Shown here one piece after another: positions 1 through 64,000 of a stretch of DNA of 64,000 nt (the first letter of the stretch is position 1; each line of letters opens with the position of its first letter). The position numbers and the translations under genes were made by a program. The DNA is from Companilactobacillus alimentarius DSM 20249 (lineage in GTDB: Bacteria; Bacillota; Bacilli; Lactobacillales; Lactobacillaceae): positions 1,736,001 through 1,800,000 of the forward strand of contig NZ_CP018867.1 of the NCBI RefSeq assembly GCF_002849895.1. Direction: 5' to 3'. The notes under the pieces are model-generated. The model was not told where the DNA came from, did not search any database, and saw only the letters and a program-made list of their open reading frames with translations.

Positions 1-107
1 TTCTTAGCAATTCTATACAAGACAAAATTTCTGTTTGCGACTGAATATCCATTTGAATAGACATACTGGAACTCATTTTCTTTTTTTATTCGATAGCTTT
101 TTCTCAT
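1..107 (-). CDS. rnpA: Ribonuclease P protein component (N-terminal part)
   Basis: Only the first 35 codons are in the window; the gene runs off the left edge. The translation begins [14 protein letters not shown] and continues with a [10 protein letters not shown] stretch, the conserved N-terminal pattern of the RNase P protein that binds the catalytic RNA and helps trim the 5' leader of pre-tRNAs. The ATG at 107 is the only start that gives the family N terminus. It lies about 70 bp downstream of rpmH on the same strand, the standard rpmH-rnpA order next to the origin. The ribosome binding site is weak, which suggests cotranscription with rpmH. Confidence 0.9.
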
Positions 108-174
108 ATGTCACCAGACTACTCTCGTTTTGTAATAAAAAAAGACCACCAAAATGTTTAGTGATCCTTCAAAA

Positions 175-315
175 CTAAGCTGATAATACTTTACGACCCT
201 TTTTGCGACGTCTTGCTAGAACCTTGCGACCATTACTTGTACTCATTCTCTTCATGAAACCATGGACGCGTTCACGGTGACGCTTCTTAGGTTGATATGT
301 TCTCTTTGTAGTCAT
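175..315 (-). CDS. rpmH: 50S ribosomal protein L34
   Basis: A 46-residue, very basic protein beginning [20 protein letters not shown] and ending GRKVLSA, which is the full-length bacterial L34 (usually 44-46 residues) of the large ribosomal subunit. The start at 315 is preceded by a strong AGGAGG-type site at about 321-328. It is the first gene to the left of the origin and is read leftward, away from oriC, with rnpA behind it. Identification is certain from sequence and position. Confidence 0.97.
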
Positions 316-820
316 CAGTAAACCTCCTGAATCTTAAAATTTAATTATTTTTAATAACACTTCTTCAGACAATTGCTTAACTATAATATCATGTTCTAGC
401 TCTAATTTAAACAGCTAATTTCCTATTAATGGAATTCTTTTCCTAAAAGTTTTACTCATTTTGCAGTGTGGATAATTTGTTCAAAAAAATAATAACTTCT
501 TTTTTCCACAGCGCTTTAAACAAAGTTTTCCCACATATTTTTTACTGTGTTTTAGTTTTCCACAGGAATTGTGTAATTCTTGTTTTTTGGACGTAACAAC
601 GGTAATATAGGCTTTTGTTAGACTGTTAATTGTGCATAACTATGTTAATAACTGTTAATAGCTCTTATTTTCCACAACCCTGTGTATTTAAAAAATACCT
701 GTTGTTATTTTCAACAAATTTAAACAAGTGTTCTGTGGAAAACTTCTTAATAGAATGATAAACTATAGACTGTCATTTTAGGGAAAAAATTATCCACAAC
801 TACAGATTGGGGGGAAATAA
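316..820. other. oriC part 1: DnaA-box cluster upstream of dnaA
   Basis: The 505-bp gap between rpmH and dnaA is AT-rich and carries many DnaA boxes. Perfect TTATCCACA lies at 790-798 (+) and 467-475 (- strand). TTATGCACA lies at 631-639 (-). TTTTCCACA variants lie at 502-510, 556-564 and 668-676 (+) and 734-742 (-). This is the upstream half of a bipartite Firmicutes origin and also the dnaA promoter region, so DnaA autoregulation is likely. No protein gene of credible length was seen here. Confidence 0.9.
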
Positions 821-2197
821 TTGCAAAATATAAATAATTCGACTGACCCAAAGCTAACTGAGTTTTGGGATTATTTTACGAATAAGCTCAGATCCCAATT
901 AACTTCTGTCAGTTATTCAACTTGGGTTGAGAGTGCTAATCCTTTGTATATAGATGGAAATAACATCTATATTTCTGTCCCAACAAAACTACATAAAGAT
1001 TATTGGGAACGTAACTACACAGAAAAAATTGCTATTTATTCATACGAATTAAATGGAATTGAACTTAATCCAATCATTGAAAATGACGATGAGAGTACAA
1101 AAAAAGAGGAGCAAACTATCGCTCCTCAAGTCGAACCGACTACCGAGTCAGCTCAACCAAAACATATTTTTCATAATTCACACTTAAATCCAAAATATAC
1201 TTTTTCATCTTTCATCGTCGGCAGTGGCAACCAAATGGCACACGCGGCAGCTCTTGCAGCAGCTGAAGATCCCGGCGGTGTTTATAATCCACTCTTCATT
1301 TATGGAGGCGTTGGTTTAGGTAAAACACATCTAATGCAGGCTATCGGACATCAAATGATAAAACTTGATCCAACCGCCAAAGTTAAATACGTTACCAGCG
1401 AAACTTTCGCCAACGATTTTATTAATTCAATTCAAATGAGGACTCAAGATGATTTCAGACAGGAATATCGAAACGTCGATCTACTATTAATAGATGATAT
1501 TCAATTCTTTGCTGAAAAAGAGGGAACTCAAGAGGAATTTTTCCATACATTCAATGAGTTATACGAAAATGGTAAACAAATCGTGATGACATCAGATCGT
1601 TTACCTAATGAAATTCCTAAGTTGCAGGCTCGTCTGGTTTCCCGATTCACCAGTGGTTTATCAGCCGATATTACCGCTCCTGATTTAGAAACACGTATTG
1701 CTATTTTAAGAAATAAAGCTAAAGCTGAACACTTAGAAATTCCAAACGATACTCTGTCTTACATTGCAGCTCAAATTGACACAAACGTTCGAGAGCTTGA
1801 GGGTGCTTTAATTCGCGTTCAAGCCTATTCAACGACGAAAAATACTGATATCACCAAATCCGTTGCTGCTGATGCCTTGAAAGTCTTTAAATTATCTAAT
1901 GACAAAAAGGGACTTTCTATCGCAAAAATTCAAACCAAAGTGGCTAAATACTATCATGTTTCCGTTCAAGACTTAAAAGGAAAGAAGCGTGTCAAAACAA
2001 TCGTCGTACCTAGACAAATTGCGATGTATCTAGCCCGAGAGTTAACTGATCGCTCACTTCCACAAATCGGAATGGAATTTGGTGGTAAAGATCACACGAC
2101 GGTAATGCATTCTTGTGATAAAATATCCGAATTGGCTTTAAAAGATGATGATCTAAAACGTTCCATTAATGAATTAAAAGATGCCCTCAGAAATTAA
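821..2197 (+). CDS. dnaA: Chromosomal replication initiator DnaA
   Basis: This 458-residue AAA+ initiator binds DnaA boxes and opens the origin. Domain I spans about residues 10-85 and an acidic, variable domain II follows to about 115. The ATPase has Walker A GGVGLGKTH at about 162-170 and Walker B LLLIDDIQ at about 221-228. Domain IV carries the box-recognition signature GGKDHTTVMHSCDKI near residue 425. The start is a TTG at 821 preceded by a G-run (809-814) as Shine-Dalgarno; no ATG gives the family N terminus. It heads the rightward dnaA-dnaN block and is flanked on both sides by DnaA boxes. Confidence 0.98.
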   Translation: MQNINNSTDPKLTEFWDYFTNKLRSQLTSVSYSTWVESANPLYIDGNNIYISVPTKLHKDYWERNYTEKIAIYSYELNGIELNPIIENDDESTKKEEQTIAPQVEPTTESAQPKHIFHNSHLNPKYTFSSFIVGSGNQMAHAAALAAAEDPGGVYNPLFIYGGVGLGKTHLMQAIGHQMIKLDPTAKVKYVTSETFANDFINSIQMRTQDDFRQEYRNVDLLLIDDIQFFAEKEGTQEEFFHTFNELYENGKQIVMTSDRLPNEIPKLQARLVSRFTSGLSADITAPDLETRIAILRNKAKAEHLEIPNDTLSYIAAQIDTNVRELEGALIRVQAYSTTKNTDITKSVAADALKVFKLSNDKKGLSIAKIQTKVAKYYHVSVQDLKGKKRVKTIVVPRQIAMYLARELTDRSLPQIGMEFGGKDHTTVMHSCDKISELALKDDDLKRSINELKDALRN

Positions 2198-2355
2198 CTT
2201 GTTTATAACTTCAAAGTTTTCCCTAAGTTATCCACAGCTGTTAATAACATTTAAATTTCTTGAAGCACCTTACGTTTCTTGAGTTATCCACAGTTTCAAC
2301 AGTACCTACTACTACTTCTATCTTTATATTAATTAATTAAAAAAGGGAGTTACCT
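2198..2355 (+). other. oriC part 2: DnaA boxes, DnaA-trio-like repeat and unwinding region
   Basis: Two perfect TTATCCACA boxes lie at 2228-2236 and 2284-2292, both on the plus strand. Thirteen bases after the second box a CTACTACTACTTCTATCTTT run (2306-2325) begins, followed by TATATTAATTAATTAAAA. Box, short spacer, trinucleotide repeat, then AT-rich DNA is the arrangement of the Bacillus subtilis unwinding site, where DnaA filaments load onto one strand through the DnaA-trio. The assignment rests on that resemblance; strand opening here is inferred. Confidence 0.85.
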
Positions 2356-3492
2356 ATGAAATTTTCTATTGATCGATCAAAATTCATAAATCAAACAAGT
2401 AACGTTCAACGAGCTATTTCCACGAAAACAACTATTCCAATTTTGACAGGAATGAAACTAGACCTTTCAGAAAGTGGTCTAACTATAACTGGAAGTAATT
2501 CAGATATTTCCATTACTTCATTCATTTCAAAAGATGATTCTGAAAATGATTTAAAAATCGAAACAACTGGATCAATTGTTTTACCAGCTCGTTTCTTTAA
2601 CGAAATCATTAAAAAATTACCTGGCGATAATTTTGAACTTGAAGTTTTAGAAAATAATCAGACATTAATTAAATCTGGCGTTTCTGAATTTACAATTAAT
2701 GGACTAGACGCTGTTAATTATCCACATCTACCAGAAGTTGAAACGGACAACCAACTAGTTTTACCAACTGATGTTTTCAAAGAAGTCGTTAATCAAACAG
2801 TAATTGCTGTTTCCACTCAAGAAAGTCGTCCAGTCCTAACTGGTGTTAACTTCTTGATTACCAAGGAAGGTCTAACGGCGGTTGCAACTGACAGCCATCG
2901 TCTTTCTCAAAGAAGAATCAACATCACTAGCGATGAAGACTACAATTTGATTATTCCTGGAAAAAGTTTGACAGAACTAGTCAGAACTATCAGTGATAGT
3001 GTCAAAGAAATTTCGATGTCAATTTCCGAAAACCAAGTGCTTTTCAGTTTTGACAATATTATGTTCTATTCCAGATTACTTGACGGACGCTATCCTGAAA
3101 CTGATCGCCTAATTCCTGAAGAATCAAGTACACGTTTAACCTTTGACTCTTCAAAATTACTTGCTTCAGTTGAACGTGCCTCACTTCTTTCTCATGAGAG
3201 TAGAAATAATGTTATCAAATTAGAAATTAAAGCTGTTGATAAAAAAGCCACACTTTATGGAAATTCTCCAGAAGTCGGAACAGTTGAAGAAGTCCTTGAT
3301 TTTGACAATCTTGAAGGCGATGACTTGGAAATTTCTTTCAACCCAGATTACTTAAAAGATGCATTGCGTTCATTTGGCAGCAACACAACTATTGAAATGA
3401 GTTTCACTTCACCGCTGCATCCATTCACACTCAGACCGGTTGATGACCGCGATAATTTTGTTCAATTGATTACACCAGTTCGAACATTTTAA
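2356..3492 (+). CDS. dnaN: DNA polymerase III beta sliding clamp
   Basis: A 378-residue protein of normal clamp length, beginning MKFSIDRSKF and ending with the family C terminus RDNFVQLITPVRTF. It forms the ring-shaped dimer that tethers DNA polymerase III to the template and serves as a platform for other replication and repair proteins. The ATG at 2356 follows an AAAAGGGAG site. It lies immediately after the unwinding region in the usual dnaA-dnaN order and is closed by a hairpin terminator at 3506-3541. A perfect DnaA box (2718-2726) falls inside the coding region. Confidence 0.97.
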   Translation: MKFSIDRSKFINQTSNVQRAISTKTTIPILTGMKLDLSESGLTITGSNSDISITSFISKDDSENDLKIETTGSIVLPARFFNEIIKKLPGDNFELEVLENNQTLIKSGVSEFTINGLDAVNYPHLPEVETDNQLVLPTDVFKEVVNQTVIAVSTQESRPVLTGVNFLITKEGLTAVATDSHRLSQRRINITSDEDYNLIIPGKSLTELVRTISDSVKEISMSISENQVLFSFDNIMFYSRLLDGRYPETDRLIPEESSTRLTFDSSKLLASVERASLLSHESRNNVIKLEIKAVDKKATLYGNSPEVGTVEEVLDFDNLEGDDLEISFNPDYLKDALRSFGSNTTIEMSFTSPLHPFTLRPVDDRDNFVQLITPVRTF

Positions 3493-3505
3493 TGTGAAAT
3501 CTTGA

Positions 3506-3541
3506 AATAGACTGAACTTTTCGGTTTGGTCTATTTTTTTT
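3506..3541 (+). terminator. Intrinsic terminator after dnaN
   Basis: A 12-bp stem (3506-3517 with 3524-3535, two G-U pairs) closes a short loop and is followed by a run of T. Confidence 0.85.
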
Positions 3542-3582
3542 GCGTTATTTATTTAAACGCCGTAATTTAGCTTAAGGACTTT

Positions 3583-3634
3583 TTTTGAGTAATTTTAGTG
3601 GGTGGATACTAATTATCTCAAAAATTGCTCAAAA
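3583..3634. repeat. Near-perfect 14-bp inverted repeat upstream of the yaaA promoter
   Basis: Arms TTTTGAGTAATTTT (3583-3596) and AAAATTGCTCAAAA (3621-3634) pair with one G-T wobble across a 24-nt loop. It lies between the dnaN terminator and the promoter of the yaaA-recF-gyrBA block. It could be a protein operator or an RNA hairpin; nothing in the sequence decides which. Confidence 0.5.
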
Positions 3635-3655
3635 CGCCTGATATTTCGTTCTGAG

Positions 3656-3684
3656 TTGTTTTTTCTTGTGAAATCAACTATAAT
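3656..3684 (+). promoter_or_regulatory. Sigma-A-type promoter of yaaA-recF-gyrB-gyrA
   Basis: TTGTTT (3656-3661), a 17-bp spacer and a consensus TATAAT (3679-3684) lie 45 bp upstream of the yaaA start. This is the only good promoter seen before the recF-gyrBA block. Confidence 0.7.
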
Positions 3685-3729
3685 ATTAATATGTCATTAA
3701 TGGATAAATCTAATAAATAGGGTGTTAAT

Positions 3730-3939
3730 ATGTCTGAAAAAATTAAGCTTGAAACTGAATTCATTACTTTAGGTCAACTTCTCAAAGATGAAGGTGTCAT
3801 TGCAACTGGTGGCCAAGCCAAATGGTTTTTAAGAGAGAATTCAGTCTTACTTAATGGCAATCCTGAGGATCGTCGCGGTAAGAAGTTATATTCTGGTGAT
3901 GTTGTTGTTGTCGGTGAACAAACTTTTGAAATCGAATAA
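3730..3939 (+). CDS. yaaA: S4-domain RNA-binding protein YaaA
   Basis: A 69-residue protein consisting essentially of one S4 RNA-binding fold: an FITLGQLLKDEGVIATGGQAK segment split over two helices, then the LLNGNPEDRRGKKLYSGD hairpin typical of the family. It sits between dnaN and recF as in most low-GC Gram-positive bacteria. The B. subtilis homologue has been linked to ribosome assembly, which is family knowledge and not visible here. The ATG at 3730 follows AGGGTG. It is separated from recF by only 3 bp, so the two are cotranscribed. Confidence 0.92.
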   Translation: MSEKIKLETEFITLGQLLKDEGVIATGGQAKWFLRENSVLLNGNPEDRRGKKLYSGDVVVVGEQTFEIE

Positions 3940-3942
3940 ATA

Positions 3943-5064
3943 ATGTTTGTTCAAGAATTAAGACTACAAAACTATCGCAACTACGAATCCTTGAAGGTCG
4001 AATTTTCACCACACATTAATGTGTTTTTAGGTGAGAATGCCCAAGGCAAGACCAATTTATTAGAGGCTATGTATTTTTTAGCTTTAACAAGAAGCCATCG
4101 AACATCAAATGACAAGGATTTAATCAGATGGGGCAGTGAGTTTGCTCGAATTTCTGGTACCGTGATCAAAGATAATTCCAGTCACTTAAAATTGGATCTA
4201 GTCATCAGCAAGTCAGGTAAAAAAGCCAAACTAAATAATTTGGAGCAACGAAAGTTGTCAACGTATATTGGTAATTTGAACGTTGTTCTTTTTTCGCCTG
4301 AGGATCTTTCAATTGTGAAAGGTAATCCTGGGATTAGACGAAGATTTATTGACATGGAATTTGGACAAATGTCGACACAGTATTTGAAAACGATGAGTCA
4401 ATTTCGCTCAGTTTTGAAACAACGTAATGCATATTTGAAAAAACTTCAGCATCGTCAAGCAAAAGATATGGTTTATTTAGATGTTTTATCTGATCAATTT
4501 TCGGCTTATTGTGCTGAAGTAGTTTTTTCGCGCTTGCAATTTCTACAGAGATTGCAAGTCTATATTGAAAAGATTCATGCAAATATCACTGAAGATCATG
4601 AAAAACTAGAAATCAGTTACAGCACATTTTTCAATACTGAAGGAAAAACTCTTGAAAACATCTATGATATTTTCAAAGATAATTTCAAGAAAAATTATCA
4701 AAAGGAAATTCAACGTGGCGTGACACTAGTTGGTCCGCACCGAGATGATATTAAGTTTTTGGTAAATGGAAAAAATGCACAGGATTTTGGTTCGCAAGGT
4801 CAGCAGAGATCAGTTGCGCTGAGTTTGAAATTGGCGGAAGTGGAATTGATGAAAGATCAAGTTGGCGATTATCCAATTTTATTGCTGGATGATGTTTTGT
4901 CAGAACTAGATCATAAACGTCAAACACACTTACTGTCGTCAATTAAAAATGGTATTCAAACATTTATTACAACGACGTCGTTGGATGATGTAGATCCTAA
5001 TTTGGTTAAAGATCCTAATATTTTAAATATTAATAATGGCAAAGTTCAACAGGAGGAGATTTAA
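3943..5064 (+). CDS. recF: DNA replication and repair protein RecF
   Basis: This 373-residue SMC-like ATPase loads RecA onto single-strand gaps as part of RecFOR. Walker [10 protein letters not shown] lies at residues 30-38, the signature region [14 protein letters not shown] at about 285-300, and Walker [13 protein letters not shown] near 315. The N terminus [14 protein letters not shown] is typical. The start lies 3 bp after yaaA, and the TAA overlaps the gyrB ATG by one base (TAATG), indicating translational coupling with gyrase. It contains no disruptions. Confidence 0.97.
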
Positions 5065-7013
5065 TGGCTGAAGACAGAAAAGCTGAGCTAGAAAAAAGAG
5101 AAGAGCAAGTCGAAGAATACGACGCTAGTCAAATTCAAGTTCTTGAAGGACTAGAGGCTGTTCGCAAACGTCCCGGTATGTATATCGGTTCTACTAGTAA
5201 ACAAGGTTTACACCATCTTGTTTGGGAAATTATTGATAATGGTATTGATGAAGCTTTAGCTGGTTTCGCAACGAAAATTGAAGTTACTGTTGAACCTGAC
5301 AACTCCGTTACTGTTACTGATGATGGACGTGGTATTCCAGTTGATATTCAAAAGAAGACTGGTAAGCCAGCCCTTGAAACAGTTTATACAATTCTGCATG
5401 CTGGTGGTAAATTCGGCGGCGGCGGATATAAGGTATCTGGTGGACTCCACGGTGTTGGTGCCTCAGTTGTTAATGCCTTAAGTAGCGAATTAGATGTCGA
5501 AGTAGTTCGTGGCGGCAAGAGATATGGAATCGACTTTAAACGTGGAAAAGTTAATCACGCAATGCATGTTTTAGGTGATGCTGGTGAATTTGACCATGGA
5601 ACTCGAGTTCATTTCGTACCCGATCCTGATATCTTTACTGAAACAACTACTTATGATGACAAAGTTTTAACGACTAGAATTCGTGAACTAGCTTTCTTAA
5701 ATAAAGGATTAAAACTTACATTTACTGATAAAAGAGCCGAAACAGCCGAAAAATTAGTTTTCCACTATGAAGGTGGAATCAAGAGTTATGTTGAATTTAT
5801 GGATAAGGACAAGGACGTTCTTTTCCAAGATCCAATTTATCTTGAAGGAGTTCAAGACGGAATCACTGTCGAAGTCGCCTTGCAATATACCGACGAATTC
5901 CATACTAATTTGATGACTTTCGCTAATAACATTCACACCTATGAAGGTGGTACGCATGAAGTTGGTTTTAAAACTGCTTTGACACGTGTTATTAATGATT
6001 ACGCTCATAAAAATAAATTATTGAAAGATACTGAAAAATTGTCTGGTGAAGATGTTCGTGAAGGTATGACCGCAGTTGTTTCTATCAAACATCCAGATCC
6101 ACAATTTGAAGGTCAAACAAAGACAAAACTTGGTAACAGTGACGCTAGAACGATTACTGATCGTTTATTCAGTGAGCATTTTATGAAGTTTTTGATGGAA
6201 AACCCTAATGTTGCTAAGAAAATCGTTGAAAAGGGTTCTCTGGCTACAAAGGCTCGTCTAGCTGCTAAGCGTGCTCGTGAGGTTACTAGAAAACAAAATG
6301 GTTTGGAAATCAGTAATTTGCCAGGGAAGTTGGCTGATAATGCCAGCAAGGATCCTGAAATTTCTGAATTGTTTATCGTCGAGGGTGATTCAGCCGGTGG
6401 TTCTGCTAAAACTGGTCGTTCACGTTTGACTCAAGCAATTTTACCTATTAGAGGTAAGATTTTAAACGTTGAAAAAGCTTCGATGGACAAGATTTTAGCC
6501 AACGAAGAAATCAGAACATTGTTCACTGCTATGGGAACAGGTTTTGGGGATGATTTTGACATCTCTAAAGCTAGATATCACAAAATTATTATCATGACCG
6601 ATGCCGATGTCGATGGTGCCCATATCAGAACTTTGCTTTTGACTTTGCTTTACAGATATATGCGTCCGGTCGTTGATGCAGGATACGTTTATATCGCTAA
6701 GCCACCTCTGTATCAAGTTCGTCAAGGTAAGATGATGAGATACTTTGATACTGATAAAGAAAAAGATGAATTCGTTGAACAATTGCCATCAAAGCCAGAA
6801 CCAAAGATTCAACGTTACAAGGGTCTTGGTGAAATGGATGCTGATCAACTTTGGGAAACAACTATGGACCCTGAAAAGAGAAGATTAGATCGTGTTAACC
6901 TCGATGATGCAATTGAAGCTAATAAAATTTTCTCTATGCTGATGGGCGATAGAGTTGAACCTAGAAGAGAATTCATTGAAGCAAATGCACGTTATGCAGA
7001 AGTAGATTACTAG
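5064..7013 (+). CDS. gyrB: DNA gyrase subunit B
   Basis: This 649-residue ATPase subunit of gyrase supplies the energy for negative supercoiling. The GHKL ATP site is seen in [10 protein letters not shown] and the [19 protein letters not shown] segment near residues 115-133. The TOPRIM metal site begins EGDSAGGSA at about residue 440 and continues with [12 protein letters not shown]. The C terminus contains [19 protein letters not shown]. The length is normal for a Gram-positive GyrB. It overlaps recF by one base, has an AGGAGGAG site inside the recF end, and is followed 15 bp later by gyrA. Confidence 0.98.
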
Positions 7014-7028
7014 GAGGATGACAATTTA

Positions 7029-9542
7029 ATGGCAGATCATAGAATAGAAAATGTTAACTTGACAGAAGTCATGAAGAATTCCTTCGTTGACTACGCTGCT
7101 AGTGTTATCGTGTCACGTGCGTTACCTGATGTTCGTGACGGTTTAAAGCCAGTTCATCGCCGAATTCTTTATGGTATGAATGAATTGGGTGTTACACCTG
7201 ATAAACCATATAAAAAGAGTGCTCGTTTTGTTGGTGATATTATGGGTAAATATCATCCTCACGGGGATTCGGCTATTTATGAATCAATGGTCAGAATGGC
7301 GCAAGACTTTAGTTATCGCTATCCATTAGTTGATGGACACGGAAACTTTGGATCAATCGATGGTGATCCACCGGCTGCTATGCGTTATACCGAAGCTAGA
7401 ATGAGCAAAATGGCGGTTGAAATGTTGCGTGATATCAACAAAGATACTGTCGATCTTGTTCCTAATTATGATGGTGAAGAAAAAGAGCCAATGGTTCTAC
7501 CAGCTAGATTCCCCAACCTTTTGGTAAATGGGGCAACTGGTATTGCGGTTGGTATGACAACTAATATCCCATCACACAACTTGAAAGAAGTTATTGATGC
7601 TTTACATATTTTGATGAAAAATAAGGATGCAACAATATCTGATTTGATGAAAGTTGTTCCCGGACCTGATTTCCCAACTGGTGGTATTATCATGGGACGT
7701 TCTGGTATCAGAAAAGCTTACGAAACTGGTAAAGGGACAATTATCCTACGTGCCAAAGTTGATGTTGTAACCAAGAAGAGCGGTGCCGAACAAATTATCG
7801 TTACCGAACTTCCATACATGGTCAACAAAGCTAAGTTGGTTGAAAGAATTGCCGAATTAGCTCGTGAAAAGAAGCTTGAAGGTATCACTGATCTAAATGA
7901 TGAATCTGATCGTGAAGGTATGCGAATCGTGATTGACCTTCGCCGTGACATGAGTGCTTCAGTTGTCTTGAATAATCTTTACAAATTGACTCAATTACAA
8001 ATCTCATACGGTATCAATATGGTTGCTATCGTGGGTAAGACTCCACGTGTATTTTCACTAAAAGGAATTTTAGTTGAATACTTGAAGCACCAAGAAATTG
8101 TAATTAGACGTAGAACTGAATATGAATTGAGACGTGCTCAGGCTCGTGCTCATATTCTTGAAGGTTTGAGAATTGCCTTAGACCACATTGATGAAATTAT
8201 TAAAATTATCCGTGGTTCACAGACTTCAGCTGTTGCTAAACAAACTTTGATGGATAGCTATAAGCTTTCTGATAAGCAATCACAAGCAATCCTTGATATG
8301 CGTTTAGTTCGTTTGACAGGATTGGAACGCGATAAGGTTGAAGCTGAATATCAAGATTTATTGGTAAAAATTGCTGATTTCAAAGATATTTTGGCAAAGC
8401 CTGAACGTGTCGATAAAATTATCTATAACGAATTACTTGAAATTCAAGAGAAATTCGGCGATGACAGAAGAACAGAAATTCGTGCTAGTGAAGTTGCTAA
8501 CATTGAAGATGAAGACTTAATCGAAGAAGAAAACATTCTAGTAGTTTTGACACATAATGGCTACATCAAACGTTTGTCGGCGGATGAATTCCGTGTTCAA
8601 AATCGTGGTGGTCGTGGTGTTCAAGGAATGGGAATTCACGATGACGACTTCATTGAACAGATGATTTATACTTCAACACATGATCGTCTCTTGTTCTTTA
8701 CTAATGCAGGTAAAGTCTATCGTATTAAGGGGTATGAAGTTCCTGAATATGGCCGTACTGCTAAGGGAATTCCGGTTATTAACCTCCTGAATATTGAAAA
8801 GGGAGAAAAGATTCAAACTGTAATTAATGTTGACCGTGACGTCGATGTTGATAATTCATATTTGTTCTTCGTGACTAAATATGGAACAGTTAAACGAACT
8901 CCTGTAAATGATTTTGCTAATATCAGACATTCTGGTCTAAGAGCTATTACTTTAAGGGATGAAGATGAAGTTACAAATGTCTTTTTGACTGATGGCGATA
9001 AAGTTATCGTTATTGGAACTCACAAAGGGTATGCCGTGACATTTAGAGAAAGCGATGTTCGTCCAATGGGAAGAACAGCTTCTGGTGTTCGTGGAATTAA
9101 ACTTCGTGAAGAAGATTATGTTGTTGGTTCATCGATTGCCCAAGAAGGACAAGAAATCTTGACTATCTCTGAAAAGGGATATGGGAAGAGAACTTCTGTC
9201 AGCGAATATCCAATTAAGGGTCGTGGCGGTAAAGGTATTAAGACTGCTAACGTAACTGAAAAAAATGGACCAATTGCTGGATTAACCGTGGTTGATGGCG
9301 ATGAAGATATCATGTTGATCACAAATAAAGGTGTTATGATTCGTTTTGAGGTTCAGAGTGTTTCTCAAACCGGACGGGCAACTTTGGGTGTCAGATTGAT
9401 CAAAGTGGATGACGATTCAATTGTTTCAACTATGACTAAGATTGCTTCTGACGATTCAGAAACTGAAGATGATTCGACTTCTTCAACTGAATCAGAAACT
9501 GATACAACAGATTCTTCGACTGATTCTGAAAATAATAAATAA
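7029..9542 (+). CDS. gyrA: DNA gyrase subunit A
   Basis: This 837-residue DNA-cleaving subunit forms A2B2 gyrase with GyrB. The active-site tyrosine is Tyr120 in AMRYTEARM. In the quinolone-resistance region HGDSAIYE, Ser81 and Glu85 are the usual susceptible-type residues (equivalent to E. coli 83 and 87). The C-terminal beta-pinwheel has a GyrA-box-type segment [12 protein letters not shown]. The last 35 residues are an acidic Ser/Thr/Asp/Glu tail. An AGGAGGA site precedes the ATG at 7029. A strong terminator follows at 9548. Confidence 0.98.
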
Positions 9543-9547
9543 AAGCT

Positions 9548-9613
9548 AATCGTTTCTGCGTAATTTGATATGTACCTTGATAAAGGTGCGTGTCAGGCAG
9601 AAACGATTTTTTA
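9548..9613 (+). terminator. Intrinsic terminator after gyrA
   Basis: A perfect 12-bp stem AATCGTTTCTGC / GCAGAAACGATT (9548-9559 with 9597-9608) encloses a 37-nt loop and is followed by a T-run. Confidence 0.88.
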
Positions 9614-9690
9614 TTAGAATTTTTTCTAGTAATTGCTAGGGATTTATGATAAACTCATAACTTGTGAGTATAAAATTGCAGTTAATTTAT

Positions 9691-9731
9691 GCTCCTTGTT
9701 CTTTAATTAGAACCATTAGACCATAAGGAGG
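9691..9731 (+). promoter_or_regulatory. rpsF leader hairpin that sequesters the Shine-Dalgarno
   Basis: In the rpsF leader CTCCTT (9692-9697) pairs with AAGGAG (9725-9730), the ribosome binding site of rpsF. Inside it GTTCT (9698-9702) pairs with AGAAC (9709-9713) over a TTAATT loop, leaving a 3' bulge of 11 nt. A start-site-masking hairpin fits autogenous control by S6 or S6:S18, known for rpsF leaders in other bacteria. The exact protein-binding motif was not identified here. Confidence 0.55.
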
Positions 9732-9741
9732 TGTACAGTCC

Positions 9742-10038
9742 ATGGCTGAAGCACATTACGAAATTACATATATCATCAAACCTGATATTGAAGAAGACGC
9801 AAAGAAAACATTAATCGATCGTTACGATAAGATCATTACTGACAACGGCGCCAAAGTAATCGACTCAAAAGACTGGGAAAAGAAACGTTTAGCATATGAA
9901 ATTGCTAACTACAAAGAAGGTATCTATCATATTATCAATGTAGATGCTGAAAATGATGAAGCAATTAACGAATTCGACCGTCTTTCAAAGATCGACGATA
10001 ACATTCTTCGTCACATGATCGTTAGACGTGAAGACTAG
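9742..10038 (+). CDS. rpsF: 30S ribosomal protein S6
   Basis: A 98-residue protein of normal S6 length with the ferredoxin-like pattern [14 protein letters not shown] near the N terminus and RHMIVRRED at the end. S6 binds 16S rRNA together with S18 in the platform of the small subunit. It starts the conserved rpsF-ssb-rpsR operon. An AAGGAGGTG site precedes the ATG but lies in a hairpin (9691-9731), suggesting translational feedback. A parS palindrome separates it from ssb. Confidence 0.97.
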
Positions 10039-10041
10039 TTT

Positions 10042-10057
10042 TGTTTCACGTGAAACA
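10042..10057. other. parS: parS centromere site
   Basis: TGTTTCACGTGAAACA is a perfect 16-bp palindrome identical to the canonical ParB/Spo0J binding site. It occupies the 36-bp gap between rpsF and ssb, about 8 kb from the unwinding site, as expected for an origin-proximal parS. The parA and parB genes are not in this window; they commonly lie on the other side of rnpA. Confidence 0.93.
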
Positions 10058-10074
10058 ATTAAGGAGGCAGATAA

Positions 10075-10668
10075 ATGATTAATCGAGTAGTTCTAGTTGG
10101 ACGCCTGACACGTGATCCTGAATTAAGATACACTGCCAATGGGGCAGCGGTTGCTAGTTTTACTGTTGCTGTTAATCGACAATTTACTAATTCTCAAGGT
10201 GAACGCGAAGCCGATTTTATTAATTGTGTTATTTGGAGAAAAGCCGCCGAGAATTTTTCTAATTTTACTAATAAAGGTTCGCTTGTTGGAATTGATGGAC
10301 GTCTTCAAACACGTAACTATGAAAACCAACAAGGACAAAGAGTTTATGTAACTGAGGTAGTTGTTGAAAACTTCTCATTACTAGAATCTCGTGCCGAAAG
10401 TGAAAAGAGGAATTCAGGTAGCAATAACTCTAACCAATCTTCTAACTATAATAATTCAAATCAATCAAATCAGTCTCCATACAGTAACAACAATAGTTAC
10501 AACAGTAATAACGGCAATTCTAATACTAATAATAGTAGCAATGCTAACAATAGTAATAATGCCAATAGCAACAATAATCAATCTAACAACTCAAACAATA
10601 ATATGAGCGATCCGTTTGCTGACAACAGTAAGCCAATCGACATATCTGATGACGATTTACCATTTTAA
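10075..10668 (+). CDS. ssb: Single-stranded DNA-binding protein
   Basis: A 197-residue SSB. The OB fold covers about residues 1-110, beginning [21 protein letters not shown] linker from about 118 to 178 is extremely rich in Asn, Ser and Gln. The acidic protein-interaction tip ends DDDLPF. The protein coats ssDNA at forks and recruits replication and repair enzymes through the tip. The low-complexity linker is AAT/AAC-codon rich and could be length-variable between strains. An AAGGAGG site precedes the ATG. It is second in the rpsF-ssb-rpsR operon. Confidence 0.97.
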
Positions 10669-10696
10669 AATTTTAATATAGAAGGGAGCAATTATA

Positions 10697-10933
10697 ATGG
10701 CCCAACAAAGACGAGGCGGACGTAGAAGACGTAAAGTTGACTTCATCGCTGCTAATCATATCGAATACATCGATTACAAAGATACAGACTTACTTAAGAG
10801 ATTTATCTCAGAACGTGGTAAGATTTTGCCAAGACGTGTTACTGGTACAAGTGCCAAGAACCAACGTAAGCTTACAATCGCAATCAAGAGAGCAAGAATC
10901 ATGGCTCTATTACCATTCGTTGCTGAAGACTAA
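10697..10933 (+). CDS. rpsR: 30S ribosomal protein S18
   Basis: A 78-residue basic protein beginning [16 protein letters not shown], with the S18 core [23 protein letters not shown] interrupted only by normal family variation, ending [13 protein letters not shown]18 pairs with S6 in the small subunit. It is the last gene of the rpsF-ssb-rpsR operon, with an AGAAGGGAG site and a terminator 17 bp after the stop. Confidence 0.97.
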
Positions 10934-10949
10934 TTTTTAGTAAATGATT

Positions 10950-10979
10950 AAGATCACTCATATGGTGGTCTTTTTTTTA
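10950..10979 (+). terminator. Intrinsic terminator after rpsR
   Basis: Stem AAGATCAC / GTGGTCTT (10950-10957 with 10965-10972, with a G-U pair) followed by eight T. Confidence 0.85.
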
Positions 10980-11040
10980 TGCGCTCTTAGTGGCTACGCC
11001 ACTTAAAGCGCATTATGCATGTGACCGGAAGGGCACATGC
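10980..11040. repeat. Two adjacent palindromic hairpins
   Basis: The first hairpin has arms GCGCT...TTAGTGGC and GCCACTTAA...AGCGC around a TAC loop (about 10981-11012). It is followed at once by GCATGTG / CACATGC (about 11017-11040) around a 10-nt GC-rich loop. The segment is clearly more GC-rich than its surroundings and has no coding potential. It resembles a repetitive extragenic palindrome. The adjoining CAGGGATTTGT also occurs in the 16.9 kb palindromic element. Confidence 0.5.
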
Positions 11041-11136
11041 GAACCAGGGATTTGTCTATGCCACTAAAAATAAATATAACTAAAAAAAACAATTCCTTAA
11101 ATTAAATGGCAACGCTTTCTAAATTTTGCCAAATAT

Positions 11137-11450
11137 CTGATTTTAAAAACTCTGAATCGTGTTCGTGATTATCAACGTACTCAAAAATTATCGCAAATAA
11201 CATTAATTGAAAAATTAGTGTCGCGCCAAACAATAAATTTAATTAAGAATAGCGAATACAATCCGTCGCTAGATTTATGTTTGAAGTCAATGTGGATTTT
11301 CTAGACTGATTTGAATACGTTTTTTTTATAGTTCTTATTTTGTTTACCTGGAATGGAATTCGTCTGGCATTATCACAAACAATCTTTCCATTTATTATTC
11401 TAATATCAATAAAACTGAATAAAGATGTGCTAGTTGAAGATAAAAGTTAA
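11137..11450 (+). pseudogene. Decayed XRE-family regulator with membrane tail
   Basis: Reading from 11101 to the TAG at 11302, one frame gives an unmistakable XRE helix-turn-helix remnant: NRVRDYQRTQKLSQ, EKLVSRQTINLIKN, SEYNPSLDLCLK and then MWIF. No start codon remains at the expected place (TTA where ATG is expected), a Gly codon appears lost before VSRQT, and a TAG follows MWIF. Past the stop the same frame still reads TDLNTFF. A second frame from about 11310 to 11450, reachable by an indel in the T-run at 11320-11327, reads hydrophobic residues and ends LNKDVLVEDKS. I infer one dead gene for a small HTH protein with C-terminal transmembrane helices. Confidence 0.7.
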
Positions 11451-11490
11451 AGTATACCTAACTTTCTCAAAAAAATAATAAATAATTGAT

Positions 11491-11532
11491 AAACACCAGC
11501 ATCTAATTTGATAAAAGATGTTGGTGTTTTTA
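11491..11532 (+). terminator. Intrinsic terminator between the XRE remnant and gdpP
   Basis: A 14-bp stem AAACACCAGCATCT (11491-11504) pairs with 11516-11529, followed by T-rich sequence. It probably terminated the now decayed XRE gene. Confidence 0.8.
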
Positions 11533-11603
11533 TAATCGCATATATGAAGAAAGAAATGGTCTGCTGTGATAAAATTAAGAGGTATATCTAAGAGGGGACT
11601 ATT

Positions 11604-13604
11604 ATGAAAAAGATAAAATCTAATCTGAAATTCTTCCTTTCGCGAGTTGATCATTCGACTCAACTCACGGCAATCTCTTTGATAATAATGTTAATCTCCA
11701 TTTTAGTAGTTGGCTTGTTCCATGGATCTATTAGTGGTTATATTCAAGCTATTTTGGTGATTATTGCATTAATTTTGTTTGTCTATTTGTTCCTATTATT
11801 AGGTGAAAAAGCCGGTAAATACACAAATAACTTACAATATCGAATTGATCGAGGAACGGATAACAGTTTTGTTGAATATCCATTGGGGATACTTTTATAC
11901 GATACTGATAAACAAATTCAATGGGTTAATCCTTATTTTGTCGAAAGAACAGGATTTAATCCATCCAATAGTATGAGCGTCAAAGATATTTCGGCGGATT
12001 TATCTAATTTAATTGATGATAAAACGCATGGTGACAGTACGACAATTCAAATCGACGATAAATACTTTTTAGTTCAAGTTCAAAGTGAATTAAAAGTTAT
12101 CTACTTATTTGAAATCACTCACTATTCTAAGATTGAAAAACGATATGAAGATAATCGTTCAGTAATTGGACAAGTTTATTTGGATAATTATGCCGAAATT
12201 ACGCAATCAATGAGTGATCGTGATATTTCAAATTTGGATAATTATATTACGAATGAGTTGTCAAACTGGGCTTCGAAAGAACAAATGTTTTTGAAGCGGA
12301 TCGATGATGACCATTTCTTTATCATGGCTTATACGGGTCGCATCTTTGATATGGAAAAGAATGGTTTCAAAATATTGGATGTCATTCGTGAATTCACATC
12401 CCAACAAAATGTTCCATTAACGTTGAGTATGGGCTTTTCTTATGGAGTCGATGATTTACATAAGTTAAACGATGAAGCACAAAAAAATCTTAATTTGGCA
12501 TTAGGCCGTGGTGGTGATCAGGTCGTAGTTAAGGAAATTGGTGAAAAAGCTCGTTTCTATGGTGGCAACACTGATCCAATGGAAAAGAGAACTCGAGTAC
12601 GTGCCAGAATGATCAGCGAGGCTTTACAGGAGTTATTGAAGGATAGTGATCAAGTTATCGTTATGGGACATGCACATCCGGATATGGATGTTTTGGGGTC
12701 TTCATTAGGTATCAGAAGAATTGCTATTATGAACAATACTCCATGTAAGATTGTTATCAATCCTAATACCTTACATTCTGATGTCAGTCGACTTTTGGGT
12801 ATGATTGATAAGAACCCTGACATTAAAAAGGATATTATTACACCTGAAGAATCGATTGCTATTAGGACTTCAAAAACTTTGATCGTAATGGTCGATCATT
12901 CCAAGCAGAGTATTTCAATTAATCCGGATTTATTTAAAGCTGAAAATGAAAAGATTGTAGTTATTGATCACCATAGAAGAAGTGAAGAGTTCCCAGAAAA
13001 TCCAATGTTGATCTATATCGAACCATATGCTTCTTCAACTAGTGAATTGATTACAGAAATGTTAGAATATCAGCCTAAGAATAAGAAGGCTATTGAAAAA
13101 ATTGAGGCAACCGCATTGCTTGCGGGTATTACTGTCGATACAAAGTCATTCTCGCTTAGAACAGGGACTAGAACTTTTGATGCTGCTAGTTACTTGCGTT
13201 CAGTGGGTGCCGATGAAGCAGTTATTCAAAATGTTTTGAAAGAGAACGTTGATTCCTTTATTCAAAGAAATCATTTGATTGAAACAATTACGATGGTTAA
13301 TAGCAATATGGCAGTTTGTTATGGTGAAGAAGATAAGTCGTATGATCCAGTCATCGTAGCTCAAGCAGCTGACACGTTGTTGTCGTTAAATAATGTTGAA
13401 GCATCGTTTGTAATCAGTAAACGTCCTGATGGTCGGGTAGGTATTTCAGCCCGTAGCCTGGGAAATGTTAATGTGCAAGTTATTATGGAGAAACTTGGTG
13501 GTGGCGGACACTTGTCTGATGCTGCGACCCAGATTTCGGATTCAACAGTAGAAGAAGCCAAGGATCAATTAATTGATGTTTTGACTGATTCTGAGAAGAA
13601 ATAG
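11604..13604 (+). CDS. gdpP: Cyclic-di-AMP phosphodiesterase GdpP
   Basis: This 666-residue membrane protein degrades the second messenger c-di-AMP. Two transmembrane helices lie at about residues 20-70, then a PAS-like domain, a degenerate GGDEF region, and a DHH/DHHA1 phosphodiesterase. The metal ligands are visible as HAHPDMD (356-362), DHH (455-457) and the DHHA1 GGGGH motif (632-636). A GAGGGG site precedes the ATG at 11604. It is followed 12 bp later by rplI and then dnaB, the usual gdpP-rplI-dnaB order. It acts at the inner face of the membrane and influences osmotic and cell-wall homeostasis. Confidence 0.96.
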   Translation: MKKIKSNLKFFLSRVDHSTQLTAISLIIMLISILVVGLFHGSISGYIQAILVIIALILFVYLFLLLGEKAGKYTNNLQYRIDRGTDNSFVEYPLGILLYDTDKQIQWVNPYFVERTGFNPSNSMSVKDISADLSNLIDDKTHGDSTTIQIDDKYFLVQVQSELKVIYLFEITHYSKIEKRYEDNRSVIGQVYLDNYAEITQSMSDRDISNLDNYITNELSNWASKEQMFLKRIDDDHFFIMAYTGRIFDMEKNGFKILDVIREFTSQQNVPLTLSMGFSYGVDDLHKLNDEAQKNLNLALGRGGDQVVVKEIGEKARFYGGNTDPMEKRTRVRARMISEALQELLKDSDQVIVMGHAHPDMDVLGSSLGIRRIAIMNNTPCKIVINPNTLHSDVSRLLGMIDKNPDIKKDIITPEESIAIRTSKTLIVMVDHSKQSISINPDLFKAENEKIVVIDHHRRSEEFPENPMLIYIEPYASSTSELITEMLEYQPKNKKAIEKIEATALLAGITVDTKSFSLRTGTRTFDAASYLRSVGADEAVIQNVLKENVDSFIQRNHLIETITMVNSNMAVCYGEEDKSYDPVIVAQAADTLLSLNNVEASFVISKRPDGRVGISARSLGNVNVQVIMEKLGGGGHLSDAATQISDSTVEEAKDQLIDVLTDSEKK

Positions 13605-13616
13605 AGGAGGACCATT

Positions 13617-14072
13617 ATGAAAGTTATTTTCCTAACAGATGTTAGAGGTAAAGGTAAAAAGGGCGAGGTAAAGAATGTTGCGACAGGTTATGCGCAAAAC
13701 TTCTTGATTAAGAATCGTCAAGCAATTGAAGCAACAAAAGCTAATATTGCTAAACTCCAAGCTGAACAAAATCGTGAAGCAAAAGATTATGAAGCTGAAA
13801 AAGCTGAAGCTAAGGTTTTAAAAGGCAAGATTGAAGATGACAAGACCGTTGTTGAAGTTCTTGCTAAATCTGGTGCTGATGGTAAATTATTTGGCTCTGT
13901 CACAACTAAAAAAATTGCTGATGAATTAAATAAGCAATATCAAATCAAAGTTGATAAACACAAAATGGAACTCAACGACGGTATCAAGTCTCTAGGATAT
14001 ATTAATGTACCTGTTAAGCTATTCGAAGGAATTGAAGCTACCATTCGAGTTCACGTTGCTGAAAAGAAGTAG
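13617..14072 (+). CDS. rplI: 50S ribosomal protein L9
   Basis: A 151-residue protein of standard L9 length. The N-terminal rRNA-binding domain reads [19 protein letters not shown] and GYAQNFLI; a long charged connecting helix and a C-terminal domain containing [12 protein letters not shown] follow. L9 binds 23S rRNA near the L1 stalk and affects reading-frame maintenance. A GAGGAGGA site overlaps the end of gdpP. The next gene, dnaB, starts 7 bp downstream. Confidence 0.97.
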
Positions 14073-14079
14073 GATATAA

Positions 14080-15459
14080 ATGAATAATGATATAACTTCA
14101 AGAATACCGCCCAATGATAAGGATGCTGAGCAAGCCGTATTAGGAGCGGTTTTTCTTAGTCAAGACGCTTTAATTGAAGCGATGGAATATGTTGACGCAG
14201 AAGATTTTTATCAACATGCCAATCAATTAGTCTTTCAAGCTATGATGAATTTAAACGATGAAGAAGAACCAGTTGATGTTGTTACGGTTCAAAATGAGCT
14301 TGATCGTCAGAATCAAATTGAAGATATTGGTGGAGTTAGTTATTTAGCCGAACTGGCTAATGCTGTTCCCACAGCTGCAAATACTGTTTATTATGCAAAA
14401 ATTGTCAAAAATAAATCGGTGTTGCGACGCTTGATCAATGCAGCGACTAGTATTGTTACACGGAGTTTTGAAGAAGATGAAGATGTTGATAGTATCATCG
14501 ATCAATCTGAAAAAGATATTATGGATGTCTCTGAAAATAGAAATCACAAAGGTTTTCGAAGAATCTCTGATGTCGTAAAGGCTTCATTTGAAGATATTGA
14601 TAAACTCTATGATCAAGATAGCGATGTTACCGGTTTGTCAACGGGATATAAAGACCTCGATGCAATGACGACTGGTTTACATAAAGATGAATTAATTATT
14701 TTGGCAGCTCGTCCGGGTGTTGGTAAAACTGCCTTTGCTTTGAATCTAGCTCAAAACGCTGCGACAAAGTCTAATGCGACTGTAGCGATATTCTCTTTGG
14801 AAATGGGTGCGGAACAGTTAGTAAACCGTATGCTTTGTTCTGAAGGAAGTATTGACGCTAATTCTTTACGGACGGGTAAATTGGATGAGAATCAATGGAA
14901 TAGTTTAGTTGTTGCTATGGGGAGTTTATCAAGAACAAATGTTTATATTGATGACACTCCAGGTGTGAAGATGGCTGAAATTAGATCCAAATGTCGTCGA
15001 CTTTTGAAAGAGAGTGGCAAATTGGATCTAGTGATCGTCGATTATTTACAATTGATCGAAGGAACTGGTCAAGAGAATAGACAACAAGAAGTTTCCGTTA
15101 TCTCGCGTGGAATGAAAAAATTAGCAAAAGAGCTTCATGTACCAATAATCGCGCTATCACAGCTTTCTCGTGGTGTGGAAGCAAGACAAGATAAAAGACC
15201 AATGTTGTCAGATATCCGTGAATCTGGTTCAATTGAACAGGATGCTGATATCGTTGCCTTTCTTTATCGTGATGATTATTATCGTGATGAAGATGGCGAT
15301 GACAATAGTGGTGATCAAGAAGAACCTGAGGATCAAGATGTTGGCGAAGTTGAAGTCATCATCAGTAAGAACCGTTCTGGTCCAAGAGGTACAGCAAAAC
15401 TATTGTTTGTGAAATCTTATAATAAGTTTTCATCAATAGCGAATATTCCAGAAAATTAA
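14080..15459 (+). CDS. dnaB: Replicative DNA helicase DnaB (DnaC of B. subtilis)
   Basis: A 459-residue hexameric fork helicase. The N-terminal domain begins [16 protein letters not shown]. The RecA-like C-terminal domain has Walker [11 protein letters not shown] (P-loop G213-T217), [16 protein letters not shown] and the [14 protein letters not shown] motif. An acidic stretch near residues 405-425 ([18 protein letters not shown]) is a divergent insertion before the conserved [12 protein letters not shown]. It unwinds DNA at forks loaded from the origin in this window. It follows rplI closely and precedes purA by 20 bp. Confidence 0.96.
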
Positions 15460-15479
15460 ATAGTGTAGGTGTAGAAGAT

Positions 15480-16766
15480 ATGACGACAGTTGTTGTAGTA
15501 GGTACCCAATGGGGCGACGAAGGTAAAGGTAAGATTACCGATTATTTCAGTGGTGAAGCTAATATTATTGCACGTTATCAAGGCGGCGATAATGCAGGGC
15601 ACACTTTGAATATCGACAATCACGTTTATAAATTGAGATCCGTTCCCTCAGGTATTTTGTATTCAGATAAGACTAGTGTTATTGGAAATGGCGTTGTTTT
15701 AAACTTAGAATCTCTACAAGAAGAATTAGGTCGTTTGCATGATCAAGGTGTAGATACTACTAATTTAAAGATTTCTAACCGTGCACAACTTATTTTGCCT
15801 TATCATATTGAACTAGATAAACTTCAAGAAAAAGCTAAGGGTGATTCCAAGGTAGGAACAACTAACCGTGGAATTGGACCTGCTTATACTGACAAAGCAT
15901 CCCGTGTCGGAATTAGAATGGCTGATATTCTTGATAAAGATCTATTCAAAGAATTGTTGACAGAGAATCTTAAGCAAAAGAATGAATTGTTTACTAAAAT
16001 TTATGGTGTCGAACCAATGAAATTTGATGATATTTTTGAAAAGTATTATCAATTTGGTCAAGATTTAAAAGATCGTGTGATTGATACATCTGCATATTTG
16101 AATAAAGAATTAAAGAATGGCAAAAATGTTCTATTTGAAGGTGCTCAAGGAATTATGCTCGATATCGACCATGGAACTTATCCTTATGTAACTTCATCTA
16201 ACCCTGCTGGTGGCGTAACTACTGGTGCTGGTGTTGGTGCTCCTTTGATCGATAAGGTTATTGGGGTTGTTAAAGCTTATACATCCCGTGTCGGTGCTGG
16301 TCCATTCCCAACTGAACAATTGAATGAAACTGGTGATTTCTTGCGTGATGCAGGTCACGAATATGGAACAGTCACTGGCCGTCCTAGACGTGTTGGTTGG
16401 ATTGATCTAGTTGTTCTTAAGCATTCATGCAATGTTTCTGGTGTAACTCATCTATCATTAAATTGTCTGGATGTTTTAACTGGTTTGAAAGAAATTAAAG
16501 TATGTACCGGTTATGATTTGAATGGCAAAGTCATTGATGAGTATCCAGCTAATTTAAATGTTTTGGCTAAATGTAAACCAGTCTATAAAACTTTCCCTGG
16601 TTGGACTGAGGATATGACTCAAGCTAAGTCCTTAGAAGAATTACCAGCAGAAGCTCGTGATTATCTTGACTTTATCAAGGATCAATTAGGCGTTGAATAT
16701 GCCACAGTTTCAGTTGGACCCGATAGAGAACAGACAATTGAAGTAAATGATGTTTGGAAAGCATAA
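15480..16766 (+). CDS. purA: Adenylosuccinate synthetase
   Basis: A 428-residue enzyme of normal length that converts IMP, GTP and aspartate to adenylosuccinate in AMP synthesis. The N terminus carries the GTP/IMP site [14 protein letters not shown], with catalytic Asp13, and His41 in GGDNAGHT. Later motifs include [16 protein letters not shown] and [14 protein letters not shown]. It directly follows dnaB, the common order near the origin in lactobacilli, and ends at a terminator (16779-16824). No purine-repressor site was recognised. Confidence 0.97.
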
Positions 16767-16778
16767 AAATAAAGAACA

Positions 16779-16824
16779 ATACCCTGATAGAATTCTTAGT
16801 TGAATCCTATCAAGGTATTTTTTT
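16779..16824 (+). terminator. Intrinsic terminator after purA
   Basis: An interrupted stem pairing AATACC..TGATAG.ATTC with GAAT..CTATCA.GGTATT is followed by a long T-run. Confidence 0.82.
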
Positions 16825-16887
16825 GAGGAATAGTGCTGTTATTCAAAAACATGCGTCTAAATCTATCTAAATAGAAGAAGGAATCTA

Positions 16888-17042
16888 GTCGGGAGCAAAA
16901 TCACTGTGATGGCTCAATAGCCAAATTATTCTTAGCAACTTGTTGCTTAGAATAAGACCGAGTTTTGAGATTTTGCGAACTATGCAAAAGCTCAAAATCG
17001 TGTCGGTTATGTTCCAGCCAATCACAGGGATTTTGTGGACGA
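16888..17042. repeat. Large cloverleaf-like palindromic element
   Basis: The outer arms CAAAATCACTGTGATGGCT and AGCCAATCACAGGGATTTTG pair with small bulges and extend outward to GTC / GAC. Inside are ATTCTTAGCAA / TTGCTTAGAAT and a second stem pairing ACCGAGTTTTGAG with CTCAAAATCGTGTCGGT. On the minus strand a 59-codon ORF (16885-17064, ATG after a G-run) runs through the whole structure, but its sequence follows from the palindrome and matches nothing I recognise. It could be a mobile palindromic repeat or a structured RNA. Confidence 0.5.
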
Positions 17043-17181
17043 CGGCATACTTGTAGTTAAACATGAGAACCCCCTGATTATTCTTTAAGCTGAATTCTTG
17101 CAAGAAATTCTAATGGTGTTATTATATTGATAACAAGTTATTTATAAAGTAACATTAATAAATAGGAAGAAGGATTCTTTT

Positions 17182-18030
17182 ATGACAACATATGCAATTA
17201 CAGGAGTAACAGGACATTTTGGTCAAAATGCTCTCAAGGAGTTAGCTAAATTAGTACCAGCAACGGATATTGTAGCTTTAGCGCGTAATACTAAAAAGGC
17301 ACAGCAAATTGTTCCCGATGGAGTAGAAGTACGTTCAGGAGATTATACAGACGTAATTCAATTGAGCAAATCACTTCAAGGAGTCGACCGCTTGCTCTTT
17401 GTCTCATCACAACCCGGTGGACCAATTCCAAGATTGACACAACACCAGAATGTAATAGCCGCAGCTAAAGAAGCAAAAGTCGGTTATATCGCTTATACTA
17501 GTTTTCCCCATGCCGATTTGGCTAAGGCTGGTTTAGCATCAGATCATAAAGCTACAGAGAAATTGATTTTAGAATCAGGAATGAAGTATTCATTCTTACG
17601 TAATAATTGGTATTTAGAAAATGAAGCAGCAACCTTAAAGGCAGCCGCTTCTGGGAAAGATTTTGTTTATGCTGCAGGTGAAGGTAAAGCTGGTTGGGCC
17701 TTAGAAAAAGAGTATTCTGAAGCTGCCGCAAAGGTATTGGCCGCTAAGGAAACGAAGAATATTTATGAATTTTCTGGAAAAGCTAGAACTTATCAAGACT
17801 TAGCAGAGGCTATCGACGGAGATTTCAAAGTGGTTTCTCTAACTGATAGTGAATTTCGTCAAGGCTTAGCTGATAGTGGTATGGACGGTGACACAATCGA
17901 AGTAGTTGCTTCAATTCAAACTTTGATTCGCCAAGGAGATTTGGCTAAAACTAGTTCTGATCTACCAGATGTTTTAGGTCGTTCACTAACATCGATCTCA
18001 GAAGCAATTAAAATGGTTATTGGTAAATAA
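17182..18030 (+). CDS. NmrA-like NAD(P)-binding oxidoreductase (QorB-type)
   Basis: A 282-residue single-domain protein with an atypical Rossmann fold: the nucleotide-binding GVTGHFGQNALKEL motif at residues 8-21, then VVALARN-type and GVDRLLFVSS strands. It resembles the NmrA/YtfG group that reduces quinones with NADPH; the substrate cannot be told from sequence. An AGGAAGAAGG site precedes the ATG. The spacer has ATAACAAGTTAT-type dyad symmetry near 17139-17150, a possible operator. The next gene is an Rrf2 regulator, suggesting a redox- or electrophile-responsive pair. Confidence 0.8.
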   Translation: MTTYAITGVTGHFGQNALKELAKLVPATDIVALARNTKKAQQIVPDGVEVRSGDYTDVIQLSKSLQGVDRLLFVSSQPGGPIPRLTQHQNVIAAAKEAKVGYIAYTSFPHADLAKAGLASDHKATEKLILESGMKYSFLRNNWYLENEAATLKAAASGKDFVYAAGEGKAGWALEKEYSEAAAKVLAAKETKNIYEFSGKARTYQDLAEAIDGDFKVVSLTDSEFRQGLADSGMDGDTIEVVASIQTLIRQGDLAKTSSDLPDVLGRSLTSISEAIKMVIGK

Positions 18031-18093
18031 TAATTGTTATCTATCCCCTAAATGTCATATGATACTAGATAGTACTTTCTAGGAGGAGATATT

Positions 18094-18543
18094 ATGAAGT
18101 TTTCAAGCAAATTGAGTGATGGTGTTCATATCTTAGCTTATGTTGATATTTGTCAAGATGGAGATTTATCAAGCAATGCGATTGCAAGTAGTATCGAATC
18201 AAATCCTAGCTTAGTTAGACGTATGATGTCACGATTGAAGAAATCAGGACTATTAAGTAGTCAACCGGGAAAAGTGGCGCCTAAATTAGGTCGTCGCGCC
18301 TCAGAGATAAGTCTTTTAGATGTTTATCAAGCAATAGAGGACAATCAAAAGTTGTTGCATATTGACGAGAAGACTAATCCGAAGTGTATCGTTGGTGGCA
18401 ACATTCAAAAAACTTTAACTAATGTTTATGATCAAATTCAAGCTGATGCTGAAAAAAGTATGTCAAAAGTAACCTTGCAATCTATCATTGATGATATCTT
18501 AGTCAATAATAAAAAAAAGCAGGAACTTAAATCACAAAAGTGA
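18094..18543 (+). CDS. Rrf2-family transcriptional regulator
   Basis: A 149-residue protein with a winged helix over residues 1-75. MKFSSKLSDGVHILAY, then SSNAIASSIESNPSLVRRMM and SGLLSSQPG are the Rrf2 pattern. It lacks the three-cysteine cluster of IscR/NsrR, having only Cys20 and the Cys in NPKCIVGGN, so an Fe-S cluster is unlikely and thiol or ligand sensing is more plausible. It follows the QorB-type reductase by 63 bp with its own AGGAGGAG site and probably controls that gene and itself. The stop codon lies inside the loop of the downstream terminator. Confidence 0.82.
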   Translation: MKFSSKLSDGVHILAYVDICQDGDLSSNAIASSIESNPSLVRRMMSRLKKSGLLSSQPGKVAPKLGRRASEISLLDVYQAIEDNQKLLHIDEKTNPKCIVGGNIQKTLTNVYDQIQADAEKSMSKVTLQSIIDDILVNNKKKQELKSQK

Positions 18544-18562
18544 TTTGGTCCCTGCTTTTTTC
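18513..18562. terminator. Bidirectional terminator between convergent genes
   Basis: AAAGCAGG.AC pairs with GT.CCTGCTTT around a loop with its own ATCAC / GTGAT hairpin. There are A-runs upstream and T-runs downstream, so it can serve both the Rrf2 gene and the convergent gene ending at 18570. Confidence 0.8.
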
Positions 18563-18569
18563 ATGAAAA

Positions 18570-19499
18570 CTATTTGTTTTGAGAGTCAGTCGAAATAATG
18601 TCTTTCTGAAAATTGATGAAACGACTACTATTACGACTGTACGTTAACGTATAATAATAGGTGTTACTCTTACTCAGTTGTTTGAGATAAAATCTTGTGT
18701 AACGTGGTACATCGGAAATTTGATAGCCAACGATACCGAAGTTACTGACTCGAGAGTTAGAATTTTTCGCTAGATTAAAGAGTCCTGTGTTACTCTTGTC
18801 AGGATCAAGTCCTAAGTTAATTGAGATTTGGTTGAAGTTACCAGGTTCATTAGCATTAGTAGCGGTTAAATTTGAATTGATAATAGCTGTTTTGAAACGT
18901 TGTACGAAGTTTTGGGCCTGATTTACTCCAGAGTTACCAAGGTCAATGTTTTCCATTACGTATTGGGGAGCGTATTTATTAGTTTTAGTGTTGAGATATT
19001 TAGCTGAAACAATTGAATCATCCCGATAATAGAGGCGATAACGGTAACTAACGATATTTTTAGTATCGTCATAACGATTACAACTGACGGTAATATATTT
19101 ACCATGGGTATCTTTGCCGAAATTTAAAAGAGTCATATTGGTAATATAACGGTGTGATTTCTTATGGACTCTTTTCAGTAAAGCTTTTTCCTGTTTGTTA
19201 GATAAAAATGATAATTCATTTGTATTGTGATAGTCATCGTTGATTGTACTGACCAAATTTAGAGCTTGCTGCTTAGTCTTTGACATATCCGATTTGTCTA
19301 GACTGATAGTTTTGGGAGCAATGTCTTCATCAATATTCTTAGGATTGACAATTAACGAAAAGGGAATAGTTATTTGGGCAATGCTATCGACGGTTTTGTC
19401 CTTGATCTTGCCGAGATTTAAGGCATAGCTTACAACAATCATTGCTAATAAAAAGAGAACGATTATCCATTTTATATATTTTTTGTTTAATTTTTTCAA
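18570..19499 (-). CDS. Membrane-anchored extracytoplasmic protein of unknown function
   Basis: A 309-residue protein with one N-terminal transmembrane segment (about residues 10-27, KWIIVLFLLAMIVVSYAL) and an exported remainder rich in Asn, Lys and Tyr. No lipobox or sorting motif and no recognisable domain were seen. It is divergent from the 19572 gene, which is also a single-pass exported protein next to a PBP, so a role at the cell envelope is a contextual guess only. The start at 19499 gives a short basic N terminus before the membrane segment. Confidence 0.6.
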   Translation of the reverse strand: MKKLNKKYIKWIIVLFLLAMIVVSYALNLGKIKDKTVDSIAQITIPFSLIVNPKNIDEDIAPKTISLDKSDMSKTKQQALNLVSTINDDYHNTNELSFLSNKQEKALLKRVHKKSHRYITNMTLLNFGKDTHGKYITVSCNRYDDTKNIVSYRYRLYYRDDSIVSAKYLNTKTNKYAPQYVMENIDLGNSGVNQAQNFVQRFKTAIINSNLTATNANEPGNFNQISINLGLDPDKSNTGLFNLAKNSNSRVSNFGIVGYQISDVPRYTRFYLKQLSKSNTYYYTLTYSRNSSRFINFQKDIISTDSQNK

Positions 19500-19571
19500 A
19501 ATTTACACCCTTTATTTGCATGATAATTTACTATAATGATAACAAGATGAACTAGATATTTGGGGAAAATA

Positions 19572-20867
19572 ATGAAAGATAAGAAAGATTTAAAAAGTAG
19601 AACTAAATCAGAACATTATTTATTATTGAGTGCTGGAATAGTTGGTGCGTTCACAGCTATCATCTTTTTAATTATGCTTTCACGTGGAGTAGTCAACGCT
19701 GTCGTAACTTCCAAAATATCTAGCCAATATCAAGATAAGGAACTAGAAGTCTTAAAGACTAAGTTGGATTATCCAACCTTGAACTTTGTAGGACGTATTA
19801 TAAAAGTCAGTGACAATTATGTGATCACGCCCAGTAATATTAAAAAATACAATGAATTAGAATCCTACATCAAGGCTCGAAAACTTCGGAATAAAGAAGT
19901 TGATAAGCTTTATGATGGTAAAAATAACTATCGTGATGACGTATCTAGTCAAAAAATCAACGTGCTAGATAAGAGTTTGCTAAAAGAGAAGAATCAAGAT
20001 GTTTATCAAAAATTGCGTAATAAGTTAGATATGATTCAAATCTGGTTTGAACAAACGAAAGACGCCGATCAGTATTTGACTAAGACGTGGCAAGAATTTA
20101 ATGATGACAAATCTAGTCTTAGTTTTAAAAAGATTTCAATGGTTAATACTTATTATAAGTTAATTAAAAATAAAACGGTCAAAAATCGCTGGAATGAAGC
20201 AGTTGATCAGATGGATCAATACTTCTCTAATCATCAAGCTGAGAGTTCTCGAGTTGAAGCAGCAAAGCAGGAATTAAATGCTTTAAGGGATGCTCCATTG
20301 ACACAACAATATACTCCCGCCAAGGTAGATATTGTTACGAGTCTGAAATTCTCAAGTGGAGTTTCTGATAATTTAGTTCAAGCAGGAGTCACTGGAAAAA
20401 ATGTTTTGTACTTTAATACAAGTACTAATAAATTGGCACTGATGACTAAGGTTAATAGTCGATATGTTGCCGAGAATGGTTATATTAATGTAACTGGTTC
20501 ACAAATTTCTTCTGGGAAATATACAATCAATAAATTGATCACAAATGGAGATAATGATGCATTGATTACTGACAGTAATAATAGTAATTTTGGACGATAC
20601 GTCGTTAATGCCAGTGATGATGGTCTGGAAGACTTAGATGTAACTAATCCTGAGAACACGACGAGTGATTACAATTCAGCTACACCAGTTTTCTGGTTGA
20701 AGAACAATTCTGATCTAACTAAGTCAATTTACTTCAGTAATGATTCTACTTTAGGATTTATCTATACAGGTGGATCTAGTTATAATAACAGCTTACAAAT
20801 CAGTTCAGCAGATTTATCCAGTTTGATGTCAGAACTTTCTACTGGAATAACATTCTATGTTAATTAG
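19572..20867 (+). CDS. Membrane-anchored cell-envelope protein of unknown function, upstream of a PBP
   Basis: About 431 residues. A charged N terminus is followed by one transmembrane helix (about residues 20-42 from the ATG), a helical, charged extracytoplasmic region with predicted coiled-coil character (to about 245), and a beta-rich Asn/Ser/Thr-rich C-terminal part. I place the start at the ATG at 19572 because GGGGAA lies just before it; an upstream TTG at 19560 has no ribosome binding site. The stop is 9 bp before the PBP gene, so the two are an operon and it may assist peptidoglycan synthesis. No known family was recognised. Confidence 0.65.
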   Translation: MKDKKDLKSRTKSEHYLLLSAGIVGAFTAIIFLIMLSRGVVNAVVTSKISSQYQDKELEVLKTKLDYPTLNFVGRIIKVSDNYVITPSNIKKYNELESYIKARKLRNKEVDKLYDGKNNYRDDVSSQKINVLDKSLLKEKNQDVYQKLRNKLDMIQIWFEQTKDADQYLTKTWQEFNDDKSSLSFKKISMVNTYYKLIKNKTVKNRWNEAVDQMDQYFSNHQAESSRVEAAKQELNALRDAPLTQQYTPAKVDIVTSLKFSSGVSDNLVQAGVTGKNVLYFNTSTNKLALMTKVNSRYVAENGYINVTGSQISSGKYTINKLITNGDNDALITDSNNSNFGRYVVNASDDGLEDLDVTNPENTTSDYNSATPVFWLKNNSDLTKSIYFSNDSTLGFIYTGGSSYNNSLQISSADLSSLMSELSTGITFYVN

Positions 20868-20876
20868 GGGCTAATT

Positions 20877-23531
20877 ATGCGTAAAAGAAAAACAGGCTTG
20901 CGAGAACAAGTAGTAAGAAAAAGACGAAAATGGCCATGGATTTTACTAACGTTTATTTTATTGATTTTCTTAAGTGTTGGTTTATTTTGGATGAAATATG
21001 GTTATGAAATAAGAAATACGATTGCCGATGGTTATTCATATAGTCAGGGGTTAAAAGCCTCTGATTTCCATCCAAAGAATTCAACCGTTATATACGATCG
21101 TAACGGTAAAATGTTGAAAAAATTATCACAATCTAGTTCTAATTACACACCGATTAAACAGATCAATCCAAAGATTAGGAAGGGATTAGTCGATGTTGAA
21201 GATCAACGTTTTTATATTCACCACGGTGTCGATATGTATGCCATTATGCGGTCTATTGGGGCCAAATTATTGCGTAGAAGGACAGAGGGCGGCTCGACAT
21301 TAACGCAGCAATTAGTTAAGAATGTTATTTTACAAGATCAATCGCAGAATTTAACACGTAAGTTGAAAGAAATGGTTATTGCCCAGCAATTAGAAAAGAA
21401 ATTTTCCAAACAACAAATTTTGGAATTCTATATCAATAATGTCTACATGGGACATGGTTCTTACGGATTCAGTTCAGCTGCGGATTACTATTTTTCACAA
21501 GATCAAAAGGATTTATCAATTGATAAATTAGCGGTACTAGTAGGGATTCCTAATAATCCCGTTTATTATGATCCAGTCTCTGCACCAAAGCGGACCTTGA
21601 AAAGGCGTAATATGATTCTTTACATTTTCCACCAACGCGGGCTTATCTCTAAAAAGACCTATCAAACGGCACGTAAACGTCCTTTGGGGTTAAAGATTAA
21701 TGAGAAGAAATATGATAATGACGTTTCTAGTAATTATGCAGTAAACTATGCTGTCTTTAACGCAACAGAGGAATTAATGAAATCTTCTGGATTTACAATG
21801 CAATATACGTTTAACAATAGTAAAGAACGTTCAGACTATAATACGCGGTATCAACAGGAGTTTGAACGGGCTCGTGGTGAATTGTTAGATGGTGGTTATA
21901 CGATTCGTACGACAATAGATATGACCGTTCAAAATCAGATTGAAAATCTAGTTAACAAGACCTATAAGTCTTATACAGGAAGAGATGTACATGGCAAGTT
22001 GACCCCACAAGTATCTAGCACCGTTATAGACAATAAAACGGGTAACGTTATAGCGATAGTTGGTGGGCGTACTACGCAAGGAGACCAAGTTAATCGTGCG
22101 ATAAATGGTTATCGTCAACCCGGGTCAACTGCTAAACCACTAGTAGCTTATGCGCCTGCTTTTGAACGAGGATATTTGCCGCAGAGTACAGTAATTGATT
22201 CAGCCGTTGGCAATGTTCACAATTGGTATAGTGGCTATACGGGACGTACGACTGTGCGTCATGCTCTGGAAAACTCAATCAATACGATTGCTTATAAACT
22301 AGCTCTACAAGATACGGATTACAGTTTTTATAACGATTTAGCGAAGATGGAATTTGCTAGATTGCGTCCGAGCGAAGATAAAAATGCCATTGCAGCCTTG
22401 GGAACTTTTAGTACGACAACGACAGAAATGGCTTCGGCTTATAGTTCATTCTCTCGTGGAGGAAAGTTCATTCATCCTAGTAACTTAAATAGTATTTATA
22501 ATAATGATAATAAGCGCTATATTTATCAAAATACTCATATGACTAAAAAGGTCTATACGAAAAACGCTAGTTATATGATGTTGAATACAATGCAGTCAGT
22601 TATAAGTGATGGTCTTGGTAAGGATGCCGCATTAGATAATTATAAGTATTATACGGCCGGTAAAACTGGTACGAGTGATGATACAAAGGATTCTTATTTT
22701 GTTGGGATGACACCAGACTTTACGATTGCTAACTGGACTGGAAATGATGTTCCTTCTTCATTGACTGGTACGGAACAGACACTGTCAATGCAGACATTTA
22801 AGAATGAAGGGCAGTATTTAGTTGATCAGATGAAAGAGAGTAATACTGATTTTAAGAAACCAAAAACTATTACCGTTAGTGGCAATAATTTGTCTGTCAA
22901 TACAAGTAATGAGAAGCCCAGTGTACAGGATATTATTGATAATGACTTTTCAAAATATGTAACAACTCAAAAACAAAAGAATAGTAGTCGTTTGTATAAT
23001 CTTGATTATCGAATTATTTATCATTTGACGAAAAAAGAAGAGTTTAAGCGTGAGAATAAGGTTCAGACGGCTATTAATGATTATAATGACACACCAATTA
23101 CTGAGGAGTCGCAATATAATAAGAAGTTAAGCGCCTTGCAAAAGATCCGTTATCTCAATGCCAATGTTAAACGCCAATCAGCAAAGATTGAATTTAACCA
23201 GCAAATTTTAAAATTACAAAAGGAATTGAATTTAAGTCAAGCGACCTTCCAAGCAGCTAAAGATAATAAGAAGATTTCTAAATATGAATCAGAAAAGGCA
23301 ACTATTGAATCGCAAAGAGAGCAGAAACGTCAGGCAATGGTTGATAAATTGATGCCACAGTACAATTCTCAATTACAAAAAGTAAAGGATGCGTACAAGA
23401 ATGATGATTCTGATAAAGCCGATCAAAAACAGAAGCTGATTGATATTATGAATGAGATTAGAAGCTATGGTGGAACAGTTGATGACGTTAAAATCAATGT
23501 TGAAACTTCCTCTGATAATGATTCAAATTAA
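20877..23531 (+). CDS. Class A penicillin-binding protein (transglycosylase/transpeptidase)
   Basis: An 884-residue bifunctional peptidoglycan synthase. A basic cytoplasmic tail and one transmembrane helix (about 20-43) are followed by a GT51 transglycosylase with catalytic Glu108 in EDQRFYIHHG and the GGSTLTQQ motif. The transpeptidase has STAK (Ser417-Lys420), SxN in ENSINT and KTGTS at about 596. The last 180 residues are a charged, probably coiled-coil extension. It polymerises and cross-links the wall outside the membrane. It is cotranscribed with the preceding exported protein. PBP1A/2A naming is uncertain. Confidence 0.92.
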   Translation: MRKRKTGLREQVVRKRRKWPWILLTFILLIFLSVGLFWMKYGYEIRNTIADGYSYSQGLKASDFHPKNSTVIYDRNGKMLKKLSQSSSNYTPIKQINPKIRKGLVDVEDQRFYIHHGVDMYAIMRSIGAKLLRRRTEGGSTLTQQLVKNVILQDQSQNLTRKLKEMVIAQQLEKKFSKQQILEFYINNVYMGHGSYGFSSAADYYFSQDQKDLSIDKLAVLVGIPNNPVYYDPVSAPKRTLKRRNMILYIFHQRGLISKKTYQTARKRPLGLKINEKKYDNDVSSNYAVNYAVFNATEELMKSSGFTMQYTFNNSKERSDYNTRYQQEFERARGELLDGGYTIRTTIDMTVQNQIENLVNKTYKSYTGRDVHGKLTPQVSSTVIDNKTGNVIAIVGGRTTQGDQVNRAINGYRQPGSTAKPLVAYAPAFERGYLPQSTVIDSAVGNVHNWYSGYTGRTTVRHALENSINTIAYKLALQDTDYSFYNDLAKMEFARLRPSEDKNAIAALGTFSTTTTEMASAYSSFSRGGKFIHPSNLNSIYNNDNKRYIYQNTHMTKKVYTKNASYMMLNTMQSVISDGLGKDAALDNYKYYTAGKTGTSDDTKDSYFVGMTPDFTIANWTGNDVPSSLTGTEQTLSMQTFKNEGQYLVDQMKESNTDFKKPKTITVSGNNLSVNTSNEKPSVQDIIDNDFSKYVTTQKQKNSSRLYNLDYRIIYHLTKKEEFKRENKVQTAINDYNDTPITEESQYNKKLSALQKIRYLNANVKRQSAKIEFNQQILKLQKELNLSQATFQAAKDNKKISKYESEKATIESQREQKRQAMVDKLMPQYNSQLQKVKDAYKNDDSDKADQKQKLIDIMNEIRSYGGTVDDVKINVETSSDNDSN

Positions 23532-23640
23532 GCTTTTTTATATCAATGAGTTATGGTTCTTGAATTAAATATTTAATCAGTGTACTATTCAATTAACGTT
23601 TTAATTCAGTTCATCGGAGGGTTTGATTCAATTCAGACTA

Positions 23641-23686
23641 GATAAGGTGCTGTGTAGTTAACTACTACAGGTGTCTTATTTTTTTA
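23641..23686 (+). terminator. Hairpin-T-run between the PBP gene and the ABC exporter
   Basis: ATAAG...CTGT.TAGT pairs with ACTA..ACAG...CTTAT and is followed by seven T. It ends only about 40 bp before the ABC exporter start, so it may be either the PBP terminator or an attenuator of the exporter genes. Confidence 0.65.
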
Positions 23687-23726
23687 TCCTGAATTAAGGC
23701 TTAAATGAAGGGGGGAAATATAAATA

Positions 23727-25448
23727 ATGAAGGTATTAATGCCTTATATTAAGCGTTATCGAAAGGACGTTTACATTGCACTTATTTCGGTAATTGCTTT
23801 GGTATTCGCAACACTTTGGCAGCCACGTTTGTTGCAAGTGATAATGAATGCAATTTTGAAGGGTGACAGGAATGTTATTTTTCAACAGGGAATAGTTTTG
23901 ATCGGATTGGCTATAGTTGGAATCATTGCTGGGGTCATCAATACCGTCTATTCCGCCCATGTTGCTTTAGGAGTGGCAACGGATCTTCGAAGTGATTTAT
24001 ATGGGAAGGTTCAGACTTTTGCCTACGCTGATGTTGAGAGATTCTCAGCTTCTAACTTGGTCGTAAGAATGACTAATGATATTAACCAGATTCAACAAAT
24101 TGTTATGGCTGGCTTTCAGCAAGTGAGCCGAATTCCTCTATTATTTATTGGGGCCTTTATTTTGGCCATGGTAACGATGCCACAGCAGTGGTGGGTTTTG
24201 TTGGTAATGATGGTGATTGTTTTAGCTGTCAGTTGGTATACCTATCAAAAGATGGGAGATTACTTTGCCCAGACTCAACAAAATATTGAAGATGTTAATA
24301 CGGTAGCTCGTGAGAACTTGATGGGTATTCGTGTTGTAAAGTCATTTGTCCAAGAGCCACACGAGATTACTAAATTTTCCAAGTCATCAGATAAATTGAC
24401 GAAAGTTACGGCTAAAGTTGGTTACACATTTGCAATTTTGATGCCAATATTCTTTTTGACAGCCAATATAGCGGTAGTCTTAGCAGTTTATTTAGTAGGG
24501 AAGAATTTAACAGTCCATCCGACATATTTGGCAGCAATAACTAGTTTTATTTCTTACTTGATGCAAATTCTTTTTGCGGTGATCAATGGAGGATTTCTAA
24601 TGATTGCCGCTTCAAGAGCTAAGATCTCTATGGGAAGAATCGGCGAAGTCATGGAAACAAAACCTAGTATGGAATATGTTAAGGGTGATTCTAAGCCAGT
24701 TGATGGTGACATCGAATTCGACCATGTGACGTTCACTTACCCAGGAGATAGTTCACCTACCTTAAAGGACATTAGTTTCAAAGTAAAAGTTGGCGAGATG
24801 ATTGGTATCGTTGGGGCTACTGGTTCTGGTAAAACCACTATGGCTCAACTTATTGCTCGGTTATATGATCCAGATTCTGGCGTGATACGAGTTGGCGGAA
24901 CTGATGTAAGACAGCTTTCAGAAGCATCGTTACGTAAAACTGTGGCCTATGTACTGCAACGTTCAACACTATTTTCAGGAACAATCTCGGCTAATTTACG
25001 TCAAGTAAAAGACGACGCTACACCAGTACAAATGCAATGGGCCGCAAATGTTGCTCAAGCCTCAGAATTTATCGAGCGCTTGCCTCAGACTTATGATGCA
25101 CCAGTTGAAGAACGTTCTTCGAATTTCTCAGGTGGACAAAAACAACGTTTGTCGATCACACGTGGGGTAATTGCAGAACCTAAAATTTTAATTCTTGATG
25201 ATGCCACTTCGGCACTGGATGCTCAATCTGAAAAACTAGTCCAAGAAGCACTGGATCGGGATTTGAAGAAAACTACGACGGTTGTAATTGCAGAGAAAAT
25301 CTCTTCGATTTTGCGAGCTGATCGAATTTTAGTTTTAGATAATGGAAAAATTGTCGGTAATGGCAATCATAAAGAGTTGGTAGCACATAACTCGGTTTAT
25401 CAAAAAATTTACTTTACTCAAAAAGCACAAAAGGGGGCAATGTCGTGA
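23727..25448 (+). CDS. Heterodimeric ABC exporter, degenerate-site half (LmrC/BmrC-like)
   Basis: A 573-residue half-transporter: six transmembrane helices (about 1-310) and an ATPase domain. Walker A GATGSGKTT (363-371) and signature FSGGQKQR are canonical, but the catalytic Glu after Walker B is Asp (ILILDDATSALD) and the H-loop His is Glu (VVIAEKIS). Pairing with the next gene therefore gives one dead and one active ATP site. The family exports drugs, peptides or lipids; the substrate is unknown. A GGGGGGAA site precedes the ATG and the stop overlaps the next start by 4 bp. Confidence 0.9.
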   Translation: MKVLMPYIKRYRKDVYIALISVIALVFATLWQPRLLQVIMNAILKGDRNVIFQQGIVLIGLAIVGIIAGVINTVYSAHVALGVATDLRSDLYGKVQTFAYADVERFSASNLVVRMTNDINQIQQIVMAGFQQVSRIPLLFIGAFILAMVTMPQQWWVLLVMMVIVLAVSWYTYQKMGDYFAQTQQNIEDVNTVARENLMGIRVVKSFVQEPHEITKFSKSSDKLTKVTAKVGYTFAILMPIFFLTANIAVVLAVYLVGKNLTVHPTYLAAITSFISYLMQILFAVINGGFLMIAASRAKISMGRIGEVMETKPSMEYVKGDSKPVDGDIEFDHVTFTYPGDSSPTLKDISFKVKVGEMIGIVGATGSGKTTMAQLIARLYDPDSGVIRVGGTDVRQLSEASLRKTVAYVLQRSTLFSGTISANLRQVKDDATPVQMQWAANVAQASEFIERLPQTYDAPVEERSSNFSGGQKQRLSITRGVIAEPKILILDDATSALDAQSEKLVQEALDRDLKKTTTVVIAEKISSILRADRILVLDNGKIVGNGNHKELVAHNSVYQKIYFTQKAQKGAMS

Positions 25449-27226
25449 AAGATTTAAAGAGTGTAGGAAAATACTATTGGCACTATTTAAAGAGATATTG
25501 GTTTGGATTCATTGTTACGGCATTGCTAATTGGTATTTCAACAGCTTGTATCGTTATAGCGCCTACATATTTAGGAAAAGCCGTTTCGGAGTTAACAACT
25601 TATTTGCAACAATGGACTAATACGGCAACACGTTCTAATGCTAGTTTAACCACGTTTCATCGAACTTTATGGACCTATTTAGGACTGTATATTGGTGACG
25701 TTTCAACATTATTGATTGCCAGTATGATTCTTGCTAGAATTACCGCTTATTCAACTGGTACAATGCGAGTGGGACTTTTTCGGAAGATGCAACGCATGCA
25801 AGTGAAGTACTTTGATTCACACAGTGATGGCGATATTTTAGCCCGTTATACTTCAGATTTAGATAATATCTTTAATGCTATGAATCAAGCTTTAATTGAG
25901 ATCTTCTTAGCTATTGCTCAGTTTATTGGCTTATTGATTGTTATGTTTAACCAGAATGTCACAATGGCTTGGGTTACGATGGCATCAACGCCAGTTTCTT
26001 TGATTATTGCAGCTTTTGTGATGAAAAAGGCTAGCGTAGCTGTCAATCGTCAGCAAGAAGATATTGGACAATTGAATGGTTATATCAATGAACAGGTAAC
26101 CGCTCAGAAGGTTATCATTACCAATGGATTACAAAAAGATTCCATCAAGGGTTTTAAGAAGCATAATCAAACCGTTCGTAAATCCGCAATGTCAGGTCAA
26201 ATTTGGTCTGGTGTCTTAAATCCATTGATGCAAGGGATGTCTTTGTTAAATACAGCTATCGTGATTTTCTTTGGTTCTTGGTTTGCTTTGAATGGAACCA
26301 TGTCGACTGGAGCAGCTTTAGCATTGGTCGTAGTTTTTGTTAACTACGCACAACAGTATTATCAACCAATTATGTCTTTAACTAGTTTATACGGGATGAT
26401 TCAATTAGCTATTACCGGAGCACATCGGGTCAATGAAGTTAGAGAACAACCTGATGAAATTGCTCCACTTGATGGTAAGACTTTGCCTGGAATTAAAGAT
26501 GATTTACAAATTGATGACGTTCACTTTAGTTATTTACCTGGTAAAGAAATTCTACATGGGGTATCAATCTCAGTTCACAAAGGAGAAATGGTGGCTTTGG
26601 TTGGACCAACCGGTTCAGGAAAAACTACCGTTATGAATCTTTTGAATCGCTTTTATGATGTCGATAGTGGGGCTATTACAATTGATGGGACAGATATTCG
26701 TGAATTCTCATTACAAGAGTTGCGTAGAAATGTAGGGATCGTCTTACAAGATCCACAATTATTCTCGGGAACAATCGCTGATAATATTCGCTTTGGCGAC
26801 CCAACCGCAAAGATGGATCGAGTGATTGATGCTGCTAAACAGGCTAATATTCATGAATTTATCACTAGTCTTCCTAAGGGGTACGAAACGAATGTATCGG
26901 ACGAACAAAGTGTCTTCTCAGCGGGCCAAAAACAGTTGATGTCAATAGCTAGAACGATTCTGACCAACCCACAATTATTGATACTAGATGAAGCTACTTC
27001 AAACGTTGATACGGTAACGGAAGCTAATATTCAAGCGGCTATGGATCGGGTTATTCAAGGACGGACTAGTTTTGTTATTGCCCATCGGTTAAAGACAATA
27101 CTAAACGCCAATAAAATTGTTGTTTTGAAAGATGGTAGAGTTATTGAACAAGGAGATCACCAAGCTTTGCTTAAGGAGAACGGTTTTTATGCAGAACTTT
27201 ATCGTGATCAAATGGTTACTGATTAG
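25445..27226 (+). CDS. Heterodimeric ABC exporter, catalytic half (LmrD/BmrD-like)
   Basis: A 593-residue half-transporter that starts with GTG overlapping the previous stop (GTGA). The six-helix membrane domain runs to about residue 330. The ATPase has Walker A GPTGSGKTT, catalytic Glu in LLILDEATSNVD and the H-loop His in FVIAHRLKT, but its signature is FSAGQKQ in place of SGGQ. Its intact Walker/His residues combine with the partner's intact SGGQ to form the hydrolysing site, as in LmrCD and TM287/288. A bidirectional terminator follows. Confidence 0.92.
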   Translation: MKDLKSVGKYYWHYLKRYWFGFIVTALLIGISTACIVIAPTYLGKAVSELTTYLQQWTNTATRSNASLTTFHRTLWTYLGLYIGDVSTLLIASMILARITAYSTGTMRVGLFRKMQRMQVKYFDSHSDGDILARYTSDLDNIFNAMNQALIEIFLAIAQFIGLLIVMFNQNVTMAWVTMASTPVSLIIAAFVMKKASVAVNRQQEDIGQLNGYINEQVTAQKVIITNGLQKDSIKGFKKHNQTVRKSAMSGQIWSGVLNPLMQGMSLLNTAIVIFFGSWFALNGTMSTGAALALVVVFVNYAQQYYQPIMSLTSLYGMIQLAITGAHRVNEVREQPDEIAPLDGKTLPGIKDDLQIDDVHFSYLPGKEILHGVSISVHKGEMVALVGPTGSGKTTVMNLLNRFYDVDSGAITIDGTDIREFSLQELRRNVGIVLQDPQLFSGTIADNIRFGDPTAKMDRVIDAAKQANIHEFITSLPKGYETNVSDEQSVFSAGQKQLMSIARTILTNPQLLILDEATSNVDTVTEANIQAAMDRVIQGRTSFVIAHRLKTILNANKIVVLKDGRVIEQGDHQALLKENGFYAELYRDQMVTD

Positions 27227-27240
27227 ATAAAAATGCACAC

Positions 27241-27300
27241 AAAAAAGAGATAGAAAATTCTGGACAATTATATCCAAGAATATTTCTATCTCTTTTTTTA
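27241..27300. terminator. Bidirectional terminator
   Basis: A 16-bp stem AAAAAAGAGATAGAAA (from 27241) pairs with 27281-27299 and has T-runs in both directions, serving the ABC exporter and the convergent permease. Confidence 0.85.
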
Positions 27301-27312
27301 ATTTAAACTATC

Positions 27313-28764
27313 TTATTTAATATCTTCAACTTCATTAGTTCTCTTAGCAATAGCGGGAAGAATCAAACCAAGAGCAATCAGAGCTATTGGAGTGATAATG
27401 TTTAAGGCTAATTGGAACCACCATGATGATGGGTCTTGAGCCATATTCATCTTTGGAACCATTCCCATGATACAAGCAAAGGCTGTTAAGAAGAAGGTCC
27501 AAAGACCTAAGCCAAATCCGATATACTTGTTCTTAACGAACATGTAATCTGATTTATACTTATCCAAGTTCATTGAAAGTAGCATAAAGGCTAAGAATAC
27601 CCAAAGGTAACGCATAGGCATAACGATTGAATTAAGATTCAATAACCAGTTGTATAAATCGTTCATACCATTGATACCTAGTGCAGGCACAACGATAAGA
27701 ATGGAAACTAGAATTGCAGTCATCTTGTAACCATTGATGGCAATTCCACGTTTGTTTTTCTTCAAAAGTGACTTAGGGATGTATCTGCTATCGGCATCGC
27801 CTAAAAGCATTCTCAAAGGTGCATCAATTGAAATGGCAAGAGCCGCAGCGCTGGCTAAAGTATTAGTAATAGCAAATGCCCAAACGAATAAATTGCCAAC
27901 GTGGAAACTTTGACCTAAGAATTGAAAGGCTTGGTAAGCACCATTGGCCATTAGATCTGCTGGAATGTGATTTGAATTGACGATCATTCCAATTGCAAAT
28001 GAACCTAGAACGGCTGAAACAGCAACCATGACGGCTAAAATAATCATTCCTAGTGGGAATTCTTTTGAAGCGTTTTTAGTCTTATTAACGTATGGCGAAA
28101 TTTTCTCGGAACCACCAACCGCAAAGACTAACATTGAAATAGTAGTAAAGTATTGTAAATCGAATTTCGGTATATATGTATGAATATCAGTCATGTTTGG
28201 TGTAGCGATTTGAACATGAGTGATAAAAGGAGCACTAACACCTAAGATAATGAACAGCATTGACATAGTAAACATAGCAACCCCGGCGATGCTACCGATA
28301 TTATTCAATGTTGCAGCACCTTTACTTGCTAACCACACGAAAGCAAGAAAGATGATCAAGCTTAAACCTTGAACGATAAATGGGGATGATTCTTTAATGA
28401 AAGAACCATTACCCTTAAAGAGCCAACTAAGACTGACCATAATGATCTGTGGCTTTTGAGCTAAATAAGGAACATGAACCACCCAATAAGTCCAAGCTGC
28501 AAAGTAAGCTAACTTATTGTTAGAGAGCGTTCTGATCCAAGAACTGACACCACCACCAGCTTCTTGGAAAGCTGATCCTAATTGTCCCACCATTAATGTG
28601 TATGGAACAAAATAAAGAATCATAATTAAAATCCATGATGTTACAACGGCTAAACCTTGATTGGCAAAGTTGTTAATAACATTATTTAAACCCCAGACGG
28701 TGGTAAAACCTAGTAAGGCAATATTCCACCATCGGAAGGTCTTTGCATTTTTTGCATCTGACAT
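27313..28764 (-). CDS. APC-superfamily amino acid permease
   Basis: About 483 residues and 12 predicted membrane helices. The N terminus reads FRWWNIALLGFTTVWGLNN and continues with a glycine-rich FQEAGGGVSSWI segment, typical of amino acid-polyamine-organocation transporters of the glutamate/GABA-antiporter-like branch. The amino acid carried cannot be read from sequence. I use the ATG at 28764 because AGGAGG lies 8 bp upstream; a TTG six bases earlier is too close to it. The gene stands alone between a shared terminator and a 270-bp intergenic region. Confidence 0.85.
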   Translation of the reverse strand: MSDAKNAKTFRWWNIALLGFTTVWGLNNVINNFANQGLAVVTSWILIMILYFVPYTLMVGQLGSAFQEAGGGVSSWIRTLSNNKLAYFAAWTYWVVHVPYLAQKPQIIMVSLSWLFKGNGSFIKESSPFIVQGLSLIIFLAFVWLASKGAATLNNIGSIAGVAMFTMSMLFIILGVSAPFITHVQIATPNMTDIHTYIPKFDLQYFTTISMLVFAVGGSEKISPYVNKTKNASKEFPLGMIILAVMVAVSAVLGSFAIGMIVNSNHIPADLMANGAYQAFQFLGQSFHVGNLFVWAFAITNTLASAAALAISIDAPLRMLLGDADSRYIPKSLLKKNKRGIAINGYKMTAILVSILIVVPALGINGMNDLYNWLLNLNSIVMPMRYLWVFLAFMLLSMNLDKYKSDYMFVKNKYIGFGLGLWTFFLTAFACIMGMVPKMNMAQDPSSWWFQLALNIITPIALIALGLILPAIAKRTNEVEDIK

Positions 28765-28942
28765 AATCAAATCCTCCTACAGAAGAGATTATACAGGAAA
28801 AGCTTGAAGAAAAGGCTCGTAATAATAAGATGTTTTTTTCGAAATAACTTAGTTTTATATTTTAATAATTTATTTTTTGTAAAATTGACAGATGGCATTA
28901 AAAAATTATAATTTAGGAATACACCTACTTGATTAAATTTGG

Positions 28943-28970
28943 TTTACACATTTGATTTAGGCTGTATAAT
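28943..28970 (+). promoter_or_regulatory. Promoter of the LCP gene
   Basis: TTTACA (28943-28948), a 16-bp spacer and TATAAT (28965-28970) lie 68 bp before the 29038 start. Confidence 0.7.
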
Positions 28971-29037
28971 TGTAATCTATCTACTATATAATAAAGATGC
29001 TTTTTATAATTATTGATAGAAGTTAACGGAGTTAATT

Positions 29038-30285
29038 ATGGATAACAACAACAATAGATTCAGAGGTCGTCGCCAAAAGACGCGTAACAGTGCTTTAGCT
29101 TCGAACAATAATGGGAAAATTAAACGTCCATTTTTAAAAATATTAGGTTTAATAGTATTAGTTACTGTCTTTGTAATAGGAGGATATGGTTTCAGGCTTT
29201 ACGCCCAAGCTCAAAACTCTTTAGACAAGACGTATAAAGCTTTAGATGGTAAGAATGCTTCAGCTAAGATCAGTAGTAAAAAGCCTGTTTCAATTTTGTT
29301 ATTAGGTGTTGATACTACTGATAACGGAGTTAGAGATACAGAAAAGGATTATCGAGGTAATTCAGATACAATGATCGTCGTTACGGTTAATCCGAAGACG
29401 AATAAGACTACAATGACTTCAGTTCCACGTGATACAATGGCTCAAATCTGGAAAACTTCCAGTTCGAACACCAATAAGATTCAAAAAATAAATTCAGCTT
29501 ATAACATCGGCAATGAAGGAAGTGCCGTTGTAACGACAGAGAAATTATTAAACATACCAATTGATTACTATATCAAGGTTGACTTTAATTCCTTGAAGCA
29601 AATTGTCAATGCTGTCGGAGGCGTTGATGTTGACGTACCGTTTAGTTTCTCGTATGGTGATACAGGTGAAAAGGAATCTCACTTTAAAAAAGGTAAGATG
29701 CATTTGAATGGAAAACAAGCCTTGGATTATTCCAGAATGCGTTATGAAGATCCTAAGGGGGATTATGGACGTCAAATGAGACAGCGTCAGGTTATAACAG
29801 CAATTATTAAGAGTGCTGCTAGTGCCAATACCTTTACCCATTATCAAAAAGTTCTAGATAGCATTTCCAGCTCAATGACAACTAACTTGAGCTTTAGTGA
29901 TATGCAATCGATGTTCTTTAATTATCGCGGTGCTGCCAAGAATATTAATTCGGATCATTTACAGGGTTATAGTTCAACGATAAATGGGTCATCTTATGAG
30001 ATTGCTTCAACAAAAGAATTAAGAAGAGTTTCAAATAAGTTGCGTAAGCAATTAGGATTGTCAGAAGAGGAATTGAATAATAAGGAAACTAAGTTGAATG
30101 CATATAATAAGAAACTTGGTTTTTCATTCAATTACACCGGCGATCAACAACAGAATTACACTACATCTATTTCAAAAACTACTACTTCGGGTTATGGCGA
30201 ATCCAGTCACTCGACAAGTTCATATGGAAGCGAATCAGATGGGTCCAATAACTCTGGTTATCCTGGAGGATTTGGTGGCTATTAA
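29038..30285 (+). CDS. LytR-CpsA-Psr (LCP) family cell-wall glycopolymer ligase
   Basis: A 415-residue membrane protein: a basic Asn/Arg-rich cytoplasmic tail, one transmembrane helix (about 33-55) and an extracellular LCP domain. LCP hallmarks are SILLLGVDTTD, RGNSDTMIVVTVNP, TSVPRDTM, VGGVDVDVP and the arginine-rich ALDYSRMRYEDPKGDYGRQMRQRQV. These enzymes transfer teichoic acids or polysaccharides from undecaprenyl phosphate to peptidoglycan. The C-terminal 80 residues are Ser/Gly/Tyr-rich and disordered. It is a single gene with its own promoter and a weak terminator. Confidence 0.93.
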   Translation: MDNNNNRFRGRRQKTRNSALASNNNGKIKRPFLKILGLIVLVTVFVIGGYGFRLYAQAQNSLDKTYKALDGKNASAKISSKKPVSILLLGVDTTDNGVRDTEKDYRGNSDTMIVVTVNPKTNKTTMTSVPRDTMAQIWKTSSSNTNKIQKINSAYNIGNEGSAVVTTEKLLNIPIDYYIKVDFNSLKQIVNAVGGVDVDVPFSFSYGDTGEKESHFKKGKMHLNGKQALDYSRMRYEDPKGDYGRQMRQRQVITAIIKSAASANTFTHYQKVLDSISSSMTTNLSFSDMQSMFFNYRGAAKNINSDHLQGYSSTINGSSYEIASTKELRRVSNKLRKQLGLSEEELNNKETKLNAYNKKLGFSFNYTGDQQQNYTTSISKTTTSGYGESSHSTSSYGSESDGSNNSGYPGGFGGY

Positions 30286-30322
30286 TGTCTGAATAATATG
30301 TGGTTTTAACCATAAATTGGAT

Positions 30323-30352
30323 AAAGGCTGAGACAATAGTTTCAGTCTTTTG
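30323..30352 (+). terminator. Weak terminator after the LCP gene
   Basis: Stem AAAGGCTGAGAC / GTTTCAGTCTTT (30323-30334 with 30339-30350, with wobble pairs) with only a short T-tract, so some readthrough into the ABC-F gene is possible. Confidence 0.6.
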
Positions 30353-30374
30353 TTATGTATAAAGGGAGAATAAT

Positions 30375-31919
30375 ATGAGCGTTTTAGAAGTACACGGATT
30401 AACACAGCAATTCTTAGATAAGAGATTGTATGATGATGCTAATTTACAAGTTAATAAGGAGGACCATTTAGGTATCATTGGTCAAAACGGTGTTGGTAAG
30501 AGTACCTTCATCAAGATTTTAACAGGACAGATTGAACCTGATGAAGGCAAGATTTCCTGGAAAAAGCATTTAACAATTGGTTATTTGGATCAACAAGCCA
30601 AGCTTTCAGCGGGGATGACTATTTTTGAATATCTTCAAACTGCTTTTGCAAAATTGTATGAAACAAGCGATGAACTGAATGCAATTTACATGAATAATCC
30701 AGATGATGAAGATTTGGAAAAGGCTGGAAAACTTCAAGAAATCTTGGATGCCAACGATTTTTACGAATTGGATACTAGAATTGAACAAGTTGCTACAGGA
30801 TTAGGATTAGATGCAATTGGCTATGATCACGATGTTTCTAAACTCAGTGGTGGTCAACGTTCCAAGATTATTTTGGCTAAAATCCTTTTGGAACAGCCTG
30901 ATATGATCTTATTGGATGAGCCAACTAACTACTTAGATACTAATCATATTGACTGGTTAGCAGATTATTTGAATAATTTTGAGGGTGCTTTCATCGTTAT
31001 TTCCCATGATTATAATTTCTTGGATCGAATCATTAACTGTGTGGCTGATTTTGAATTTGGTAAGATCACTAAGTATACAGGTACTTTGAAGCAAGCATTG
31101 AAACAAAAGGCTGCTAACAAAGAGACCTATATGAAAGCATACGTTAAGCAACAGGAGAAAATCTCGAAGACTAAGGCTTATATCAGAAAGTTTAAGGCTG
31201 GTTCTAGATCAAAGAGTGCTAAGAGTAGGGAGAAGCAACTATCTCATATGGACGTTTTGACACCTCCTGGGAATAAGACTGCTTCAAGTTTTGGTTTTCC
31301 TTATATAGAAGTTCCTAGTTCTCGAATGCTTTTGGAGGTAAACAATCTTAAAGTTGGCTATGACGGGAAGGCTTTGTTTGATAAAGCTCTTAATTTCTCT
31401 ATTGTTAGTGGCGAAAAGATGGTCATTAAAGGATTTAATGGAATTGGTAAGTCTACATTGATTAAGACTCTATTAGGCATACTGAAACCTATAGAGGGTA
31501 ACTATGACTTTTCAGAAGTGGCTAAGATAGGTTACTTTAAGCAGGATTTAGTTTGGAAGAATAACCTAGAGAGTCCTTTCAAGTATGTAAGTGATGAACA
31601 CCCAGACCAAGGTGGTAAAGATGTTAGACGAGTTTTAGCTAGAACTGGATTAACTAATCAACAAATCATGTCACCTTTACGCTCACTTTCTGGTGGAGAA
31701 CAGACAAAGGTCAAGATCGGTGACTTAATGTTCAATCAATCAAACTTCCTTTTCATGGATGAGCCAACTAATCATTTGGACGATGAAAGTAAGGCAGCCT
31801 TACGTAAGGGTCTTAAGAACTATGATGGATCACTGATTTTAGTAACTCATGAGGAAGATTTCTATAGTAGTGATTGGATAGATAAAGTCCTCGACATTGA
31901 AAAAATCAAAGAAAACTAA
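30375..31919 (+). CDS. ABC-F family ATPase
   Basis: A 514-residue soluble protein with two ABC ATPase domains and no membrane part. Walker A motifs are GQNGVGKST (about 36-44) and GFNGIGKST; signatures are LSGGQRSK and LSGGEQTK; Walker B motifs are ILLDEPTNYLD and FMDEPTNHLD. The charged linker between them (about 230-310) is the ribosomal P-site tRNA interaction motif. It resembles the YkpA/YbiT group of translation-associated ABC-F proteins more than antibiotic-resistance members. It lies directly upstream of the rRNA operon; no terminator was recognised between them. Confidence 0.9.
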   Translation: MSVLEVHGLTQQFLDKRLYDDANLQVNKEDHLGIIGQNGVGKSTFIKILTGQIEPDEGKISWKKHLTIGYLDQQAKLSAGMTIFEYLQTAFAKLYETSDELNAIYMNNPDDEDLEKAGKLQEILDANDFYELDTRIEQVATGLGLDAIGYDHDVSKLSGGQRSKIILAKILLEQPDMILLDEPTNYLDTNHIDWLADYLNNFEGAFIVISHDYNFLDRIINCVADFEFGKITKYTGTLKQALKQKAANKETYMKAYVKQQEKISKTKAYIRKFKAGSRSKSAKSREKQLSHMDVLTPPGNKTASSFGFPYIEVPSSRMLLEVNNLKVGYDGKALFDKALNFSIVSGEKMVIKGFNGIGKSTLIKTLLGILKPIEGNYDFSEVAKIGYFKQDLVWKNNLESPFKYVSDEHPDQGGKDVRRVLARTGLTNQQIMSPLRSLSGGEQTKVKIGDLMFNQSNFLFMDEPTNHLDDESKAALRKGLKNYDGSLILVTHEEDFYSSDWIDKVLDIEKIKEN

Positions 31920-31947
31920 CTATTTTCAAAAAAATATGAAAAAGTAC

Positions 31948-31976
31948 TTGCATTGGTTTACCATTAACGGTAAGAT
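31948..31976 (+). promoter_or_regulatory. rRNA operon promoter P1
   Basis: TTGCAT (31948-31953), 17-bp spacer, TAAGAT (31971-31976), preceded by an A-rich UP-like tract. It is the weakest match of the three tandem promoters. Confidence 0.7.
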
Positions 31977-32062
31977 ATTACCTGTTGTCGCGGTAGAGCC
32001 GATACATCAACGATTGATGATTTGTTTCATCTAATTGTTGAAAAGATAATTTTAAAAAGTTC

Positions 32063-32091
32063 TTGACATTAGGTTTTGAACTTGTTATGAT
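32063..32091 (+). promoter_or_regulatory. rRNA operon promoter P2
   Basis: Consensus TTGACA (32063-32068), 17-bp spacer, TATGAT (32086-32091). The preceding AT-rich tract (TAATTTTAAAAAGT) recurs before P3. Confidence 0.9.
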
Positions 32092-32177
32092 TATTAAGTT
32101 AACTCGTTAGAGCAACAGCCTAACAATTTCTTGATTCATTTCATTAAATTGTTAGTAAAATTATTTTAAAAAAGTCC

Positions 32178-32206
32178 TTGACATCAACTTGTCGGCTTGA
32201 TAAAAT
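32178..32206 (+). promoter_or_regulatory. rRNA operon promoter P3
   Basis: Consensus TTGACA (32178-32183), 17-bp spacer, TAAAAT (32201-32206). It lies 115 bp after P2 and shares its upstream sequence, so P2 and P3 look like a tandem duplication. Confidence 0.9.
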
Positions 32207-32359
32207 AATTAAGTCGCTGATGAGCGTAAGCGCTTAATCAGCTGGTAGACCTTTGAAAACTGAACAAAGTTTTAACACTAAAATTGTGTAGGTCAACATT
32301 TTTGTTGATATACAACGAAGTCAATTCGCTAGTAATATTTTTTATGAGTCACAAACTTT

Positions 32360-37052
<4,693 letters not shown>

Positions 37053-37131
37053 AGAAGAGTTCACAGTTTGAAGTGTTTCATTATTTAATTCATAGTCTTA
37101 ATATCTAGTTTTGAAGGTACGAGCAAATATA

Positions 37132-37249
37132 GTGTGGTGGCGATAGCGAGAAGGATACACCTGTTCCCATGCCGAACACAGAAGTTAAGCTTCTCCACGC
37201 CGAAAGTAGTTGGTGGGAAACTACCCGCGAGGATAGGTAGCTGCCACGC
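37132..37249 (+). rRNA. rrf: 5S ribosomal RNA
   Basis: About 118 nt beginning GTGTGGTGGCGATAGCGAGA and ending AGCTGCCACGC; the terminal helix pairs GTGTGGTGGC-type sequence with GCCACGC. It lies 80 bp after 23S and is followed at once by a terminator, with no trailing tRNA cluster. Confidence 0.96.
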
Positions 37250-37256
37250 TAATGAT

Positions 37257-37288
37257 AAGAGGTCAACTTAGGTTGATCTCTTTTTTTG
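37257..37288 (+). terminator. rRNA operon terminator
   Basis: Stem AGAGGTCAAC / GTTGATCTCT (37258-37267 with 37272-37281) with seven T after it. Confidence 0.9.
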
Positions 37289-37722
37289 TGCTTAAAAATT
37301 AATTTTCAGAAAATATGAATATATTTTTACCATTTATTAATGAAAATCTTTTATCAGATGATTCGCTACGCTTTCATCTGATGTTTATTATGATGTTTAA
37401 TATCATTATGAATTTGGTTAGCGTAATATCTACATTTAGATTGAAAAAATAAATGTTTTTTTCAATCTAATCTTTTTATTTTTATGAAATTTGTTTTTTT
37501 CTGAATTAAGGAACTGTTAAAAGCTATACTTATTTTAAATAAGGCGTAAAATAACTTATTGGTATAGATAATAAAATGTATTCATATTTTGCTAAATATT
37601 TTGTCTACTTATTTAGGTTCTAAAAAGTTATTGGTTATTTATTTAATAAAAAAATTACTATAATATAAATATATAATGTAGGTTTTTGGGTATGTTCTAT
37701 TATAATAGAATTAATTATATCT
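37289..37722. other. AT-rich intergenic region with two hairpins
   Basis: About 430 bp without a credible gene. It contains ATCAGATGA / TCATCTGAT (37353-37361 with 37374-37382) and a perfect 12-bp stem AGATTGAAAAAA / TTTTTTCAATCT (37438-37449 with 37457-37468) followed by T-rich sequence, possibly a terminator of an unseen transcript. TATAAT-like sequences near 37660-37710 could form the promoter of the next gene, but no clear -35 was found. Confidence 0.5.
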
Positions 37723-39351
37723 ATGGGGGTGGAGTTCTTGGATAGTTTTACTGACTTATTTTTATCAAAATCAGAAATTGAAAAGATTCAATTATTTAAT
37801 AAAATTAAACTAATAAGAACAAATCAGCTTGCTAGCGCGGATCTTATCGGAACATATCGTAATCGAGATATCAGAGTTAAAGATATTAATTTACGAAAAG
37901 CCGCTTATCAGATGAATAAGAGCTACGGTAGTGTCTATAATACATTTTTAGGGATTCAAGATGATTTTAAAAGGATTCTTAAAAAGGATAAATATAGTAC
38001 TGAAGAGATGTTTGCGGTCACGAGGGATGGTTACCATGCCTATTTGACTACTAATTCGGATGGATATCTATTTCTAGATGCCATTGTTAAAGAGAAGGAA
38101 ACTTCCTTCAAACATTTCTATGAAACATTGGATAGTAGTAAAGCAACTGTCTTACGTCATTTAAAGCCGATGAGAGGCTATTTAAAACGTTTTGGTGTCA
38201 GAATTGCTTATGAGCCAATGCGCTTTGTTGGAGACGAGGAATCAATTCGTTTGGCTATCGCAGCATTGTATTGGAATGCTACTAGGGGATACGTATGGCC
38301 ATTTGAAGATTTCACGCAAAAGACAGCCTTCAAGGTTGTTGATATTGCCTTAGATAAATATCGTTTAAAACCAACTAACTATATTACGAAGACTTTTTAT
38401 GCATATGTCGTTATGGCACACTTGTATCGGATCATTGCGGGAAATCATGTACAAAACATGGATGCTTTGAATGTAATTAATTATCCTTTCCCTAATATTT
38501 TTGAAAGTGCTGGTTCAATGCTTGAAGGGGATACCGGTAGTGAAAAAGTTAAGGAATTAAAACGTGCTATTAAAGAAGATGTTAGTTATGAGGAGCAAAT
38601 GTTCCAATCAGCTGATTTCTACATTCTTTTGATGTGCGTTCCCGCTACTTTTGAAGTTTCTGAGGATTATTTGCAGTCAGTTTCTAAACAATTGGTTAGA
38701 TATAATCCGTTATTTGCTAACTTCATTGATGATTTCTTGGAACTTATTCCAATTGATATTGAACAAACAATTTCAGACATGGCAATGTCTCACAGCGAAT
38801 TCTTAAGATATAAATATAATCTGACAACTTGTATTATTGGTGTCTTAGCTTTAGATCATAATTACATTGAAATTCTTAACTTATATTCAGGATTTGGCGA
38901 TGCAATCAGTAAATTAAATGATGAAGGGCTGGAGAGTAAAATCTACTCAACCGTTCAACATTTGATGTTACGTGATAAGTATCAATCATTAAATGGTAAG
39001 TCGAAACAGATTTCTGAGGCTATTTATGCGATTGCTTATCGTTTCTTCTCACTTTATAATAAGAATATTCAAGTAAAGGTTTACTTAGAATTAGAATCAT
39101 TTTTCTTAGTCTATTCAGACCTTTCTGTGACGTTACAATCTTTACCATATGCCAAGATTGTTAGTGATCCTAAAGATGCTGATATTATTGTAACAGCCAA
39201 TAGCGCCAATCCACCGGAAGATCAAATGAGTAAAGACGTATGTATTTATCGTTGGATGTATAACGGTGTAGATGGACAAATGGGCGGCTTGTTGAACTTA
39301 ATATATAAGATCTGGACAGAAGAGAAAGTTAGCGAGAATCCAAATCTTTAA
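37723..39351 (+). CDS. Mga-like helix-turn-helix transcriptional regulator
   Basis: A protein of about 540 residues. The segment SFKHFYETLDSSKATVLRHL followed by KPMRGYLKRFGVRI and GDEESIRLAIAALYWN (about 105-190) matches the Mga-type HTH core, a class that activates surface or sugar-utilisation genes. The C-terminal half is helical with a PRD/EIIB-like end (YAKIVSDPKDADIIVTANS) that may sense phosphotransfer. Two starts are possible: ATG 37723 with no ribosome binding site, or TTG 37738 just after GGGGGTGGAG. Its target may be the MFS transporter downstream or distant genes. Confidence 0.75.
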   Translation: MGVEFLDSFTDLFLSKSEIEKIQLFNKIKLIRTNQLASADLIGTYRNRDIRVKDINLRKAAYQMNKSYGSVYNTFLGIQDDFKRILKKDKYSTEEMFAVTRDGYHAYLTTNSDGYLFLDAIVKEKETSFKHFYETLDSSKATVLRHLKPMRGYLKRFGVRIAYEPMRFVGDEESIRLAIAALYWNATRGYVWPFEDFTQKTAFKVVDIALDKYRLKPTNYITKTFYAYVVMAHLYRIIAGNHVQNMDALNVINYPFPNIFESAGSMLEGDTGSEKVKELKRAIKEDVSYEEQMFQSADFYILLMCVPATFEVSEDYLQSVSKQLVRYNPLFANFIDDFLELIPIDIEQTISDMAMSHSEFLRYKYNLTTCIIGVLALDHNYIEILNLYSGFGDAISKLNDEGLESKIYSTVQHLMLRDKYQSLNGKSKQISEAIYAIAYRFFSLYNKNIQVKVYLELESFFLVYSDLSVTLQSLPYAKIVSDPKDADIIVTANSANPPEDQMSKDVCIYRWMYNGVDGQMGGLLNLIYKIWTEEKVSENPNL

Positions 39352-39360
39352 TTAAAAAAG

Positions 39361-39389
39361 TTGCAACTATTTTCAGAATATATTATGAT
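39361..39389 (+). promoter_or_regulatory. Promoter of the structured leader upstream of the MFS gene
   Basis: TTGCAA (39361-39366), 17-bp spacer, TATGAT (39384-39389). Transcription would start near 39396, about 200 nt before the MFS start codon. Confidence 0.7.
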
Positions 39390-39395
39390 GAGGAT

Positions 39396-39570
39396 TGTGC
39401 GATGAGTCGAGAGCCGTCGAATTTGGACGGCACTTATAAAGGTAGGGTATCGAGCACTACTCACCGGATTTGTGAGTGATATCTTTAGAAACTGGATGTG
39501 AACCGGAATCTAATTACTCTTTTGAGTACTACCAAAAAACCATGGTTGATTTATACCATGGTTTTTTTTA
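39396..39570 (+). ncRNA. Structured leader or small RNA ending in a terminator
   Basis: The 175-nt stretch between a good promoter and a strong terminator can fold into GCCGTC / GACGGC (around 39412-39431), ACTCAC / GTGAGT (around 39458-39477) and ACTC / GAGT (around 39516-39527) hairpins. Some segments have alternative partners: TGAGT at 39404 can also pair with ACTCA near 39459, and GGTAG at 39441 with CTACC near 39529. Alternative pairing before a terminator just upstream of a coding gene suggests a riboswitch or attenuator. It matches no RNA class I know; T-box and yybP-ykoY motifs are absent. Confidence 0.5.
39533..39570 (+). terminator. Terminator upstream of the MFS gene
   Basis: Perfect stem AAAAAACCATGG / CCATGGTTTTTT (39534-39545 with 39556-39567), ending 28 bp before the MFS start codon. 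Confidence 0.88.
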
Positions 39571-39597
39571 TAGGAAATTTTATGAAGAGGTGAGAAA

Positions 39598-40791
39598 ATG
39601 CGTGCACAAAGAATATGGTTATTGATTTTAAATGTTGCCTTTAATTTGGTAATGGGATTTATCCTACCTGTTAATATGATATTTATCCATAAAAACTTAC
39701 ACGAATCCTTAGTTACAGCTGGATTTGCGTTGATGGTATATTCTGCTTTTATGATGGTAGGAAATGCTTTAGGTGGTATTATGTTCGATCGATTTTCGAG
39801 GCGAGGGACACTTTATACCGGCTATGGAATATCAATTATTTCGCTGTTAGGTATGTCATTTCATCACGTCTGGCCTAGTTATGCCGTTATGTTATTCATT
39901 TTAGGATTTGGTATGGGACTCATTTATACGGCTGTTAATGCGTACACGGCTTTTGTAGCTGAACAAATGTCTGGTAACAGTCGAGTGGTTTTCAATAACA
40001 TGTATCTAGCTTCGAATATTGGGATTGCAATTGGATCTACTGCAGTTGGATATATATTTAAATGGAGTATTTTCTTTACTTTCTTTATACCGATGTTATT
40101 GTTTGTAATCAGTACTATTATTTTGTTTTCTAAGGCTAATTTGTTGGATCATGTATCACAACGAGGAGATTCCGATACGGAAGTGACAGATTATAATAGT
40201 AGTGAGGTTGATCCTCGAGTTGAAATAGGCTCTAGACGGTTTAATTTAAATATCTTTATCATTTGTGCATCAATTTTCATCGTTTGGTTAGGCTATTCAC
40301 AGTGGGACAGCAATATGTCCGCTTATATGTTGAATCAAGGTTATACAACTAGAGAATACGGTCTAGTATTTACTATTAATGCCGGCTCGTTATTGATTAT
40401 TCAGCCAGTAATGAATCGTGTCATTTCAAAAATATTTAAATTGCTAAAATATCAAATTTTTATTGGAACAATAATTATGGGCTCATCATTTTTATTGTTG
40501 CCTGAAGCCAGAACTTACAGCGCCTTTATCATCAGTATGTTAGTTTTGACTGTTGGCGAATCAATGGTCTTTCCAACTATTCCAGCTTTATTGAGTAAGA
40601 TGTCAACGAAGAGAAATCGTGGAACGTTCCAGAGCTTCTATAGTATTTTCGGTTCCTTAGGAAGAGCTGTGGGTCCATATGCGGGTAGTTTGGTCATTAC
40701 AGCCTTATCTTTCTCAAACCTGTTTATCGGAATTACAGTATCAATGATTATTGTGGCAGTGGCCATGATAGGCGTAAAAGAATTAGCTTAA
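39598..40791 (+). CDS. Major facilitator superfamily transporter
   Basis: A 397-residue protein with 12 predicted transmembrane helices and an MFS loop 2-3 motif in GGIMFDRFSRRGTLYTGYG (about 60-78). A GXXXGP-type helix 5 is not obvious. It most resembles drug-efflux-type permeases, but no substrate can be assigned. An AAGAGGTGAG site precedes the ATG. Expression is likely gated by the terminator at 39533. Four genes follow in the same direction with small gaps, so a five-gene transcript is possible. Confidence 0.85.
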   Translation: MRAQRIWLLILNVAFNLVMGFILPVNMIFIHKNLHESLVTAGFALMVYSAFMMVGNALGGIMFDRFSRRGTLYTGYGISIISLLGMSFHHVWPSYAVMLFILGFGMGLIYTAVNAYTAFVAEQMSGNSRVVFNNMYLASNIGIAIGSTAVGYIFKWSIFFTFFIPMLLFVISTIILFSKANLLDHVSQRGDSDTEVTDYNSSEVDPRVEIGSRRFNLNIFIICASIFIVWLGYSQWDSNMSAYMLNQGYTTREYGLVFTINAGSLLIIQPVMNRVISKIFKLLKYQIFIGTIIMGSSFLLLPEARTYSAFIISMLVLTVGESMVFPTIPALLSKMSTKRNRGTFQSFYSIFGSLGRAVGPYAGSLVITALSFSNLFIGITVSMIIVAVAMIGVKELA

Positions 40792-40804
40792 GTGAGGTAA
40801 TATC

Positions 40805-41704
40805 ATGATAATTATTTTGTTGATATTGTTATTACTAGTCGTTCTAATCCTGAACGCCTTTTTTTTGTATATTCAAAAGAGAGGCTCAAAGGCTTTGGGT
40901 GGTGGTGAGGCCCCTAAAGTAAAGATGGATGACGGATTAGTGGATAAAACAAATCAATTTTTAAAAAAATCGAAACAAATTTGGCATATAAAATCGAAAT
41001 TTAATGGCAGTAAGCTAATCGGATGGTTTACCGACAATAAAAGTGAAACGACGGTTATTTTAGTACATGGTTTTGGCGTCGATCACAATTCTTTAAATGT
41101 TCATGCTCAATTGTTCGATAGTCTAGGATACAATGTATTGCAGATAGATGATCAGGCTGCTGGAAAGAGTGAGGGTAAGTACTTAGGCTTTGGATATATT
41201 GAGAGTCTTGATCTGTTGGATTGGATTCAACGTGTTTTGTCTGAAAGGCCGAATGATAAAATTATTCTCTATGGGGCTTCCATGGGAGCAGCTACAGTTA
41301 TGCTTGTGACTCAGTATCATTTGCCAAAGAATGTTAAACTAATTATTGAAGATTCAGGATATACGAGTGCGTATGATATCTTGAGTTATCACTGTCAAAA
41401 AAGGTATCATATTAAAGGCAAGTATTTGATAAAAGGAATATCATTAGTGTCTAAGTTGCGAGCTGGTTTTTCTTATGCGAAAACTGATTGTACTAAGGCA
41501 CTTGCTAAAAATAAGTTGCCAATTTTATTCATGCATGGGCATAATGATTTTACAGTTCCCTTTACAATGCGTGAAAAGTTATTAACATGTGGAAAATTTC
41601 CAAGAATGTCATACGAAAGTCAAGGGGTTCATATAAGAAGTTACTATATGGATTCAAAAAAATATCAGGATACTGTAGAAAAATTTTTGAAAATGTATCT
41701 CTAG
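40805..41704 (+). CDS. Membrane-anchored alpha/beta hydrolase
   Basis: A 299-residue protein with an N-terminal membrane helix (about 2-23) and an alpha/beta-hydrolase domain. The oxyanion segment LVHGFGVDHN (87-96), the nucleophile elbow GASMG with Ser159, the acid in HGHNDFTVPF and the final His in GVHIRSYYMD form a complete catalytic triad. It belongs to the YqkD/BAAT-like esterase group; the substrate is unknown. It starts 13 bp after the MFS gene and 9 bp before the next ORF. Confidence 0.85.
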   Translation: MIIILLILLLLVVLILNAFFLYIQKRGSKALGGGEAPKVKMDDGLVDKTNQFLKKSKQIWHIKSKFNGSKLIGWFTDNKSETTVILVHGFGVDHNSLNVHAQLFDSLGYNVLQIDDQAAGKSEGKYLGFGYIESLDLLDWIQRVLSERPNDKIILYGASMGAATVMLVTQYHLPKNVKLIIEDSGYTSAYDILSYHCQKRYHIKGKYLIKGISLVSKLRAGFSYAKTDCTKALAKNKLPILFMHGHNDFTVPFTMREKLLTCGKFPRMSYESQGVHIRSYYMDSKKYQDTVEKFLKMYL

Positions 41705-41713
41705 GAGAAAATA

Positions 41714-42190
41714 ATGAAAATTAAAGTTGCTGACTTCATCGAGAAAGTCCAAGATGAAAAATTCAAACAAACTAAGCTAGATATAAGTAAAGATGATTTA
41801 CTTCAAGAAGATCTTTGGGCCTTAAACACTGCCAAGGATCAAATGGAAAAAGATCTAGCAGAAAATGAACTGTCACAAATAATTATTCATGTGGCTGATG
41901 CTGAATTTGAAATTGATTATTACCTTGAAAGTGGCATAATCAATTTGCCTTTTGCCGATGCTAAGAAGGTTACACACTTTTTTGATGATGATGCTGAAAC
42001 TGAAACAAAGATTTATCTATCAACTAGTTGCGAATATTTAAATGCCTCTAAATTCCATATTGACTTAATTTCTGAAAATAGCTTAAAAAATGATGAAATA
42101 AAACACACAATGGATATAATGAAAAGTAACTATGAAACTTCTTTAGAGAATTTTTCTAAGAAGGATGAGGAAGAAAAAGAGGATAAATAA
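41714..42190 (+). CDS. Cytosolic acidic protein of unknown function
   Basis: A 158-residue soluble, acidic protein with no membrane segment, no signal peptide and a Lys/Glu-rich C-terminal tail. No family was recognised. A TAGGAG site precedes the ATG, and the stop overlaps the start of the TauE-family gene (TAATG), so the two are translationally coupled. That coupling is the only hint of function. Confidence 0.7.
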   Translation: MKIKVADFIEKVQDEKFKQTKLDISKDDLLQEDLWALNTAKDQMEKDLAENELSQIIIHVADAEFEIDYYLESGIINLPFADAKKVTHFFDDDAETETKIYLSTSCEYLNASKFHIDLISENSLKNDEIKHTMDIMKSNYETSLENFSKKDEEEKEDK

Positions 42191-43032
42191 TGAATTCAAT
42201 GCTGCTACTTTTGGTAATGGGAGTAGGAGCTGGAGTCTTAGGCGCAATTTTAGGAATTGGTGGCGGAATGATTATCACGCCAGTTTTGACTATTATGATG
42301 GGGTTAGATATTAAGTATGCGATCGGTGCTAGTATCATCTCTGTTATTGCGACGAGTTCTGGTTCTACTATTGCCTATTTAAAAGATGATATGCTGAATT
42401 TGCGTGTAGCGATGTTTTTGGAGATAGCTACCACTATTGGGGCAATCATGGGTGCGTTATTAGTTGGAGTTTTTTCAAGTAATTTTCTTTATGTTCTATT
42501 CGGATTTTTCCTATTGTACTCAACATACAATATGATTAGAAAATTGATGGATAAAAAGGGTGAACAAGTTTTCACAGGTCACGATCCAGTGGTTGAGAAA
42601 TTCAAATTAGCCAGCACTTATTATGATAAATCGGAGAAGAAACAAGTTGATTATTCAATGAAAAATGTTCCCGGTGGTTTTATCATGATGTGGGCCGCAG
42701 GATTAGCCAGCGGTTTGTTGGGAATCGGTAGTGGTGCTTTTAAAGTTATTGCTATGGATACTATTATGAAGATGCCTTTGAAACCATCAAGTGCAACTAG
42801 TAATTTGATGATGGGTGTTACTGCTGCTGCTAGTGCAACTGTTTATTTCTTTAATGGATCAATTCGACCAGATATTGCAGCACCCTTGGCTATTGGTGTT
42901 TTGGCTGGGGCAACGATTGGTGCTCGTTTAATGCAAGTTATGAAACCAAGAATTATTAGGATGATCTTTGTTCCTATTATTCTCTATATGGGTGTACAAA
43001 TGGCTCTCAAGGGATTCGGGGTGAACATCTAA
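42190..43032 (+). CDS. TauE/SafE-family anion exporter
   Basis: A 280-residue integral membrane protein with eight predicted helices and two related halves. The glycine-rich repeats GAILGIGGGMIITPVL (N-terminal half) and SGLLGIGSGAFKVIAMD (C-terminal half) are the TauE/SafE (formerly DUF81) signature, a family moving sulfite, sulfoacetate and other organosulfur anions. The start overlaps the preceding stop by one base and its stop overlaps the next start. The adjacent DUF1634 gene is its usual partner. Confidence 0.88.
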   Translation: MNSMLLLLVMGVGAGVLGAILGIGGGMIITPVLTIMMGLDIKYAIGASIISVIATSSGSTIAYLKDDMLNLRVAMFLEIATTIGAIMGALLVGVFSSNFLYVLFGFFLLYSTYNMIRKLMDKKGEQVFTGHDPVVEKFKLASTYYDKSEKKQVDYSMKNVPGGFIMMWAAGLASGLLGIGSGAFKVIAMDTIMKMPLKPSSATSNLMMGVTAAASATVYFFNGSIRPDIAAPLAIGVLAGATIGARLMQVMKPRIIRMIFVPIILYMGVQMALKGFGVNI

Positions 43033-43391
43033 TGAATACACATGAGGAAACCAGAGAAGTTGAGTTAGTAATTGGTAAAATTTTGCGGATCGGTGTTATT
43101 ACTTCTGCTTGTGTAATTTTGATAGGAATAGCACTTTACTTTATGAGTGGTAGTGGTTATGCTCCAGGTGATTATCCGACGAGGTTTGAGGCAATTTTTT
43201 CTGGAATTGCTGAAGGTAAATCTTATGCTGTAATTATGTTGGGAGTCTTTCTTCTGATTTTAACGCCAGTATTGCGGGTAGTGGTTTCTATCTATGCATT
43301 TTATAAAGAACACGATAATTTATATGTGATTATTACGACGATTGTTTTGGTTATTTTGATGTTTGCCATGTTTATGGGATATCGAAGCTAA
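43032..43391 (+). CDS. DUF1634 membrane protein
   Basis: A 119-residue protein with three predicted transmembrane helices (about 15-37, 64-88, 95-115) and the conserved beginning REVELVIGKILRIGV. DUF1634 proteins are encoded next to TauE/SafE transporters and are presumed accessory subunits; no activity is established. It overlaps the transporter gene by one base and ends the operon at a bidirectional terminator. Confidence 0.85.
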   Translation: MNTHEETREVELVIGKILRIGVITSACVILIGIALYFMSGSGYAPGDYPTRFEAIFSGIAEGKSYAVIMLGVFLLILTPVLRVVVSIYAFYKEHDNLYVIITTIVLVILMFAMFMGYRS

Positions 43392-43411
43392 TAAAAATTT
43401 TAAAACATAGT

Positions 43412-43462
43412 AAAGTCCCTGTATTAATTGATAGATTTCAATTAATGCAGGGACTTTTTTTA
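43412..43462. terminator. Bidirectional terminator
   Basis: A stem of about 19 bp built on AAAGTCCCTG.ATTAATTGA and its complement (43412-43431 with 43437-43457), with A-run before and T-run after, between convergent genes. Confidence 0.9.
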
Positions 43463-45736
43463 GATGTTCTGTAACGAATCTAATAATGTCCAATTGATAG
43501 TTCCTCTATATTGACCAGCGGTATTATTATTGTCATTCATTGATAGTAAAATTCCACTTTCTTTAGTCCAAGGGACCGTGATATCTTTAGTATCAGTTTG
43601 ATCATTGGGTTTAGTATACTGAGCAATATTAACATTATTGCTTAAATCGAAACTGTGACTGTCTGGCGTAGCCCGATAAATTAAATTGCCATTAAAAGTT
43701 TTCTTGTTGGCATTTACTAATGGTGTGGCATCTGCTTGAACGGTCCAGCTGGAACCTTTTTCTCGACTATCAATAACGTTGACATGCCAGTCATCGATTC
43801 TAGGGATGATTTGTTTATTGCCGCCGTAGTTAATGTTTTTGAAAGCCACATTACTAGAAACATCTCCAAAAGCTACGGTTCCACCAATTTGAATCGAGCG
43901 GTTCAAAGTATTGGTTTGACCAAGCGTATTTGCGGTGGAATCATCTTTAACATAAAACGAAACTGGAGTTGTAGCTGAGGTAAGTTGGCTACTACTAATA
44001 TGAAGCGTAAATTTCCCTGATGAATCAATCAGATTTTTAATTGGCATTGGGTCATTGTCACCTATTTTTTGATAAATAGTTAATTTAGAAAAATCAGGTA
44101 TAGAACCACTACCGAGATAATTTACCTGTGCAGGTATGTCAACGTCAGTATCCTTTTTGACCTTAATAATATCCGGTGTAGAGCTTTCCAACGTAATTGA
44201 TTTAGGATCGATGATAAATGAATGGGCATCGGTGTCGGTGATTAAGTTGTCACCATCAAAATGACCATGAGCCTTAGGTACGGTTAATTGAGTAGTCGAT
44301 GTTTTGGCAGCTTTTCCGTGTAACGTTATCGTAGCAGTACGATTGTTGGTATCTAGTGTTTGCTGCAATTGATAATTGATTTGGCTTGAATTAAAGACTG
44401 AACTAGGTATACTTTCCTGTTGGCCATTAGCATAGGTAACTTCACCACTAGAAAAACTCATGTTATCAGGAATATCTATTTTTGTTTTGATATTAGACCA
44501 GTTCTTTGTCCAACCGATATATTTCAAATTGTACTTGTAGCTAATATCATCGTTAGTATTAACGTGATCACCATCGTTAACTTCAGTGTTAGAAGTGTCA
44601 TCAAAGATGTTTGCACTAGCCTCAGCATCAACGAATGAGGGGATGGATTCAAAAGCTATTAAGTTATTTTCTGTATATCTTCCGGTCGACCCAGTAAAGC
44701 CCCAATATAATTTACCATCACTTGAGGAAAACTTATTGGTATCGACGTTGATGGATCTAGTGAGCCCGCTAGTATTGATTTCACCAGTAGCAGGATCTTT
44801 ATCGTCATAGTGATAGATTAGAGTACCTGTGTTGCTTCCATTTTGCGGTTTTTCCCAATTAACGGTTAAATGATGCCACTTGCTGTCGACTAAATTAAGT
44901 GATTCATCATATCCTGATCCATAGCTGTTCAAATGATTTAAAATGAAGTAATGTTTTTTATTGCCACTAGCATTGGTTACGTATTGATTGACATAGTTAG
45001 TTGCTTCTCCTGGATAGCCAAAGGCAATATGAGGAGCATAATTTCTAGAACTACTACCGGAGTTGAGTACATCAAAAGAGGCTCCTTCACCTTTTAGATC
45101 GTCATAATTTGTCACTCGATCGAGGAAGGTATCAAATTCAATGGCGACACTATTTTGAATAGCTGTTTTAGCTATTTTAGAAGAATTAGTTTCGTCCATA
45201 TCCCAGTCAGTTCCCCAAACTCCTAAAGTTTCACCATCTCCAGGAACAGTTTTGCCATCTTTCAAACCAGTTGAATGGGCATTGATACCTCTTGGATCAT
45301 TGTGCAATACAAAGGCCATTCCATCTCCGGGGAAGAATTGGTCTGGATTAGTATAGCTTTTAGCATATCCAAAATAGAGCCACATGGAGACAGTTTGGTT
45401 ATGATTAATATTGAAAAAGTTGTCATTATCGAAATTACTCCAGATTCCTCCCACTTGATAACTTTTATTAGTCATTTTGAGAATACTAGTATCCTTTGAA
45501 TTAGGATTCTGAGATGCTACTACTTGAGCCGAGTTATCATCGAAATTAGCTTTAGAAAAGGCGCCGCCGTCCCAGCTTAGACCCTTAGGAGCCGTCTTTA
45601 AAGCGGTATTATAATCGGCTTCGTTACTGGTGGCTGCGGATATTGTTTGAAAATTTCCCCATAATATTAATAAAATGGTAAATATAATAAATATAAAAAT
45701 ATAGAATTTTTGCACTTTCTTCTTATATTTACTCAT
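43460..45736 (-). CDS. Secreted lectin-like/WxL-domain surface protein
   Basis: A 758-residue exported protein. The signal peptide (1-36) ends near TISAA. An L-type lectin-like domain follows (about 40-370) with SMWLYFGYA, FPGDGMAFVLHNDP and VAIEFDTFLD. Two Ig-like or beta-rich modules come next, then a C-terminal WxL domain (about 610-758): DDWHVNVIDSREKGSSWTV and the final WTLLDSL motif. WxL domains bind peptidoglycan non-covalently and no LPxTG is present. It could mediate adhesion to glycans. Unusually, no WxL-operon partners (DUF916, small WxL) are adjacent. Confidence 0.87.
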   Translation of the reverse strand: MSKYKKKVQKFYIFIFIIFTILLILWGNFQTISAATSNEADYNTALKTAPKGLSWDGGAFSKANFDDNSAQVVASQNPNSKDTSILKMTNKSYQVGGIWSNFDNDNFFNINHNQTVSMWLYFGYAKSYTNPDQFFPGDGMAFVLHNDPRGINAHSTGLKDGKTVPGDGETLGVWGTDWDMDETNSSKIAKTAIQNSVAIEFDTFLDRVTNYDDLKGEGASFDVLNSGSSSRNYAPHIAFGYPGEATNYVNQYVTNASGNKKHYFILNHLNSYGSGYDESLNLVDSKWHHLTVNWEKPQNGSNTGTLIYHYDDKDPATGEINTSGLTRSINVDTNKFSSSDGKLYWGFTGSTGRYTENNLIAFESIPSFVDAEASANIFDDTSNTEVNDGDHVNTNDDISYKYNLKYIGWTKNWSNIKTKIDIPDNMSFSSGEVTYANGQQESIPSSVFNSSQINYQLQQTLDTNNRTATITLHGKAAKTSTTQLTVPKAHGHFDGDNLITDTDAHSFIIDPKSITLESSTPDIIKVKKDTDVDIPAQVNYLGSGSIPDFSKLTIYQKIGDNDPMPIKNLIDSSGKFTLHISSSQLTSATTPVSFYVKDDSTANTLGQTNTLNRSIQIGGTVAFGDVSSNVAFKNINYGGNKQIIPRIDDWHVNVIDSREKGSSWTVQADATPLVNANKKTFNGNLIYRATPDSHSFDLSNNVNIAQYTKPNDQTDTKDITVPWTKESGILLSMNDNNNTAGQYRGTINWTLLDSLQNI

Positions 45737-45999
45737 AATAAATCCCTCTCAATTGATATAATTATCATTATTCAATCAAAGTGTAACAGGTATATGAATT
45801 TTTAACATGTTTTAACAACGTTTTTATTAGTATATTTTTATATAAAAAATACAAATAACGAGATAGAAAATATATCATTTATGTTATAAATAAACATTTA
45901 TAATTATTTAAAATGGACCTGTGAATATGAAGTCCCGTTGTTTAAAAGTAATTTGAGTTACTTTAACTTTAGCAATCATAATTTCCACTATACTTATTG

Positions 46000-46027
46000 T
46001 TGACAATTAAATTGTATAAAATAAAAT
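46000..46027 (+). promoter_or_regulatory. ohrR promoter with OhrR operator
   Basis: TTGACA (46000-46005), 16-bp spacer, TAAAAT (46022-46027). The palindrome ACAATTAAATTGT (46003-46015) overlaps the -35 and equals one repeat of the known B. subtilis ohrA operator. This predicts autorepression relieved by organic peroxides. Confidence 0.72.
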
Positions 46028-46089
46028 AGTTTACATTTTTTTAATAAAGTATAGAATATAATAATAAACTAATAAAAGGAGGGATTATT

Positions 46090-46533
46090 TTGCCAAATTT
46101 TAAAGACAATCAACCAATTCCTTTAGATGATCACTTATGTTTTTCCTTGTATGCCACATCTCGTGCTATTCAAAAGTTATATCATGGTGGATTGAGTGAA
46201 TGTAAATTAACTTATCCCCAGTATTTAGTGTTAGTTGCGTTATATGAGCATCAAGAGTTGACGGTTAAAAAATTAGGCGCTTTACTATCTCTTGATTCTG
46301 GTACTTTGACGCCACTGTTAAAACGGTTAGAAAATGAAGGCTTGTTAACAAGAAATCGTAGTAAAAGTGATGAACGAGTTGTAAATGTTCATTTGACTGA
46401 CGCCGGAGTAGCAAAAAGGGAGGAAGCAAATAATCTACCAGAAATTTTGGTTGAAAAGAGCGGACTTTCAGAAGCTGAATGGAACCAATTAGAGAATTTG
46501 TCAAATAAGTTATATGAGAATATCTCTAAATAA
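46090..46533 (+). CDS. ohrR: Organic-peroxide-sensing MarR-family repressor OhrR
   Basis: A 147-residue winged-helix protein. The N terminus LDDHLCFSLYATSRAI holds the peroxide-sensing Cys17 of OhrR, followed by LTYPQYLVL, LDSGTLTPLLKRLENEG and SDERVV, all characteristic of this subfamily. Tyr residues that orient the cysteine are present. The start is TTG 46090, preceded by AAAGGAGGG; no ATG gives the family N terminus. An OhrR-type operator lies over its promoter. The usual target gene ohr is not next to it. Its terminator is interrupted by an IS element. Confidence 0.85.
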   Translation: MPNFKDNQPIPLDDHLCFSLYATSRAIQKLYHGGLSECKLTYPQYLVLVALYEHQELTVKKLGALLSLDSGTLTPLLKRLENEGLLTRNRSKSDERVVNVHLTDAGVAKREEANNLPEILVEKSGLSEAEWNQLENLSNKLYENISK

Positions 46534-46542
46534 AATAACTAT

Positions 46543-46576
46543 TAAAAAATCTCTGACTTCATAAAAGTCAGAGATT
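46543..46576. terminator. Terminator hairpin split by IS insertion
   Basis: ATCTCTGACTT / AAGTCAGAGAT with an A-run before it. On the minus strand it still ends in a T-run. On the plus strand the expected T-run is gone and is found instead at 48102-48107, beyond the insertion. It was originally shared by ohrR and the convergent nrd operon. Confidence 0.85.
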
Positions 46577-46613
46577 AAAGTGCAACACAAAAGTTAGACA
46601 AAATTGAATATTG

Positions 46614-47519
46614 TTAAGCTGATAAGGCATGTTCCCTGTATTCGCGGGGAGTCATGCCTTTTGTTTTTCTTGAGATGCGTCGATTGTTAAACCAATCGAC
46701 GTACTCCTTAGAAAGTTTCCTAAATTCTTTCATATCTTTACAAGGTGGAAATCCATTGAGACATTCTGTTTTGAATAGATGAAAGAAACTTTCGATTGGC
46801 GCATTGTCGAGACAATTTCCTTTGCGAGACATGCTCTGTATAAATCCATCTTCAGAAAGCCTATCAGTATAATAATTTAGTTGATAATGCCAGCCTTGAT
46901 CTGAATGTATCACTGGGTTGCTTCCTTTAGGTATAACTGTCGTTAATTCATTTAATGTATCCATAATTAATTTACTATTGGGACTATTACTTACTTGGAA
47001 CGCTAGAACTTCTTTGCTTGCCTCGTCGGTAATTGCGGAAACATAAGCCCATTCGTTATCCCTTAAACGAACTTGTGTGACATCTGTATGCAGGACTTTA
47101 AAGGGCTCAGTTTCATTAAACTGTTGATGTAAAATGTTGTGTGCGACCTTTCCAACAGTTCCTTTATATGAGGAATACTTTCCATTTTTATGACGATTAT
47201 AAAGATTTACTTGAACATTTAACTCATTCATCAAGCGACGAGCTACGGCATCTGCTATGTGAATATCTAGTTTAATTAATCCTTCTTGTACGCGACGATA
47301 ACCGTAGGTTAGGCGTCCACGACATTTTCCACTTTCAGTAATTTTTAATATTTCAGTTTTTATATCTTTGTACTTATCTACATGATTTTTGATACGTTTA
47401 CGCTCATCATGGTAAGTGGCCTTTTTAAGTCCAATGGCCTTAAGAATATCGCCTATCTTATACCGTTCTGCTTTTGGAAGAGACTCTTGTTCTACCCTGA
47501 TCTGATCAACTATTTGTGT
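46614..47519 (-). CDS. IS3-family transposase OrfB (made by -1 frameshift as OrfAB)
   Basis: This is the catalytic part, about 301 residues after the frameshift. It begins in the -1 frame within the end of orfA with an HTH_21-like region (SLPKAERYKIGDILKA), then the rve integrase core with DDE residues: Asp in LHTDVTQV, Asp in HSDQGWHYQ and Glu in CLDNAPIESFF. The first conventional start (TTG 47234) lies well inside the conserved domain, so translation most likely enters from orfA at an A7 slip site (47519-47525). The catalytic residues are all present. Confidence 0.88.
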   Translation of the reverse strand, partial: TQIVDQIRVEQESLPKAERYKIGDILKAIGLKKATYHDERKRIKNHVDKYKDIKTEILKITESGKCRGRLTYGYRRVQEGLIKLDIHIADAVARRLMNELNVQVNLYNRHKNGKYSSYKGTVGKVAHNILHQQFNETEPFKVLHTDVTQVRLRDNEWAYVSAITDEASKEVLAFQVSNSPNSKLIMDTLNELTTVIPKGSNPVIHSDQGWHYQLNYYTDRLSEDGFIQSMSRKGNCLDNAPIESFFHLFKTECLNGFPPCKDMKEFRKLSKEYVDWFNNRRISRKTKGMTPREYREHALSA

Positions 47520-48043
47520 TTTTTTGCGTCCTTTGAAGTTCCGAACAGGGTCATTGATTTTTTTAAAATATCATTCTCCAACTTTGTGTCATATAATTCT
47601 TGATTCTTCTTTGCGAGTTCCTCGCGAAGTTGATCTAATTCATTCTTGTTTATTAAATGACGTAATTTCTTTTTATCATTTTTCACTTTGGATTTTCTGC
47701 CTTTCGGATGAGACTTCAAGGCTTCTATGCCATGTTTATTGAATGCCGTTCTCCAGGAACTAATCTGACACTTGTTAACATCAAATCTGGCGGATACTTC
47801 AGCTAAAGTTTCATCATGAGTTTGATAGTAGTTTATCACATCAATTTTAAATTCAGCTGAAAAGCTCCGTTTAGTTTTTTTTCGCTTAAGCGAGTCTACG
47901 CCGCTTAAGCGATATTTTTGAATCCAGAAACTGACTTGCCGTTTAGGTAAATTATGTTTCTCTGAGAGACTTTGCATGCTGGTTCTACCTTGGAGGTATT
48001 CACCAACAACCTCTGCCTTTAATTTTGAACTGTATTTAACCAT
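47510..48043 (-). CDS. IS3-family transposase OrfA
   Basis: A 177-residue DNA-binding protein with two helix-turn-helix units (about 5-50 and 60-110: SMQSLSEKHNLPKRQVSFWI and ETLAEVSARFDVNKCQISSW) and a C-terminal coiled coil of leucine-zipper type (about 135-165) ending GTSKDAKKHK. It is typical of the IS150 subgroup. The codons GCA AAA AAA CAC near its end provide the A_AAA_AAA slippery sequence for making OrfAB. No ribosome binding site is evident before the ATG. Confidence 0.88.
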   Translation of the reverse strand: MVKYSSKLKAEVVGEYLQGRTSMQSLSEKHNLPKRQVSFWIQKYRLSGVDSLKRKKTKRSFSAEFKIDVINYYQTHDETLAEVSARFDVNKCQISSWRTAFNKHGIEALKSHPKGRKSKVKNDKKKLRHLINKNELDQLREELAKKNQELYDTKLENDILKKSMTLFGTSKDAKKHK

Positions 48044-48120
48044 ATAAAAAGCGCTCCATAACTGTTAGATTTCTTGTCTAACAATTATGAAGCACTTTAG
48101 ATTTTTTAATGGATATTATT

Positions 48121-49146
48121 TTATTTAAGTTTCTTAACGCGATTGAAAAGAGAACTATCATCGGGTGTCTTGTTGTCGCCGGTTCGTCCGATATCATAGT
48201 CTGAATCTTTCATGGCTTCAACTTTTCCCATCAGGTAACCATTACCTACTTGTGAGAAGAAATCATGATTGCTGGTTCCAGTTGAAATCCCGTTCATAAC
48301 GATCGGATTGACATCTTCAGCATTACCATCGGGGAATAGTGGCTCTTGACCAAGATTCATCAAAGCTTTATTAGCGTTATAACGAAGGAAGACCAAAACT
48401 TCATCGACCCAACCAACCTCTTTGTAGAGTTCACGAGTATATTTTTCTTCGTTATCATACAAAGTATAGAGTAAATCGTACATCCAATCTTTTAATTCTG
48501 ACTTTTTATCATCACTCAATTCGTTGAAACCTAATTGGAATTTATAACCGATATAAGTTCCGTGAACTGATTCATCGCGAATAATTAATTTAATAATTTC
48601 AGCTACGTTAGCTAACTTGTTATTACCTAGATAGTAAAGAGGAGTATAGAAACCGGAATAAAAGAGGAAGCTTTCTAGGAAAACACTTGCGACTTTCTTT
48701 TGAAGTGGAGTTCCATTTTGGTAAATATCGTTAATGAATTTAGCTTTCTTTTGAAGATATTCATTATGATCAGTCCATTCAAAAATTTCATCAATTTCTT
48801 CGGCTGTGTTCAGGGTACTAAAAATAGATGAATAACTCTTAGCATGAACTGACTCCATAAACTCAATATTGTTGAAGACGGCCGTTTCAGCTTGGGTTCT
48901 AGTATCCTTTAGCATAGCTTGAATACCGTCTTGCGATTGTAAAGTATCAAGTAAAGTCAAACCGCCAAAGACGTGTCCAACGACTGTATGTTCAGCTGGA
49001 CTGAGGGTACGCCAATCATCGAGGTCATTTGATAAAGGTATTCTAGTATCTAGCCAAAATTGAGAAGTTAATTTTTCCCAAGTTTCCTTATCAATTTGGT
49101 CTTCCAGCTTATTCCAGTTCATTGATTTGTAGTATGTATCGACCAT
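48121..49146 (-). CDS. nrdF: Class Ib ribonucleotide reductase beta subunit
   Basis: A 341-residue ferritin-like subunit that holds the metal centre and tyrosyl radical (dimanganese or diiron) used by NrdE. NrdF features include SPAEHTVVGHVFGGLTLLDT, EFMESVHAKSYS and RDESVHGTYIGYKFQLG, which contain the metal-binding Glu/His residues. It is the last gene of nrdHIEF, 15 bp after nrdE with an AGGAGG site. Downstream, the original terminator was broken by the IS at 48099, so nrd transcripts can run into the IS, which has the same orientation. Confidence 0.96.
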   Translation of the reverse strand: MVDTYYKSMNWNKLEDQIDKETWEKLTSQFWLDTRIPLSNDLDDWRTLSPAEHTVVGHVFGGLTLLDTLQSQDGIQAMLKDTRTQAETAVFNNIEFMESVHAKSYSSIFSTLNTAEEIDEIFEWTDHNEYLQKKAKFINDIYQNGTPLQKKVASVFLESFLFYSGFYTPLYYLGNNKLANVAEIIKLIIRDESVHGTYIGYKFQLGFNELSDDKKSELKDWMYDLLYTLYDNEEKYTRELYKEVGWVDEVLVFLRYNANKALMNLGQEPLFPDGNAEDVNPIVMNGISTGTSNHDFFSQVGNGYLMGKVEAMKDSDYDIGRTGDNKTPDDSSLFNRVKKLK

Positions 49147-49161
49147 TATAAAAATTTCCTC

Positions 49162-51327
49162 CTAGATTGAGCAGCTTTCACATTCATTACTGCCAATTTC
49201 GTCATTGTTTTCGGTAAAGGTTCTAACGTAGTAAAGTGATTTAATTCCTTTGTAATAGGCATAGTTACGTAAAATACTTAAATCACGAGTTGTCTGTTTA
49301 GGTTCATCTTTCCATTCATAAAGTCCTTCAGGAATCTCAGAACGCATAAAGAGAGTTAAACTCATTCCTTGATCAATGTGCTCTTGTGCGGAAGCATAAG
49401 TATCTATGACTTTTCTCATATCGGTATCGTAAGCTGATTTGTAATATTTGATAGTGTCATTACTTAAGAAAGGTGCTGGGAAGTATAACTTACCATTCTT
49501 CTTTTCTTGTCTCTCTTCAACCAAACGGGTAACGGGTTGTAAACTTGCACTAGTGTTGTTGATATAAGAGATAGATCCAGTAGGGGCAACAGCCATACGA
49601 TAGGCGTTATAAAGACCATCACGCATAACTTTTTGTTTCAATTCTTGCCAATCAGCTATTTCAGGAATTTCAATATCCTTAAATAACTTTTTAACTAAAT
49701 CTGATTTAGGAGCAAAACTCTTTTGAACGTATTTATCGAAGTATGATCCATCAGCATATTTTGATTTTTCAAAATTACTAAAGGTTTCATGACGTTCTTT
49801 AGCAATGTTGTTGCTTTCAACCAAGGTCCAGTAATTAAGCAACATGAAGTAAACATTGATAAATTCAATTGCCTCAGGAGAGCCATATTCGAGATGATGG
49901 CAAGCTAAATATGTATGCAGTCCCATTGCACCTAAACCGATTGAATGGCTCATTTGATTACCATGAGCGACTGGTGGAACGGAACTAATATTAGAAGCGT
50001 CACTGACAAAAGTTAGGGCCCTAGTCATGGATCGAATAGATTTTCCAAAGTCAGGGCTTTGCATCATGTTCAAAATATTGGTCGATCCTAGATTACAACT
50101 GACATCTGTTCCTAATTTAACGTATTCTTGAGCATCGTTTAACTCTGAAGGGACTTGTACTTGTTGAATTTCGGTACAGAGATTACTCATAATGATCTTA
50201 CCGTCAATAGGATTGTCACGGTTAACGGTATCGATATTTAAGACATAAGGATAACCTGATTCTTGTTGAAGTTTACTGATTTCGTCTTCTAATTCACGAG
50301 CATCGATCTTGTACTTTTTAATCCGGTCGTCATTGACCATATTGTCATACTCTTTTGTAATATCAACGTATGAGAAGGGTACGCCGTAAACTCGTTCAAC
50401 GGAATAAGGACTGAAAAGATACATGTCTTCATTGTTACGAACTAATTCGTAATATTTATCAGGAACGATGACTCCTAAGGAGAGAGTCTTTACACGGATC
50501 TTCTCATCAGCATTTTCTTTTTTAGCTGAAAGGAATTCAATGATATCAGGATGGAAGACGTTAAGATAAACGGCACCAGCACCTTGTCTTTGACCAAGCT
50601 GATTACTGTAACTAAAACTGTCTTCCAATAATTTCATAACGGGTAAAACTCCAGATGAAGAATTGTCGACATTTTTAATTGGTGAGCCAGATTCACGTAA
50701 ATTAGTAAGAGTAATACCGACACCGCCACCGATTCTTGATAGTTGCAAAGCACTATTGATGGTTCGTCCGATACTGTTCATGTCGTCAGTAACTTGTAAT
50801 AAGAAACAAGAAACATATTCGCCACGGCGCTTTCTACCAGCATTCAAAAACGATGGTGTAGCGGGTTGGTAGCGTTGGGCAATCATTTCAGTGGCCAAAT
50901 TTTTAGCTAAGTTTTGATCACCATTAGCATATAAAAGGGCATTAAAAAGGATTCTCATCTCATAATTTTCAAGATAGAAGTCGCCGTCGTTTGTTTTTAG
51001 GGCGTATTGGTTGTAAAACTTGTAAGCGGCCATAAATGATTGGAATTGAAAATGTTGATCTAATAGGTTTTGATAGAGTTCTTCAATGAAATCATATGAA
51101 TATTCATCTAAAACGTTTTTTTCTATATAATCATTTTTAACAAGGTAGTTAAGGCGTTCTTTGAAAGAAGCAAAGTTTTTAGTATTTGGTTCTACGTTCT
51201 CAGCAAAAAAAGCTTTAACAGCTTCTTTATCTTTGTTTAAAGGAATTTTATCATCCACGGGGATGTTGATTTCGTTATTTAATTTAAAGTAGCTGAGCTT
51301 GGTTGCATCAAGGTTATTTAATCCCAA
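49162..51327 (-). CDS. nrdE: Class Ib ribonucleotide reductase alpha subunit
   Basis: This 721-residue catalytic subunit reduces ribonucleoside diphosphates. Core motifs are RYQPATPSFLNAGRKRRGEY, SRIGGGVGITLTNLR and MAVAPTGSISYINNT, and the C-terminal redox pair CESC near the end (NECESCSI) is re-reduced by NrdH. The N-terminal ATP-cone is absent, as usual for class Ib. It overlaps nrdI by 14 bp. Reaction and complex assignments are family knowledge; all expected motifs are present. Confidence 0.97.
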   Translation of the reverse strand: MGLNNLDATKLSYFKLNNEINIPVDDKIPLNKDKEAVKAFFAENVEPNTKNFASFKERLNYLVKNDYIEKNVLDEYSYDFIEELYQNLLDQHFQFQSFMAAYKFYNQYALKTNDGDFYLENYEMRILFNALLYANGDQNLAKNLATEMIAQRYQPATPSFLNAGRKRRGEYVSCFLLQVTDDMNSIGRTINSALQLSRIGGGVGITLTNLRESGSPIKNVDNSSSGVLPVMKLLEDSFSYSNQLGQRQGAGAVYLNVFHPDIIEFLSAKKENADEKIRVKTLSLGVIVPDKYYELVRNNEDMYLFSPYSVERVYGVPFSYVDITKEYDNMVNDDRIKKYKIDARELEDEISKLQQESGYPYVLNIDTVNRDNPIDGKIIMSNLCTEIQQVQVPSELNDAQEYVKLGTDVSCNLGSTNILNMMQSPDFGKSIRSMTRALTFVSDASNISSVPPVAHGNQMSHSIGLGAMGLHTYLACHHLEYGSPEAIEFINVYFMLLNYWTLVESNNIAKERHETFSNFEKSKYADGSYFDKYVQKSFAPKSDLVKKLFKDIEIPEIADWQELKQKVMRDGLYNAYRMAVAPTGSISYINNTSASLQPVTRLVEERQEKKNGKLYFPAPFLSNDTIKYYKSAYDTDMRKVIDTYASAQEHIDQGMSLTLFMRSEIPEGLYEWKDEPKQTTRDLSILRNYAYYKGIKSLYYVRTFTENNDEIGSNECESCSI

Positions 51328-51688
51328 TTTTATTCACTGCTTTCTTAAAGTTTTCGACATCTTTTTGAGTTCCATTGAATTCAAATTCAAAAACAACTGG
51401 AACGTCAAGACCGTGAGCAATGTCTTTGGCTGTGTGATTATATAAGGTGTTGAAATTACGATTCCCGCCGCCAGCAACACCAACACAATTCTTGGCATTA
51501 TCTTCATATTGAAGAAAGTCGATGACAGGATCCATCATATCGTCGTCATAAGCAGGTACAATAAGAATAAATGGCCGACCCATTTTAAAAAAAGGATCGG
51601 CGTCGGTTATTTCGTAACCATCTATTCCTAGCTTATTAACGAAACGTTTAGTTTGTCCGGTGATAGAATAATAAGCTATTTCTTTCAT
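51314..51688 (-). CDS. nrdI: Flavodoxin-like NrdI
   Basis: A 124-residue flavodoxin-like protein that generates the oxidant for assembling the manganese-tyrosyl cofactor of NrdF. The beginning MKEIAYYSITGQTKRFV is the FMN-phosphate loop; VGVAGGGNRNFNTLYN is the typical NrdI signature. Length is normal. It lies between nrdH (5 bp upstream) and nrdE (14-bp overlap). Confidence 0.95.
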   Translation of the reverse strand: MKEIAYYSITGQTKRFVNKLGIDGYEITDADPFFKMGRPFILIVPAYDDDMMDPVIDFLQYEDNAKNCVGVAGGGNRNFNTLYNHTAKDIAHGLDVPVVFEFEFNGTQKDVENFKKAVNKIGIK

Positions 51689-51693
51689 AATAA

Positions 51694-51924
51694 TTAACCC
51701 ACCAATTCTTTAAGGCTGTCTGGACGAAAGCCAACGATAGGGTCGCTAGAAGAGTTCATTACAACCGGTACGCTCTTAAAGCCTTGTTGTTTTAAAGCAT
51801 CAAGATATTGTGGGTCCTGATTGATATTTCTTTCCTCAAAAGAAACATTGTGTTCCTTAAGATATCTTTTAGTCATCTTGCATTGCATGCAGTTATTTTT
51901 ACTATATACGATTACATTATTCAT
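51694..51924 (-). CDS. nrdH: Glutaredoxin-like NrdH
   Basis: A 76-residue redoxin that supplies electrons to NrdE. The active site CMQC is at residues 12-15, and the C-terminal part KSVPVVMNSSSDPIVGFRPDSL carries the NrdH-type thioredoxin-reductase contact region. It is the first gene of the nrdHIEF operon, with a GAGAGG site, a promoter at 51954-51982 and two NrdR boxes upstream. Confidence 0.95.
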   Translation of the reverse strand: MNNVIVYSKNNCMQCKMTKRYLKEHNVSFEERNINQDPQYLDALKQQGFKSVPVVMNSSSDPIVGFRPDSLKELVG

Positions 51925-51953
51925 TTGGAATACCTCTCTTCAATTACTAAATT

Positions 51954-52025
51954 AGTATAATCATTTACGATAAAAAACACAATATATTGTGTTCGTTATA
52001 ATGATACACACACGATATAGCGTGG
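51954..52025 (-). promoter_or_regulatory. nrdHIEF promoter with two NrdR boxes
   Basis: Minus-strand -10 TATACT (51954-51959), 17-bp spacer, -35 TTGTGT (51977-51982). NrdR box 1 is the perfect palindrome ACACAATATATTGTGT (51977-51992), covering the -35. Box 2, ACACGATATAGCGTGG (52010-52025), lies 33 bp upstream, about three helical turns, the usual NrdR arrangement. ATP/dATP-dependent repression is inferred. Confidence 0.88.
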
Positions 52026-52041
52026 TTATGAAACTTGAATA

Positions 52042-52056
52042 TTGAAAGCGCAAACT
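52042..52056. promoter_or_regulatory. Candidate CcpA-binding cre site
   Basis: TTGAAAGCGCAAACT matches the degenerate cre consensus WTGNAANCGNWNNCW at every fixed position. It lies between nrdH and the divergent 52202 gene. A chance match is possible. Confidence 0.4.
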
Positions 52057-52201
52057 TATGTGCCCCAATAAATTAACCCGTATCGCATCTGATTTTCAAA
52101 AAAATTTCTGATTCGTGGTAAAATTAGCGTAATAACTATTATAAAGTTATTGAGTATAATTTAAAGTGTTTCAGACAATTAATTTTGGTTGGGAGAAAAC
52201 T

Positions 52202-52828
52202 ATGAATTCTTGGAATTTTGTGGGAATTATTGCATGGATCATCGTGATTGCATTGTTGATCTTTGTAGTATTTAATATTAGAAATCGTCATTTAAAGATT
52301 CTTGTAGAAAAGAAGAAAAAAATAACTTGGACAACTATTCTAACAGATTTATTAGAAATCGTTGTAGTAATATTAGCGGTCAGTGGCTTATTGTATACTA
52401 GTTTATTTACGAAGGTTGATTTAACTAATCAAGATGATGTCGCTGTCACTTATAAATATAATCCAATGATTGTTCAGACAACTGAGGATGGTCAAGGCTA
52501 TTACGTTAGAATCAATAAAAAGGAATCCAGTTCAGCGACAGATGTTTATCAGTATTGGTTGAACAATACAAAATATACTGTATCAAGTCAAAACTCAACT
52601 ATATCTGATGCGACATTACCGTTTACTGTATCAGGTTTACATTTGGATTGGCCAATGAAAAAGATTAAAAAAATGGATTCACGTTATCAAAATGCATACG
52701 TTATAACTGTTCAAGCTAAATATAAGAATAATTTTATTAATGGATTAGGATTGAAAGCTAATCGTTTTGCCATGGAGTACCGTGTGTTAAGAGTACCAGC
52801 ACGTTCATTTATTAATGTAGCTAAATAA
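52202..52828 (+). CDS. Membrane protein, possibly LVIS_2131 family
   Basis: About 208 residues with two N-terminal transmembrane segments (about 5-25 and 45-70) and an extracytoplasmic domain of about 130 residues. I choose ATG 52202 because GGGAG lies just upstream; the longer reading from 52166 has no ribosome binding site. It looks like a small lactobacillar membrane family that I recall as LVIS_2131; no function is known. It is divergent from nrdHIEF, with a cre-like site between. Confidence 0.65.
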   Translation: MNSWNFVGIIAWIIVIALLIFVVFNIRNRHLKILVEKKKKITWTTILTDLLEIVVVILAVSGLLYTSLFTKVDLTNQDDVAVTYKYNPMIVQTTEDGQGYYVRINKKESSSATDVYQYWLNNTKYTVSSQNSTISDATLPFTVSGLHLDWPMKKIKKMDSRYQNAYVITVQAKYKNNFINGLGLKANRFAMEYRVLRVPARSFINVAK

Positions 52829-52838
52829 AGAGAATAAA

Positions 52839-52877
52839 AATGGCATCAGATAATCAATTTGATTATCTGATGCCATT
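52839..52877. terminator. Long perfect palindrome, terminator for the convergent pair
   Basis: An uninterrupted stem of about 18 bp (AATGGCATCAGATAATCA and its complement). T-rich sequence follows on the minus strand, so it terminates best for the 52887 gene. Confidence 0.8.
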
Positions 52878-52886
52878 AATTTCATA

Positions 52887-53093
52887 CTATGCTTTTTTGA
52901 TTTTCTTGATACTAACAACAATTTTGTTATTTAGTTCAGTTTTATTAGCATTATCTTTAGGATCATTCTTAACAATTTCCATTAAAGCTGAATGTTCGTA
53001 AATCTTTTCAACTTTACCTTGGAATGGATAATCCATATCTTCATCAACGGAGCAGTTGTAAACAGTACCAACTTTTAAGTCTTCTATTTTCAT
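52887..53093 (-). CDS. Small protein, DUF2187/YkvS-like
   Basis: A 68-residue protein. KVGTVYNCSVDEDMDYPFQG followed by KVEKIYEHSALMEIV and NKIVVSIKKI resembles the small SH3-like beta-barrel DUF2187 (YkvS) family of unknown function, where a G.V.KIYENS core and a C-terminal IVVS/N strand are typical. A GGAGATTTGAC leader with an AGGAG site precedes the ATG. It is a single gene between a palindrome terminator and the divergent kinase-like gene. Confidence 0.6.
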   Translation of the reverse strand: MKIEDLKVGTVYNCSVDEDMDYPFQGKVEKIYEHSALMEIVKNDPKDNANKTELNNKIVVSIKKIKKA

Positions 53094-53178
53094 ATGTCAA
53101 ATCTCCTCGGATTTAATTACTTAACAGATTAGTATATTAATATAGTAGAAGAAATATTTCAAACATAGGGGTTTTATA

Positions 53179-53736
53179 ATGGATAAAAAAATCATCGTTA
53201 TTACTGGTGCCAGCGGGACAGGTAAAACAACCATTAGCAAATATTTGAAAGATACTTATCATATACCAAGTGTCATAACTCACACTACTAGATTACCACG
53301 TGAAGGCGAAAAAGATGGCATTGATTATCATTTTGAGACAAAAGAGTCTTTTTTCAAGAATCATTATTTAGAAAAAGTTGAATATAGTGGTCATTGGTAC
53401 GGTTCATCTGAGGAGAGTCTAAAGAAGACTTGGGAAAAGTATGATGCGGTAAGTATCGTGGTTGATACGAAAGGTGCTATCTCATATAAGAAGAAATATG
53501 GGAAAAACGCTGTCGTAATTTTTCTAGAAGTTAGTTTTGATAAAGTAACACAAAGACTCAAAAAGCGTGGGGATGATCAGAGCCGGTTGTCAACGAGAAT
53601 AAACAGCGAAGAATTTCAACGTGATTTAAAAATTCCATGTGAATTAGTTAATGAATGTTATAAAATTACTAATGATAATATTAAAAAAACTGAGGAAAAA
53701 GTTAATAATATCTTGAAAAGTGAAAAAATCAAATAA
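53179..53736 (+). CDS. Guanylate-kinase-like P-loop protein
   Basis: A 185-residue protein with P-loop GASGTGKTT (9-17), then THTTRLPREGEKDGIDYHF, the guanylate-kinase GMP-binding segment, and EYSGHWYGSS. It is shorter and more divergent than housekeeping Gmk, whose gene normally lies beside rpoZ and priA; here it stands alone. It is probably a paralogue with unknown nucleotide specificity. Its promoter is unclear; a strong terminator follows. Confidence 0.75.
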   Translation: MDKKIIVITGASGTGKTTISKYLKDTYHIPSVITHTTRLPREGEKDGIDYHFETKESFFKNHYLEKVEYSGHWYGSSEESLKKTWEKYDAVSIVVDTKGAISYKKKYGKNAVVIFLEVSFDKVTQRLKKRGDDQSRLSTRINSEEFQRDLKIPCELVNECYKITNDNIKKTEEKVNNILKSEKIK

Positions 53737-53748
53737 AATGTTTTTTCA

Positions 53749-53798
53749 CAATAGAGTCTTAATCGTTGTTATGAAAACGATTAAGACTCTATTTTTTT
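53749..53798 (+). terminator. Intrinsic terminator
   Basis: Stem AATAGAGTCTTAATCGTT with a perfect complement (53750-53767 with 53776-53792), then seven T. Confidence 0.92.
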
Positions 53799-53811
53799 GT
53801 GAAGTTCAAAG

Positions 53812-53850
53812 TGTAACATTCTTATACAATTGCTGTAACAGTTTTGCAAT
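53812..53850 (+). promoter_or_regulatory. Candidate tandem WalR boxes upstream of the NlpC/P60 gene
   Basis: TGTAAC-N5-TATACA (53812-53828) and TGTAAC-N5-TGCAAT (53834-53850) resemble the WalR consensus TGTWAH-N5-TGTWAH and start 22 bp apart. A weak -10 (TATAGT near 53864) follows. WalR control of wall hydrolases is established in related Firmicutes; here it is inferred. Confidence 0.4.
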
Positions 53851-53948
53851 ATTCAGAGAGTAGTATAGTGGTCGTTGAGTGATAAGAAATTAATAATTAT
53901 AAAAAATTTAAACATTAAAAAATATACCAATTACGGGGGATTTCAATT

Positions 53949-54689
53949 TTGAATACAAACGTTAAAAAGAGTCTAATTTCATTTACAGCTGCTGCAGCTT
54001 TGGCAGTTACAGGTTTGGGTCTATCAAATGCATCATCAGCAAAGGCTGATACAGTTATTCAAAACGCACCTTCAGTCGTTCGTACAAAGAACGAATCAGC
54101 ATTATTCAGAACACCATCATCAGCTTCAAAAATTACTGGTCGTGCACTTGCTTCAAATACTAGCTGGCGTGTAGCTAAGGCTGTTCAAGATGACAATGGT
54201 ACAACATGGTACCTTGTTGGATCAAACGAATGGTTAAGTAGTGCAGATGTAGCAACAACTGCTGCTGTTACAGAATCAGCTTCAACAACAAATACTACAA
54301 CTACAAATTCTTCAACAACAACTACAGCTTCATCAGCTGAAAATGTTATCAATACTGCTAAGAAGTACCTTGGCACACCATATGTATGGGGTGGTAAGAC
54401 ACCTGCAGGATTTGACTGTTCAGGTTTCACATCATACGTTTACAGCCAAGCAACTGGTAAGAGTATTGGTGGATACACTGTAGCTCAAGAAAGTGCCGGT
54501 ACACAAGAATCTGTTTCTCAAGCATCAGCTGGAGACCTTCTATTCTGGGGTAGCAAAGGTTCAACTTACCATGTAGCTATCTACTTAGGTAACAACCAAT
54601 ATATCGCTGCACCACAACCTGGTGAATCAGTTAAGATTTCATCAATCTCAGGTTACTTCATGCCTTCATTCGCTGTTAAGGTTCTATAA
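53949..54689 (+). CDS. Secreted NlpC/P60 peptidoglycan hydrolase
   Basis: A 246-residue exported endopeptidase. The signal peptide (1-33) ends near SSAKA. A small SH3-like or surface-layer-type wall-binding module follows (about 38-101, with ALFRTPSSASKITG and WYLVGSNEWL), then a Thr/Ser linker (about 108-130) and an NlpC/P60 domain with Cys157 in GFDCSGF, His208 in YHVAIYLG and a polar third residue near Gln223. It cleaves peptide stems in peptidoglycan. The start is TTG 53949 after a GGGGGA site. Codon use is highly biased, suggesting strong expression. A candidate WalR promoter lies upstream. Confidence 0.9.
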   Translation: MNTNVKKSLISFTAAAALAVTGLGLSNASSAKADTVIQNAPSVVRTKNESALFRTPSSASKITGRALASNTSWRVAKAVQDDNGTTWYLVGSNEWLSSADVATTAAVTESASTTNTTTTNSSTTTTASSAENVINTAKKYLGTPYVWGGKTPAGFDCSGFTSYVYSQATGKSIGGYTVAQESAGTQESVSQASAGDLLFWGSKGSTYHVAIYLGNNQYIAAPQPGESVKISSISGYFMPSFAVKVL

Positions 54690-54711
54690 TTTAAAATTGA
54701 AATTTAATCGT

Positions 54712-54742
54712 AAAGATCACCCTCTTCGGTGGTCTTTTTTTG
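54712..54742 (+). terminator. Intrinsic terminator
   Basis: AAAGATCACC / GGTGGTCTTT around CTCTTC, followed by seven T. Confidence 0.92.
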
Positions 54743-54790
54743 TATCTCCGTATAAAATAAAAAAGAAATAAAGATTCCTAAAGGAGAGAT

Positions 54791-55438
54791 ATGGAAAAAT
54801 TAATTGAGCAAGCTAAGTCTCTAATTAAACCCCAGATGAGCGTTAGTTTTGGTGGTGGAAGAACGGTCGGGCGATTGATTAAAGCCGTTAAAGGATTGGA
54901 TATAAAGGTTTCAAGTCCTTCAGAGATGACACGTCAACTTTGTTTGGAATTGAATATTCCAGTAGTACCATTAGAACAAGTAAAAAAATTTGATTTAGCA
55001 TTCGATGGTTGCGATAGTATTGATTCTAATTTGAATGTTTTAAAGAGTAATGGTGGAATTCATACTTTGGAAAAATTGTATGGTAATTTAGCTGATCGTT
55101 ATATTATTTTAGCTCCAGAATCTCGTCAAACTGAAGAATTAGATGCAAAAATACCATTGTGCTTAGAAGTTTTAGATTTGGCGATACCACAAGTAGTCAA
55201 TGAAGTAGAAAAACTAAATGGTCAAATTAAAATTCGCCAATCCAGTGACATAGCTGGAATGGTTAGAACCGTAAATGGCAATAGTTTAGTAGACTGTTAT
55301 TTTGATAACTGGCAAAATATCGCTGAAATAAATGATAAATTAACAAAAATGACAGGTGTATTAGGAACATCTTATTTTGAAATTGTGACGGATGCATTTT
55401 TGGCTACAGATGATGATGTGATTCATTTGCAAAAATAG
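54791..55438 (+). CDS. rpiA: Divergent ribose-5-phosphate isomerase A-like protein
   Basis: A 215-residue member of the RpiA fold, which interconverts ribose 5-phosphate and ribulose 5-phosphate. It is diverged: the phosphate loop is FGGGRTVG in place of the usual GTGST, and GADEID is replaced by DGCDSID. The catalytic-region Lys (LKSNGG) and Glu (TLEKL) are retained. It could be a functional isomerase or a paralogue with another sugar-phosphate substrate. A GGAGAG site precedes the ATG. It is a single gene with its own terminator. Confidence 0.65.
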   Translation: MEKLIEQAKSLIKPQMSVSFGGGRTVGRLIKAVKGLDIKVSSPSEMTRQLCLELNIPVVPLEQVKKFDLAFDGCDSIDSNLNVLKSNGGIHTLEKLYGNLADRYIILAPESRQTEELDAKIPLCLEVLDLAIPQVVNEVEKLNGQIKIRQSSDIAGMVRTVNGNSLVDCYFDNWQNIAEINDKLTKMTGVLGTSYFEIVTDAFLATDDDVIHLQK

Positions 55439-55451
55439 CATTGACGTACTA

Positions 55452-55490
55452 AAAAAGTCGATATGGTCAATCATATCGGCTTTTTTTAGT
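55452..55490 (+). terminator. Intrinsic terminator
   Basis: AAAGTCGATATG / CATATCGGCTTT with a T-run, between rpiA and the convergent rarA. Confidence 0.88.
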
Positions 55491-55498
55491 GAAATAGA

Positions 55499-56844
55499 TT
55501 AATTATCAGAATTCTTGTAATATTCTTGGTGCCACTTGGCAATGTAGTCTAGACGTTGCTTGAAAAACTTCTCTTTACCCTGTTCAGTAGGGCGGTAATA
55601 AATACTATTCTCTACTTCTTTAGGGACAGTTTTCATTGTGGTAAGTTTGTCAGCATAGTCGTGTGCTAGTTTGTAATCTTTACCATATCCGAGATTTTTC
55701 ATCAACTTGGTAGGCGCGTTTCGAATCTGTAAGGGAATCGGCAAATTGCCATACTTTTTAACGTCTTTTTTAGCACGTAAAACAGCTTTATAAGTGGCAT
55801 TTGATTTGGGAGCGACAGATAAATAAATAACAGTCTCCACTAAATGAACGTCGCATTCAGGCATACCAAGAAATTGGCAGGCTTGAAAGGCATTGATGGC
55901 GACATTTAAAGCATTAGTGTCAGCTAAACCAATATCTTCACTAGCGAAACGGACTAATCTTCTAGCAATATAAAGAGGATCCTCGCCACCTTCGAGCATT
56001 CTAGTAACCCAATAGATAGCGGAGTCGGTGTCGCTATTACGCATTGATTTATGTAAAGCTGAAATAATGTTGTAGTGTTCCTCGCCAGTTTTGTCATAAC
56101 GCAATGATTTAGTATTGAGTAATTGACGAATATCTTCTAAATCTACCGTAGCCGTTTTATCAGTTACTGTTGAATTAATGACAGCCATTTCCAAGGTATT
56201 CAAGGCAACACGTGCGTCACCATTGGCATAGTTGGCAATTAGTTTTAAAGTATCAGAATCAATTTTAATTTTTAACTTAGGAAAAGCCTTGTCGTTAGCG
56301 AGAGTTTTCTTTAAAAGATCGACTAAATCATCGGAGGTTAATGACTTTAATACAAAGACCTTGCATCTCGATAGTAAGGCTGAATTAATCTCAAATGAAG
56401 GATTCTCAGTCGTGGCACCGATCAATGTAATACTGCCTTTTTCAACGAAAGGCAAGAAAGCGTCTTGTTGAGCTTTGTTAAAACGATGGATCTCATCGAT
56501 GAAGACGATTGTTTTTTGTCCCATTTCTCGATTCATCTCAGCTTCTTTCATTACTTTTTTAATATCGTTGATACCACTAGTAACAGCACTAAAAGTAATG
56601 AAGTTGGCTTTAGTTTTTTGGCAATAATTTCAGCTAAGGTTGTTTTACCAACCCCGGGAGGTCCCCAGAAAATTAATGAGGGAACTTTATCCTGATCGAT
56701 GATTTCGCGTAAAATTTTACCTGGACCAAGTAAGTGTTGTTGACCAACAAAGCCCTCCAGCGTGGAAGGACGAACCCGATTGGCTAGAGGACTATTGTTG
56801 TTATTATCTTTATTATTATTTGCGAAGAGTGACTCTTGTTGCAT
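55499..56844 (-). pseudogene. rarA: Replication-associated recombination protein RarA, frameshifted
   Basis: RarA (MgsA) is an AAA+ ATPase of stalled forks related to clamp loaders. Residues 1-80 are normal, with Walker [12 protein letters not shown]. The reading frame then breaks after AEIIAKK at an A6 run (56614-56619). Adding one A restores [21 protein letters not shown] and joins it to the remaining 350 residues, including Walker B VFIDEIHRFNKAQQ, giving about 448 residues. The downstream part otherwise has only an internal start (56551). This is either a real frameshift, phase variation in a homopolymer, or a sequencing error. Confidence 0.88.
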
Positions 56845-56856
56845 TTTTTAACCTCT

Positions 56857-58170
56857 CTAATTAATTGCCTTTTGAATCTCTTTTTCGTTATAGGCCAAGA
56901 GAATTAGAAACATGACTAAGTATAGAACTAAGGGGATCAAAGCATAATTTAAGTTAATAGCTGAAATTGTGGCAGCGCTTTGAGTTTTGTTGGAGACATA
57001 TCCTGATATCTGTAGGGATTCAGCGGTAATCAAACCACCTAGACCTAGTCCTAAATTGACGCCGAAATCATCAGTTGAAGCAAGGACGCCCTCAGCTTGA
57101 ATGCCCATAGAAGTACCATAACGGATGGTATCAGCAATCATGATTGAAACTAGTCCAATGATGAATCCACCACCGATACCGTTGATAAAGATACCAGTGA
57201 AGATTGTTGGCAAAACTTTTGAATAGGCTCCAAATGTAATAATAATTTGACCGATAAAGGCAGTAACAATGCCTAATAGCATCGTGTTTTTCTTTCCCAA
57301 TTTAGCAGAGATAAAGTAGATGGCTACAACCCCGATTAAAGCGGTGAAGGTGAAACTGTTGGCAAGGGAAACCAAATTTTCATCGTTAAGAACGTACTTA
57401 AAGTAATAAATGGTAGTCTGATTTTTAATAGCGGTGGTCAGCCAGTACAAGAAAATGACGATGGATATAACTATCCAAGGTTTATTTTGTTTTAGCATTT
57501 TCCAAACTTCTTTGAGCGGTTGATGACTAATCTCTTTGTTCGTATAGCGCTCACGAACGTGGAAGAAGGTATTAAGAATCAAAGCTAGAGAGATTATTCC
57601 AAAAAGAATTATGGTTCCTAAGAAGCCCTTTTGTTGATTTCCTTTACCAAATAAACTTACTAAAGGAATTGTAAAGACAGCTACGATAATTTGTACAGAA
57701 CTACCGAAAAATTGTCTGATGACTCCCAAAAGCGTAGTTTCCTGCTCATTATTAGTCATAGTCGGTAGGATTGATGTAATTGGTAAATTAACTGCTGTAT
57801 AGAAGAATCCTAGACCTAAATAAGTTACATAAGCCCAAATCAATTTTCCGGAATGTGGGAGAAAATTAGGAGTAACGAAGGTTAGTACAGCAAAAATGAC
57901 GTATGGAAATGAGTACCACAAAAAGAACGGACGACTTTTTCCCCAGCGGGAATGCGTGTTATCAATCATGACACCGATAATCAGACTTTCAAATACGTCG
58001 GCAGTTCTGGCGACAACAAAAAGAATTGCGACTTCATTAGCGTTTAGTCCAAAAACATCGGTATAGAAAAATAATAGATAAGTGGTCATCATTTGAAAAA
58101 CTAAGTTATCTGCGGCGTCACTTAAGCCATAACTGATTCGTTCAGTTAGTGAAGTTTTCCATCTATTCAA
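56857..58170 (-). CDS. GPH-family sugar:cation symporter
   Basis: A 437-residue membrane protein with 12 predicted helices. LTERISYGLSDAADNLVFQ at the N terminus and DNTHSRWGKSRPFFLW after helix 2 are the signatures of the glycoside-pentoside-hexuronide symporters (MelB/XylP type). There is no C-terminal EIIA domain. The sugar is unknown and no glycosidase gene is adjacent. It starts 8 bp after the YagU-like gene, so the two are probably cotranscribed, and lies 12 bp before rarA. Confidence 0.85.
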   Translation of the reverse strand: MNRWKTSLTERISYGLSDAADNLVFQMMTTYLLFFYTDVFGLNANEVAILFVVARTADVFESLIIGVMIDNTHSRWGKSRPFFLWYSFPYVIFAVLTFVTPNFLPHSGKLIWAYVTYLGLGFFYTAVNLPITSILPTMTNNEQETTLLGVIRQFFGSSVQIIVAVFTIPLVSLFGKGNQQKGFLGTIILFGIISLALILNTFFHVRERYTNKEISHQPLKEVWKMLKQNKPWIVISIVIFLYWLTTAIKNQTTIYYFKYVLNDENLVSLANSFTFTALIGVVAIYFISAKLGKKNTMLLGIVTAFIGQIIITFGAYSKVLPTIFTGIFINGIGGGFIIGLVSIMIADTIRYGTSMGIQAEGVLASTDDFGVNLGLGLGGLITAESLQISGYVSNKTQSAATISAINLNYALIPLVLYLVMFLILLAYNEKEIQKAIN

Positions 58171-58178
58171 AGATAGGC

Positions 58179-58691
58179 TTATTTCTTCGCAGTTAGACGA
58201 CGATAAAGCTCACGACCGACGATATCGTTTGTCCACATCCAGGCGATGTGACCGAGAGCTTCGGAAATATGTTCTTCACTAGGCTGGTCTTTGGGATTTG
58301 GAACAGTCTTCATCATTGGCATAATACCGATATGGAAGGCAACCCAGATGGCAAGACCGAAAATAGCGCCGGAACCTTTTCTGAGAAATGGTTTGTATTC
58401 AGAAAGAACTTCATAAATAACAGCAAATGAAGTGGAGAAACCAAAGTGCATTAGAAAACTAGCCCAAGGCATTTTTTGTTCCGAATAGGTATAAGTACCA
58501 CGAGTAATCTTCTTAGGAATACCGAATTGTTCCATTAAAGTCTGTGGAGGATTTACGGCATCACGTTCTGGAGTACGGGGAGGCAAAACATTTTCCCAAC
58601 CTAATTTGACGAATCCTGAAATAACTCCTGCAGCTGTACCAGCAATGATTGCTGCTTTTAAATCTACTTTTTGTGCTTTATTCAAATGCAT
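58179..58691 (-). CDS. YagU-family (DUF1440) inner-membrane protein
   Basis: A 170-residue protein with about three transmembrane helices (about 12-28, 75-95, 102-122). AAIIAGTAAGVISGFVKLGWE and NPPQTLMEQFG match the YagU/DUF1440 family, linked to acid tolerance in enteric bacteria. It precedes the GPH transporter. The start at 58691 follows AAGAGGTATT. Confidence 0.8.
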   Translation of the reverse strand: MHLNKAQKVDLKAAIIAGTAAGVISGFVKLGWENVLPPRTPERDAVNPPQTLMEQFGIPKKITRGTYTYSEQKMPWASFLMHFGFSTSFAVIYEVLSEYKPFLRKGSGAIFGLAIWVAFHIGIMPMMKTVPNPKDQPSEEHISEALGHIAWMWTNDIVGRELYRRLTAKK

Positions 58692-58839
58692 AAATAATAC
58701 CTCTTTTCGATTATTAAAACCCTAATTGTAAGTATAAATCAGAGTGGATACTAATTCAGGTAATTGGTCTTGTCATTGGTAACAGAAAGTAATTGTAAAC
58801 TATCTACTAACGTTACAGTCAATGAGAAAAGGTACTTTA

Positions 58840-59272
58840 GTCATAATTTCTTCACATATTTTTATTAATTAATTCGTAATTTGGAAACCATATGTTCATA
58901 AATTCCCGTTATTATTTAAGCATAGTCAAATAACAAAGAGGTGACCGGATGAAGAAATAATCTCCCAGATAACTTTTCCTTGAAATTATACTTATTGAAA
59001 ATAAAATGAATAGAATTAATTCCCTTAAATAAATTTAACCCTTAACTTAAATAATATATCTCCCCCCAAAGATATATATAAATGAATAAAATTTTGAAAG
59101 AAGTGACCTGATGAAACTGGATAATTGCTTGTAATTGGAAAGAAAATTTTTGAATTACTCACTTAACGAATAGAACAAACCCTTAATATATAAAACCCTA
59201 TTTTTTAAAAGTTTAATCCCCTTAAACATAAATATAACTTTTATCTCCCCCCTAAAAGATATAAAGTTAAAA
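58840..59272 (+). ncRNA. Candidate RNA unit 1: C-rich-loop hairpin block left of the GTPase gene
   Basis: This long gap has no credible gene. Block A (58895-58964) is about 85% identical to 61392-61460 and contains AAGAGGTGACCGGATG followed by a three-codon ORF. Two hairpins with C-only loops follow: ATATATCT-CCCCCCAA-AGATATAT (59054-59077) and AACTTTTATCT-CCCCCC (59236-59268). Each is preceded by a TTTAA(T)CCC(C)TTAA box. The block ends at a terminator whose loop is CTCCCCA. C-rich loops could pair with ribosome binding sites, as in known Firmicutes sRNAs. Transcription is inferred. Confidence 0.45.
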
Positions 59273-59316
59273 AAATAAAATAACAACCAATTCCTCCCCA
59301 GAATTGGCTGTTATTT
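59273..59316. terminator. Bidirectional terminator with C-rich loop
   Basis: A 16-bp stem (AAATAACA.CCAATTC and its complement) encloses CTCCCCA, with T-runs on both sides. It serves the GTPase gene leftward and the candidate RNA rightward. Confidence 0.82.
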
Positions 59317-59320
59317 TGCG

Positions 59321-61264
59321 TTAATGATAAGTATATGGTAAATGAGCAGCGTCTGGTACTTGATCCCAAGCAACTGGATAACCGGCACCGTGAGCACAAA
59401 AGACTGAATCAGGAGTATTTTCTAAGTCGGAAACGGGATGATAGTCACGATCAATGATAATCTCTTCTTCGTTATGACAAGGACGGAATTTATCGACAAT
59501 GACCTCAAGGTGTCCTTGACCATGAGTATAAGCTGTAACTTCCTTGGAATAACCCTGCATTTCTGAAACAGGGGCGAACCCAGTCAAAACTGCCAATTGA
59601 GTATTGTCAGTCAGAACATCAGGATCGTTAAAGGTACCGTGCATCTTTTGGATGTCATTCATGGCTCGACCAACTTGATCTTGAGTGATTTCTAATCGGA
59701 ATTGGTACCAAGGTTCCAATAATTGACAGGCATCTTGTTTCTTTAACATCATCAGACCTTGTCTAACAGCTCGCCAGGTAGCTTCTCGAAAATCACCACC
59801 GACAGAGTGGACGTTATTAGCTTTGCCATTGATCAAAGTGATTTTCATATCAGTGATCGGTGCACCTATTAAGACTCCCAAGTGTTCTTTAGCTTTAAGG
59901 TTAGTGAGGACTTGGTGTTGCCAATTGCGAGCGAGCACATCTAAATTACAGTGTGAATCGAGACTTAAACCATGATTTGGATTAGGTTCTAGTAACAAAT
60001 GGACTTCTGCATAGTGACGTAGTGGCTCAAAATGACCGACGCCTTCGACTTTTTTAGTAATCGTTTCTTTATAAAGGATACTGCCTTCATCAAAATTAAT
60101 ATCCAAGTCGAATCTGTCTAACAATATTTGTTGTAAAATTTCCAGTTGGACTTCACCCATGATTTGAACACGGATCTCTTGAAGATGATTGGACCAAGCA
60201 ACGTGCAATTGAGGGTCTTCATCTTCCAATTGTCTCAAGGCAGTTAGGCAAGTGTGAAGGTCGTTGTCTTTAGGATTGACCGTGTAATTTAAGACGGGTT
60301 GAATAGTAGGTTGCTGAGAATTAGTTTGTTTTCCCAAACCTAAGCCTGGATAAGTTTTATCTAAACCGGTAATTGCGCAGACGAATCCGGCAGGGACTTC
60401 TTGAGTAGTCTCAAATTTAGCACCGTTGTAGACACGTACTTGATTGGCCTTTTGCTCGTTGAAGAGGACGGCTTTATTATGTAAGGTTCCACCAGTAACT
60501 TTGACCCAAGTCAGACGTTCAGCTTTTTCATCATGAGAAATTTTAAAAACTTTAGCTCCAAATTCATTAGAGTACTTAGTTTCTTGAGTCCAATTTTCAA
60601 AACCATTTAGAAATTCATCAATTCCAGAAAGTTTTAAAGCCGATCCAAAGAAGCAAGGAAAAACTTGACGTTGTTTGATCATATTTTGAATAATATCTGA
60701 GGAGATAGAACCTGTCTCCAAGAAATTATTGAGAATATCATCATCTTGAAGAGCTATCTCTTCAAGCGTTTCTTCCGAAAGTTTATCGTTAGGAGCATTA
60801 AAGGCAATACAGCCCTTAGATAAATTCTTTTGTAAATTGACGAGTGTTTTCTTTTGTTCGACGCCAATTGAATCCATTTTGTTTACAAAAATAAAAGTTG
60901 GTATTTGATATCGTTGTAAAAGATTCCAAAGAGTTCTGGTATAGCCTTGAACACCATCGGTAGCGGAGACTACTAAAATAGCGTAATCCAAAACGCTGAG
61001 AACTTGTTCGGTTTGGGAAGCAAAATCGACGTGTCCAGGAGTATCAAGTAAAGTTAATTGTAAATTATCATACTTTAAATTAGCTTGATGAGAGAAAATT
61101 GTAATGCCACGCTTCTTTTCCAGGTCATCAGAATCTAAGAATGCATTGCCATTGTCGACTCGTCCTAGTTTTCGTAATTGTCCGGCTTTGTATAAAAGAG
61201 CTTCGGAAAGCGTTGTTTTACCGGCATCAACGTGTGCAACGATTCCCGCTACAATATGTTTCAT
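59321..61264 (-). CDS. TetM/TetP-like ribosomal-protection-type translation GTPase
   Basis: A 647-residue EF-G-like GTPase. G1 AHVDAGKTT (10-18), G2-region RGITI, G3 DTPGHVDF (74-81) and G4 NKMD (128-131) are intact; EF-G domains II-V follow. Length and the N-terminal MKHIVAGIVAHVDAGKTTLSEA style fit the tetracycline ribosomal-protection class (Tet(M)/TetB(P)), but it diverges from mobile tet genes and has no mobile context, so resistance is not certain. A GAGAGGAG site precedes the ATG. It is flanked by two paralogous non-coding blocks. Confidence 0.82.
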   Translation of the reverse strand: MKHIVAGIVAHVDAGKTTLSEALLYKAGQLRKLGRVDNGNAFLDSDDLEKKRGITIFSHQANLKYDNLQLTLLDTPGHVDFASQTEQVLSVLDYAILVVSATDGVQGYTRTLWNLLQRYQIPTFIFVNKMDSIGVEQKKTLVNLQKNLSKGCIAFNAPNDKLSEETLEEIALQDDDILNNFLETGSISSDIIQNMIKQRQVFPCFFGSALKLSGIDEFLNGFENWTQETKYSNEFGAKVFKISHDEKAERLTWVKVTGGTLHNKAVLFNEQKANQVRVYNGAKFETTQEVPAGFVCAITGLDKTYPGLGLGKQTNSQQPTIQPVLNYTVNPKDNDLHTCLTALRQLEDEDPQLHVAWSNHLQEIRVQIMGEVQLEILQQILLDRFDLDINFDEGSILYKETITKKVEGVGHFEPLRHYAEVHLLLEPNPNHGLSLDSHCNLDVLARNWQHQVLTNLKAKEHLGVLIGAPITDMKITLINGKANNVHSVGGDFREATWRAVRQGLMMLKKQDACQLLEPWYQFRLEITQDQVGRAMNDIQKMHGTFNDPDVLTDNTQLAVLTGFAPVSEMQGYSKEVTAYTHGQGHLEVIVDKFRPCHNEEEIIIDRDYHPVSDLENTPDSVFCAHGAGYPVAWDQVPDAAHLPYTYH

Positions 61265-61332
61265 AAAATATTTTCTCCTCTCAAACGGAACTTAATAACT
61301 ATTTTACTATTACTAAAAAAGAAATTGTTTAG

Positions 61333-61612
61333 AGTCATCGAATTTTCTTCACAATTAATTATTATTTATTTCGCACTTTGCTAATTATATATTCATAAAT
61401 TCTGGTTATTATTTAAGCATAGTCAATGAAGAAGAGGTGACCGGATGTATAGATAATCTCTAAGAGAGAAAAAATTAATTACTTAAAATAATGAAAAATA
61501 AACTTAATAAATAATCCTTTTAAATTTAATCCCCCTTAATAAAATATATCTCCTCCCCAAAGATATAGAATTTTAAATAGAAAGAAGTAAACATTATGAA
61601 AAATAATATGAC
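61333..61612 (+). ncRNA. Candidate RNA unit 2: paralogous block right of the GTPase gene
   Basis: Block A copy 2 (61392-61460) matches 58895-58964, with homology reaching upstream to a CTTCACA segment near 61347. AAGAGGTGACCGGATG is conserved, but the tiny ORF differs (ATG TAT AGA TAA). A TTTAATCCCCCTTAA box and an ATATATCT-CCTCCCCAA-AGATAT hairpin (61544-61566) follow, then AAAGAAGTAAAC as in unit 1 and a terminator at 61613. The sequence conserves the hairpins and boxes and not any peptide. Confidence 0.45.
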
Positions 61613-61648
61613 AAAAAGAGCTCGCCAATCGGCAAGCTCTTTTCTTTT
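61613..61648. terminator. Bidirectional terminator
   Basis: AAAAGAGCT.GCC / GGC.AGCTCTTTT around AATC, between the candidate RNA unit 2 and oppF. Confidence 0.88.
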
Positions 61649-61682
61649 GCAACTTTTATTTTAGGATTTGATTTGTCAGATA

Positions 61683-62615
61683 TTATTTTCCAGCTTTTAA
61701 TTTGGCTGCTTGTTCATCGTTACAGTAAAGGAAGTGTCCGGGAAATACTTCCTGAAGTCTTTGGTCATCCAAGAAAGGACGTTTGTGGTCAAAGTCGATT
61801 CTGGTTCTTTGCTTTTCAATCTCAGGGTCTGGGACTGGAATAGCGGAAAGAAGACTCTGTGTGTAAGGATGTAACGGGTGATTATAAATCTCATCAGAAG
61901 CAGCTAATTCAACGATTTTACCGCGATACATAACGGCGATACGGTCTGAAATGTATTTAACCATGGAAAGATCATGGGCGATAAAGAGATAAGTTAAGCC
62001 TTGCTTCTTTTGAATGTCTTGCATTAAATTAACAACTTGAGCTTGGATAGAAACATCCAAAGCGGAAATTGGTTCATCAGCGATGATGAATTGAGGATCA
62101 ACGGCTAGAGCACGGGCAATCCCGATACGCTGTCTTTGACCACCAGAGAACTCATAAGGGTAACGTGTCATGTGTTCTGGATTTAAGTTAACCATGTCGA
62201 GTAATTCACGAATTCGTTGATCACGTTCTTGGTCGTTTTTGACTAAGTGGTGCACGTCAAGTCCTTCAGCAATGATATCCTTGACCTTCATTCTAGGATT
62301 CAAAGAAGCATAGGGGTCTTGGAAGATCATTTGCATTTCACGACGGAATTCTTTCATCTTTGGACCATGACTCTTGATTTTACTGATGTCTTGACCATTG
62401 AAATAGATGTGACCATCAGTAGGATTGTAGAGCCTGATGATTGAACGTCCAGTCGTACTCTTACCAGAACCGGATTCACCAACTAATCCAAAAGTTTCAC
62501 CTTTATAAATATCGAAGGAGACATCATCAACGGCTTTAACCATGTTAGGTTTACCAATGTTAAAATATTGTTTTAAATTTTTTACGGATACGATTACTTG
62601 TTTTTCATCTGCCAT
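61683..62615 (-). CDS. oppF: Oligopeptide ABC transporter ATPase OppF
   Basis: A 310-residue ATPase that powers peptide uptake with OppD. Walker A GESGSGKST, Q-loop QDPYASLNPRM, signature FSGGQRQRIGIARAL, Walker B IIADEPISALD and the H-loop HDLSMVKYI are all present. The C-terminal LYCNDEQAAKLKAGK tail follows the usual YxC segment of OppF. It overlaps oppD by one base (TAATG). Peptide import is inferred from the family; the cytoplasmic face of the membrane is its site of action. Confidence 0.93.
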   Translation of the reverse strand: MADEKQVIVSVKNLKQYFNIGKPNMVKAVDDVSFDIYKGETFGLVGESGSGKSTTGRSIIRLYNPTDGHIYFNGQDISKIKSHGPKMKEFRREMQMIFQDPYASLNPRMKVKDIIAEGLDVHHLVKNDQERDQRIRELLDMVNLNPEHMTRYPYEFSGGQRQRIGIARALAVDPQFIIADEPISALDVSIQAQVVNLMQDIQKKQGLTYLFIAHDLSMVKYISDRIAVMYRGKIVELAASDEIYNHPLHPYTQSLLSAIPVPDPEIEKQRTRIDFDHKRPFLDDQRLQEVFPGHFLYCNDEQAAKLKAGK

Positions 62616-63661
62616 TATTTCACATTGCCTCCTAACTTTTTAAATTTTTCGTAGCGGTTAAGAATACCTGCTGGTGGTGTAACTTTTGGTGCATTGGGAT
62701 GTAATAGCCAAGTTGCTGCGTAATGGTGCTTGGAAACTTTGAAGAATGGTGGTTGTTGTTCTTCATCAATTTCCATAGCGTAAGCATTACGAGGAGCAAA
62801 GGCATCTCCCTTGGGTGGATTCAAAAGGTTTGGTGGCGTACCAGGAATAGAATTCAAACGATCAGTTTCACTAGTGTCCAAAGTAGGCATTGAATCCAAC
62901 AACCCCCAAGTATAGGGATGTTGTGGATTGTAGAAGACGTCATCGACTGAACCATATTCAACGAAACGTCCAGCATACATAACAGCCACACGATCAGCAA
63001 TACCAGCAACAACACCTAAATCATGGGTGATAAAGATGATAGAAGTACCGATTTTTTGTTGAAGTTCCCTTAATAAATCAATGATTTGAGCTTGAACGGT
63101 AACATCCAAAGCTGTAGTTGGCTCATCAGCAATTAGAATTTCAGGATAGTCAACGATAGCAATCGCGATGACGATACGTTGTCTTTGTCCACCAGAAAAT
63201 TGGTGAGGGTAATCTTTCATTCTAGCTTTAGGGTTAGGAATACCAACTAAGCGTAGAACTTCCTCAGCACGCTTTAGAGCGTCTTTTTTAGAAACGTTAT
63301 TGTGGATCAACAAAGGCTCAGCAACTTGCTTACCGATTGTCATAGTAGGGTCAAGCGAGGTCATAGGATCTTGGAAGATCATTGAGATTTTATTCCCACG
63401 GATCTTGTCCATTTCCTTGTCGCTTTTTTGTAAGAGGTCGTCTCCGTGATAGAGAACCTCCCCCTTAGAAATTGTTCCGTTCTTGGCTAATAATTGTAGT
63501 ATTGAACGAACCGTGATGGATTTACCAGAACCAGATTCACCAACGATAGCTAAGGTTTCACCGGCATTTAAATGGAAATTAACACCACGGATAGCATGAA
63601 CGACACCATTGTAGGTGTCAAAATCAACATGCAGGTCTTTTACTTCTAGAATTTTCTCCAT
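62615..63661 (-). CDS. oppD: Oligopeptide ABC transporter ATPase OppD
   Basis: A 348-residue ATPase with Walker A GESGSGKSI, QDPMTSLDPTM, signature FSGGQRQRIVIAIAI, Walker B LIADEPTTALD and HDLGVVAGI. The C-terminal oligopeptide-transporter extension (NPPKGDAFAPRNAYAMEID) lacks two of the four cysteines that hold an Fe-S cluster in some OppD/DppD proteins; none are seen here. It lies 16 bp after oppC with a GGAGAAAT site. Confidence 0.93.
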   Translation of the reverse strand: MEKILEVKDLHVDFDTYNGVVHAIRGVNFHLNAGETLAIVGESGSGKSITVRSILQLLAKNGTISKGEVLYHGDDLLQKSDKEMDKIRGNKISMIFQDPMTSLDPTMTIGKQVAEPLLIHNNVSKKDALKRAEEVLRLVGIPNPKARMKDYPHQFSGGQRQRIVIAIAIVDYPEILIADEPTTALDVTVQAQIIDLLRELQQKIGTSIIFITHDLGVVAGIADRVAVMYAGRFVEYGSVDDVFYNPQHPYTWGLLDSMPTLDTSETDRLNSIPGTPPNLLNPPKGDAFAPRNAYAMEIDEEQQPPFFKVSKHHYAATWLLHPNAPKVTPPAGILNRYEKFKKLGGNVK

Positions 63662-63677
63662 TGCGATTTCTCCTTAG

Positions 63678-64000
63678 TTAGTTTTCTGATGATTGTGGGT
63701 CAAAGGCATCACGTAAACCGTCACCAAGAAGGTTAGTGGCAATCATGATAATACTCAAGATAATAGCTGGAGCCCACATTTGATATGGTAAGAACCTAAA
63801 GGCCTTTTGTCCATCTGAGAGAAGAGTACCTAATGAAGCGTTTGGTGCCGGAATACCGATACCAATGAAACTTAGGAAGGCTTCAAAGAAGATGGCGTTG
63901 GGAATTGTAAACATTGTTTGAATAATAATTGTTGATGAAAGGTTAGGAATCAAGTGTTTAGTAGCAATCTTAGTTGAAGATTCACCAAGAGTTCTAGCTG
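63678..64000 (-). CDS. oppC: Oligopeptide ABC transporter permease OppC (C-terminal part)
   Basis: Only the last 107 residues or so are in the window; the 5' part lies beyond 64000. The visible region contains the end of the permease EAA loop (ARTLGESSTKIATKHLIPN), then FFEAFLSFIGIGIPAPNASLG, a membrane helix and LLGDGLRDAFDPQ, the standard OppC C terminus. With oppD and oppF it forms the inward half of an opp operon; oppA and oppB are presumably outside the window. Confidence 0.9.
   Translation of the reverse strand, partial: ARTLGESSTKIATKHLIPNLSSTIIIQTMFTIPNAIFFEAFLSFIGIGIPAPNASLGTLLSDGQKAFRFLPYQMWAPAIILSIIMIATNLLGDGLRDAFDPQSSEN

Follow-up and report, generated by a model that had tools for sequence, protein, structure and literature searches.

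The closest described systems are sets of small RNAs placed under two-component regulators. In Listeria, as set out in one report, the LhrC RNAs are multicopy, LisRK-dependent and poor in G, and their CUCCC sites bind lapB at a G-rich stretch that precedes the start codon (PMC4132741). The csRNAs of Streptococcus are several similar sRNAs under one response regulator, that of CiaRH, with direct repeats immediately before the -10 element; they are complementary to the Shine-Dalgarno (SD) sequence and AUG and, in the text available, are thought to pair with the SD (PMC3091779). We propose that Companilactobacillus harbours a new family of this general kind, in which C-rich sRNAs occur in several copies and have a promoter of the two-component type, and consider it likely that these RNAs belong to an htrA-linked, probably envelope-stress regulon and block ribosome binding sites in an LhrC/csRNA-like manner. 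The analogy is one of working, and membership in either group is not claimed. LhrC1-5 are run by the two-component system LisRK, and the proposed promoter of the RNAs here would, by its sequence, be of a two-component type. Unlike the LhrC RNAs, which are shorter, those described here have more C loops, a strong 5' SD and no Rfam match. The available part of a second LhrC paper gave no LisR box for comparison (PMC5880928). The likeness to the csRNAs lies in the several copies and in repeat half-sites just upstream of the -10. A single response regulator serves the csRNAs and htrA in Streptococcus; here htrA has the same promoter layout as the RNAs, and one common regulator is proposed. A long RNA has also been described in a lactobacillus, the 520-nt lncRNA of L. 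salivarius, which is species-specific, megaplasmid-borne and predicted to adopt a three-branched fold; it is set apart by this description, not by sequence, and the term 'C-rich' is absent from its main text as available (PMC5643018). Among the papers listed in literature searches on lactobacilli, with most subscription papers outside their scope, there was no description of such C-rich sRNAs.

The window is a stretch of 64,000 nucleotides from Companilactobacillus alimentarius DSM 20249. Two of its plus-strand blocks, 58895-58964 and 61392-61460, lie on either side of a minus-strand gene for a TetM-like GTPase (59321-61264) and had been predicted to be similar; a single-gap alignment shows them to agree at 61 of 70 positions (87%). 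We infer that they belong to paralogous genes for regulatory sRNAs of about 396 nt (58922-59317, the start being taken as 7 nt past the -10) and about 230 nt (61419-61648), both on the plus strand. The predicted left RNA has a strong SD, GAGGTGA, and a three-codon ORF (MKK; 58938-58960), followed by a TTTAACCCTTAA box (59034-59045, box start 59034), a first C-loop hairpin (59054-59077), a second SD (GAAAGAAGTGACC) with a seven-codon ORF (59096-59134), a GTTTAATCCCCTTAAAC box in a 6-bp stem with a C loop (59211-59227, box start 59212), a second C-loop hairpin (59236-59268) and a terminator hairpin (59277-59317). The right RNA likewise has GAGGTGA and a three-codon ORF (MYR; 61434-61456), then a TTTAATCCCCCTTAA box (61520-61539, box start 61525), a C-loop hairpin with CTCCTCCCC in its loop (61545-61567), an SD (61580-61587) with a mini-ORF from 61596 (MKNNMTKRARQSASSF...) that runs stop-less into the terminator (61580-61649 together) and a terminator hairpin convergent with oppF (61614-61643). 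The boxes, C-loop hairpins and terminators of the original prediction are present at both blocks, its reading of the left terminator loop as CTCCCCA was correct, and the C-loop hairpins are indeed retained while the tiny peptides change. As in LhrC1-5, which have CUCCC motifs in a loop, in a single strand and in the terminator loop according to the available sections of the report (PMC4132741), multicopy, G-poor RNAs here carry CUCCC-type motifs, in the hairpin loops and terminator loop of the left RNA and in the hairpin loop only of the right one.

In a terminator scan the left terminator hairpin scored on both strands, higher on the minus strand and with a clean T tail there, which makes it likely that the GTPase gene uses it too; the right terminator hairpin, whose stem has a mismatch, was absent from the same scan. 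The left transcript folds better than its shuffles (z -2.83, 0 of 100 as good) and the right one no better (z -1.12, 23 of 200 as good). At gathering scores Rfam gave only rRNAs in the window and only a tRNA in 17 loci, with nothing for the sRNAs; at a low threshold (E up to 5) there were ten matches, all under their gathering scores, the best (E 0.037) at the right terminator. A pattern built on the 5' part, with one variable gap, matched twice in the organism's own 2.40-Mb genome, both times in the window, and not at all in the reversed control.

Across the genus, the right unit used as a DNA query found matches in 34 of 36 genomes, and a sequence-only model of the promoter and 5' block (R1) matched all 36 at E<=0.01, some of these matches being other genes that bear the same promoter. 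Iterated nhmmer collected 88 copies in 34 genomes, from a set made up of the window and 40 loci of 33 further genomes (G006 and G021 left out). The place is largely fixed: a copy lies within 800 bp of a DUF1440 gene (Pfam; 58179-58691 in the window) or of oppF in 33 of the 34 genomes, namely the window and 32 of 33 relatives (the exception is G019), and in the window and 24 of the 33 relatives a copy stands between the two genes on one locus. A third set of copies is found between an NlpC/P60 gene and the gene at 54791-55438, sometimes with an extra gene inserted. The multicopy state and the genes separating the copies, which differ among species, are what a functionless repetitive element or a decayed repeat would also show; we regard this as highly improbable in view of the constant place, the invariant promoter bases, the compensatory changes and the two copies in the organism's own genome. 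The TetM-like GTPase looks, from gene order, like an incidental neighbour of the RNAs and is not counted in the system. Its tet_protect score is 412 bits, where the cut-off is 775, and a link of the RNAs to it is not supported, since it separates copies in only five of 34 genomes (the window, L134, L142, L143 and L147), a count that covers loci as read, with copies in some genomes on separate or cut contigs.

The predicted transcripts are A/U-rich and G-poor, and would display multiple C-rich loops, held by weak stems made up mainly of A-U pairs. Base composition in 72 of the 88 (those given a terminator by a first finder, which missed both window copies) is 42% A, 30% U, 17% C and 11% G with a median length of 278 nt, values that include transcripts carried beyond a first terminator, up to 901 nt. 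In these 72, runs of at least four C number 3.46 per RNA against 0.21 after shuffling, and runs of at least four G are absent. Around 266 such C runs, stems of at least 6 bp were present in 54.9% and of at least 8 bp in 27.1%, compared with 8.4% and 1.0% with shuffled flanks. A laxer finder placed a terminator in 78 of the 88 copies, a few of them doubtful, and C-rich loops are found in what are predicted to be terminator-bounded transcripts.

Covariation gave a divided answer to the expectation that the hairpins would be held by compensatory change. It holds for a sister hairpin with an invariant TATTCCCCGTA, in which six of nine pairs changed on both sides in an alignment of 19 sequences (18 distinct) that takes 19 of 26 listed hairpins, omits seven of another shape, includes several bulged rows and mixes two hairpin positions, neither window copy having this hairpin. 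There, 31 cells changed on both sides and the covariation score was 0.450 against 0.178, neither value being reached by any of 500 shuffles. The count of pairs with changes on both sides barely exceeded shuffles (79 of 500 as high), and the count of further pair types did not (493 of 500 as high). The window's own hairpin classes are kept mainly by sequence identity: in their two alignments the stems hardly vary, and MAFFT slips register. The original reading of a sibling sRNA pair is still the best one, given the common promoter, the terminators, the kept C-loop hairpins, the compensatory changes in the related hairpin and the fixed genus-wide place.

We propose that an OmpR-family response regulator, also the activator of htrA, would bind TTCNNA half-sites and switch the RNAs on, the trigger probably being envelope or secretion stress, and that the C loops would then initiate pairing with the G-rich SD of target mRNAs and so block translation. 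The mean best loop duplex was -13.5 kcal/mol to 46 start regions, against -11.4 for shuffled loops and -9.3 to 138 internal windows, a weak comparison on a biased set that included spurious rRNA ORFs and in which starts had been picked by SD strength.

The 5' SD is present in 82 of the 88 copies, as an exact GAGGTGA in 77, and an ATG follows it in 73, with none seen by script in nine of the 82. The first peptide runs from 2 to 22 aa and has no common sequence, so it is the SD that is conserved and not the peptide. SDs that stabilize the 5' end are known from Bacillus mRNAs, and such a role is the simplest reading here: the conserved SD would probably load a 30S subunit or a ribosome and shield an unstructured 5' end, the tiny peptide being of little account. 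A family of short peptide genes, or of leader attenuators, would explain the SD and ATG of most copies, and a related unit, L183, does encode a peptide of 33 aa, to which L185, L186, L187 and L190 have relatives. We think this improbable, however, as first peptides share no sequence, some copies have no ATG, the terminator follows in most copies and the next gene is often on the opposite strand.

Another possibility is that the RNAs act on ribosomes more than on mRNAs, the strong 5' SD and its start-stop mini-ORF, joined in the right class by a stop-less 3' mini-ORF, serving to load and trap ribosomes, with trans-translation to follow. The widespread SD sits well with this, as do the short peptides, of three codons or fewer in 32 of the 73 read. 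In the right class the distance from the ATG to the terminator hairpin is 22, 25, 28 or 31 nt, always 1 mod 3, and each of the 17 distinct sequences measured (of 19 distinct) has its last mini-ORF entering the terminator in the same frame, while the distance from the C run to the SD falls in all three phases (8, 8 and 3). Right-class sequences are related, so these are 17 sequences and not 17 events. A 3' mini-ORF was suspected in the third class and dropped, its ATG not being conserved; by eye the left class has no stop-less 3' mini-ORF, and copies with no ATG after the SD, or with no SD at all (six of 88), also speak against a ribosome trap, which we hold to be unlikely as the main activity. 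It is conceivable, although we would not expect it, that Lactobacillaceae share an HtrA-linked stress regulon with largely C-rich sRNAs as its output, in which the longest class of this genus would be ribosome-engaging RNAs that join several SD-blocking C loops to a site for loading ribosomes at the 5' end, one class also having a conserved stop-less 3' mini-ORF that enters the terminator.

The original prediction had identified no promoter with confidence. Activator-type candidates are now proposed at 58848-58915 for the left RNA (TTCACA at 58851, TTCGTA at 58873 and TTCATA at 58895-58900 in 11-bp phase, with a -10 TATTAT at 58910-58915) and at 61345-61412 for the right one (TTCACA at 61348, TTCGCA at 61370, TTCATA at 61392-61397, TATTAT at 61407-61412), both on the plus strand; the earlier caution stands to the extent that a plain sigma-70 scan lists nothing at these places and counts 11 sites across the region where shuffles give 11.2, which is no excess. 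The consensus of all 88 copies (coordinates of L124 and L135 corrected by hand) reads TTCTTCACA, TTCGTA, TTCATA, then TATTAT, then AAGCATAGTCAA; TTCNNA half-sites follow one another in 11-bp phase, and the last is set 9 bp ahead of TATTAT; its TTCNNA, like CATAG, is unchanged in every one of the 88. Tandem half-sites of this sort are usual for OmpR-family activators. CiaR was considered as the regulator and rejected, its TTTAAG repeats being missing from the RNA promoters: the repeats NTTAAG-N5-TTTAAG, 10 from the -10 in the search described in the available text (PMC3091779), do not occur upstream of the -10 in this consensus of TTCNNA half-sites. In B. subtilis CssR activates htrA, and its canonical box in the text available, TTTTCACA, resembles the half-site TTCACA, a likeness of boxes only (PMC6749698). 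Ten OmpR-type regulator genes of the organism had no clear TTCNNA array in the 260 nt upstream, at least one of these stretches lying within an operon. Nine of the ten products were compared with NCBIfam, where one exceeded its cut-off, as YycF, and none of the ten could be assigned as the activator; one of the organism's regulators presumably resembles CiaR. We know of no set of C-rich sRNAs in the CssRS regulon.

The same layout is found at htrA, which encodes the stress protease HtrA and is present in all 36 genus genomes. In the organism's own genome, where a relaxed half-site pattern shows no clear excess (28 matches against 20 in the reversed control), one match lies before htrA, a gene of 467 aa whose product has the Pfam domains Trypsin_2 and PDZ_2. 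Among the 30 loci supplied, 20 have TTCAYA-N5-TTCAYA-N9-TANNNT upstream of htrA, at about 340-480 bp from the protein match in L252 and L255. Nine of the remaining ten have a near form when read by eye, in most cases with a second half-site TTCAAA, L270 being out of register. Genus-wide, this pattern occurs 65 times against 4 in the control, in 28 of 36 genomes, and a 22-bp-spaced form 49 times against 3, the latter being modelled on the RNA promoters and so recovering them too; in 201 family genomes the count is 191 against 12 reversed, spread over 100 genomes that represent 25 of 40 genera, these three pairs of totals being hand sums over tables. Minus nine genomes of the own genus it is 177 against 11, in 94 of 192 genomes.

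When 54 pattern loci were classified (30 from the genus and 24 from outside), 32 led to predicted terminator-bounded RNAs with no ORF of at least 80 aa, 17 to proteins and five to neither, and one of the protein loci, L293, is perhaps an RNA that contains an ORF by chance. The 32 RNA loci contain 99 runs of at least three C against eight of at least three G. Random positions in the same loci were RNA-like in 134 of 1080 cases (12%), with 184 such C runs against 144 G runs, and AT-rich TANNNT positions, some of which fall inside the RNAs, in 109 of 486 (22%), with 240 against 70. The commonest protein gene behind the pattern was htrA, in 12 of the 17 protein loci, nine in the genus by coordinates (L277, L283, L288, L289, L292, L295, L297, L298 and L301) and three outside by Pfam (L336, L340 and L359). 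This bears on the suggestion that the promoter is of PhoP type and that the RNAs respond to phosphate limitation. The half-sites do keep the same 11-bp phase, and one of the organism's two pstS genes has TTTACA repeats in that phase in its promoter region; these are TTT and not TTC repeats, whereas the RNAs and htrA have TTC, and with htrA so prominent we rejected PhoP as regulator and rate a phosphate response as improbable. An htrA-linked, probably envelope-stress signal, the reading we favour, would give lactobacilli, for which to our knowledge few trans-acting sRNAs are proven, a conserved and testable stress regulon of htrA and many C-rich sRNAs under one promoter type. If true, LisR in Listeria and CiaR in streptococci, which control htrA, would have a counterpart that is wired alike through other DNA boxes, one regulator both producing HtrA and silencing selected mRNAs by way of C-rich loops.

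In the organism's own genome further members lie near 1519485, 1520982, 178671 and 2116257. Across the family, 36 of 301 genomes had an R1 match at E<=0.001; 21 of them lie outside the genus, mostly with weak matches, and the best of these, L195 (E 6e-14), was set aside as a promoter block beside a contig end followed by unrelated sequence. The 24 outside-genus pattern loci comprise 15 RNAs from four genera, six proteins and three neither, and are not independent, as they come from seven genera and seven of them are one RNA in g38. Six further loci, L197-L202, are alike by eye and add the genera g33, g20 and g8.

The interval between the two C-rich RNA genes (window 58691-61683) resembles an insertion hot spot, and the genes that lie between them there, and at the equivalent place in relatives, vary by species. 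At window 61580-61649, a mini-ORF of the right RNA runs without a stop codon into the terminator that faces oppF, and its frame into the terminator was the same in all 17 distinct relatives measured.

Further short C-rich RNAs, bounded by terminators and downstream of TTCNNA half-sites, occur in the own genome at positions 1519485 (L205), 1520982 (L222), 178671 (L208) and 2116257 (L305). The promoter and leader common to the C-rich RNA genes also precede a small ORF, MRKHPILVLTGVSVLATFCTKMIRNYNAKRFLN, at locus L183 (2967-3068, minus strand; G000:C1:1256966-1257067), where a second mini-ORF extends into a terminator; related units were found at L185, L186, L187 and L190.

Outside the genus, a near-identical RNA of about 150 nt (L351-L357) with hairpins containing ACTCCCCCAAAGT and CAATCCCCCATATTG recurs in seven genomes, all from genus g38; L351, the single locus of this set compared with Rfam, gave no match. 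At two loci in other genera, the promoter pattern precedes genes for proteins of 257 amino acids (L342) and 250 amino acids (L350), neither of which had a Pfam match at 1e-5. Upstream of pstS, at L223, there are TTTACA repeats in 11-bp phase, which are likely to be a PhoP site separate from the TTCNNA sites.
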